NCBI GenBank assembly: GCA_903822205.1 | Contig: CAIJOK010000055.1 | Span: 1-37,618 of the forward strand | Reading direction: 5' to 3' | Length of the DNA: 37,618 nucleotides | Source: an uncultured beta proteobacterium | GTDB lineage: Bacteria > Pseudomonadota > Gammaproteobacteria > Burkholderiales > Burkholderiaceae_C | In this document: positions 1 through 37,618 of the stretch, one piece after another | Layout: the number at the start of each line of letters is the position of its first letter | How positions within the stretch are numbered: position 1 is the first letter of the stretch | Translations under genes and position numbers: made by a program | The notes under the pieces: model-generated | The model's input: only the letters and a program-made list of their open reading frames with translations | Told to the model about the DNA's origin: nothing | Database searches by the model: none

Positions 1-186
1 GATGTGGAGTTTTTGCGACTTTTCCATTCCTATCATCACTTTTGACGCATCATGTTCAGCGCTGTATGTCAACATGAGACACCACCTAAATTTGCCTGAG
101 GTTGGTCTCACGAGAATGTCCTTCGTCTGCTAGACTTTGACCGACTTAAACTGATTTGGATTCACTATTAATCAAGTTCGCACACC

Positions 187-645
187 ATGACTACTGAACC
201 GTGGGTAACTGATGAACCGGGCAAGCAGAAGATGAGCCACGAGCAGCTCGTCGGCCTGATTCAGTCTGATGCCAAGTTCATGGACGAGCGGGAGGACATC
301 AGCGCTTACATTGCCACCCTGAAGGCGGGTGAAGCCCTTAGCGAAGAGACCATCCGCGAGGGCTACCAGCGATTCAAAGCCGAGCAACAGTCCCGGGAAC
401 TCTCCGACCTCGCACATCGCCACGGCATTGAAACCCCTGCCCTGCAAGCCTTTGTGGACGGTATCCTCTTGCGCATGATTTTCGATGGCGAGCGTTTAAG
501 CGACCTCATGGCCCCGCTGGGCCTCGGCTGGAAAGCCCGCACCCAAAAAGAACTCGCCCTCATGGACGAACTCACCCCGCTCCTGCGCAAACGCGCCCAT
601 GATCGTGAGATTTCAGGGCTTTCTGCGTATGAGGAGAACCACTAA
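187..645 (+). pseudogene. HsdR C-terminal fragment (type I restriction subunit R)
   Basis: This 152-residue frame resembles only the extreme C-terminal helical domain of type I restriction HsdR subunits, the part that binds the methyltransferase core. The end, with LGWKARTQKELALM and REISGLSAYE, is the family's usual C-terminus. Full HsdR proteins run to about 1000 residues with nuclease and helicase domains, and none of that is present. The same frame upstream (1-186) carries several stop codons and no helicase motifs, so the 5' part of the gene is gone. The ATG at 187 is simply the first one in frame. Its stop overlaps the next start by one base (TAATG), so the fragment may still be translated and coupled to the ATPase gene. 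The assignment rests on remembered family sequence, not a search. Confidence 0.68.
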
Positions 646-3311
646 TGGGAAAACAAACTTCTCAACCCATTCTTTTTGAATCTGGTGCGCAATGGGTGCG
701 CGCTGACTTTCATCTGCACACCCGTGCAGACCGTGAGTTCAAATACGCTGGCGATGACGACTTTTACAACAGCAGCTACGTGCAAGCGCTGGAAAAAGCC
801 CAAATCCGGCTGGGGTTGATTGCCAATCACAACAAATTTGACTTGACTGAATTCAAGGCGCTTCGCTCCACGGCCCAGAAAATGAGAATTACGCTTCTGT
901 CAGGCGTTGAACTGTCCGTCAACGATGGGGCCAATGGCATTCATACGCTGGTCGTTTTTTCCAACGACTGGTTTGCGGATGGACATGACTACATCAACCC
1001 TTTTTTGACCAGCGCATTTGAAGGCAAAACACCAGCGCAATACGAACAAGAGAACGGACGCACATCTTGGTCGCTCTTGGAGACAATCAAGAAACTGGAA
1101 AGCTATCACCGCGACTTTTTCTTGGTTTTTGCCCATGTTGAAGCCCCCAGCGGGCTTTGGAATGAATTGGATGGCGGCCGTCTTAAAGAGTTTGGAAGTA
1201 ACGAGTTATTTCGTCGCAGAACCTTGGGTTTTCAGAAGGTTCGCACCCATGACGGTGCAGGCAAAGACAAGCCCAGCCGAATGAAGGTGCAAAGCTGGCT
1301 AGAAAATTGGTACCCCGCCGAGCTTGAAGGCAGCGACCCCAAATGCATCGGCGAGATTGGCCAGGGTAAATCCTGTTACCTCAAACTGGGTGAGTTGTCT
1401 TTTGAAGCAGCCAAGTTTGCTTTGAGTGACCCGGCTGGTCGTGTTGCAGCAGAACCTCCAAAGCACCATGCCTCGCACATTCGCAGCGTCCATTTTGATG
1501 GCGGAATCCTCGACGGGCAGACGCTGCATTGCTCACCTGAGCTCAACACGCTCATTGGCATCCGTGGCAGCGGTAAATCTTCGATCCTGGAAGCAGTGCG
1601 CTATGCCCTCGACATTCCACGGGGGGAGAAAGCACAAGACACCAAGTACAAAGACGAACTTATTCGGCATACCTTGGGCAGTGGTGGAAAAATAACACTG
1701 GCTGCATGCGATGTTTATGGACAGGAATTCACGATTTCCAGAATTTTCCGTGAAGCACCCAATGTCTATCTAAACGGAAAATTGCAGCCCGGTGTGTCGA
1801 TTCGGGAAACCGTTTTGCGTCGCCCGATCTATTTCGGACAGAAAGACCTCTCCAGCACAGGCGAGGGTTTCGAGACCGACCTGGTTGAAAAGCTGGTGGG
1901 TGAAAAACTCCGTGTGCTGCGTGATGAGATCGAAACCCAACGCCAGCGTGTGCGAGAGGCCACCACTCGCTGGCTCAAGTTCAACACCACCGCCGAGCAA
2001 AAGCGCGACTACGACGCACAGCTCACCGATGCGAACTTTCGCCTAAAGAAATTCGAAGAATACGGCATCGCAGACAAACTCCAGAAGCGTCTGGGATTTC
2101 AACAGGATGCCGTTGCACTCCAACGCCTTTGCGAGCGGGCGGATAATTTCATCATCGCCCTGAACAGTCTGATCGCAGAGCATGAGGACGAATTGCGTAA
2201 TGCAGCAGGCTATGTGTCCCGTCAAAACCCTGAATTTTTCACGACTTTCTACGCTGAATTTTCCCAGATCATCACCAAACTCGAACAACTGAAGCAGATC
2301 GAACAGGATGCGCGTACAGTTGCCAGCCGCCTTGCCACCCGACAAAGTGAATTTGAAGATGCCAACAAGAATCTTCAGGAAGAGTTTGCGCAGGTCGAAC
2401 GGCAATTGACCCTAGAGCTGAAGCAAACCGGCATGTCGGCCATTCAGCCGGACGACTTTCTGACACAACAACAGCGCAAAACCAAGGCCGAGCAGATGCT
2501 TGAAGCGTTGACCAAGCAAGAATCCCAGCAGGGCAATATCCGTGACGCGCTGTTTGCCGAAATCGACAAGCTGAATGCGCTTTGGTTGAACGAGTTCAAC
2601 ACAATCAAGCAAGAGCTTGATCGTGTGAATACGGGCATCACCGCTTTGCAGATCGAAGCCGAATTCAAGGGTGCCAAAGAAACGGCCATCACCTTCATGC
2701 AGCAACTCTTTCGTGGCAGCAATATCCGCGAAACCACCCTGCGTGCGGTCATGGATGACTACGCTGATTTTGGTGGCCTGTTGCGTGCGCTGCCACAAGC
2801 AAAAACCAAGGCGGGCAGCACACCTGAAGTCTTCGAAAAAACTTTCATGCAATACCTTGCTGAGTTGGTCACTTGGCAAGTGCCGAACAGTTTCGTGATC
2901 CGTTATCGCGGCAAGGAGCTCAAACACCACTCGCTCGGGCAGCGTGCCTCAGCCCTGCTGCTGTATGTCCTGAGCCAAAGGCAAAACGATGTCATCATCA
3001 TTGACCAGCCTGAAGACGATTTGGACAACCAGACCATTTACGACGACGTCATCAAGCTACTTTGCGAGATGAAGCCTTACACCCAATTTATTTTCGCCAC
3101 ACACAATGCCAACTTTCCGGTATTAGGCGATGCAGAGCAGGTTCACGCCTGCCAGTTTCAAGACGACAAAGTCACCACATGCAGCGGCAGCATTGATGCC
3201 AGCCCGGTGCAGCAGGCCATCATCAACATCATGGAGGGCGGACAAGATGCCTTCAACCGACGCAAAGAGGTTTACAACCTATGGAAACCACAGAACTCAT
3301 CGACATTCTGA
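645..3311 (+). CDS. TrlF-like PHP-domain ABC ATPase, probable defence protein
   Basis: This 888-residue protein starts with a PHP-type metal phosphoesterase segment (HLHT at residues 23-26, then LIANHN near 60). An SMC/ABC-type ATPase follows. Its Walker A, GIRGSGKSS, begins at about 305. A long helical, glutamine- and glutamate-rich coiled-coil region occupies roughly 425-680. An ABC signature-like LGQRAS lies near 765, and the Walker B VIIIDQPEDD at 783-792. This layout matches proteins annotated as TrlF-family AAA-like ATPases, common next to type I restriction genes and thought to act on nucleic acid. The start overlaps the HsdR remnant by one base and the end overlaps the AlbA_2 gene by 31 bases, indicating one translationally coupled operon. 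All motifs are intact, unlike the flanking hsd genes. The defence role is inferred from context. Confidence 0.82.
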   Translation: MGKQTSQPILFESGAQWVRADFHLHTRADREFKYAGDDDFYNSSYVQALEKAQIRLGLIANHNKFDLTEFKALRSTAQKMRITLLSGVELSVNDGANGIHTLVVFSNDWFADGHDYINPFLTSAFEGKTPAQYEQENGRTSWSLLETIKKLESYHRDFFLVFAHVEAPSGLWNELDGGRLKEFGSNELFRRRTLGFQKVRTHDGAGKDKPSRMKVQSWLENWYPAELEGSDPKCIGEIGQGKSCYLKLGELSFEAAKFALSDPAGRVAAEPPKHHASHIRSVHFDGGILDGQTLHCSPELNTLIGIRGSGKSSILEAVRYALDIPRGEKAQDTKYKDELIRHTLGSGGKITLAACDVYGQEFTISRIFREAPNVYLNGKLQPGVSIRETVLRRPIYFGQKDLSSTGEGFETDLVEKLVGEKLRVLRDEIETQRQRVREATTRWLKFNTTAEQKRDYDAQLTDANFRLKKFEEYGIADKLQKRLGFQQDAVALQRLCERADNFIIALNSLIAEHEDELRNAAGYVSRQNPEFFTTFYAEFSQIITKLEQLKQIEQDARTVASRLATRQSEFEDANKNLQEEFAQVERQLTLELKQTGMSAIQPDDFLTQQQRKTKAEQMLEALTKQESQQGNIRDALFAEIDKLNALWLNEFNTIKQELDRVNTGITALQIEAEFKGAKETAITFMQQLFRGSNIRETTLRAVMDDYADFGGLLRALPQAKTKAGSTPEVFEKTFMQYLAELVTWQVPNSFVIRYRGKELKHHSLGQRASALLLYVLSQRQNDVIIIDQPEDDLDNQTIYDDVIKLLCEMKPYTQFIFATHNANFPVLGDAEQVHACQFQDDKVTTCSGSIDASPVQQAIINIMEGGQDAFNRRKEVYNLWKPQNSSTF

Positions 3312-4480
3312 GCCGTGGCGAAGACAGCCGTCACCAGTTCAAGGAAGACTTCAACAACCCCGATGCATTGGCGGGGGAAATGGTGGCCTTCTGCAATACC
3401 GCTGGTGGGCAACTGTTCATCGGCGTGCGCGACGATGGTGCTGTGCGTGGCCTGTCGGGGGCGAATGTGGCCCGTCTGAACCAACTCATAGCCAACGTGG
3501 CTTCTCAGGGCGTAGTGCCTGCGATCAACCCGCAAACGCAAAACGTGGCGCACCCCAGCGGTATGGTGCTGGTCGTGACGATTGCGGACGGTATCAACAA
3601 GCCCTATATGGACAAAAATGGCGTGATTTGGGTGAAAAGCGGTGCCGACAAACGCCGCGCTACCTCGCGCGAGGAGATTCAGCGCCTATTCCAGCAAGCG
3701 GGCTTGGTGCATGCTGACGAGACCCCGGTACAAGGGTTGGGTGCGGGCGACGTGGATTTGCCTTACTTTGAAGCCTTTTTTCAAAATCAATTTGGCCAGG
3801 CGACCGCAGACCAAAATCTGCCTTTGCCCCAGTTGTTAAGCAATATGAATCTTGTCAACAGCGAGCGACTCAACATTGCGGGCGCACTGCTGTTTGCCAA
3901 AACACCTCAGTACCACCTGCCAGCATTCATCGTCAAGGCCGTGGCCTTTGTGGGCAGCCAAATCGAAGACGAGCGCTACCTCGATAGCCGCGACATCAGC
4001 GGCAAGCTCGCCGATGTGTTTCAACAAACCTTGGGGTTTCTCCGGGCGAATACCCGCGCCGTGCAGGGTGAGCAAGGCTTCAACTCGCAGGGTTCGGCCG
4101 AAATACCCAGCATCGTCTGGGAAGAACTCGTGGTCAATGCACTCATACACCGTGACTACTTCGTCAGCGCGCCAGTGCGTGTGTTGGTGTTTTCAGATCG
4201 GGTCGAAATCATCAGCCCCGGGCATTTGCCCAATAACCTCACCATCGAGAACATCAAGGCGGGTAACTCCAACATCCGCAACCCGATTCTGGCCTCATTT
4301 GCGGCCAAGCTGTTGCCCTATCGTGGCCTGGGTAGTGGCCTACTGCGTACCTTGCGAGCCTATCCGGCCATTGAACTCGTCGATGACCGTAAGGGCAACC
4401 TGTTCAAGGCGATAGTGGCCAGGCCAAAAGTGGTGTCACGGGATGGATTGATCCCCTTGGATGAGGCGCGCACGGCATGA
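3281..4480 (+). CDS. AlbA_2 (Schlafen-type) domain protein with HATPase_c_4 domain
   Basis: This 399-residue protein begins with an AlbA_2 nucleic-acid-binding domain (about residues 12-130), recognisable by the conserved run from FKEDF through FCNTAGGQLFIGVRDDG. A GHKL ATPase-like domain follows near 275-340, with EELVVNALIHRDY as its N-box and EIISPGHLP after it. Such proteins are annotated as ATP-binding or putative transcriptional regulators and are often carried in restriction and other defence loci. It overlaps the ATPase gene upstream by 31 bases, and its TGA overlaps the hsdS ATG (ATGA), so expression is coupled to both. It appears intact. Whether it represses the operon or works with the PHP-ABC ATPase cannot be told from sequence. 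Confidence 0.82.
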   Translation: METTELIDILSRGEDSRHQFKEDFNNPDALAGEMVAFCNTAGGQLFIGVRDDGAVRGLSGANVARLNQLIANVASQGVVPAINPQTQNVAHPSGMVLVVTIADGINKPYMDKNGVIWVKSGADKRRATSREEIQRLFQQAGLVHADETPVQGLGAGDVDLPYFEAFFQNQFGQATADQNLPLPQLLSNMNLVNSERLNIAGALLFAKTPQYHLPAFIVKAVAFVGSQIEDERYLDSRDISGKLADVFQQTLGFLRANTRAVQGEQGFNSQGSAEIPSIVWEELVVNALIHRDYFVSAPVRVLVFSDRVEIISPGHLPNNLTIENIKAGNSNIRNPILASFAAKLLPYRGLGSGLLRTLRAYPAIELVDDRKGNLFKAIVARPKVVSRDGLIPLDEARTA

Positions 4481-5080
4481 ACGAGCCGGCCAAGTGCGCG
4501 CTGCTTCCCAAGCTGCGCTTTCCGGAGTTTCGGGGGGCGGAGGGGTGGGAGAAAAAGGCACTAGGGTTTGCCTGCCAAATGCAGGCAGGGAAGTTTGTTT
4601 CCGCATCAGAGATACACGAGAAGAATGAACACGGCTTGTATCCTTGTTATGGCGGGAACGGTCTGCGCGGTTACACGGCCACATTTACCCATTCGGGAAA
4701 ATATTCACATCATCGGATGTCAAGGTGCGCTTTGCGGCAATGTCAAGACTGGCATCGGCCAGTTTCACGCGACCGAACATGCTGTTGTCGTAACTCCAGA
4801 AAACGGAATCAAAGGCGATTGGTTGTTTTATGTTCTCGATTACTTGAATTTGAACCGATTCGCAACTGGGCAAGCGCAACCAGGGTTGTCGGTTGATGTC
4901 TTGGAGAAGCTACCGATTGCCATTCCGAATCAAGAATCCGAACAACAAAAAATCGCCGAGTGCCTAAGCTCCGTGGACGAGCTGATTGCCGCCCAAGCCC
5001 CAAAGCTCGAAGCCCTCAAAACCCACAAGAAAGGGCTGATGCAGCAGCTTTTTCCATTTCCTCAGGAGGTTGAAACATGA
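4477..5080 (+). pseudogene. hsdS: Half-size, frameshifted HsdS (type I specificity subunit)
   Basis: The first frame opens with PKLRFPEFRG, the usual start of an HsdS target-recognition domain, and reads through LYPCYGGNGLRGYTATF. At about 4698-4712 it goes off frame. The similarity resumes one frame over with IIGCQGALCGNV and FHATEHAVVV and runs to a typical coiled-coil end (LSSVDELIAAQ, HKKGLMQQLFP). A single-base indel explains the break. Even with the frame restored the product would be about 200 residues, with one recognition domain rather than the usual two in about 400. This suggests an earlier deletion between the two repeats. The start shares ATGA with the AlbA_2 stop. Very likely non-functional. 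Confidence 0.82.
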
Positions 5081-5099
5081 GTCACATCGACCTCGCAAA

Positions 5100-5143
5100 G
5101 CCCCAAAGGGGCGTGGCATATCAGCCCAGGGTGCAACCCTGGG
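5100..5143. repeat. Two small perfect palindromes downstream of hsdS
   Basis: GCCCCAAAGGGGC occupies 5100-5112. CCCAGGG at 5125-5131 pairs with CCCTGGG at 5137-5143 across a 5-base loop. With the longer inverted repeats that follow they form a REP/BIME-like palindrome cluster just upstream of an IS200-like transposase. The first hairpin, 20 bases after the hsdS stop, could also end transcription, but no T-tract follows it. Confidence 0.65.
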
Positions 5144-5168
5144 AACGGGATGGATGTTTTTTGGCAAT

Positions 5169-5242
5169 GCGTTCTGAAGGAACGCCGCATAGGCCGGTCA
5201 CGGATGGTTTGTGCGGCGATATGCGGCGTTCCTTCAGAACGC
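5169..5242. repeat. 22-bp perfect inverted repeat (REP-like)
   Basis: Bases 5169-5190 and 5221-5242 are exact reverse complements over 22 bp, separated by 30 bp. The arms contain GCGTTCTGAAGG and its complement. It lies in the 274-bp spacer between hsdS and the transposase gene. Palindromes in this position are typical substrates of REP-associated tyrosine transposases. Confidence 0.8.
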
Positions 5243-5291
5243 GGAAATGGCAGGGGTGTTTTTCCCAGGGCGTTGCCCTTCGCTGGTATGC

Positions 5292-5334
5292 GGTGCCCCG
5301 TTGGGGCAAGAATGCCATGCCCCAACGGGGCACC
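5292..5334. repeat. 17-bp perfect inverted repeat before the transposase start
   Basis: Bases 5292-5308 (GGTGCCCCGTTGGGGCA) and 5318-5334 are exact reverse complements with a 9-bp loop. Each arm also contains its own short GCCCC/GGGGC hairpin. It ends 20 bp before the transposase ATG, so it may mark the left end of the mobile unit or hinder transposase translation. Confidence 0.78.
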
Positions 5335-5354
5335 AATTCAATGAAGAACTAACA

Positions 5355-5807
5355 ATGCCGCAATCTCTTTCCAACATCCTCATCCACCTGATCTGGAGCA
5401 CGAAGGACCGTCACCCGTGGCTTGAACCCGGCATTCGTGAGAATGCCCATGCCTTCCTCGCCGGAGCGGTGCGCCAATGCGATTGCGAAGCCTATCGGGT
5501 AGGCGGAGTGGCGGATCATGTGCATCTCGCTGTCCGCCTCTCCCTCACCCTATCCGTCGCTGACTTGGTGAAGGAGATCAAAACCGCTTCCAGCAAATGG
5601 CTGAAAACACAGGCATCCACGCTCGCTGACTTTTCCTGGCAGCAAGGTTATGGGGCATTTTCCGTCGGGATGAGACAGAAGGAGATCCTGCTCCATTACA
5701 TCGACAACCAAGAGGAACACCACCGCACGGGCACCTTTCAGGACGAATACCGCGCCTTTCTCACGAAATACGGAATCGAATACGACGAACGCTATGTCTT
5801 GGACTGA
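5355..5807 (+). CDS. IS200-like / REP-associated tyrosine transposase (Y1 HUH)
   Basis: This 150-residue single-domain Y1 transposase acts on single-stranded DNA and uses a tyrosine to cut next to palindromes. The HUH metal motif is HVH at residues 55-57 within GGVADHVHLAV. The likely catalytic tyrosine is Y115 in the helix ILLHYIDNQEEHH. The length fits TnpA/RAYT proteins, and the C-terminus GIEYDERYVLD is typical. The frame is open further upstream, but that part only translates the palindromes; ATG at 5355 gives the family start. It interrupts the restriction locus between the hsdS and hsdM remnants and is flanked upstream by perfect hairpins. No TnpB partner is present. It looks intact. 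Confidence 0.88.
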   Translation: MPQSLSNILIHLIWSTKDRHPWLEPGIRENAHAFLAGAVRQCDCEAYRVGGVADHVHLAVRLSLTLSVADLVKEIKTASSKWLKTQASTLADFSWQQGYGAFSVGMRQKEILLHYIDNQEEHHRTGTFQDEYRAFLTKYGIEYDERYVLD

Positions 5808-5892
5808 CTCAAAAACGATGAAAACGAAAGACATCAGCGGATATCTGCAGAAGAACTCAGCCAGCCAGCAAACCCAAGGACGCACCGATCTC

Positions 5893-6295
5893 ATGACCGA
5901 CCAAAACCAAACCCAACTGGGCAAAACCCTCTGGGCCATTGCCGACCAATTGCGTGGCGCGATGGACGCGGACGATTTCCGCGACTACATGCTGTCTTTC
6001 CTGTTCCTACGCTACCTCTCGGACAACTACGAGGCGGCGGTGCAACGCGAATTGGGCGCGGACTATCCAAAGCCAGAAGTCGATGGCCGCCGAGTGCCTC
6101 TGGCCCTCTGGTATGCAAACAACCTGGGCGATGTCGTCGAGTTTGAAAAACAGATGCGACGCAAGGTGCATTACGTCATCAAGCCACAATACCCATGCCG
6201 AACTGGTCAGAATTGAGGCGGACATCCGAAAGGTCACGCTCAAACACAATGAATTCCTGAGAGAACTGGGCAAGCCGTTGTTGCCGGTTGAATGA
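5893..6295 (+). pseudogene. hsdM: HsdM with internal deletion (N-terminus joined to C-terminus)
   Basis: From ATG 5893 the frame gives a clear HsdM N-terminal domain: LGKTLWAIADQLRGAMDADD, then YMLSFLFLRYLSDNYE, then VEFEKQMRRKVHYVIKPQY. Similarity stops near 6190. The whole methyltransferase domain, including the SAM and NPPF motifs, is missing. In the next frame the sequence continues as ELVRIEADIRK and KHNEFLRELGKPLLP, which looks like an HsdM C-terminal tail, ending at 6295. I infer a deletion of more than 1 kb with a frame change at the junction. A full HsdM is about 500 residues. ATG 5893 fits the family start, although the frame is open from 5794 and overlaps the transposase end. The N-terminal call is firm; the C-terminal tail is less sure. 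Confidence 0.8.
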
Positions 6296-6509
6296 CGATG
6301 GCGGACTGACATCCATGATGTGTGGCATGGGGATTGACCATCCAATCGGCCTCCCAGAGGTTGTCGGACTCAACGTGACGAACAGAATCTGCTACTGAAT
6401 CAATAGCTACACATGCAGTATCCATGCGCGTTACAAGCCAGAATGGGGGTCAGAAAATAGTTCAAAATGATGAGTGAAAATCAGGCTTGAATGTCATCTT
6501 ATTTCTTGT

Positions 6510-8174
6510 TCAGCGCCCACCCATCGCTTCTGTCGATCCATCAATAGGCAGCGCCACCCGAAACGTGGTGCCTTTGCCGGGTTCTGATGCCACTTCAATG
6601 GTTCCGCGGTGGCGCTGCACGATGCCCCACGCCAGAGACAGCCCAAGCCCGGTTCCCTTGCCCAAGGCTTTGGTGGTGAAGAACGGGTCGAAGATGCGGC
6701 TGAGGTTCTCAGCGGGTATGCCGCTTCCATCGTCGATCACCTCCACAAAAACCTGCTTGTCATTGCAGCCGGTGCGAACCCGAATGACACCCTGGCTCTC
6801 GATCGCTTGTGCGGCATTGACCAGCAGGTTCATGAAGACCTGGTTCAACTGGGAGGGAATGCAGTGCACCTGAGGCAGCGTGCCGTATTCCCGCTGCACC
6901 TTAGCCTTGTACTTGAGTTCATTCCAGACAATGTTGAGTGTGCTCTCCAGACCCTGGTGAATGTCGGCCCAAAGCCATTCGGCAGAGCCAACACGGGCAA
7001 AATCTTTCAGATCACGCACAATGGTTTTGACGCGCTCCAGGCCGTCGTGCGACTCTTTGATGAGTTGGTGCAGGTCGTCCACCATGAAGTCGTGGTCTGC
7101 GCTGATTTTGAGGGCATTCACGTCGGCAAAAGCCTGCTGCACATCGGATGGCAGCGTCTGCTGCACACGGGTAAAAGCCGCATCAATGGCAAGCAGTGAT
7201 TCCACATACCCGCCCAGTGTGCCCAGATTGGAGTTGATAAAGCCAATCGGGTTGTTGATCTCGTGCGCCACCCCGGCTGCCAATTGGCCGATGGATGCGA
7301 GCTTTTCGGATTGCAGCAATTGAAATTGAGCCTCTTCCAGTTTGCGGTTGGATTCAGTCAGCGCAGCCAGTTGGTGGCTGAGGGCTGCTGTGCGTTGCAG
7401 GACTTGCTCTTCCAGCCGCGCATTTTGGTTTAACAGTTGCTGTTCGATGGCCTTGCGTTCGGTGGCATCGCTGAATGAAAAGACCCGTCCGATGATTTGC
7501 TCGGCGTGGCGGGCAGGGCGCGATCGCCGCTCAAAAATGCGACCATCGGTCAGTACCAGCGTGTCAAATGACTCCTGGTCTGAATCCAGATGAATGGCCG
7601 CCAAATCTCGTTGATAGGCAAGGGGGTCGGCAAACAAACCGGCCATGAAGCTGAAAGACTCTGCGTCGATGCGGCGTGCAAGCAAGGCATCCGGCAAGCC
7701 CCACATTCTTGAAAAGCACTGGTTCATGTTGAGAATGGCACCGGTGCGATCCAGCAGCAAAATGCCTTCTGACGTGGCCTCCAGTGTGGCCTGAAGACGC
7801 GAGCTGATGCTGGCCAATTCATTCTCAGCCTGCTTGCGAGGCTCCAATGGCTCCGCACGAATCACCAGCCAACTGCCGGTTTCGCTCTCAACTTGCAACA
7901 CGGTTTTGGACGCAAGCAAGATGTCGCCATTGCTGCACAGGTAAGAACTCTCGATATCGATCACGTTGGGATTGCCACCCTGGCGTACTTCGTCCCAATA
8001 AAAGAGATCAGACAGGGCGCATTCAATGTCGGTGATGGACTGCCCGACCAAGGCATCACGGCTGTATCCAAGCCGATGCAGTGTGAACTGGCTGACCTCA
8101 CAAATTGCCAGATTGCCAGGGGCAACCAACAGCAAGATCTCTCGCGCCTGATCCAAAAGCAGAGATTCGTACAT
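6510..8174 (-). CDS. PAS-PAS sensor histidine kinase (cytoplasmic)
   Basis: This 554-residue soluble histidine kinase has two PAS domains (about 5-105 and 125-238) and a coiled-coil linker (240-290). A HisKA domain follows with phospho-accepting H304 in GVAHEINNPIGF, then an HATPase domain with N-box NQVFMNLLVNAAQA and G-boxes DDGSGIP and GKGTGLGLSLAWG. No transmembrane segment or receiver domain is visible, so it must pass phosphate to separate receivers, plausibly the REC-HD-GYP or EAL-REC proteins next door. The catalytic half closely resembles that of the Cache-PAS-GAF kinase at 11936-14623, so the two are paralogues. GAGGTG lies 7 bases before the ATG. A MITE-like repeat separates it from the upstream HD-GYP gene; it is the last gene of the cluster. 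Confidence 0.9.
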   Translation of the reverse strand: MYESLLLDQAREILLLVAPGNLAICEVSQFTLHRLGYSRDALVGQSITDIECALSDLFYWDEVRQGGNPNVIDIESSYLCSNGDILLASKTVLQVESETGSWLVIRAEPLEPRKQAENELASISSRLQATLEATSEGILLLDRTGAILNMNQCFSRMWGLPDALLARRIDAESFSFMAGLFADPLAYQRDLAAIHLDSDQESFDTLVLTDGRIFERRSRPARHAEQIIGRVFSFSDATERKAIEQQLLNQNARLEEQVLQRTAALSHQLAALTESNRKLEEAQFQLLQSEKLASIGQLAAGVAHEINNPIGFINSNLGTLGGYVESLLAIDAAFTRVQQTLPSDVQQAFADVNALKISADHDFMVDDLHQLIKESHDGLERVKTIVRDLKDFARVGSAEWLWADIHQGLESTLNIVWNELKYKAKVQREYGTLPQVHCIPSQLNQVFMNLLVNAAQAIESQGVIRVRTGCNDKQVFVEVIDDGSGIPAENLSRIFDPFFTTKALGKGTGLGLSLAWGIVQRHRGTIEVASEPGKGTTFRVALPIDGSTEAMGGR

Positions 8175-8190
8175 GGGTCACCTCAGGTGA

Positions 8191-8391
8191 GTTTCAAAGT
8201 GATGTGGCATGAGGCTTGGGTGTGTCATTATTCTTTGCTCCATAAACTTCCAAATCCCCCCTAACCCCCCTTTTTCAAAGGGGGGAACAAATCACACTGA
8301 TGCATGGCCTTCTTTCCCCCCTTTGAAAAAGGGGGGTTAGGGGGGATTTGAAACTCTGGAAGGCCAAGTCGAAAACGTATCACTTTGAAAC
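8191..8391. repeat. MITE-like element with nested inverted repeats, copy A
   Basis: GTTTCAAAGTGAT at 8191-8203 is matched in inverted orientation at 8379-8391. Inside, bases 8251-8285 and 8316-8350 are perfect 35-bp reverse complements made of CCCCCC, TAA, CCCCCC, TTTTT, CAAA, GGGGGG blocks, around a 30-bp loop. There is no open reading frame and no obvious target duplication. Together with the related copy at 14640-14752 this points to a non-autonomous mobile palindrome. It fills the spacer between two - strand genes and could form a strong RNA hairpin in their transcript. Confidence 0.8.
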
Positions 8392-8399
8392 GCACCCGA

Positions 8400-9686
8400 T
8401 CAACCTCCAGCCGTTTCGTTGCGGGGCTTTCCGTCAAAAAAATAGGTCACGCGTTTTCGTGGACAGAGGTAAGCGTGCACCGCCGGCTGCAAGGTGTCAT
8501 GGCGAATGGCTTGGCGTATGTGCAAGGTGGGTTCCATCTCCAGGTCCAGCATGATGGCTTCGTCTTTAGGGACACTGGAGTCATAGACCAGAACCCAGGG
8601 GCGCAGCGCTTTTTTGGGGTTGACCGACACCACCATCGCAATCGCCTCATTGGACAGCTTGACGATGGAGCCAGGTGGATAGACACCCAATGAATGCACC
8701 AGCATTTGAAGCATGTTGGGGTCAAACTTGCTGCGGCGCTGGGCATACATGAACGACAGTGCCTCGTGCGGGGTCATGGCGCTGGCGTAATCCAGGGGGT
8801 TGCACAGATTGTCGTAATAGTTGACCATCGAAACAATGCGTGCCAATGGCGTTATGTGTTCCAGTGAGGTGCCCACAGGGTAGCCGCTGCCATCGGCCAG
8901 TTCATGGTGCTGTGCAATGATGGTCAGAACCTCTTGGGGGAGTGCGAGTTTTGTGCCAAGATTAACCCCGTACTCCACATGAAGAGCTCTCAGTTCGCGT
9001 TCGGGCTTGGTGTATTGATCGGGATGCTTGCGCAGCACTTTGTCGGGTATTTCGGATAGCCCAATGTCATGCAGCAAGGCACCCGTGCCGAGCAGCCGTG
9101 CCTGCTCCGGGGAAAGCCCCAGCTCCTTGGCCAGCATCAGGCACAGAACGGACACATTGAGCCCGTGGTAATAAATGTCTTCTCCGCCAGCGTTCTCGCC
9201 CAGGACTTGAAGGGTCACCTCCGGGCGCTTTAGAAAAACGTCCACCATCTCATCGACCATGTGGTCCATTTCGGCCAGGAACTCTTGCGGGTGCAACAGC
9301 AGGTTTTTGTTGAGGTTGCGCATCACGCTGGAGGCTTTTGCAAAAGACTTTTCTATCTTGGCCAAATCCTTGCGCTGCTCGGTCAGGCGCTGAATGCGGG
9401 CTACCTTCTCAACCCTGGCCACATCGACTGGGGGTGATACCACGGCTACCACCTGTGGCGTGTCAACAGGGTCAGAGACGGGTGCTGTGCTTCTGTCAGG
9501 GTCAAAGCGAAAACGCGTTTTACCCAAAGCTTGTAACTCGCAAATTTGTTGAGCCGACGAAATTTTGAAGCTGTTGAGCGTGAACGAGTGCCGAAACCAG
9601 GGGATGTCCAGAAAGATGTACAGACCTACACGCAGCGCGTCAGATGCGACGAAGTTCAGTGGGGGGGCAGAGTCGTTTGATGTCAT
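8400..9686 (-). CDS. DUF3391 + HD-GYP c-di-GMP phosphodiesterase
   Basis: This 428-residue protein has an N-terminal DUF3391 domain (about 15-70, starting LRVGLYIFLDIPW). A linker and helix follow, then an HD-GYP domain (about 165-340) that hydrolyses c-di-GMP. The metal ligands appear present: H174 in the HGLNVSV segment, H206-D207 in LLHDIGL, H236, and HHELADGSGYP at 260-270. The usual lysine after HDIG is replaced by leucine. AAGGATCACC before the ATG at 9686 is a good ribosome binding site. It lies 25 bp after the upstream REC-HD-GYP gene and is probably cotranscribed with it. Of the three HD-GYP proteins in the cluster it has the most canonical GYP motif. Confidence 0.9.
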   Translation of the reverse strand: MTSNDSAPPLNFVASDALRVGLYIFLDIPWFRHSFTLNSFKISSAQQICELQALGKTRFRFDPDRSTAPVSDPVDTPQVVAVVSPPVDVARVEKVARIQRLTEQRKDLAKIEKSFAKASSVMRNLNKNLLLHPQEFLAEMDHMVDEMVDVFLKRPEVTLQVLGENAGGEDIYYHGLNVSVLCLMLAKELGLSPEQARLLGTGALLHDIGLSEIPDKVLRKHPDQYTKPERELRALHVEYGVNLGTKLALPQEVLTIIAQHHELADGSGYPVGTSLEHITPLARIVSMVNYYDNLCNPLDYASAMTPHEALSFMYAQRRSKFDPNMLQMLVHSLGVYPPGSIVKLSNEAIAMVVSVNPKKALRPWVLVYDSSVPKDEAIMLDLEMEPTLHIRQAIRHDTLQPAVHAYLCPRKRVTYFFDGKPRNETAGG

Positions 9687-9711
9687 GGTGATCCTTTCTT
9701 GCGCAGTGTGG

Positions 9712-11100
9712 TCACTTCATGGTGTTCGAGGTGCGCAATACGTGGGCACACAAAGTCAGTTCGGCAGACCTTTCAAAGTCGATGATTTTGTGAATCATTC
9801 TCGCGTCCAACACGTGTTGCGCGGACAGCATCAGCAAGCCACTGGGGGTCACCAGGTCGCGTGACAACACCATTCCGGCTTGCAGTTGACGGGCACTTAT
9901 GATTTGTTCTGCCACCGTATCTTGTTGTGATCGGTCTGCCGCTTGTGCATCCAGTACGGCCAGCAGTGCATCGAGTACCTTGGGGTCATAGCGCGTGGCA
10001 CGCCCCTTTTCGACCAGCGCCCGGGCTTCGTCCGTGCTGAGTTGGCGTTTGGCCAAGGTACCCGACTGCATGTTGTCGTAGTCGCTGGCGAGTACCAATA
10101 TTCGAGCACCTATGGGGATGGCATCCTGCGCCAGGTGTCTGGGGTGGCCGTTGCCATCAAATCGTTCGAGCTGGCAGGCAATCAGCTCGGCCGCACCTTT
10201 CAAGTCTGGCAGTGGCGTGAGCAACTGTTCTGCGCGGCCGGGGTGACGGCGATACAGGTCGAGTTGTTGCGGGGTAAGGTTGACAATGGCAGTGCCCAGC
10301 ATGTCATCACAAAACCCCACCTTGCCAATTTCATGCAACAGCCCTGCGATAAAGATGTCATGCGTGTGTCGGCTGTCCAGGTCAAGTTGGTTGGCTATTC
10401 GACGAGCAAGGTCGGCCACTCGCCGTGAATGACCCGCCAGGTTGCCACCCCGCAACTCAACCAGCGCACTGAAGACTTTGATGGAGGTCAAAAAATTGGT
10501 TTTAAGCTGATCGTTTGCGGTTTTTAACCAGCCATTGACAGCCATGAGTTCGGTAGAGCGCTGGGCCACCAGGGCCTCCAGGTGGGCGTGGGCAGCCTTC
10601 AGGTCGGCATTTTGGCGCAATGCGACGGCCTGTAGCCGCTTGTTCTCCTGCACCAGAGCCTGATGTGCCAGTGCATCTTGAACAATCACTACGATGTCGT
10701 GGTCATCCCAGGGTTTGGCGATGTAGCGATAAATTTCTCCCCGGTTGACCGCATCAATGGTTGAAGAAATATCTGCGTAGCCGGTCAACAACAGCCGCAC
10801 CGTATCGGGCCAGCGCTGACGCACTTGTTCGAGAAACTGCACACCATCCATTTCAGGCATGCGCATGTCTGAAATGACCAGGTCAACGGCGACTTGCTCC
10901 AAGATTGCGAGGGCGGCCTTGCCCCCCTCAGCCAAGTGAATTTGATAACCTTTGGGGCGAAACAGTCGCCGCAGAGACGACAGTATGCTGGGCTCGTCAT
11001 CAACAAACAGAATCGTCAACGCGTTGGCCATGGACGCGCCGCCTGGTGCGACATGCATGTCAGTAGCGAATGGGGCATCAGGGTTCACGTGATGCCTCAC
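9712..11100 (-). CDS. Response regulator with degenerate HD-GYP output
   Basis: A receiver domain (about 28-145, phosphoacceptor D78 in SDMRMP, KPW near 129-131) is followed by a coiled coil and an HD-GYP-type domain in 462 residues. Compared with its paralogue at 16450-17817, key metal ligands have changed: HD is HE at 256-257, the HH pair is Q310-L311 (CQLERFDGNGHP), and GYP is GHP. Known HD-GYP enzymes need these residues, so this copy is probably not a phosphodiesterase and may act as a binding or regulatory partner. The first start, GTG at 11100, overlaps the HDOD stop (GTGA). ATG at 11031 just before the receiver is also plausible. The fold is otherwise well kept. Confidence 0.88.
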   Translation of the reverse strand: MRHHVNPDAPFATDMHVAPGGASMANALTILFVDDEPSILSSLRRLFRPKGYQIHLAEGGKAALAILEQVAVDLVISDMRMPEMDGVQFLEQVRQRWPDTVRLLLTGYADISSTIDAVNRGEIYRYIAKPWDDHDIVVIVQDALAHQALVQENKRLQAVALRQNADLKAAHAHLEALVAQRSTELMAVNGWLKTANDQLKTNFLTSIKVFSALVELRGGNLAGHSRRVADLARRIANQLDLDSRHTHDIFIAGLLHEIGKVGFCDDMLGTAIVNLTPQQLDLYRRHPGRAEQLLTPLPDLKGAAELIACQLERFDGNGHPRHLAQDAIPIGARILVLASDYDNMQSGTLAKRQLSTDEARALVEKGRATRYDPKVLDALLAVLDAQAADRSQQDTVAEQIISARQLQAGMVLSRDLVTPSGLLMLSAQHVLDARMIHKIIDFERSAELTLCAHVLRTSNTMK

Positions 11101-11939
11101 AACATTGAAAAGAGTCTGGCTTCTTCAAGCATGGGTGTCAGGTCGCCCAGCGACTCTTGCAACTCCTCTTGGGTGCCATCCAGTCGGCGGCAAATTGCCT
11201 CCGGCAGTTCGTCCAGCGCGGGGCTACCGCCAAAATCACAGCGCAAGTGTTTGCAGATTTGATTGGCTGCAAAGACGCAGGCAATCATGTCGGTGTCTTT
11301 CAGATTTGACCCATGCAGGTGGCCAATGGTTTCGATCAACTGGGGTGCAAAGCGCCACCGTTCAACGAGCATCGCACCAATGGCAAAGTGGTCTATGCCA
11401 ACCACTTCACACAGCGCAGAGTGCAGTGAGGACTCTCTCCACAAGCTGATCTCAACGGCACGCTGGTATTGGGCTGGCATGCATTGGGCAACCACCACCT
11501 TGCCAAAGTCATGTAGCAGTCCTGCAATAAAGCAGTCATTGGGGTCGGTGTCATGCACGCGCTGCGCCAAACGTTTGGCAATGCCGGCCGTGACGAGCGA
11601 GTGCAGCAGGTACTGTTGTGCATCAAATCCGGTCAGGTGGTTGGATGGCAACATGCTGAGTGCCGCAACGCTCAGTGCCAGGTTCTTGATGGTGTTAAAG
11701 CCCAAAAAAACCACCGCATGGTCAACCGATGTGATCTGACTGGACAGGTTGTAATACGCCGAGTTGACCACCCGCAAAACCTTGACCGTGATGACTGGGT
11801 CTTTGCCGATGACCTGCACAAGGTCTTTGGGCGAGCAATCCACGTTGCGTGTCAAAGCCAAAATGCTCTGCACGCTTTTGGGGAAGGCGGGCATGTTTTC
11901 GACCGCTGCCGCCAGTCTCTGTGTCAACTCGGTGGTCAT
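11097..11939 (-). CDS. HDOD domain signalling protein
   Basis: This 280-residue single-domain HDOD protein carries typical segments: MPAFPKSVQSIL near the N-terminus, IGKDPVITVKVLRVVNSAYY (45-63), and LLHDFGKVVVAQ around 141-152. HDOD domains are non-enzymatic or poorly characterised relatives of HD phosphohydrolases and often sit in chemotaxis, c-di-GMP and twitching systems. Its ATG overlaps the upstream kinase stop as ATGA, and its TGA overlaps the downstream GTG, so the three genes form a tightly coupled kinase-HDOD-response regulator unit. This suggests that the HDOD protein works with the kinase and the degenerate HD-GYP regulator. Confidence 0.92.
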   Translation of the reverse strand: MTTELTQRLAAAVENMPAFPKSVQSILALTRNVDCSPKDLVQVIGKDPVITVKVLRVVNSAYYNLSSQITSVDHAVVFLGFNTIKNLALSVAALSMLPSNHLTGFDAQQYLLHSLVTAGIAKRLAQRVHDTDPNDCFIAGLLHDFGKVVVAQCMPAQYQRAVEISLWRESSLHSALCEVVGIDHFAIGAMLVERWRFAPQLIETIGHLHGSNLKDTDMIACVFAANQICKHLRCDFGGSPALDELPEAICRRLDGTQEELQESLGDLTPMLEEARLFSML

Positions 11940-14623
11940 GTCGTTTCAAGTCCTTGTTGTGCCTGGACTTCGGCAGGGCCTGCTATGGGCAGTCGGACTG
12001 TCATGCAGGTGCCCTTGCCGGGGGTGGACACTACGACAATCGTGCCCTGGTGGCGCTGCACAATGCCCCAGGCCAGCGTCAAGCCAAGCCCTGTGCCTAT
12101 GCCTACCGGTTTGCTGGTATAAAAGGGATCGAAAATGCGCGTGAGCTTGTCTGACTCAATGCCACAGCCATCGTCTTGAACGTCTATCCATGCAAACTCG
12201 CCGTCGATGCCAGAGCGCAGCGTGATCTCCCCCTGTTCTGCAATCGCCTGAGCTGCATTCACCAGCAGATTCATGAAGACCTGATTGATTTGTGCCAGGA
12301 TACAGCGTACAGGCGGCAGTGGGGTGAACAGCCGAACGATTTGCGCCTTGTTTTTAATTTCATTGCGAACAATGTTGAGTGTGCTCTCCAACCCCTTGTG
12401 CAAATCAGCCCACTCCCATCCGGTGTCTCCTGTGCGTGAAAAGTCCTTCAGGTCCTGAACAATGGTTTTGACCCGCTCCAGTCCTTCCCTGGATTCGCGC
12501 AGCAGTTGGCGCAGGTCGGTCACCACAAAGGGGTGATCACAGGCCAGTTTCAATGCACGCACACGCTCAACCAGTTTTGGCTCGACACTGTCAAGACGTA
12601 CTTCCATCTCGCTGTACGCCCTATCAATGGCCAGCAGGTCATCGACGTATCCAGACAAGGTGGCCAGATTGGAGTAAACAAAACCAACCGGGTTGTTGAT
12701 TTCATGCGCAACGCCTGCTGCCAGTTGCCCGATGGCTGCGAGCTTTTCCGATTGCATGAGTTGCACCTGCGTCTGGGCCAGTTTGGCATTGAGCGCAACC
12801 AACTCGGTGAGCCGTTGCTGCAATTGCTTTTCGGTGCGTTTGCGTTGGGTGATGCGCCACAGGTCGTTTCCAATCAGTTGAACGGCCTGTACATCCAGGT
12901 CTTCGTAATCCATCTGCTTGTTGCCCACGCCAATCATCATTCGCACCGCGCCTGCCTCGATCACCGGCACGGAAACCAGCCGATTCAGCGGTGCATGCCC
13001 CTGCGGCAGCCCCTGTTTGTGAGCGCAGGCCGCATAGTCGTTAAAGACAACCGTTTGGCCCTGCCTGAAACAGTCGGCCCAGATACCTGCTTGACTGATG
13101 GGGTAGTGGGCATCATAAACAGCGGTGCAGCCCTTCAAGGCGTTCGAAGTCCAGGTTACCAGTTCAAGCGTTTCCTGGTCAACGTTTACAAAATGCAAAA
13201 AACCAATGCGACTGTTGGTCAGTTGCTCGGCCAGTTCCAACCCTTTGGTGAGAAATTCATTTTCTGTCAGTTGGCTGCCCAACCCATTGATTTCCAACAA
13301 TGATTGTGTCAATCGGATACTCCGCTGGCGAGCTGTCACGTCCAGCGTGATGCCGCCTAGCAAACGCCGACCGCTCTCGTCATCGATCACAAATTTTGAT
13401 GTCTCAAAACTTCGCCCAGCCATTTCTTCCGAGATCAGAAAAACGGTGCCACCCGTCAAAACCCGTTGGTCATCCGCAGTGACTTTTGCACCCCAAGGCG
13501 CTGGCAGCAATTCGAGATTGTTCTTTCCAATCATCGACTGGGGGTCAAGCCCAATCAACTCAAACCCACGGTTGGCCATCAGGACGCGGCAGTCCTGGTC
13601 CTTGATGTAGGCCATGCCCGGCAAGTGATCGAGAAAATTCTGAATGAGCCGTGATGCAGATTGCATTTTCTGTTCGTAGCGGCGAAGACTCAGGGCACTC
13701 AGCAGCGTGATGCCCAAAAACAGACCCGCTAGCAAAAGGGATTGATTGCGCCACTGGATAAATATCTGTCGCACGTCGCGGCTGACTAAAACGGTCAGGT
13801 CGTTGTCCATCGCCAGAGCTTTTGGATGCACCGTGGTCATGGCGACCATACGAACGTTTTGCATGCGGGGGCTAAATCCCGTTGTCACACTCGATAGCAG
13901 CCCGCTGATGCGGTGATCTGCATATAACGTTCCCATCAGGGCAATGTTGCTGGTAGGCGGCGCAATGCTTGTGGGTGCGAATAAAAACACCTGCCCGTTG
14001 CCATGCACAATGCCGGCAATCGCGTCTGGTGTCTCGCGTACGCCTTCGAGGATGCGCGTGAAATTTGCCGGCTCAAGCACGGCGGTCACGATGCCGGCAA
14101 ATTCCCCATCGGCCCGGACAATGCTCTTGGCCAATAGGACCGAATAGACCCCCGTGATCGTTTTGAATGGGGCGTTGACGTAGAGCCTGGAGGGTGTTTT
14201 TTCTTTGCGTGCCAATTGAAAATGGGCGCGGTCCGCAATGTTTTGGTTCACGATGTCTGGGCGGTTCGAGGCGATGATCGTTCCGCCTGCATCACACAGC
14301 GCAAACGCACGCACACCTTCGAGTGATTCGCTGAGGGCTTTCATTTGCCTGTTTGCAATTTCCAGCCCGTTCTTGCCGGTAGCAAAAAATGAAGCGCTTT
14401 CACGCAGGTTGTTGAGTGCGGTGTTGATGGATCCGAGGTTGCGCTCCAAGTCGGAGGCGGCAGTCATGGACCGAAACTTCAGCGACGCGGCCGCATCGTG
14501 CCCGATGCGCTGGTAGTCACGATAAACCCAGGCACCCATTGTTGCGCCCAATACCAGCACGGCACCGCACAGCAGTGCCCAGGTGGCCCGGCTTTTATGC
14601 CCAGAAATGTCAGACGGGTTCAT
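11936..14623 (-). CDS. Cache-PAS-GAF membrane sensor histidine kinase
   Basis: This 895-residue kinase has a transmembrane helix at about 13-34, a periplasmic dCache-like sensor (about 45-285), and a second helix near 296-313. A PAS domain (about 325-432), a GAF domain (about 450-590) and a HisKA follow, with H640 in GVAHEINNPVGF, then an HATPase with NQVFMNLLVNAAQA and GIGTGLGLTLAWG. It presumably senses an external small molecule plus internal cues and lacks its own receiver. The catalytic half is paralogous to the PAS-PAS kinase at 6510-8174. The downstream HDOD gene overlaps by four bases and the REC-HD-GYP follows, making the receiver there the natural phosphotransfer partner. Confidence 0.92.
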   Translation of the reverse strand: MNPSDISGHKSRATWALLCGAVLVLGATMGAWVYRDYQRIGHDAAASLKFRSMTAASDLERNLGSINTALNNLRESASFFATGKNGLEIANRQMKALSESLEGVRAFALCDAGGTIIASNRPDIVNQNIADRAHFQLARKEKTPSRLYVNAPFKTITGVYSVLLAKSIVRADGEFAGIVTAVLEPANFTRILEGVRETPDAIAGIVHGNGQVFLFAPTSIAPPTSNIALMGTLYADHRISGLLSSVTTGFSPRMQNVRMVAMTTVHPKALAMDNDLTVLVSRDVRQIFIQWRNQSLLLAGLFLGITLLSALSLRRYEQKMQSASRLIQNFLDHLPGMAYIKDQDCRVLMANRGFELIGLDPQSMIGKNNLELLPAPWGAKVTADDQRVLTGGTVFLISEEMAGRSFETSKFVIDDESGRRLLGGITLDVTARQRSIRLTQSLLEINGLGSQLTENEFLTKGLELAEQLTNSRIGFLHFVNVDQETLELVTWTSNALKGCTAVYDAHYPISQAGIWADCFRQGQTVVFNDYAACAHKQGLPQGHAPLNRLVSVPVIEAGAVRMMIGVGNKQMDYEDLDVQAVQLIGNDLWRITQRKRTEKQLQQRLTELVALNAKLAQTQVQLMQSEKLAAIGQLAAGVAHEINNPVGFVYSNLATLSGYVDDLLAIDRAYSEMEVRLDSVEPKLVERVRALKLACDHPFVVTDLRQLLRESREGLERVKTIVQDLKDFSRTGDTGWEWADLHKGLESTLNIVRNEIKNKAQIVRLFTPLPPVRCILAQINQVFMNLLVNAAQAIAEQGEITLRSGIDGEFAWIDVQDDGCGIESDKLTRIFDPFYTSKPVGIGTGLGLTLAWGIVQRHQGTIVVVSTPGKGTCMTVRLPIAGPAEVQAQQGLETT

Positions 14624-14639
14624 GTTTGGGTGCGATTCA

Positions 14640-14752
14640 CAAAGGGGGGAAATAAATCACGCTGATGCACGGTCTTCTTTCCCCCCTTTGAAAAAGGGGG
14701 GTTAGGGGGGATTTGAAGTTCTGGAAGGCCATGCCGAAAACACATCACTTTG
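14640..14752. repeat. MITE-like element, copy B (left arm truncated)
   Basis: The sequence from CAAAGGGGGG at 14640 through the loop, the 35-bp right arm (ending ATTTG at 14715) and the trailing ATCACTTTGAAAC (14740-14752) repeats copy A at 8276-8391 with few changes. The outer left arm is absent. The right terminus runs into the 3' end of the EAL-REC gene and supplies its stop codon and last few codons. Shared loop sequence (CTGATGCA) confirms that it is the same element rather than chance GC runs. Confidence 0.8.
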
Positions 14753-16433
14753 AAACGCTCCCTTCATGTCCATTGCCATTGGGGTGGAGGGTCGTGTTGC
14801 GCTCGCGGTAGTAGCGAAACGCCTGCGTGACCTCGTGCTTTAACTTTTCGTCATCCCATGGTTTGGAGAGGTAGCGATAGACGGCCCCTTTATTGATGGC
14901 ATCAGTGAGGGACTCTGGTTCGCAATAGCCGGACAGAATGAGCCGAACCGTGTCGGGGTAGAGGTCTTTGACACGGCTCAAAAACTCGGTTCCGGTCATG
15001 ACCGGCATGCGCTGGTCAGAAATAACCACGTGAACACGGTGCGTCGCCAGTAAATCCAGTCCCTGCGCAGCGCTCTCAGCGCACAGGATGCGGTAGCCCT
15101 CACGGCGCATGAGCCGCTTGATGGCGCTGAGAATATTGGGTTCGTCATCCACCAGCAGCAGCGTCATTGGTGTCCCGCCCGGATCCAGACCCAAGCTGAT
15201 TCCTGCACCACTGCGCAGCATCTCACAGATGGCTTGCGGGCCGACCGGGCGCGAGAACAAGTAGCCCTGCATTTCATCGCACTCATGGCGACGCAGGTAG
15301 AGCATTTGTCCCTCGGTCTCCACACCTTCTGCGATAACTGTTTTTCCAAATTTGTGGGCCATGACGATGGTTGCCGTCGCGATGGATGCATTGACCGGAT
15401 TGGTCGTAATGTCCGCCACAAACGACTGGTCAATTTTGATCACGTCAACTGCAAAACGCGACAAGTAGGCCAGCGATGAATAGCCGGTGCCAAAGTCATC
15501 CACTGAAACACGGATGCCAAGCGCTTTCAGATGGTCAACGATGTGGATAGCGGCATCGGCATCGTGCATCATGACGCTTTCGGTCAGCTCCACTTCCAAT
15601 AATTGCGCAGGCACCGCATGCTTTTGCAGCAACGATTCAATCGTTTCGGGCAGATGCTTTTGCCTGAAGTGTTGCGCCGACAAGTTGACAGCAACCCGCA
15701 CCGGAGTCAGTCCCTCGCCCCGCCACTGGCTGATCTGTAGAACGGCTGTTCGCATGACCCATTCACCCAGTGCGATGTCCAACCCGCATTCTTCAGCCAG
15801 TGCAATGAAGTGACAGGGTGTGAGCAATCCGCGGGTGGGATGATCCCAACGCACAAGGGCTTCAAGGCCGATGATTTTGCCGGAGTGCAGGCTAAGCTGT
15901 GGCTGGTAGGTCAGTCGCAACTCGCCATTGAAAATGGCGTTGCGCAACTCGGCTTGCAGGGTAGTTTGCTCGGAACTGTTGGGGCGGTGAAAGTTTTCTG
16001 CACTGTGCCTGATGTGGTTGATATGGCTGATATCGTGCAAGAACACACACCAGCGGGTGCTGCCCTGCACCGCTGCGTGGATCGGAACGAGTTGGAAATC
16101 GCCCCAAAACTGAGTGCCATCCATGCGTTGAATGAAGGTCTGCACTGTCCAGACCTGTTCATTGGCCAGGCTGTTGCCCATGTCGCTGGCTTGTGCCTGC
16201 GTCATATCCTGGGCAAATAGATCAACGAAATTCTTGCCAACCAGTTGGGTCGGCGTACTGGCGCAAAGCGTTTGGGCCATCACATTGGCGAACGCGATCA
16301 CACCCTGTCCATCGACCACAAAGACCCCGATGGCAAACTGCTGAATCAACGCTTGGAATACGTGCAGTTCATCAACAAACTGCCCCAGCCCGGGTTCGGC
16401 GGGGGTCTGATGGGTAGGTGCTTCAATGTGCAT
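14745..16433 (-). CDS. PAS-EAL-REC c-di-GMP phosphodiesterase
   Basis: The 562 residues run PAS (about 22-140), EAL (about 158-408), then a C-terminal receiver (424-545). The EAL domain keeps its catalytic set: E191 in EALVRW, N250 in VNLSAQHF, D312-D313 in DDFGTGYSSL, K333 and E369 in AEGVET, so it should hydrolyse c-di-GMP to pGpG. The receiver has D473 in SDQRMP and KPW near the end. A receiver placed after the EAL domain is the reverse of the usual order. There is no GGDEF domain. AGGAGG six bases before the ATG is an excellent ribosome binding site. It lies 16 bp after the REC-HD-GYP gene, so two c-di-GMP hydrolases of different folds are co-expressed. The last codons overlap repeat copy B. 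Confidence 0.93.
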   Translation of the reverse strand: MHIEAPTHQTPAEPGLGQFVDELHVFQALIQQFAIGVFVVDGQGVIAFANVMAQTLCASTPTQLVGKNFVDLFAQDMTQAQASDMGNSLANEQVWTVQTFIQRMDGTQFWGDFQLVPIHAAVQGSTRWCVFLHDISHINHIRHSAENFHRPNSSEQTTLQAELRNAIFNGELRLTYQPQLSLHSGKIIGLEALVRWDHPTRGLLTPCHFIALAEECGLDIALGEWVMRTAVLQISQWRGEGLTPVRVAVNLSAQHFRQKHLPETIESLLQKHAVPAQLLEVELTESVMMHDADAAIHIVDHLKALGIRVSVDDFGTGYSSLAYLSRFAVDVIKIDQSFVADITTNPVNASIATATIVMAHKFGKTVIAEGVETEGQMLYLRRHECDEMQGYLFSRPVGPQAICEMLRSGAGISLGLDPGGTPMTLLLVDDEPNILSAIKRLMRREGYRILCAESAAQGLDLLATHRVHVVISDQRMPVMTGTEFLSRVKDLYPDTVRLILSGYCEPESLTDAINKGAVYRYLSKPWDDEKLKHEVTQAFRYYRERNTTLHPNGNGHEGSVSK

Positions 16434-16449
16434 GGTCGCCTCCTGAGGG

Positions 16450-17817
16450 TCAGGAATGAAACATTTTGTCGTTGCGAATGCTCACCATGAGCTGAATGCC
16501 TTCGCGGTCTGCGTAACTCTGAATCTGGCGCATGATGGCCGCATCGAGCACGTAATCGGCAGCCAGCAACAGGGTTCCGTCGCGGCTCAAAATATCTTTG
16601 CCCGACACCATACCGGGCACCAACTCTGCCGCTGGGAGTTCACGAAAACGCGTCGGATCTTCTTTGGGTCTGCCAATGACATTCAGAAAGGCATCCACCA
16701 CCTTGGGGTCATAGCGTTTGCCACAGCCCTGCATGATGCGTGTTTTGGTTTCTTCGGGATTAAAGCGCCGATCTGACAAGATACCCATCTGATACCCGTC
16801 GTAGTCATTGGCCACTGCCAAAATGCGTGCACCCAAGGGTATGGCACCTTCCGGCAGACCATCTGGAAAGCCCTGGCCATCGAATCGTTCATGGTGTGAG
16901 CGAACAATTTTTGCAACCCCCTGCAATTCAACGAGTGGCATGAGAGCCGCTTCGCTTGAGAGGGCATGCTTGCGGTAGCGTACAAGGTCCTCACCCACCA
17001 ATCTGCACACTGGTTTGGCCAGCAATTCGTCAGAAAACCCGATCTTGCCGATGTCGTGCAAAAGGGATGCGACAAACACATCTTGCTGAGCCTTTGCAGG
17101 CAGTTCCATGCGCTTGGCGATTTTGCGCGCTAGTTCTGCCACACGGCGGGAGTGGCCTGCCATCGCACCTTCGCGAAGTTCGATCAGCCCAGAAAAAACC
17201 TTGATGGAGATCAGAAAATTGTGCTTCAACTTGTCGTTGGCTAAGCTAAGAAAGCTGTTGACCTGTGCGATCTCGGACGTGCGCTCTTGCACACGCTGCT
17301 CCAGACCCGCGTTGAGCGCCTTAAGCTCGTCATTTTGACCTTGGGTCAGGGCCAGCAGACGCTGGTTTTCGCGCTGCAGCGCAAGATGTTCCAGTGCCTT
17401 CTTCACGATCAGGACAATGTCGTTGTCATCCCAGGGCTTGGAAATGTGGCGGTAAATTTCTCCCTGATTGATGGCGTTGATGGTGGACGTGATGTCGGCG
17501 TAGCCTGTTAACAGCAATCGCATGATGTCGGGCTTTTTAGCCCGCACACGTTCAAGAAACTGTGCGCCATCCATCTTGGGCATGCGCATGTCCGAAATCA
17601 CCAGATCGACCTTCTCGCAATCCAGGATCGCCAGACCCGCATCGCCGCTTTGGGCTGTCAGTATTTTGAACCCCTTGGGGCGAAAAAGCCTTTGGAGCGA
17701 ACTGAGAATGGAGGGATCGTCGTCAACAAACAGGAGTGTGGGCGGACCGTCCATTGGAACAATCGATGCTGCACGGGAGGACTCGTCAGTTGGCATGTCG
17801 ATGTTTTCGGTTTGCAT
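16450..17817 (-). CDS. Response regulator with HD-GYP phosphodiesterase output
   Basis: A receiver domain (about 27-142; D76 in SDMRMP, KPW at 127-129), a coiled-coil linker (145-195) and an HD-GYP domain (about 200-370) make up 455 residues, in the RpfG-like arrangement. Metal ligands are intact: H222, H254-D255 in LLHDIGKIGF, H308-H309 in HHERFDGQGFP. The GYP signature reads GFP, a tolerated variation. It is a paralogue of the 9712-11100 protein, which has lost these residues. Its phosphorylation probably comes from one of the local kinases. The gene is separated from the EAL-REC gene by only 16 bp. The ATG at 17817 was taken as start; ATG at 17796 is also possible. Confidence 0.92.
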   Translation of the reverse strand: MQTENIDMPTDESSRAASIVPMDGPPTLLFVDDDPSILSSLQRLFRPKGFKILTAQSGDAGLAILDCEKVDLVISDMRMPKMDGAQFLERVRAKKPDIMRLLLTGYADITSTINAINQGEIYRHISKPWDDNDIVLIVKKALEHLALQRENQRLLALTQGQNDELKALNAGLEQRVQERTSEIAQVNSFLSLANDKLKHNFLISIKVFSGLIELREGAMAGHSRRVAELARKIAKRMELPAKAQQDVFVASLLHDIGKIGFSDELLAKPVCRLVGEDLVRYRKHALSSEAALMPLVELQGVAKIVRSHHERFDGQGFPDGLPEGAIPLGARILAVANDYDGYQMGILSDRRFNPEETKTRIMQGCGKRYDPKVVDAFLNVIGRPKEDPTRFRELPAAELVPGMVSGKDILSRDGTLLLAADYVLDAAIMRQIQSYADREGIQLMVSIRNDKMFHS

Positions 17818-17961
17818 GGAGACAATTTTCTGTCACGACTCTAAAGTGGTCCCATTATGGACAAAATTGTGAGGGGGCAACAGCCTTTGGACTGGCGCAA
17901 AACCGTCCGAACGGTCTGATCCATTTGCCAGCAAAGGGGGGCAAATCCGATCGTCACATCC

Positions 17962-20520
17962 CTATAGCCAGCGCGTCAGCGTGGCTTGCAGCTTCTTGAT
18001 GTCCAGGGGTTTAACCAAAAAGTCATCCATGCCGGCATCCAGACACTTTTGCCTGTCTTCCTCAAAGGCATTGGCGGTCAAGGCAACGATGGGCAGGCGT
18101 GGTTTGCCATGATCGGCTTGCCACAGACGGATAAGCTCAGTAGCAGTCAGGCCGTCCATCACGGGCATTTGAACGTCCATCAGCACCAGATCAGGTGTGC
18201 CACCCTGGGTGATGTGGTCAAGCGCTTGCTGGCCGTCTTCAACGATCACGATCGTCAAGCCAGAACAACCCAGCTCGTCGAGCATCGCCATGATGACCAT
18301 CCGGTTCACCAGATTGTCCTCGGCAATCAGCACCGTTCCAGTCAAATCGCTGGCTGGCACGGCAACTGATGCTGCCGTGGTCTGAAGCAACGCCTGCGCC
18401 TCGGTCTGGAGCAAAACGCGAACTCGAAACCAGAAACGTGCGCCCTGGCCGGGTTGACTGTCAATGCCGACCTCACCCCCCATCAGTTTGGCGAGTTGCA
18501 TAACGATGGACAACCCCAGACCGGTGCCACCAAATTGGCGAGTGGTCGAACTGTCTGCCTGGCTAAAAGCCTGAAACAGACGGGACTGCTGCTCATCTGA
18601 AATGCCCATGCCGCTGTCTGATACCGAAAACTCCAGCACAGCGTGCTGCGAATCGCGTTCAATTTCAATGGCCACAATGCGAACAAAGCCGTGAGCAGTG
18701 AATTTGATGGCATTGCCGACCAGGTTTGAGAGCATCTGACGCAGCCGGTACGGGTCACCCAGATAGCATGGCCCCGCCGGCCCCTGCCAGATAGATTCGA
18801 GCTGCAGCCCTTTGGTACTGGCAGTTTCGGCAAACAGGGAACGAATGTCGCCAATGAGGGCATCAACCGCAAAAGCAATCGACTCGAGCTTGAGTTTGCC
18901 CGCCTCTACTTTTGACAGGTCAAGGATGTCGTTGAGCAGTGACAGAAGTGTGTGGCCGGCATTCAGAATGGTTTGAGCGTATTGCACGCGTTTGTCATCC
19001 TGAAGTTGGGGCAATGCGAGCAACTGCGCCATGCCCAGAACGCCATTCATCGGTGTGCGAAGTTCATGGCTCATCGAGGCCAGAAACTGGCTCTTGGCAA
19101 CGGTGGCGGCCAAAGCCTCTTGCTGGGCTTCAATCAATTTTGCTTCGGCGATTTTTTGGGCTGAGATGTCAACACACGACCAAAGCACTTGATCCGGGTG
19201 CTCGCCAAACATCGTGCCTGAAATGTCAAACCAGAATAAGCTGCCATTCTTGTGGCGTAATTGAGCCTGTGTGCGAAATTTCTGATGGGCAAAAATGACG
19301 GGATATGCGGCTTTCCCTATGGCCAGGAAGGCTTCTTCGCTCGGAAAAATCAAGCGGGTATCATGCTCCAGTACCTCAGGCAAGTCATACCCCAAGGCGT
19401 TCACCAGTGACGGGGTGGCCCAGAGAACATGGCGGTTTTGCGTGATGTGCAGACTGACGATATCGCTGTGCAAAATGGCCTGTTGCTCACTCAGCAGGAC
19501 AGCAAGCCGATGCTCACTCTCGGCCACTTGCTTGTGACTGCGCATGATCTCGGTCATGTCCTGCGAGACCACCAGCACCTGAAGCTGTCCCAGACTGTCA
19601 TGCACAGGGGTCTTGATCGATTTGTAATGCCGGACTTCGCCGCTTGCCATGTCGTGACCGTCCTCAAAAACCACTTGCGTTTGGCGTGTTGACAAGACGG
19701 CCATCGCACTTTGCCGCAGGCGCTCGGCCTGATCGGCGAGCATGCCAAAGTCACCATCATGTTTGCCCAGCATGGCCGCAGGTGTAGTGTTGTACCGACT
19801 GGCCAGTGCCTGATTGACCAAGGTGAAATGGCCTTGCGCGTCCCTGAGCATGACGGGGTCTGTCATGTTGTCCATCACCGTGCGCAACAGTGCTTCGGCG
19901 CATCGGCGCTGTTCGACTTCATTCTTGGCACGCTCCAGTGCAAGGCGTGTGATCTGGTTGACGTAGTGGGTCAACGCTGCGGTCATGCCAAACATGGCCG
20001 TAGAAACAATCCATTGGGTGATGCCAACGCTGTAATTGGGCTGGGGCAGCAGGCCGGCATTTTCTGCCATGATCAGCCCCAAAATGGCCAGCGAGCTCGC
20101 CACAGTGGACATCACAATGCCACGCCATTGAAACAGTAGCCCCATCGTGATCATCCAAAGCAGATACATCGCGGCAGTGGGTGTGCGGATGGTTCCCAGA
20201 CTGACGTTCAGTGATGTGAGATGGACAAAAATGAGTACCGTCGAAAAGAACATCATCGGACCCAACTTGCCGCGGTGCAACATGTGACGAAACAGCAAAA
20301 GCACCAAGAAAAAACCCACGTCGAGCATCAGTATCCGGACTGGAACATTACGCCCCAGCACAACGCCCACGATGGACAGCAACGTTAACAAAAGGCCAAC
20401 AATGGCAAACAGATTGAGCAGGTCAGCCCGCCTTGTTTTCTCCGGTTCGCCGTCAAAAACTGGCGGCACCAACCATCGCCTGATGGCGGGTATCAGTGTG
20501 GATTGAATGTATTTATTCAT
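17962..20520 (-). CDS. Membrane hybrid histidine kinase (6 TM, PAS-PAS, HisKA-HATPase-REC)
   Basis: This 852-residue protein begins with about six transmembrane helices (about 36-56, 64-80, 88-102, 115-131, 134-152, 168-186), a MASE-like integral sensor. Two PAS domains follow (about 210-325 and 340-458), then HisKA with H485 in MSHELRTPMNGVLG. The HATPase has NAIKF and FGGTGLGLS, and the C-terminal receiver has LMDVQMPVMDG and a KPLD lysine. The kinase and receiver part is close to that of the neighbouring gene 20640-22625, pointing to tandem duplication with different sensor halves. It lacks an Hpt domain, so onward transfer needs another protein or goes directly to the REC proteins downstream. 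The start is ATG 20520, reached after a heptameric repeat region. Confidence 0.92.
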   Translation of the reverse strand: MNKYIQSTLIPAIRRWLVPPVFDGEPEKTRRADLLNLFAIVGLLLTLLSIVGVVLGRNVPVRILMLDVGFFLVLLLFRHMLHRGKLGPMMFFSTVLIFVHLTSLNVSLGTIRTPTAAMYLLWMITMGLLFQWRGIVMSTVASSLAILGLIMAENAGLLPQPNYSVGITQWIVSTAMFGMTAALTHYVNQITRLALERAKNEVEQRRCAEALLRTVMDNMTDPVMLRDAQGHFTLVNQALASRYNTTPAAMLGKHDGDFGMLADQAERLRQSAMAVLSTRQTQVVFEDGHDMASGEVRHYKSIKTPVHDSLGQLQVLVVSQDMTEIMRSHKQVAESEHRLAVLLSEQQAILHSDIVSLHITQNRHVLWATPSLVNALGYDLPEVLEHDTRLIFPSEEAFLAIGKAAYPVIFAHQKFRTQAQLRHKNGSLFWFDISGTMFGEHPDQVLWSCVDISAQKIAEAKLIEAQQEALAATVAKSQFLASMSHELRTPMNGVLGMAQLLALPQLQDDKRVQYAQTILNAGHTLLSLLNDILDLSKVEAGKLKLESIAFAVDALIGDIRSLFAETASTKGLQLESIWQGPAGPCYLGDPYRLRQMLSNLVGNAIKFTAHGFVRIVAIEIERDSQHAVLEFSVSDSGMGISDEQQSRLFQAFSQADSSTTRQFGGTGLGLSIVMQLAKLMGGEVGIDSQPGQGARFWFRVRVLLQTEAQALLQTTAASVAVPASDLTGTVLIAEDNLVNRMVIMAMLDELGCSGLTIVIVEDGQQALDHITQGGTPDLVLMDVQMPVMDGLTATELIRLWQADHGKPRLPIVALTANAFEEDRQKCLDAGMDDFLVKPLDIKKLQATLTRWL

Positions 20521-20534
20521 TGGCTATCCGATTA

Positions 20535-20583
20535 GTTTTGAGTTTTAAGTTTTGAGTTTTAAGTTTTAAGTTTTGAGTTTTGA
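20535..20583. repeat. Heptameric tandem repeat GTTTTRA x7
   Basis: Seven consecutive 7-bp units, GTTTTGA or GTTTTAA, run from 20535 to 20583 and end 14 bp before the start of the membrane hybrid kinase (read on the - strand). The units alternate irregularly between the two forms. Copy number could change by slippage, which would alter the spacing of the kinase leader. Confidence 0.9.
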
Positions 20584-20613
20584 GTCGTTAGTGACGAATA
20601 TTTTGTTGGTATT

Positions 20614-20641
20614 AACTCCTAACTCCTAACTCCTAACTCCT
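20614..20641. repeat. Heptameric tandem repeat AACTCCT x4
   Basis: Four exact AACTCCT units, followed by a partial fifth, fill 20614-20641. On the transcribed strand this reads AGGAGTT repeated, so each unit carries a Shine-Dalgarno-like AGGAG. The repeat array overlaps the TAG stop codon of the upstream hybrid kinase. It is a second 7-bp tract in the same 119-bp spacer, unrelated in sequence to the first. Confidence 0.9.
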
Positions 20642-22625
20642 AACTTGACCCCAACCACTTCCCCAGCGCAGCTTGCAGTTTCAGAAGGTCAAGGGGTTTG
20701 ACCAGAAAATCATCCATGCCGCTGTCCAGGCATTTTTGCCTGTCTTCTTCAAAGGCGTTGGCGGTCAGGGCAACGATCGTCGTGCGTGGTTTGTTGTGAT
20801 CGGCTTGCCATAATCGAATTTTTTCGGTTGCTTCGAGGCCGCCCATGATGGGCATTTGAACGTCCATCAACACGAGATCAGGCGCGCCACCTTGCGTGAT
20901 GAAGTCAAGCGCCTGTTGGCCGTCTTCAACGACCGTGACAGTCAAGCCCGAACAACCCATCTCGCCCAGCATCGCCATGATGACCATCCGGTTCACTGGA
21001 TTGTCCTCGGCGATCAGCACCTTTCCCGTCAAAACCCCCGCTGGAACTGCCTCTGATGCTGCCGTGGTTTCTAGCGACCCAAGCGCTTCTGACTGGAAAG
21101 CGACGCGCACTCGAAACCAAAAACGTGCGCCGTGGTCAGGTTGGCTGTCAATGCCAACCTCACCGTCCATCAGATGCGCCAGCCGTGAAACAATGGACAG
21201 TCCTAAACCTGTGCCGCCAAATCGTCGGGTGGTCGAACTGTCTGCCTGGCTAAAAGGCTGAAACAGACTGGCCTGCTGCATGGCGCTGATGCCAACGCCA
21301 CTGTCTGACACAGAAAACTCAAGCACCGCATGCTGCGACTGGCGATCAACTTCGCTGGCCACCAGGCGAACAAAGCCTTGAGCGGTAAATTTGATGGCAT
21401 TGCCCACCAGGTTTGAGACCATCTGGCGCAGCCGGTAGGGGTCGCCCAAATAGCACTGCCCCACCGGCCCTTGCCAGTCAGATGTCAGTTGCAGCCCTTT
21501 GGCCTTGGCTGTTTCGGCAAACAGGGAACAAATATCACCCACGATCGGATCGACTGCAAAAGCAATTGATTCAAGTTTTAGCTTGCCAGCCTCTACTTTG
21601 GACAGATCCAGGATGTCGTTGAGCAGCGACAAAAGCGTGTGGCCTGAGCTCAAAATGGTTTGTGCGTATTGGATGCGTTTGTCATCCTGAATTTCAGGCT
21701 TGATAAGCAACTGCGCCATGCCCAAAATGCCGTTCATCGGTGTGCGGACCTCATGACTCATCGCTGCCAAAAATTCGCTTTTGGCTCTGTTGGCGCGTTC
21801 CGCCTCTTGTTTGGCTTGCAAAAGTTCTTCGGCCTTGGCTTCGGCCAGGCTGACATCCTCTAGCAACCAAAGCCATCCGCTGGTTCGCTCAGGGTGTATG
21901 GGGGTGAGGGTGACTCGCAGCGCCGTTGGCGTGGAGTCAAACCGCCAGATCAGCCCGCACAAGGCCTCTTGGTCATATTCCTGAACAAACGACCCCAAGT
22001 GCTGACGCAAAGTATCTGCATTGATGGCACGTGAGGCCGTATCCGAGAGCTTGGCGGCCAAAACGCCTGCCTCTGTTTCTCCCGGTGGCAAACCCAGGTA
22101 GCCCGCAGCGACCTTGTTGACATAGCCAGGGCGGTTGCCTGTGGGCACCACGATCACGCCCTGTGGCAGCGCATCGGCAACGCCCAGCATCTGTCGAAAG
22201 CCTTGATGACTGGCCTCAACGTGTGTGTCAGTCAGATCGAACTGGGATCGCAATGCCGCCAGCGCCAAATGCAGGATGTCCGATGCCGATGCCGATGCCA
22301 GTGCCAGTGCCGATGGCGGATGATCATCCCAGAGCACCAAAACTCCCCCCCGAGTGCCATCCATCGCAAACATGGCCGTGCCAATTTGATGATGCAAACG
22401 GGCACGCAACTCCAGGGGGATCATGGTGTGCGCATCTCGCCCTTCAAACCGATGAATGCCGTCGGCAATGCGCGGCGGCAAAAAACTGCCTATCTGAAAA
22501 TCTGGAGGGGAAACCCCAAGAGGAAGCGAAAGAAGGGGATTATTGTTGTGCCAGTAAATGACAGCACCAGCAGCCAGTAAAGTGCGCAATGCGTGCGCTT
22601 GGCTGCTTAAGTCAAGAACGGACAT
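20640..22625 (-). CDS. GAF/PAS hybrid histidine kinase partnered with RsbQ-like hydrolase
   Basis: This 661-residue soluble hybrid kinase has an N-terminal GAF-like domain (about 10-130) and a PAS domain (about 145-258). HisKA carries H291 in MSHEVRTPMNGILG, the HATPase has NAIKF and FGGTGLGLS, and a C-terminal receiver has LMDVQMPIMGG and VKPLD. Its ATG lies inside the 3' end of the hydrolase gene (14-base overlap) without a good ribosome binding site close by, implying translational coupling. In the known RsbQ-RsbP pair the hydrolase signals through a PAS domain, so the PAS domain here is the likely receiver of the hydrolase signal. The kinase-receiver half is nearly a copy of the next gene's. 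A hexamer repeat encodes a Ser-Ala run at 110-115. Confidence 0.92.
   Translation of the reverse strand: MSVLDLSSQAHALRTLLAAGAVIYWHNNNPLLSLPLGVSPPDFQIGSFLPPRIADGIHRFEGRDAHTMIPLELRARLHHQIGTAMFAMDGTRGGVLVLWDDHPPSALALASASASDILHLALAALRSQFDLTDTHVEASHQGFRQMLGVADALPQGVIVVPTGNRPGYVNKVAAGYLGLPPGETEAGVLAAKLSDTASRAINADTLRQHLGSFVQEYDQEALCGLIWRFDSTPTALRVTLTPIHPERTSGWLWLLEDVSLAEAKAEELLQAKQEAERANRAKSEFLAAMSHEVRTPMNGILGMAQLLIKPEIQDDKRIQYAQTILSSGHTLLSLLNDILDLSKVEAGKLKLESIAFAVDPIVGDICSLFAETAKAKGLQLTSDWQGPVGQCYLGDPYRLRQMVSNLVGNAIKFTAQGFVRLVASEVDRQSQHAVLEFSVSDSGVGISAMQQASLFQPFSQADSSTTRRFGGTGLGLSIVSRLAHLMDGEVGIDSQPDHGARFWFRVRVAFQSEALGSLETTAASEAVPAGVLTGKVLIAEDNPVNRMVIMAMLGEMGCSGLTVTVVEDGQQALDFITQGGAPDLVLMDVQMPIMGGLEATEKIRLWQADHNKPRTTIVALTANAFEEDRQKCLDSGMDDFLVKPLDLLKLQAALGKWLGSS
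22281..22316. repeat. In-frame hexanucleotide repeat in the GAF/PAS kinase
   Basis: Six 6-bp units (CGATGC x3, CAGTGC x2, then CGATGG) run through the coding sequence and encode alternating serine and alanine between the GAF-like core and its last helix. Gain or loss of units keeps the frame, so it can only lengthen or shorten this loop. Confidence 0.8.
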
Positions 22626-23427
22626 ACTCAGTTAAAAATTCCTGAATCGCCGCATTGACCTCGTCTGGCGCGCTGATGTGCGGAAAATGGCCTTCCGCTT
22701 GAATCACCCGGAAATCCGTCGCACGCATCTGTGTGGCCAACCATTTGGAAGCTGCAAACGGCACTGCGGGGTCATGCGCTGCCTGTAAAACCTGGGTGGG
22801 TACCAACACCCGTGAGACATCGGCGCGGTGGTCAGAATGAAAAATGGTATCAAGAACGGCACAGGCAATATCGGAGCGCATGGCCAGCAAGGAACGTGTG
22901 AACTCCAGCGCAAGATGTGGACGATCGGGGTTGGCTGCCACCAAAGGGGCAAAGCCATTGGCCCAAACCGCGTAGTCGCTGCGCATTGCGGCCAGTAAGG
23001 TGTCCACTTGCTCGGCTGAGAACCCACCGATATAACCCGTGGCAGCATCGTCGATGTAACAAGCAGAGCCACAGAGCAAGGTCAACGAGGCAAACAGCTC
23101 AGGATTGGCGTTGGCGGCCAGCACACCCACGATGCCTGCGACCGAATGACCGACATAACTGACACCTTGTATTTGCAGCGATTGCATCAATTCAACCAAA
23201 TCTTCGGCAAAACCAAAGAGCGTACGGTGGCGCTCTGCTTGGTAAAGCGGCAAGGTGAGTGCAGAGGCACCTGCTGCGTCGTAGGTGACCACCCGATAAC
23301 CAAGGTCCACCAAGGATGCCACCACACAATCCCAGGCAGAGGGGTGGGTACCAAAACCATTGCCAAACACCACGGTATGGGGTCCATGGCCACGTATGCA
23401 CACTCCAAATTGGTCAGCAAAATGCAT
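22612..23427 (-). CDS. RsbQ-like alpha/beta hydrolase (D14/KAI2-type fold)
   Basis: This protein is 271 residues from ATG 23427, which has GGAG nine bases upstream; a GTG at 23451 would add eight. The catalytic triad is S95 in VGHSVAG, D219 in AAHDPAVP and H247 in GHFPH. That is almost the same numbering as in Bacillus RsbQ (S96, D219, H247, from memory). Other RsbQ-like stretches are NGFGTHPSAWD, GSACYIDD, GGFSAEQVD and FHSDHRADVSRV. RsbQ hydrolases make or bind a small hydrophobic signal that activates a PAS-domain partner; plant D14 and KAI2 receptors share the fold. The gene overlaps the PAS hybrid kinase by 14 bases, so the partner here is a kinase instead of a PP2C phosphatase. The ligand is unknown. 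Confidence 0.9.
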   Translation of the reverse strand: MHFADQFGVCIRGHGPHTVVFGNGFGTHPSAWDCVVASLVDLGYRVVTYDAAGASALTLPLYQAERHRTLFGFAEDLVELMQSLQIQGVSYVGHSVAGIVGVLAANANPELFASLTLLCGSACYIDDAATGYIGGFSAEQVDTLLAAMRSDYAVWANGFAPLVAANPDRPHLALEFTRSLLAMRSDIACAVLDTIFHSDHRADVSRVLVPTQVLQAAHDPAVPFAASKWLATQMRATDFRVIQAEGHFPHISAPDEVNAAIQEFLTEYVRS

Positions 23428-23443
23428 GTTGAAACGCTCCAAT

Positions 23444-23459
23444 GCTCCCACATGGGAGC
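23444..23459. repeat. Short perfect hairpin before the hydrolase gene
   Basis: GCTCCCA at 23444-23450 and TGGGAGC at 23453-23459 form a 7-bp stem with a 2-base centre. It sits between the cNMP-FliG-like stop and the hydrolase ATG and covers the alternative GTG start. It could be an operator or a weak attenuator. No T-tract follows on the - strand. Confidence 0.55.
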
Positions 23460-23478
23460 GCTAATAGAAAATACACGG

Positions 23479-24696
23479 TTACGAATGGTTGATCATTTTT
23501 TCTTTAATGCTGAGGATGATAGCTTGCGAAATCTGCTGCACCTCAACGGCATCCACCTCTTGAAGAGTACTGATCTCATTTTCAAGTTCTTGCCGTTTGG
23601 ATCGTGAAAGACAGGCCATGATTTTGTCTTTGACGACCTCCTCTTGCATCGTACCGAAAAGCTTAGCAAGATCATAGATGTCATAGCGGGAAATGACATC
23701 AAAAGCAGACTTTTGGTCGGCAAATTCAATGTCACTAATGTCCGTAAAGTCTTGCGGCAGCTTGATTTTTCGCTCTACAAAAAACTTGCGCCCTTTGTCG
23801 TTCAAGAGTCGCATGATTTCGCTTTTGCGAAATGTAAAAATATCTTCGGCAAATTCGCTGCTCCCAAGCTTTTTGAGAAGTATGGCGCGATCCACATCGA
23901 CCAAGGCAGAAAATTCATCCACACCGATGTATTCATAATCGAGTTTTCCATGATCTTTGTGCGATTTGGAGATTCTGCGTGCCAACCCCAGAATGTCCTT
24001 TGGAGCGAAGATGACACGCTTGCCACTGCCGTTTTCGTCTTCGATTCGAACCAAATGCAGCATGACCAGCTTGCCAACGCTGTCGCGGATATGGATGTCG
24101 GAGTGGCCAAGCAAAATACGCGCACTGCTGAAGACATCGCTCAATGCAGGTCTGGCCAGCGCCGAATGTGACTGACTGACCACAGCATCGGCCTTTTGTT
24201 TGCCGATATCCGCAATACCCAAAAGGTAAAGCAACTGTGCATAAACCAGAACGTCGGGCTGGTAGTTGATCCGGGTGGCAATCAGTTCATTGTCCATGGT
24301 GGACTGTTTGGCCAGTGTCTGCAAAATGCCGCTCACCAGCCTGGGCAGGACGCGCAGTTCCGCGTCGAGTTTTTCGTTTTCGATGAGGTAAAGCTCACAG
24401 TAGGTACGGGCAACGGCATTGGTGGTGCGACCGCTGTTGAGCAATCGCGAATCCATGCCAAAGCACTGCCCCTTGCCCAATGACCTGACGATTACCCGCT
24501 TTTCCTCGCGAACCACGTAGAAGTCAACCTCTCCCTCTTTGATCACGTACATGTGGCTGGAGGTCATGCCTTCGGTATAGATGATGTCGCCGGCGTAAAA
24601 GCGTTGCTGCGTCAAGTTATCGCTGTCGTCGATAGGCATCGACACACCATCGTCATTGAGTTTGCTTGCCTTGTTCATCCCAGTGGTGTCCCCCAT
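23479..24696 (-). CDS. Cyclic-nucleotide-binding protein with FliG-like C-terminal domain
   Basis: The N-terminal part of this 405-residue protein (about 30-130) is a cNMP-binding beta-roll (FYAGDIIYTEG, MYVIKEGEVDFYVV, GKGQCFGMDSRLL). In the phosphate-binding cassette the usual FGE is FGM, while R90 is kept. A middle section (about 145-235) is partly winged-helix-like. The C-terminal region (about 255-403) resembles FliG middle/C-terminal domains: one segment FSALVDVDRAILLKKLG, and a second with FDVISRYDIYDLAKLFG, EEVVKDKIMACLSRSKRQE and a final helix. FliG is the flagellar rotor switch protein, so this may link a nucleotide signal to rotor-like assembly or to protein-protein scaffolding. 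It is the first gene of the signalling cluster. The FliG-like call is by eye and needs a profile search. Confidence 0.75.
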   Translation of the reverse strand: MGDTTGMNKASKLNDDGVSMPIDDSDNLTQQRFYAGDIIYTEGMTSSHMYVIKEGEVDFYVVREEKRVIVRSLGKGQCFGMDSRLLNSGRTTNAVARTYCELYLIENEKLDAELRVLPRLVSGILQTLAKQSTMDNELIATRINYQPDVLVYAQLLYLLGIADIGKQKADAVVSQSHSALARPALSDVFSSARILLGHSDIHIRDSVGKLVMLHLVRIEDENGSGKRVIFAPKDILGLARRISKSHKDHGKLDYEYIGVDEFSALVDVDRAILLKKLGSSEFAEDIFTFRKSEIMRLLNDKGRKFFVERKIKLPQDFTDISDIEFADQKSAFDVISRYDIYDLAKLFGTMQEEVVKDKIMACLSRSKRQELENEISTLQEVDAVEVQQISQAIILSIKEKMINHS

Positions 24697-24918
24697 AAAA
24701 ATTCCATCTTAAGCCAGTACAAGACTGGGCTGTCGGTTGGACCAACGACGGCCTGCACCCACATCAGACCCTCTGAATCAGTTGTGTTGCCTGTGCGTAT
24801 TGTTATCAGGATTATGTGATCGGACTTCTTACTTTGGGCAGAATTTTAGCAAATTTTATCACTTCCTATAAAAAAACCTCGTCTTAACGTCAAACAGCGA
24901 ACCTTGTAGCCCATAGGG

Positions 24919-25206
24919 TTAGTTCGCACGCCCTTCCGGTGGCGAACCTTTGGGCTGGATGGGTCTTGCCACCAACCCTTTGGGGGAGTCTTCGCACATG
25001 GCAGCCACCTTGCCCTCTCGGGTGGTGTGTTGAATGGCATCGCCAGCCTTTTTGCCCTTACAGTCCGCATAAGCTTGCGGGGGTGGTTCGTGAACAATGG
25101 GGGCGACTGTGCGTGCTGGAGGGGCCGGCAATTTGTCCTGTGCGATGACACCTCCAGTGCAAGAGACTGCAACCCAAAGGGTCAGTACCCAGTGATTCGT
25201 TTTCAT
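24919..25206 (-). CDS. Small secreted protein, unknown function
   Basis: About 95 residues from ATG 25206, which has AAGGA ten bases upstream; a frame start 18 bases earlier has no such site. Residues 1-22 are a signal peptide (hydrophobic LTLWVAV, then GGVIAQ). The mature part has a proline-rich stretch (PAPPART, HEPPPQ) and a short two-cysteine motif, ADCKGKKAGD then VAAMCEDSP. This resembles small periplasmic proteins in which paired cysteines clamp a glycine-rich hairpin. It follows the lipoprotein gene after a hairpin terminator. Function not recognised. Confidence 0.72.
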   Translation of the reverse strand: MKTNHWVLTLWVAVSCTGGVIAQDKLPAPPARTVAPIVHEPPPQAYADCKGKKAGDAIQHTTREGKVAAMCEDSPKGLVARPIQPKGSPPEGRAN

Positions 25207-25240
25207 GATGTCATTTCCTTTCATGGTTCAAAAGTGGTGA

Positions 25241-25269
25241 AAGCCCTCGCCGTCGACCAGCGAGGGCTT
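25241..25269 (-). terminator. Hairpin terminator after the lipoprotein gene
   Basis: AAGCCCTCG at 25241-25249 pairs perfectly with CGAGGGCTT at 25261-25269 (9-bp stem, 11-base loop). It starts 12 bases beyond the lipoprotein stop when read on the - strand. Only a modest T-rich stretch (CACTTTTG) follows, so termination may be partial and allow read-through into the small secreted protein gene. Confidence 0.6.
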
Positions 25270-25281
25270 GCCTCGTATCGC

Positions 25282-27204
25282 TTAGGGTTCAAAGAAAAGA
25301 CTGTTGGTAGCGGTGTCCGAGATATACGGTGCAATTTGTGCATCGCTCAGTACGCTTGAGTACAAGAATGGTGTGGTGGCGATCGAAAAGTCAAAAGCCG
25401 TGCCATCCGCATAAGTGCCAGACATCATGGTTTTACGCAATGCTGCCAGCTTGGTCTTTTGGTCTGTGGTCAAGGTCTGGTACACCTTGGCAAAGGTCAT
25501 GGCATAGTTGTAATTGTTGGCCCCATCCAGATCGCCATAAGTGCCAGACAACTCCAGGACTTGCGCCTTGACAGCATCCGCTGATGATGGTGCAGTGATC
25601 AGGCTGCGCAGCAGTGTGGCGATTTGTGTTCGCGTCGAGACGATCGAATTCAGATTGTCTTTTTGCGTGGCGACCAGGCTGTACATTGTGGTGGCTTGAT
25701 CTTGGGTGACGTAACCCCTGGACGTGTCGATCAATGCCGATCCTGCGGTGGCGGTCATCTGTTCGTCAATGCCATAGCCCTCGTGGCCCACAGCGGGAGC
25801 ATCCTTGATGTAAAACCCGCCATAGTAGGTGCCGTGACGCTCGGGGCAAAAATAAACATCGGCTTCCAAAGAACCTGCGTACCAACTGAAAATGTCGCTG
25901 GCATAAGTCATCACGGCCACCTTGGAGCCTTGCGCCAAGGCGGACATTTTGCTGTTGATCTGCGCATCGGTGATGTCAGGCCAAGAATTCCAACCCTTGC
26001 CTTTCATGGCATCCAAATAGGCTTTTTGATTGGCATCAAGCGAGTTGATGATGCTGGCATACAGCACGGCACGATCAAAGCTAATCTGACCGTCAATCAC
26101 ATAGAGCGCACGAGAAGCTGCCTTGACCGCATTCAGATTCAGCCCAGTAGAGCCTGCTGGAATATTGCCGTCTATCAGGCGACGAAAGGCCTGCATCAGG
26201 GGATAACGTTGATAGCCATATTGATCAAACTGGGTCTGTTGGGCCGCAGCAAGCGCTGACAATTTGGCAAGCTGAGTCGTGTTTAGGATGTTGATGACAT
26301 TGTTGGCCACCCGCGTCAAAAAGCTGGTGTTGTGCCCCATGTTGTCAGGGTCGTTGTCACGCAAAAACTGAAAGCCCGTGTAGTCAGCCACCTTGCCCGG
26401 CGGAAAGAACGACTGGGCATCCAGATTGCCCGTCATCAGTGCGAGGCCAGAAAACGCCATGGTCGTTCCCTGGGCACCATCCGAAATGGTTTGCGCCATG
26501 TTCATCTTGGCTGAAGACACAGGCTGTGTGGTGGTGGTCGTTGTCACCGTCGTGGTCACTCTGGCCGACGTGGTGGTTGCCATAGTTGGCATCGTGGTCG
26601 ATGTGGCTTTTGCAGTGCTTGGCACCGTGGTCGATGTGACGCTACTGCCCCTGCCCTTGAGCGTATTCTGAAAATGGGTTTGGGCAACGTCTTTATCCAC
26701 CAGTGTTTTTGTCACCGATCCGGAGTGACTGACCAGCAGGGTGACGGCTGGATTCGCAGCAAAAGCACTGGGGCTGACATTGAAATCAATGGGCGTATTG
26801 GCCTGCTTGGCCGCGCCGGCAGGGATGGTGATACCGTTGCTTGGATCACCGTCTTCATCGAGACTTTGCAACAATACCAAAGCGTTGCTAACCATCTGAT
26901 GGTTGATGTCGGTGGTATTGGCAATGTCCAGGGGTGTCACCGTCGCGTTGGCGGGCACTGGAGGAAATTGAATGTTTCCTATGGAAAAAGTGACTGCCTC
27001 GCCAGGCCGGTATAAAAAGTTACCGTTGGGACCGGTTATTCCGGATTGCGTCGGTGTTTTGTAGTTGATTCCGCCCACGGGGCTATCAATAAAAATACCC
27101 GTTGAGGGAGGTTCTGTCGAACTGAACTCGGTTCCACCACCACCACAGGCACCGAGTGCTGCACCCACCATCGCCAAACTTGTCATGCGTATCATGCGTT
27201 TCAT
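25282..27204 (-). CDS. Lipoprotein with repeated LTxxQ-like motifs
   Basis: This protein is 640 residues from ATG 27204, chosen because AGGAG lies eight bases upstream; an earlier in-frame codon at 27228 has none. The N-terminus MKRMIRMTSLAMVG runs into the lipobox ALGAC, so it is a lipidated, exported protein. A beta-rich N-terminal domain (IFIDSPVGGINYKT, PNGNFLYRPGE, LLQSLDEDGDPSNGI) is of a type common in surface proteins. A threonine-rich linker follows, then a helical region with repeated LTxxQ-type motifs: LNTTQ, LDANQ, ITDAQ, VTQDQ, LTTDQ, LSDAQ. CpxP/Spy periplasmic stress proteins carry LTxxQ. It lies directly downstream of a two-component pair that may control it. Function otherwise unknown. 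Confidence 0.82.
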   Translation of the reverse strand: MKRMIRMTSLAMVGAALGACGGGGTEFSSTEPPSTGIFIDSPVGGINYKTPTQSGITGPNGNFLYRPGEAVTFSIGNIQFPPVPANATVTPLDIANTTDINHQMVSNALVLLQSLDEDGDPSNGITIPAGAAKQANTPIDFNVSPSAFAANPAVTLLVSHSGSVTKTLVDKDVAQTHFQNTLKGRGSSVTSTTVPSTAKATSTTMPTMATTTSARVTTTVTTTTTTQPVSSAKMNMAQTISDGAQGTTMAFSGLALMTGNLDAQSFFPPGKVADYTGFQFLRDNDPDNMGHNTSFLTRVANNVINILNTTQLAKLSALAAAQQTQFDQYGYQRYPLMQAFRRLIDGNIPAGSTGLNLNAVKAASRALYVIDGQISFDRAVLYASIINSLDANQKAYLDAMKGKGWNSWPDITDAQINSKMSALAQGSKVAVMTYASDIFSWYAGSLEADVYFCPERHGTYYGGFYIKDAPAVGHEGYGIDEQMTATAGSALIDTSRGYVTQDQATTMYSLVATQKDNLNSIVSTRTQIATLLRSLITAPSSADAVKAQVLELSGTYGDLDGANNYNYAMTFAKVYQTLTTDQKTKLAALRKTMMSGTYADGTAFDFSIATTPFLYSSVLSDAQIAPYISDTATNSLFFEP

Positions 27205-27296
27205 TTGATTGCTCCTGGTTACAAACATGTGGATAGACCATTCACACCACGAGCAAAATTGTCCTCACCGCAACAGGTTGATAAATGACATTGTTG

Positions 27297-28721
27297 TCAT
27301 GGATGAGGTAACACAAGTTTCATACGGACTTCGGTGTCCCTACTGGGCATCAGCGACAGGTGACCCCCGTGAACTTTGGCAATCTCCCTGGCCAGACTCA
27401 GCCCCAATCCATGGCCATCCACACTGCGGGTATGCGCCCGGTCACCGCGATAAAAACGATCAAACAAATGCCGGCGTTCTTCTTCTGCAATGGGCTGGCA
27501 TGAGTTGCAAAAAATGATTTCTGTGCCCAACACGCCTCGTTTGGCACAGACATCGATCAAGCCGCCAGCTTGGGAGTAACGCACCGCATTGCTGACAAGG
27601 TTGTTGAACAATTGTTTGAGCAACACGTCGTCGCCCGTCATGGTCAGGCCGTAAGCAATAGAGAACGTGAGTCGCCTGTCTTCGGCCATCATGGGGATGT
27701 CTGACACCACGGCATTGAGCATCTCGGTCAAATCAACAGATGCCAGATTCACATCAAGACGACCTGCATCGGCATGCGACAACAGCAACAGTTTTCGTGT
27801 GATGGCAGACAGACGGTCCACTTCGTCCTGCAAGTCTGACAGAGCCGAACGCGCATCAGGGTCCTCAGTTTTGCGGATGATCTGTTCGATGCGACCCCGC
27901 AAAATGGTCAGGGGTGTTTTCAGCTCATGTGCAGCATCCGCTGAAAACCGCGATGCCTGCAAAAAACTGCCCTCCAAACGTTCCAGCATGGTGTTGTAAG
28001 TGTGGATAAGCTCAGCAAATTCATGGTCTTCACCGTCTGCACTGAGACGCTGATCCAGCGCCATGGGGGTGACCCCCTTCATGGACTGACGCAGTCGGTT
28101 CACTGGTTTCATGGTCAAGGCCGAAAGCACCCAGGCCCCCAGCGCGATCAAAACCAGCGACACCGGAATTTCAACCCCCAGGGCATTGAGTAAAGCACTG
28201 CGAATTTCAGCGATCGGCGCGGTGATGTTGGCGGCCACCACCCCAGTCGCCCCTGCAATCAACGAACGCACAACATGCCAGTGAGCATCGTTAGACCAAA
28301 AGGAAGCACGCTCGCATTCAGCGTTGGGCGGGTGATTGCTTTCACCCCGGGGATCGCCTGGCTGCGTTAAATTTTCCAAATCTGCCACTGAAACCCAATG
28401 CAAACGGTCAAGCGCCACCGTGTCGTCCCAATGCACCGACCGATAGCGGTGACCCGAAGACTGCGACTCAAAATACAGCATCAATTGTTTGGCCGAACCC
28501 AGCCTGAGCTTTTTAACCATGTCCACTTCGAGACGGGGCAATTCATCTGCCGGAAAATGCTCCATCGCCAGGCGTTTGGCCTCGCTGCACAAGCGGGCAT
28601 CCAGACGTTCGGTCTCAAAATCCATCACCCTGGACCATCCGGTGGCCATAACCACCAGCAGAACGACGGCAACGATGGCCGCAGTCGCCACAAACAGACG
28701 CAGGCGAAACGATGTGATCAT
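27297..28721 (-). CDS. Two-component sensor histidine kinase (HAMP, EnvZ/QseC class)
   Basis: This 474-residue membrane kinase has helix 1 at about 9-28, a periplasmic sensor of about 150 residues, helix 2 at about 184-204 and a HAMP domain (about 203-257). HisKA has H265 in DAAHELKTPLTILRGR, and the HATPase has NNLVSNAVRYS, RFYRGDRAHTR and GHGLGLSLAREI. The periplasmic part includes a histidine- and tryptophan-rich stretch (FWSNDAHWHVV) and cysteines at 45 and 136, but its ligand is not recognisable. The ATG overlaps the stop of the response regulator gene by four bases, so the two are a cognate pair. A short hairpin (27285-27300) covers its stop codon. Confidence 0.93.
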   Translation of the reverse strand: MITSFRLRLFVATAAIVAVVLLVVMATGWSRVMDFETERLDARLCSEAKRLAMEHFPADELPRLEVDMVKKLRLGSAKQLMLYFESQSSGHRYRSVHWDDTVALDRLHWVSVADLENLTQPGDPRGESNHPPNAECERASFWSNDAHWHVVRSLIAGATGVVAANITAPIAEIRSALLNALGVEIPVSLVLIALGAWVLSALTMKPVNRLRQSMKGVTPMALDQRLSADGEDHEFAELIHTYNTMLERLEGSFLQASRFSADAAHELKTPLTILRGRIEQIIRKTEDPDARSALSDLQDEVDRLSAITRKLLLLSHADAGRLDVNLASVDLTEMLNAVVSDIPMMAEDRRLTFSIAYGLTMTGDDVLLKQLFNNLVSNAVRYSQAGGLIDVCAKRGVLGTEIIFCNSCQPIAEEERRHLFDRFYRGDRAHTRSVDGHGLGLSLAREIAKVHGGHLSLMPSRDTEVRMKLVLPHP

Positions 28722-29398
28722 GGTGGCACTCTGAAACGGTATCCTGATCCACGGACGGCCTCAATGGCGGATATTCCTTTTCGATCACCTGTAGCAATAG
28801 CCTCGATTTTGGCCCTGATGCGTTTAACGCAGACATCGACCACATTGGTGGTCGGATCAAAGTCGTATCCCCACACGTGTTCAAGAATCTGGCTGCGTGT
28901 AAAGACCAAGCCGGACGAACGCATCAGGTATTCCAGCAAACTAAATTCTCTGCTGGTGAGATCAATGACGTGTCCGTGGCAACTGGCTTGCCTTGTGACG
29001 CGATCCAGCCTGATGTCGCCCACTTGCAGAGTCCCTTGACGATCGCGGCGCGTCAGTGCATGAATGCGGGCAAACAACTCTTCGACATAAAAGGGTTTTG
29101 CCAGGTAATCATCGGCACCCAGGTCAAGGCCCTTGATGCGGTCGCCAAGCTCATTGCGAGCGGTGAGCAGGATGACGGGTGTGGCAATGTCTTTTTGCCT
29201 CAAGGCAGACAGGACGGACAAACCATCGCGACCTGGCAGCATGATGTCAAGCACAATGACATCAAAATCCCCTGTGCAAGCACGTTCAAACCCTGCGTGG
29301 CCGTTGTCCACGTGTTCAAGCATCATGCCCCGTGCGCCGAGACCGTCACACACGAAATCAGCTATTTTTCGCTCATCTTCAACCAACAAGATGTTCAT
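28718..29398 (-). CDS. OmpR/PhoB-family response regulator
   Basis: 226 residues: a receiver (1-115; acidic E7-D8, phosphoacceptor D51 in VLDIMLPGRDG, KPF lysine near 102) and a winged-helix DNA-binding domain (about 130-224; LTSREFSLLEYLMRS, HVWGYDFDPTTNVVDVCVKR, VRGSGYRF). It would bind direct-repeat operators and activate transcription when phosphorylated by the overlapping kinase. Likely targets are its own promoter and the lipoprotein and small secreted protein genes just downstream. It is the first gene of this unit. Three exact 10-bp repeats lie about 48-77 bp upstream of its start. Confidence 0.95.
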   Translation of the reverse strand: MNILLVEDERKIADFVCDGLGARGMMLEHVDNGHAGFERACTGDFDVIVLDIMLPGRDGLSVLSALRQKDIATPVILLTARNELGDRIKGLDLGADDYLAKPFYVEELFARIHALTRRDRQGTLQVGDIRLDRVTRQASCHGHVIDLTSREFSLLEYLMRSSGLVFTRSQILEHVWGYDFDPTTNVVDVCVKRIRAKIEAIATGDRKGISAIEAVRGSGYRFRVPP

Positions 29399-29445
29399 TC
29401 AAATCAGATCCGTCGGACTTCATCAACGTCAAAGATCACGCAGGT

Positions 29446-29475
29446 ATTCTTTTGAATTCTTTTGAATTCTTTTGA
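29446..29475. promoter_or_regulatory. Three 10-bp direct repeats, putative response-regulator operator
   Basis: ATTCTTTTGA is repeated three times without a gap at 29446-29475. The 10-bp period puts the copies on one face of the helix, as OmpR-family regulators require. The array is upstream of the response regulator on the - strand and downstream of mutL. This is consistent with autoregulation, which is inferred from position and spacing only. Confidence 0.55.
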
Positions 29476-29544
29476 AAAATGGACTTTGCCTCGTACTTCA
29501 GCAAAATGGCAAGTACGCAATAAAAAAGTTGACACCCATGATTG

Positions 29545-31602
29545 TTAACGCCCTCGCATCAACAGGGCATCCATGTCACGCAGGCTGATCTGATGCCAGG
29601 TGGGGCGGCCATGGTTGCACTGATCACCCCGCTGGGTGGCCTCCATTTGCCGCAGCAGGGCGTTCATCTCTGGCAGCGTCAATCGGCGGTTGGCCCGGAC
29701 GGCGGCACGGCAGGCCATCAGCGACAACAGTTTTTGGTGCGCCTGTGCAACAGCCTGACTGGCATCGTGCAAGCACAACTCTGCCAAAACGCTTTGCGCC
29801 AGATCAACCGCATCGCACGCTGCCAGGGCCGCAGGTACCGTGCGAACGGCCAAGGTATGGCCAGACAACGGGCTGATGTCCAGGCCCAGCGTATGCAAGC
29901 AGGCCACGTGGCTGTGTGCTGTGGCTATCTCTAGCGGCGTGGCCGTAAAGCAGGCCGGCAGCAGCAACGACTGGCACGGCAAGACGCTAGGGCTGTCCCT
30001 CTGGGGCCGATCACTCGCATCACTTTCGTAACTTTCATCTGGCAGCCACTGGGCTTTAAGCTGTTCATAGAGGATGCGTTCATGGCCGGCGTGCATATCG
30101 ACGATAACCAGACCCTGTGCGTTCTCGGCCAAGATGTAGATGCCGTGCAACTGCGCCAGCGCTTGCCCCAGCGGCTGGCCGTCAGAGGCATCAGCATGGG
30201 ACTCAGACTGTGACAGGGATTGGGGAGGCGACTCAGGTTGATCGGAGGGTGGCACAGGGGTTCTTGGCTCGTCCCTGGCATCAGGCAAGGATGCAAAACC
30301 CGCCCACGGGTGATCGCGTTCATGCACCCCAGGTAGCTCGGTTGCACTCCACAGCTTAGCGGACTGGGCATACGGAGCGTGCAACACAGGTGTTTCAAGT
30401 GCATCAGGTGTCACAGGTGTGATAGCTGTCATAGACGCAGCAGGCCTGACCCCGGGATGGTAGGTGTGGGTTTTGGTGGGCCAAGCATTGGTGGGCCGCT
30501 GGCCTGCGGTTGATAGGCCCATGCGGGGGGCGGCCAGAGCATCAGTCAAAGCATAGCGCACAGCCTGGTGAACCTCACGGTTGTCACGAAAACGGACTTC
30601 AACCTTGGCGGGATGCACATTGACATCGACCCGTGCGGGGTCCAGCGTCAGGTACAGCGCATAGACCGGCTGGCGCTGGCCATGCAGGATGTCCTGATAG
30701 GCGCTGCGAACTGCATGGCTGACCACCTTGTCCTTGACAAATCGACCGTTCACATAGACAAACTGCAAATCCGCCCGCGTCCGTGCAGCATCAGGTACAC
30801 CAGCGCGGCCCATCACCCTGACCACCGGCGCATTGCGGGTATAGGCAAAGCCCGTGGAATGAGCCTGTGCGGTGTAGTCCACCCACACCGACTGCGTCAC
30901 AAAATCATCGCCCAACACCTCGGTCAGCCGCTGATCAAGGGCAGCCTGACTGGTGGTGGCAGCACCTTCCGAACAGCAGGCGTGCCATTGGGACAATAGT
31001 TTGCCGTCGTGCCAGACGGCAAAGCCCACATCAGGTCGGGCCAAGGCCTGACGGCGAACGGCTTCTTGGCAGTGTGCCAGCTCGGTGGCATCAGACTTTA
31101 AGAATTTGCGCCTGGCGGGGGTCGAAAAAAACAGCTCTTTCACCACGACCGTCGTGCCCACAGCGCGAGCCACGGGAACGATCTCGCCGGTCTGGCCGTC
31201 CAGTGAATAGGCGTGATCTTGGCCCTTGACCCTGGACGATACCGTGCATTCGGCGATGGCGTTGATGGCAGCCAGGGCCTCACCGCGAAAGCCCATCGAC
31301 TGCACGGACTCCAGGTCTGACAGGCTGACGATTTTGCTGGTGGCGTGGCGTTTCAGGGCGATGGGCAGCTCGTCAGGCAAGATGCCCGCGCCGTTGTCTT
31401 CAACGCTGATCAAGCGCACCCCGCCAGCCGATAGCCTGACGGTGACCTGACTGGCGCTGGCATCCAGGGCGTTGTCCAGCAGTTCACGCACCACCGAGGC
31501 GGGGCGTTCGACGACCTCACCTGCTGCGATCTGGCTGATCAAGGTGCTGGGCAGCTCGCGAATGGCGCGGCGCAGAGGGTCAGGGTGTGGGCAATGGGTC
31601 AC
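29545..31602 (-). CDS. mutL: DNA mismatch repair protein MutL
   Basis: About 685 residues. The N-terminal GHKL ATPase has STLISQIAAGEVVERPASVV, the catalytic glutamate in RELLDNALDA, VEDNGAGI, KRHATSKI and GFRGEAL. A low-complexity proline- and serine-rich linker occupies roughly 380-500. The C-terminal dimerisation domain keeps the metal endonuclease motif DMHAGHERILYE (pattern DQHAxxExxxxE) and CNHGRP. MutL couples mismatch recognition by MutS to strand nicking; the motif shows the nicking type, unlike E. coli MutL. No ATG is available near the start. GTG at 31602 leaves about 17 residues before the conserved block, close to family length; TTG at 31641 is the other option. The AT-rich spacer upstream (31642-31793) probably holds its promoter. 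Confidence 0.96.
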   Translation of the reverse strand: MTHCPHPDPLRRAIRELPSTLISQIAAGEVVERPASVVRELLDNALDASASQVTVRLSAGGVRLISVEDNGAGILPDELPIALKRHATSKIVSLSDLESVQSMGFRGEALAAINAIAECTVSSRVKGQDHAYSLDGQTGEIVPVARAVGTTVVVKELFFSTPARRKFLKSDATELAHCQEAVRRQALARPDVGFAVWHDGKLLSQWHACCSEGAATTSQAALDQRLTEVLGDDFVTQSVWVDYTAQAHSTGFAYTRNAPVVRVMGRAGVPDAARTRADLQFVYVNGRFVKDKVVSHAVRSAYQDILHGQRQPVYALYLTLDPARVDVNVHPAKVEVRFRDNREVHQAVRYALTDALAAPRMGLSTAGQRPTNAWPTKTHTYHPGVRPAASMTAITPVTPDALETPVLHAPYAQSAKLWSATELPGVHERDHPWAGFASLPDARDEPRTPVPPSDQPESPPQSLSQSESHADASDGQPLGQALAQLHGIYILAENAQGLVIVDMHAGHERILYEQLKAQWLPDESYESDASDRPQRDSPSVLPCQSLLLPACFTATPLEIATAHSHVACLHTLGLDISPLSGHTLAVRTVPAALAACDAVDLAQSVLAELCLHDASQAVAQAHQKLLSLMACRAAVRANRRLTLPEMNALLRQMEATQRGDQCNHGRPTWHQISLRDMDALLMRGR

Positions 31603-31793
31603 GCGAGGGGGACTGGTGGGTGGAACAAGGGGGTGTAGCAATCTATCAAAAATAAGTTTTCTACATTAAAATCGTACTCAATGATGCGCTATAGCTTGCC
31701 AGTATTGCATAGACTGCTATTATTTTTATAATTACAACGTATTAAATTTATTAGAATTTACTTTGTCATTGCCAAGTGCGGTACGCACCCTGG

Positions 31794-32240
31794 CTATGTG
31801 CCTGGCAGCCAGTCTGGATCAAGAACTTTGGGCGGTGTTTTCACCCGTAGAAAACCACCAGGCCCTGGCTGCTGCACGCCATCGCTGGCCAAAGAGGCGG
31901 ATGATGGGTCCACAGACAGCAAGGCTGTGGATGCGGGGGAAAGCCAGATAAAGCGCCGGTTAGGCTCCAAAATCCCGATAGGTGCCATGAACACGGTGTC
32001 GTCCAGGGTTTTGACGGTTTTACCTTGCGTGTGTCTAAAGGTCAATCGAAAGGTGTCACGGACAAACAGCTCACAGCGGTCGTACCAACTGGCCAGAGGC
32101 TGCCCCAACGGCAGGCCCAAAGATACCGCCAAAAAAAGACCTGACCCCACCGCCAGACAGACAGACACAAGGGCTGCGACCAGCCACTGGTGTGGCGAAC
32201 AAAATTGGGCTGTTTTTTGTAGCCATGGCGGGACATTCAT
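31794..32240 (-). CDS. Hypothetical single-pass membrane protein
   Basis: 148 residues from ATG 32240; the frame is open two codons further to a TTG. One strong transmembrane helix lies near 18-45 (WLVAALVSVCLAVGSGLFLA). An apparently extracytoplasmic part follows, with CELFVRDTFRLTFRH and LEPNRRFIWLSPAS. I do not recognise the family. It lies between mutL and the helicase on the mutL strand. A frame on the other strand (31798-32358) lacks recognisable features, so the - strand is preferred. Confidence 0.6.
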   Translation of the reverse strand: MNVPPWLQKTAQFCSPHQWLVAALVSVCLAVGSGLFLAVSLGLPLGQPLASWYDRCELFVRDTFRLTFRHTQGKTVKTLDDTVFMAPIGILEPNRRFIWLSPASTALLSVDPSSASLASDGVQQPGPGGFLRVKTPPKVLDPDWLPGT

Positions 32241-32440
32241 GGCCAAAAGTATAGCGATTCACCATGCGACAATGCGGCATCTGGCGGGGCTTCAGTTACC
32301 CACCAGACCGGCCTCTTGCCGGGAACCCCTGCCTACAGTGCCTGGGTTCCATCCTTGATCCCATTTGCCTTTGACTGAATTGACGTTTCCCTCGTCACAA
32401 CAGGCCGATGCCCTAGCACCCATGGTGGGGTGCAACCTCT

Positions 32441-34282
32441 ATGAAATTTGAAAATCTCAATCTGGCTGATGCCATTGTCAAAGCTGTGCATGAGCAGGGC
32501 TATGAAACTCCCACGCCCATTCAGGCGCAGGCCATTCCGGTCGTGTTGGCCGGCCATGACCTCTTGGGAGGTGCTCAGACTGGCACTGGCAAAACAGCAG
32601 CGTTTGTTTTACCCATGTTGCAACGGCTAAGTACCGACCTGGCCCCGCGCAACCAATCGGGCGGTGTGGGCCCCGTGGGCATTCGCGCTTTGGTGCTCAC
32701 ACCCACTCGCGAGCTTGCCGCGCAGGTTGAAGAGTCCGTTCAAACCTATGGCAAATACCTTGAACTAAGCTCTGCTGCCATTTTTGGCGGTGTGGGCATG
32801 GCCCCGCAGATCAGCCGTCTCAAAAAAGGGGTGGACATTCTGGTCGCTACGCCCGGACGGCTGCTTGACCTGATGCAGCAGGGGGCTATCGACCTGGGCA
32901 CGGTGCAAATTCTGGTGCTGGATGAAGCCGACCGCATGTTGGACATGGGCTTTATCCACGATGTCAAAAAAGTCTTGGCCGCCGTGCCCCGTGACAAACA
33001 AAGCCTGCTTTTTTCGGCCACGTTCAGCGACGAAATTCGCGAGCTTGCCGCTACCTTGCTTAAAAACCCCCAAAGTGTGCAAGTCACTCCGGGCAATACC
33101 ACGGTGCAGCGCATCACGCAGATCATCCACCCTGTGGGTCGCAGCAAAAAAAAGGCCTTGCTCGCTCACGTTGTCATGCAGCACAACTGGAGCCAGGTTT
33201 TGGTGTTTACCCGCACCAAGTTTGGCGCCAACAATGTGGCCGACTATTTATGCAAAAACGGGGTCAAGGCCCTGGCCTTGCACGGCAACAAAAGCCAAAC
33301 CGCCCGCACACAAGCGCTCTCAGGCTTTAAAAGTGGCGACATCAGGGTGCTGGTGGCCACCGACATCGCTGCCCGCGGGATCGACATTGACGACCTGCCC
33401 CACGTGGTGAACTACGACATTCCGAATGTTTGCGAAGACTACGTTCACCGCATTGGCCGCACCGGCCGCGCAGGTGCCGACGGCACGGCGGTCAATCTGG
33501 TTTGTCTGGATGAAGAAGGCTTTATGCAGGCCATTGAGCGTTTTACGCGGCAGGATATTCCGGTGCAGGTCATTGAAGGTTTTATGCCTGACCCCGACGA
33601 AAAAGCCCAGCCTATCGCGATGGGCCGCCAGACCATCTGGGGTGGAGCAGGCAGACCCCCCAGCCAAGAGGTCATGCAAGCCGCCTCACGGGCTGCCCGT
33701 GCCGAGATGCTGCAAAGGGTGCGTGACAACAAGGGCACGGATGGCCCACACAGCGCGCGGGGGCAACATGGCCCACGTCCACAGGCCGCACCGGCTAAGC
33801 GTTCGCCAAGCACTGAACACCGTGCCGCCCGTCCACCCGGCAATGGCGCAGCCAAGGGTCGCGGTCGCATGGATGGCGACGGTAACGGTAGCGGTATGCA
33901 CAATGCCCAGCCGTTAAGCCACATGACTGCCGTTGAACAGGCGGTGCGCGGTCCTGTGCCGCGTTTTGGACGGGGTGGAACAGGGGGGGGCGCAGACGGT
34001 TTGCGGCCCGGTGGCGGACAGCCTGACCCCATGCGCACCAGTGTGGACATCATGGCCGGCAGAGGGTCACGCCGCCCGGGCGGAGGTCGCAATGTCGGAG
34101 CCAGCAATGCCTTTGACGGGTTTGACGGACTGGGAGATCGCGGGGGTAACTGGAGTGATCGCGGAGGTGATCGGGGCGATGGTCGGGATAGCCGCCCTGT
34201 CAGTGCAGGGGGCAAAAGCCGTACCGATGGAAACCGTACACGCCCATCTGGCGGGACTCGCAGCCCTTACGGACGCGGTTAA
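32441..34282 (+). CDS. rhlE: RhlE-type DEAD-box RNA helicase with RGG-rich tail
   Basis: 613 residues. The helicase core (1-380) shows the Q motif (TPTPIQAQAIP), Walker A AQTGTGKT at 45-52, PTRELAAQ, TPGR, DEAD at 161-164 and SAT. It continues with HGNKSQTAR, ATDIAARGIDIDDL and HRIGRTGRAG, matching the RhlE subgroup that remodels RNA in ribosome assembly and cold adaptation. The C-terminal 220 residues are low complexity, rich in glycine, arginine and aspartate (RFGRGGTGGG, DRGGNWSDRGGDRGDG), typical of RNA-binding tails that also favour condensates. The tail is longer than in many RhlE proteins. The ATG at 32441 fits the family start, although no strong ribosome binding site is seen. Confidence 0.95.
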   Translation: MKFENLNLADAIVKAVHEQGYETPTPIQAQAIPVVLAGHDLLGGAQTGTGKTAAFVLPMLQRLSTDLAPRNQSGGVGPVGIRALVLTPTRELAAQVEESVQTYGKYLELSSAAIFGGVGMAPQISRLKKGVDILVATPGRLLDLMQQGAIDLGTVQILVLDEADRMLDMGFIHDVKKVLAAVPRDKQSLLFSATFSDEIRELAATLLKNPQSVQVTPGNTTVQRITQIIHPVGRSKKKALLAHVVMQHNWSQVLVFTRTKFGANNVADYLCKNGVKALALHGNKSQTARTQALSGFKSGDIRVLVATDIAARGIDIDDLPHVVNYDIPNVCEDYVHRIGRTGRAGADGTAVNLVCLDEEGFMQAIERFTRQDIPVQVIEGFMPDPDEKAQPIAMGRQTIWGGAGRPPSQEVMQAASRAARAEMLQRVRDNKGTDGPHSARGQHGPRPQAAPAKRSPSTEHRAARPPGNGAAKGRGRMDGDGNGSGMHNAQPLSHMTAVEQAVRGPVPRFGRGGTGGGADGLRPGGGQPDPMRTSVDIMAGRGSRRPGGGRNVGASNAFDGFDGLGDRGGNWSDRGGDRGDGRDSRPVSAGGKSRTDGNRTRPSGGTRSPYGRG

Positions 34283-34339
34283 ATCCCGGGTGAGGTTCCC
34301 CTCTTGATTTGGCCAGGGGGGTCTAAACGCTTCGCTATC

Positions 34340-36628
34340 ATGCCCTCATTAACCCCCAAACTCATCTGGTTGGTGTTCCTTGCAAGCTCACTATTTCCGA
34401 TGATGTCTGCACAGTGTGCAGAACCGATCAAAATCGGAGTGCTTTCATTTCGTCCCAAATTACAAACCCTGGAACAGTGGAAACCCTTGGCCGCTGCACT
34501 CAAACAGGCTCTGCCCGAGCATGATTTTGTGGTGAAACCGCTGACCTACCCGGAGATGAATACGGCGGTCACCCATCGTCAGATCGATTTTGTTCTGACG
34601 AATCCAAGCCATTATGTTCTGTTGGCAAGACAGAGTGGCTTGTCTGCACCACTTGCCACCTTAGCCTCAGAAATCAATGGAAAATACACCAGCTTTTTTG
34701 GCGGCGTTATTTTTTGCCGCGCAGAACAAACCGCTATCAACACGCTGAAAGATATCGAAGGCAAAATGGTGGCAGTACCTGATACGGAATCATTGGGCGG
34801 CTACCAGATGCAGGCTTATGAACTCAAGAAAGCCGGGGTTCATCTGCCCCAAGACGCGACGCTGATGGTCACCGGTATGCCGCATGACAAGGTCGTCGTG
34901 GCGGTGCTGGCTGGCCGTGCGGACGTTGGGTTTGTTCGCAGCGGTGTCCTTGAAGGCCTCATCCATGATGGCAAGCTCAACATTCATCAGATCAAAATCC
35001 TTCATCTTCAAAATACGCCCAAATTTCCATTGCAAATCTCCACCCGTCTCTATCCAGAATGGCCTTTTGTCGCCATGCCGCATATTGATGAAAACCTGGC
35101 CCGGCATGTCGCAGCAGCCCTTTTTGTTCTCGAAGATCACAATTCATCCATATTTGACAAGGGTATTCATGGTTTTGTCGTACCTGCCGACTATTTACCG
35201 GTTGAAGAGGTGTTGCGAGAATTACGTCTTCCTCCCTTTGACAGCGCCCCCTCATTTACTCCGCAGGATATCTGGGTGCGTTATCGTTGGCAAATCACTG
35301 CCACTTTGATTGCTACAGGTTTGATCTTGATGCTGGGTGTTCGTTTGTTGGCTACGAATCGCAAGCTGGCAGCCTGGCAGCGCATTGCGCAGCGGCAGCA
35401 AAATGAATTACGGCAAAGCGAGGAACGATTTAGAAACATGGCCAATGCCGCCGAATCCGCCAACGTCTCAAAGAGTCGATTTCTTGCCACGATGTCGCAT
35501 GAGATTCGTACCCCCATGAATGGCATTTTGGGCATGGCACAACTGCTGTTGATGCCCAACTTGATAGAAAATGATCGTCTTCTGTATTCAAGAACCATTT
35601 TGTCATCTGGACAGATATTATTGACACTGCTCAACGATATTCTTGACCTGTCAAAAATTGAGGCCGGAAAATTTCAGCTTGATAACAAAGTTTTTGAACC
35701 CGATTTGCTGCTCCGTGAAACGACAATGCTTTTTTCTGGCACGGCAAATTCCAAAGGTCTGCAACTTGAATACCAATGGAAAGGCCAAGCAGGCCGCCGC
35801 TACCTGTCCGACGCGACCCGTATTCGTCAGATGCTGTCGAACATCGTTGGTAATGCCATCAAATTTACCAAGGAGGGTTCCGTTGGTATAGAAGGCATCG
35901 AGATTGAAAGCGATGGTGAATCGGCACTACTCGAATTTTCGGTGACCGACACAGGCATTGGCATACCCCCTGAAAAAATTGATTTACTCTTTCAACCCTT
36001 TTCACAGACCGATAACTCCATCACGCGCGAGTTTGGTGGTTCGGGGCTGGGCCTGTCCATTGTGCGCCACTTGGCCCAGATGATGGGCGGCGACGTGGGT
36101 GTCGAAAGCGTCTTGGGCAAAGGTTCAAAATTTTGGTTCAGGCTGCGCGCCCAACAGGTCGCAGGCAGTGAAGAATGCCGCAGTTCCGAACGTTCTGCAC
36201 CTGTGCCCACCAACGTCACGACTGAGCCAGCCCAGTTGGCAGGGTATGTATTGGTCGTTGAGGACAACCTCGTCAATCGCATGGTGATCGAGTCATTCCT
36301 GACACAACTCGGTCTCAGCGCGATACCCGCCTACGACGGCCAGCAGGCATTGGGCCTCATCACGCAAGCTGAGTGTCCCGACTTGATTTTGATCTTGATG
36401 GATTTGCACATGCCGGTGATGGATGGCTACAGTGCGACAGAGCAGATACGTCAGTGGGAAAGTAGCAACAACCGACAACGTTTGCCGATCATTGCCTTGA
36501 CCGCCGATGCCTACGAAGAAGACCGCCAGCATTGCCTGGCAGTGGGTATGGACGACTTTCTAACCAAGCCCATCGCGTTTGATGCCCTCAAGCAGACTTT
36601 ACACAAGTGGCTGAGTCATCGACCCTGA
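34340..36628 (+). CDS. Hybrid histidine kinase with PhnD-like periplasmic binding sensor
   Basis: 762 residues from ATG 34340; a start at 34304 would put charged residues before the signal peptide. The signal sequence (IWLVFLASSLFP) is followed by a PhnD/phosphonate-type substrate-binding domain (about 30-280): IKIGVLSFRPK, DFVLTNPSHYV, AVPDTESLGGYQMQ, GRADVGFVRSG. A transmembrane helix lies near 315-338. HisKA follows with H387 in MSHEIRTPMNGILG, the HATPase has NAIKF and FGGSGLGLS, and the receiver has D688 in LMDLHMPVMDG. TtrS-type kinases use a similar sensor for tetrathionate, but the ligand here cannot be read from sequence. There is no Hpt or DNA-binding domain. The kinase core is a distant paralogue of the two hybrid kinases in the - strand cluster. 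Confidence 0.92.
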   Translation: MPSLTPKLIWLVFLASSLFPMMSAQCAEPIKIGVLSFRPKLQTLEQWKPLAAALKQALPEHDFVVKPLTYPEMNTAVTHRQIDFVLTNPSHYVLLARQSGLSAPLATLASEINGKYTSFFGGVIFCRAEQTAINTLKDIEGKMVAVPDTESLGGYQMQAYELKKAGVHLPQDATLMVTGMPHDKVVVAVLAGRADVGFVRSGVLEGLIHDGKLNIHQIKILHLQNTPKFPLQISTRLYPEWPFVAMPHIDENLARHVAAALFVLEDHNSSIFDKGIHGFVVPADYLPVEEVLRELRLPPFDSAPSFTPQDIWVRYRWQITATLIATGLILMLGVRLLATNRKLAAWQRIAQRQQNELRQSEERFRNMANAAESANVSKSRFLATMSHEIRTPMNGILGMAQLLLMPNLIENDRLLYSRTILSSGQILLTLLNDILDLSKIEAGKFQLDNKVFEPDLLLRETTMLFSGTANSKGLQLEYQWKGQAGRRYLSDATRIRQMLSNIVGNAIKFTKEGSVGIEGIEIESDGESALLEFSVTDTGIGIPPEKIDLLFQPFSQTDNSITREFGGSGLGLSIVRHLAQMMGGDVGVESVLGKGSKFWFRLRAQQVAGSEECRSSERSAPVPTNVTTEPAQLAGYVLVVEDNLVNRMVIESFLTQLGLSAIPAYDGQQALGLITQAECPDLILILMDLHMPVMDGYSATEQIRQWESSNNRQRLPIIALTADAYEEDRQHCLAVGMDDFLTKPIAFDALKQTLHKWLSHRP

Positions 36629-36634
36629 GTGGGG

Positions 36635-36892
36635 TCACACGTCGATCAGGACAGCATCACCGTGCAGCTCCATCAGGGCACGCCGTGCATAGGCGACTTT
36701 TGACCACTGGTGGCCGAGCTGCGAGTCAAGGTGCAAGGTGCGTGTGCCTTTAAGGTCGTGCCAAAACATGGAACCACGCACTTCGGCTGCGGCTTTTTGG
36801 GCTTGCGCTAAGGCGACAAACACCGTTTCAGCATCAATATACTGACGCTTTTGGCTCTCTGAGAGTTCAAACAAGGTGTCTGTGGCTGGCAT
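36635..36892 (-). pseudogene. N-terminal fragment, possible GSU2403-family nucleotidyltransferase-fold protein
   Basis: This 85-residue frame, with ESQKRQYIDAETVF, AQKAAAEVRGSMFWHDLKG and RTLHLDS, resembles the N-terminus of GSU2403-family nucleotidyltransferase-fold proteins, which run to several hundred residues. The frame ends after LIDV with no catalytic part. It converges on the hybrid kinase with a 6-bp gap. It may be a truncated relic or a small free-standing gene. The family link is from memory and uncertain. Confidence 0.42.
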
Positions 36893-36935
36893 ATAGCGTT
36901 CGGTTCAATGTAAAAAATGAATATCGTACTTCACA

Positions 36936-37244
36936 TTGAACCTGTCATTAAATCAAGCAGTTAGCATAATAATTGACCTTCTGGCGCTCACGCTGCGTAT
37001 CAGTTTTGCCTGGCCAACCACCGCCTGTCACGACTGGCGCTTGCCAAGCAAAGATGAGCTGATGGGGCTGGTTGTCGAAAGTGTCATCCCGACCATTGAT
37101 GGCACTTGGTTTCCCAATACGCAAACATCCTGGTATTGGACAGGGACGGATACGGCAGGCAGCGCTTGGATCGTCTATTTCGGCAATGGCTACGTCGGCT
37201 ACTACTTCCGCTACAACTACGGCCATGTGCGCCTTGTGCGTTAG
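36936..37244 (+). pseudogene. DUF1566 (Lcl-type) C-terminal fragment
   Basis: From about residue 32 this frame reads DWRLPSKDELMGLV, then GTWFPNTQTSWYWTGT, then AWIVYFGNG and finally HVRLVR before the stop. These are the hallmarks of a DUF1566 (Lcl C-terminal) domain with a C-type-lectin-like fold. The signal peptide and N-terminal half found in complete family members are missing; the first 31 residues look like unrelated sequence read in frame. I take it as a 5'-truncated gene. The end is unusual: nineteen codons in a row (37170-37226) all end in C or T, mostly TAC, GGC, TTC, GTC, CGC and AAC. Confidence 0.66.
37167..37241 (+). other. Candidate DGR variable region (VR) in the DUF1566 fragment
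   Basis: The last 25 codons before the stop follow the pattern expected when AAC codons of a template repeat are mutated at adenines: TAC, GGC, TTC, CGC, GTC and AAC dominate, and the segment ends in GTGCGCCTTGTGCGT. DUF1566 proteins are known targets of diversity-generating retroelements. No template repeat or reverse transcriptase is visible in the window. Confidence 0.42.
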
Positions 37245-37618
37245 GGTGGATGGGGTGGGGTGGTGAGTGTTTGGCGTGCCCGTCAGTGTTTGATCGCGAA
37301 GAGCTTTTGGGGTATTTGGCGGTTTGACTGTTTTTTTGGAACAAATTGATGCTGACCGTAACCTTTAATGAATATCATGGATCGATTTGAATATCCCGTT
37401 ATGTTGATAGCCGCCAGAGTGAGTGGGTTTGATTATTTGACGAAACATACTGTAGAATAAATCAATGAAAATAGTTAATCAGGAAATCTGAAATTGGGGC
37501 AGGGGCAAGCCCTGCCCCTACGATATCGTCCGAAATTGTAGGGGCAACCCTTGCGGTTGCCCCCCTTGCGGTTGCCCCCATTGCGGTTTCTCCCATTGCG
37601 GTTTCCCCAGATCGGCGC
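37245..37618. other. Gene-free stretch at the window end
   Basis: No credible coding sequence is seen in these 374 bases. The first 250 are ordinary spacer with a G-rich start and an AT-rich middle. The last 120 hold stacked GC-rich palindromes and tandem repeats described separately. Confidence 0.7.
37496..37610. repeat. GC-rich palindromes plus 15-bp tandem repeat x4
   Basis: A 9-bp stem (GGGGCAGGG 37496-37504 with CCCTGCCCC 37510-37518) is followed by the palindrome ACGATATCGT (37520-37529). An 8-bp stem comes next (GGGGCAAC 37541-37548 with GTTGCCCC 37556-37563). Four 15-bp units beginning TTGCGGTT then run from 37551 to 37610. The last two units have diverged to TTGCGGTTTC. This is the style of dispersed intergenic repeats rather than a CRISPR, since there are no spacers. 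Confidence 0.8.

Follow-up and report, generated by a model that had tools for sequence, protein, structure and literature searches.

The window (the whole analysed stretch of 37,618 nucleotides) encodes on its reverse strand an alpha/beta hydrolase and, directly downstream of it, a hybrid histidine kinase. The two constitute a real, conserved, operon-like two-gene unit. Judging from sequence comparisons and predicted folds, they represent another branch of hydrolase-sensor modules, distinct from RsbQ/RsbP-PAS and equipped with a GAF-PAS receiver. The hydrolase (P0001, 271 aa, 22612..23427, reverse strand) is assigned to the RsbQ/KAI2/D14 family by its Ser-Asp-His catalytic triad and by the predicted fold of the whole chain, which matches RsbQ, KAI2 and D14. 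The triad, which the preliminary description had already recognized as that of RsbQ and D14, is complete (S95/D219/H247) and invariant among the hydrolases aligned. At the sequence level KAI2 chains score somewhat above RsbQ against P0001, and the alignment exhibits the lid stretch GFAPL...EF-R-L. The residues that line or gate the RsbQ pocket according to PMC3183031 (F27, V97, F136 and F196) are all kept in the window hydrolase (F25, V96, F136 and F196). Across the GAF-type branch of hydrolases they vary more than across the RsbP-type branch (in the former, position 196 is occupied by F in 3/16 and by L in 12/16 members, and position 96 by V in 1/16), so the substrate of the GAF-type branch may differ.

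The kinase (P0002, 661 aa, 20640..22625, reverse strand) was found by domain searches and modeling to have the architecture GAF-PAS-HisKA-HATPase-REC, in agreement with the layout originally suggested. Residues 1–135 (22221..22625) are predicted to adopt a GAF fold, which is missed by Pfam, and are followed by a PAS domain (residues 138–260, 21846..22214), a HisKA domain with the phospho-acceptor H291 (21585..21785), a HATPase_c domain (21105..21446) and a REC domain with D588 (20664..21020); all marks of a hybrid histidine kinase are present, namely the phospho-acceptor H291, the ATP-binding boxes (N405, D441 and G470) and the REC aspartate D588. The PAS domain ends with EDVS, which we read as DIT-like and whose D257 is invariant in 15/15 sensors aligned. 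The arrangement of the GAF and PAS domains is unsure because the predicted model of this part has a pTM of 0.53. The hydrolase and kinase genes overlap by 14 bases (22612..22625, reverse strand) and the kinase start lacks a well-spaced Shine-Dalgarno sequence, both as stated in the preliminary description; such an arrangement suggests translational coupling of the two genes, whose products are presumed to be cytoplasmic.

RsbQ-PAS modules were defined by Nadezhdin, Brody and Price (2011, PMC3183031) from 45 cases, in which the RsbP-type PAS domain is described as always the most N-terminal one and as devoid of the DIT motif, with a phosphatase, a kinase (including hybrid kinases) or a diguanylate cyclase as the output. 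According to the same source, direct contact between RsbQ and RsbP is backed by two-hybrid and pull-down experiments, the triad is needed, and the contact residues of RsbP-PAS (F55/Y59) lie in the F-alpha helix; a complex predicted in a 2025 paper (PMC12143880) places RsbQ between the PAS domains and linkers. Like these modules, the window pair has a modular sensor whose gene immediately follows that of the hydrolase, and it shares with them the triad and exchangeable outputs including a hybrid kinase and GGDEF, but its receiver is a GAF domain followed by a PAS domain with a DIT-like end, in contrast to an N-terminal RsbP-type PAS without DIT, and its hydrolase belongs to another branch than RsbQ. 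The N-terminal domain of P0002 is not an RsbP-type PAS, as residues 1–135 model as a GAF fold and the PAS domain comes second. The preliminary description held that the module itself is not new, which does not follow, because the receiver differs from the N-terminal RsbP-type PAS of the described modules. We found no description of a GAF-PAS partner of an RsbQ-family hydrolase in the open-access literature searched, and GAF is nowhere mentioned in the main text of PMC3183031.

Could the pair still be an ordinary RsbQ-PAS module, in which the PAS domain of the kinase is the target of the hydrolase, just as RsbP-PAS is that of RsbQ, and the GAF domain is an unrelated extra input? The hydrolase family and the gene order are the same, hybrid kinases are among the known outputs, and the window sensor does contain a PAS domain. 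Against this, the RsbP-PAS profile gave no match to P0002 at E 10 with filters off, the window PAS is not N-terminal, and it ends with the DIT-like EDVS, whereas RsbP-PAS is reported to lack DIT (PMC3183031), so we regard this explanation as unlikely. A canonical pair is present elsewhere in the same genome (locus L002, contig C84); its hydrolase matches RsbQ at E 2e-95, and its partner has an RsbP-type PAS at the N-terminus and, as read from the sequence, GGDEF at the C-terminus. As both branches occur in this genome, its two resident pairs lend themselves to a comparison of specificity. PMC3183031 left open the signal of the RsbQ-PAS module and the question of which partner acts as the sensor, and the KAI2 ligand is called undiscovered in PMC10504578. 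A second branch with a different, recognizable receiver allows a direct comparison of which hydrolase surface is shared, which partner domain is needed and whether catalysis is required.

Scanning of genome contigs with a single hydrolase sequence gave no matches; an alignment of three hydrolases (A2: window, L003 and L012) identified 18 loci. In 15 of them, many of which come from related MAGs and two of which have identical hydrolases, the gene that follows has the GAF-PAS sensor of the window at its start; the remaining three are L051 (Ignavibacteria, a PAS-HK with no GAF profile match), L053 (a decayed module) and L054 (contig end). With the window included, the genes overlap in 15 of the 16 GAF-PAS pairs, by 8 bases in 11. 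Among 100 other relatives searched, only G018 has a copy of the hydrolase at 48% identity, the remaining matches being at 35% or less. Apart from the genome of the window itself, the class survey with A2 (303 genomes) revealed L122, an RsbP-PAS pair, and L121, a hydrolase interrupted by an internal stop with no adjoining sensor-profile match. The remnant in L053 (3950-4421) comprises hydrolase residues 139–265 only (63% identity), followed by a partner-start stub of 24 codons. Such a rare and patchy distribution, together with one decaying locus, would fit the view that the two genes are chance or historical neighbors with no functional link. We consider this highly improbable, since 16 loci from two or more families retain the two genes side by side, with an overlap in 15 of them, while the flanks and outputs differ. 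No gene clusters beyond the pair common to the window, L037, L045, L050 or L052 and another locus were found, and DNA matches to the surroundings of L078 lay mainly at glmS.

The type of partner was assessed for 45 loci with an RsbP-PAS profile and a GAF profile, both built from the same loci as were scored: the downstream gene matches RsbP-PAS strongly in 22 (E 6e-33 or better) and GAF strongly in 16 (E 2.5e-38 or better), and none matches both strongly. Tests on outside loci agree with this split, RsbP-PAS being found in L113, L116, L117, L118 and L122. In 8 GAF-type loci the RsbP-PAS profile matches weakly (E of 8.6e-6 at best), and such matches were located to short stretches of PAS at residue 148 and beyond. 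Seven of the 45 loci have no strong match to either profile, namely L011 (contig end), L015 (a truncated PAS-like stub), L021, L022, L029, L051 and L076. The hydrolases of L021, L051, L115, L119 and L121 have no partner of the GAF-PAS type. Distant partners of a GAF-PAS-GGDEF type occur in L029, L076 and L114; because the GAF profile does not match these three, their GAF domain is only suggested by its position, length and a weak alignment. Among plasmids, 75 records have a hydrolase match, and the 7 loci inspected comprise 4 with RsbP-PAS partners, the distant GAF-PAS-like L114, and two with no same-strand partner directly downstream (L115 and L119). The L114 sensor matches a wider sensor profile at positions 102–265 only, and a plasmid search with the window sensor retrieved no match, while the Sphingosinicella sensor retrieved only itself. 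In L114 (Sphingosinicella plasmid p1, 3737-4043) the diguanylate cyclase seems to be annotated with a start about 300 bases too late, and the longer frame overlaps the hydrolase gene.

Does the sensor occur without the hydrolase? Sensor profiles were searched against overlapping sets of genomes (A1 on 369; A3 on 18, 61 and 299; A4 on 349), and the hydrolase lies immediately upstream of every match extending into the GAF part: that of the window, 15 in the 18 genomes (one per genome, each at a known locus), 2 in the 61 and 3 in the 299, with several genomes repeated. Matches confined to the PAS part, i.e. starting at profile position 90 or later (L036, L070-L072, L075, L077 and L080-L088), are never adjoined by the hydrolase (0/15), which also counts against an ordinary RsbQ-PAS module. 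Thus, kinase residues 1–135, and not the PAS domain, track the hydrolase across genomes. Unlinked copies of the sensor may have been missed, because the profile was built from hydrolase-linked loci and few candidates were scored per genome (6–8 in the 369-, 299- and 349-genome searches, 41 in the 61-genome search).

The hydrolase trees separate the GAF-PAS-partnered from the RsbP-PAS-partnered proteins, and the partner type follows the branch. In a tree calculated for 45 hydrolases, those with GAF-PAS partners (16 rows) make up a single clade (support 97/96), the 22 RsbP-PAS rows group with three others elsewhere (99/98), and L076 and the very long-branched L029 stand apart from all other rows (100/98). 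The tree extended with plasmid rows, from which L021, L022, L029 and L051 were left out for their long branches, again unites the 16 GAF-PAS rows (100/99), and one branch with support 100/99 parts all GAF-PAS rows of that tree, along with the orphan L115, from all RsbP-PAS rows. L003 and L012 were dropped from the trees as duplicates of L041 and L052, respectively. In the tree with RsbQ and two KAI2 chains, calculated for 11/16 GAF-PAS, 2/3 distant and 16/26 RsbP-PAS rows, RsbQ falls within the RsbP-PAS-partnered group (99/99) and the window hydrolase within a separate clade of the 11 GAF-PAS rows (100/97). The original label "RsbQ-type hydrolase" therefore holds for the family, fold and triad, but not for the branch.

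The plant KAI2 proteins group in the same tree beside the distant GAF-PAS rows L076 and L114 and not beside RsbQ, at a support of only 93/91, and the test for a single clade of GAF-PAS-partnered hydrolases, made with the rows of the plasmid-extended tree, gave p-AU of 0.446, so GAF-PAS partnership may have had one origin or more than one. The KAI2/D14 receptors share the hydrolase fold and the triad with P0001 but act in plants with F-box and repressor proteins as partners, in contrast to the bacterial sensor kinase of the window. We tentatively entertain, at somewhat below even confidence, the idea that the bacterial relatives of the karrikin and strigolactone receptors comprise two ancient branches, one in which RsbQ works with RsbP-PAS and another in which the hydrolase would dock on a GAF-PAS sensor, or unload its product, via the GAF domain; KAI2 may then sit nearer to the hydrolases of the distant GAF-PAS members than to RsbQ.

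The best explanation of these data, which we consider probable, is a two-protein sensor, in which the activity of the kinase would be set by a hydrolase docked on its GAF-PAS part. A small molecule would be bound, and probably turned over, in the triad pocket of the hydrolase; attached to the N-terminal GAF and PAS domains of the kinase dimer, the hydrolase would either deliver the product to the cavity of the GAF (or PAS) domain or change its shape on binding. The change would then run through the PAS domain and a short exit helix to H291, and from there to D588 or to a further REC protein. The GAF domain is favored as the contact or ligand site because it, and not the PAS domain, follows the hydrolase. 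We infer here the hydrolase-kinase contact, its site on the GAF domain, the ligand, the direction of control and the downstream target.

Or perhaps the hydrolase is a metabolic enzyme encoded in the same operon, which makes or removes a ligand of the kinase with no contact between the proteins? The triad is intact, and small molecules are common ligands of GAF and PAS domains, which agrees with such a role. The mutual correspondence of the hydrolase tree and the sensor type, as well as the experimental backing of direct contact in the RsbQ precedent, count somewhat against it, and we judge it the less probable option, albeit one to be taken seriously. A known system comparable to the window pair is LuxPQ, named in the Discussion of PMC3183031, where a separate ligand-binding protein likewise controls a hybrid kinase; LuxPQ, however, involves a periplasmic binding protein and periplasmic PAS domains, whereas the window pair is presumably cytoplasmic.

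The output of the window pair differs from that of its relatives. All 15 were scanned, and 13 have GGDEF-EAL, as does L045 of Paludibacterium yongneupense DSM 18731 among them, L041 has GGDEF, and L040 has GGDEF followed by the contig end, so the window alone among the 16 GAF-PAS pairs has an HK-REC output. Hence, the expectation that neighbors of homologous hydrolases would bear out the pairing is upheld for the sensor, which is the same in the 15 close relatives, but not for the kinase, as their outputs are GGDEF or GGDEF-EAL. The HK-REC half (20664..21817, reverse strand) is one of ten copies of a cassette in the genome, itself included; the other nine are 77–81% identical to it in DNA, and six of the copies are located on contig C61 (G000:C61:1730-24816). 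Because of this multiplicity, the GAF-PAS sensor was probably joined to this local HK-REC cassette, which would have replaced a GGDEF(-EAL) output. Another copy belongs to the next hybrid kinase (17962..20520, reverse strand), which has an N-terminal region with hydrophobic stretches followed by PAS-PAS-HisKA-HATPase-REC; its cassette is 80% identical in DNA to the window kinase half over 1158 columns. Derivation of the HK-REC half from this next gene is weakened by two C61 copies that are marginally closer (81% vs 80%). The N-terminal region of the next kinase has matches in 16/61 genomes, and seven matches lie in its own genome.

Farther along the same strand lie genes of a REC-HD-GYP protein (16450..17817) and a PAS-EAL-REC protein (14745..16433), either of which may be a downstream target, and a phosphorelay from the kinase to these adjoining proteins is possible. 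The preliminary description placed the pair in a c-di-GMP-degrading cluster, and EAL and HD-GYP genes do adjoin it. HPt domains have no matches on the window contig and 36 elsewhere in the genome. The window also encodes a REC-HD-GYP-like protein (9712-11100), which is probably inactive, as it exhibits HE, QLE and GHP in place of the canonical HD, HHE and GYP. A protein with a cyclic-nucleotide-binding domain and a FliG C-terminal-like domain is encoded at 23479-24696, 51 bases upstream of the hydrolase gene, and an Rfam match to the Acido-Lenti-1 RNA was identified at 5099-5143, with a score of 38.7 bits (cut-off 37).
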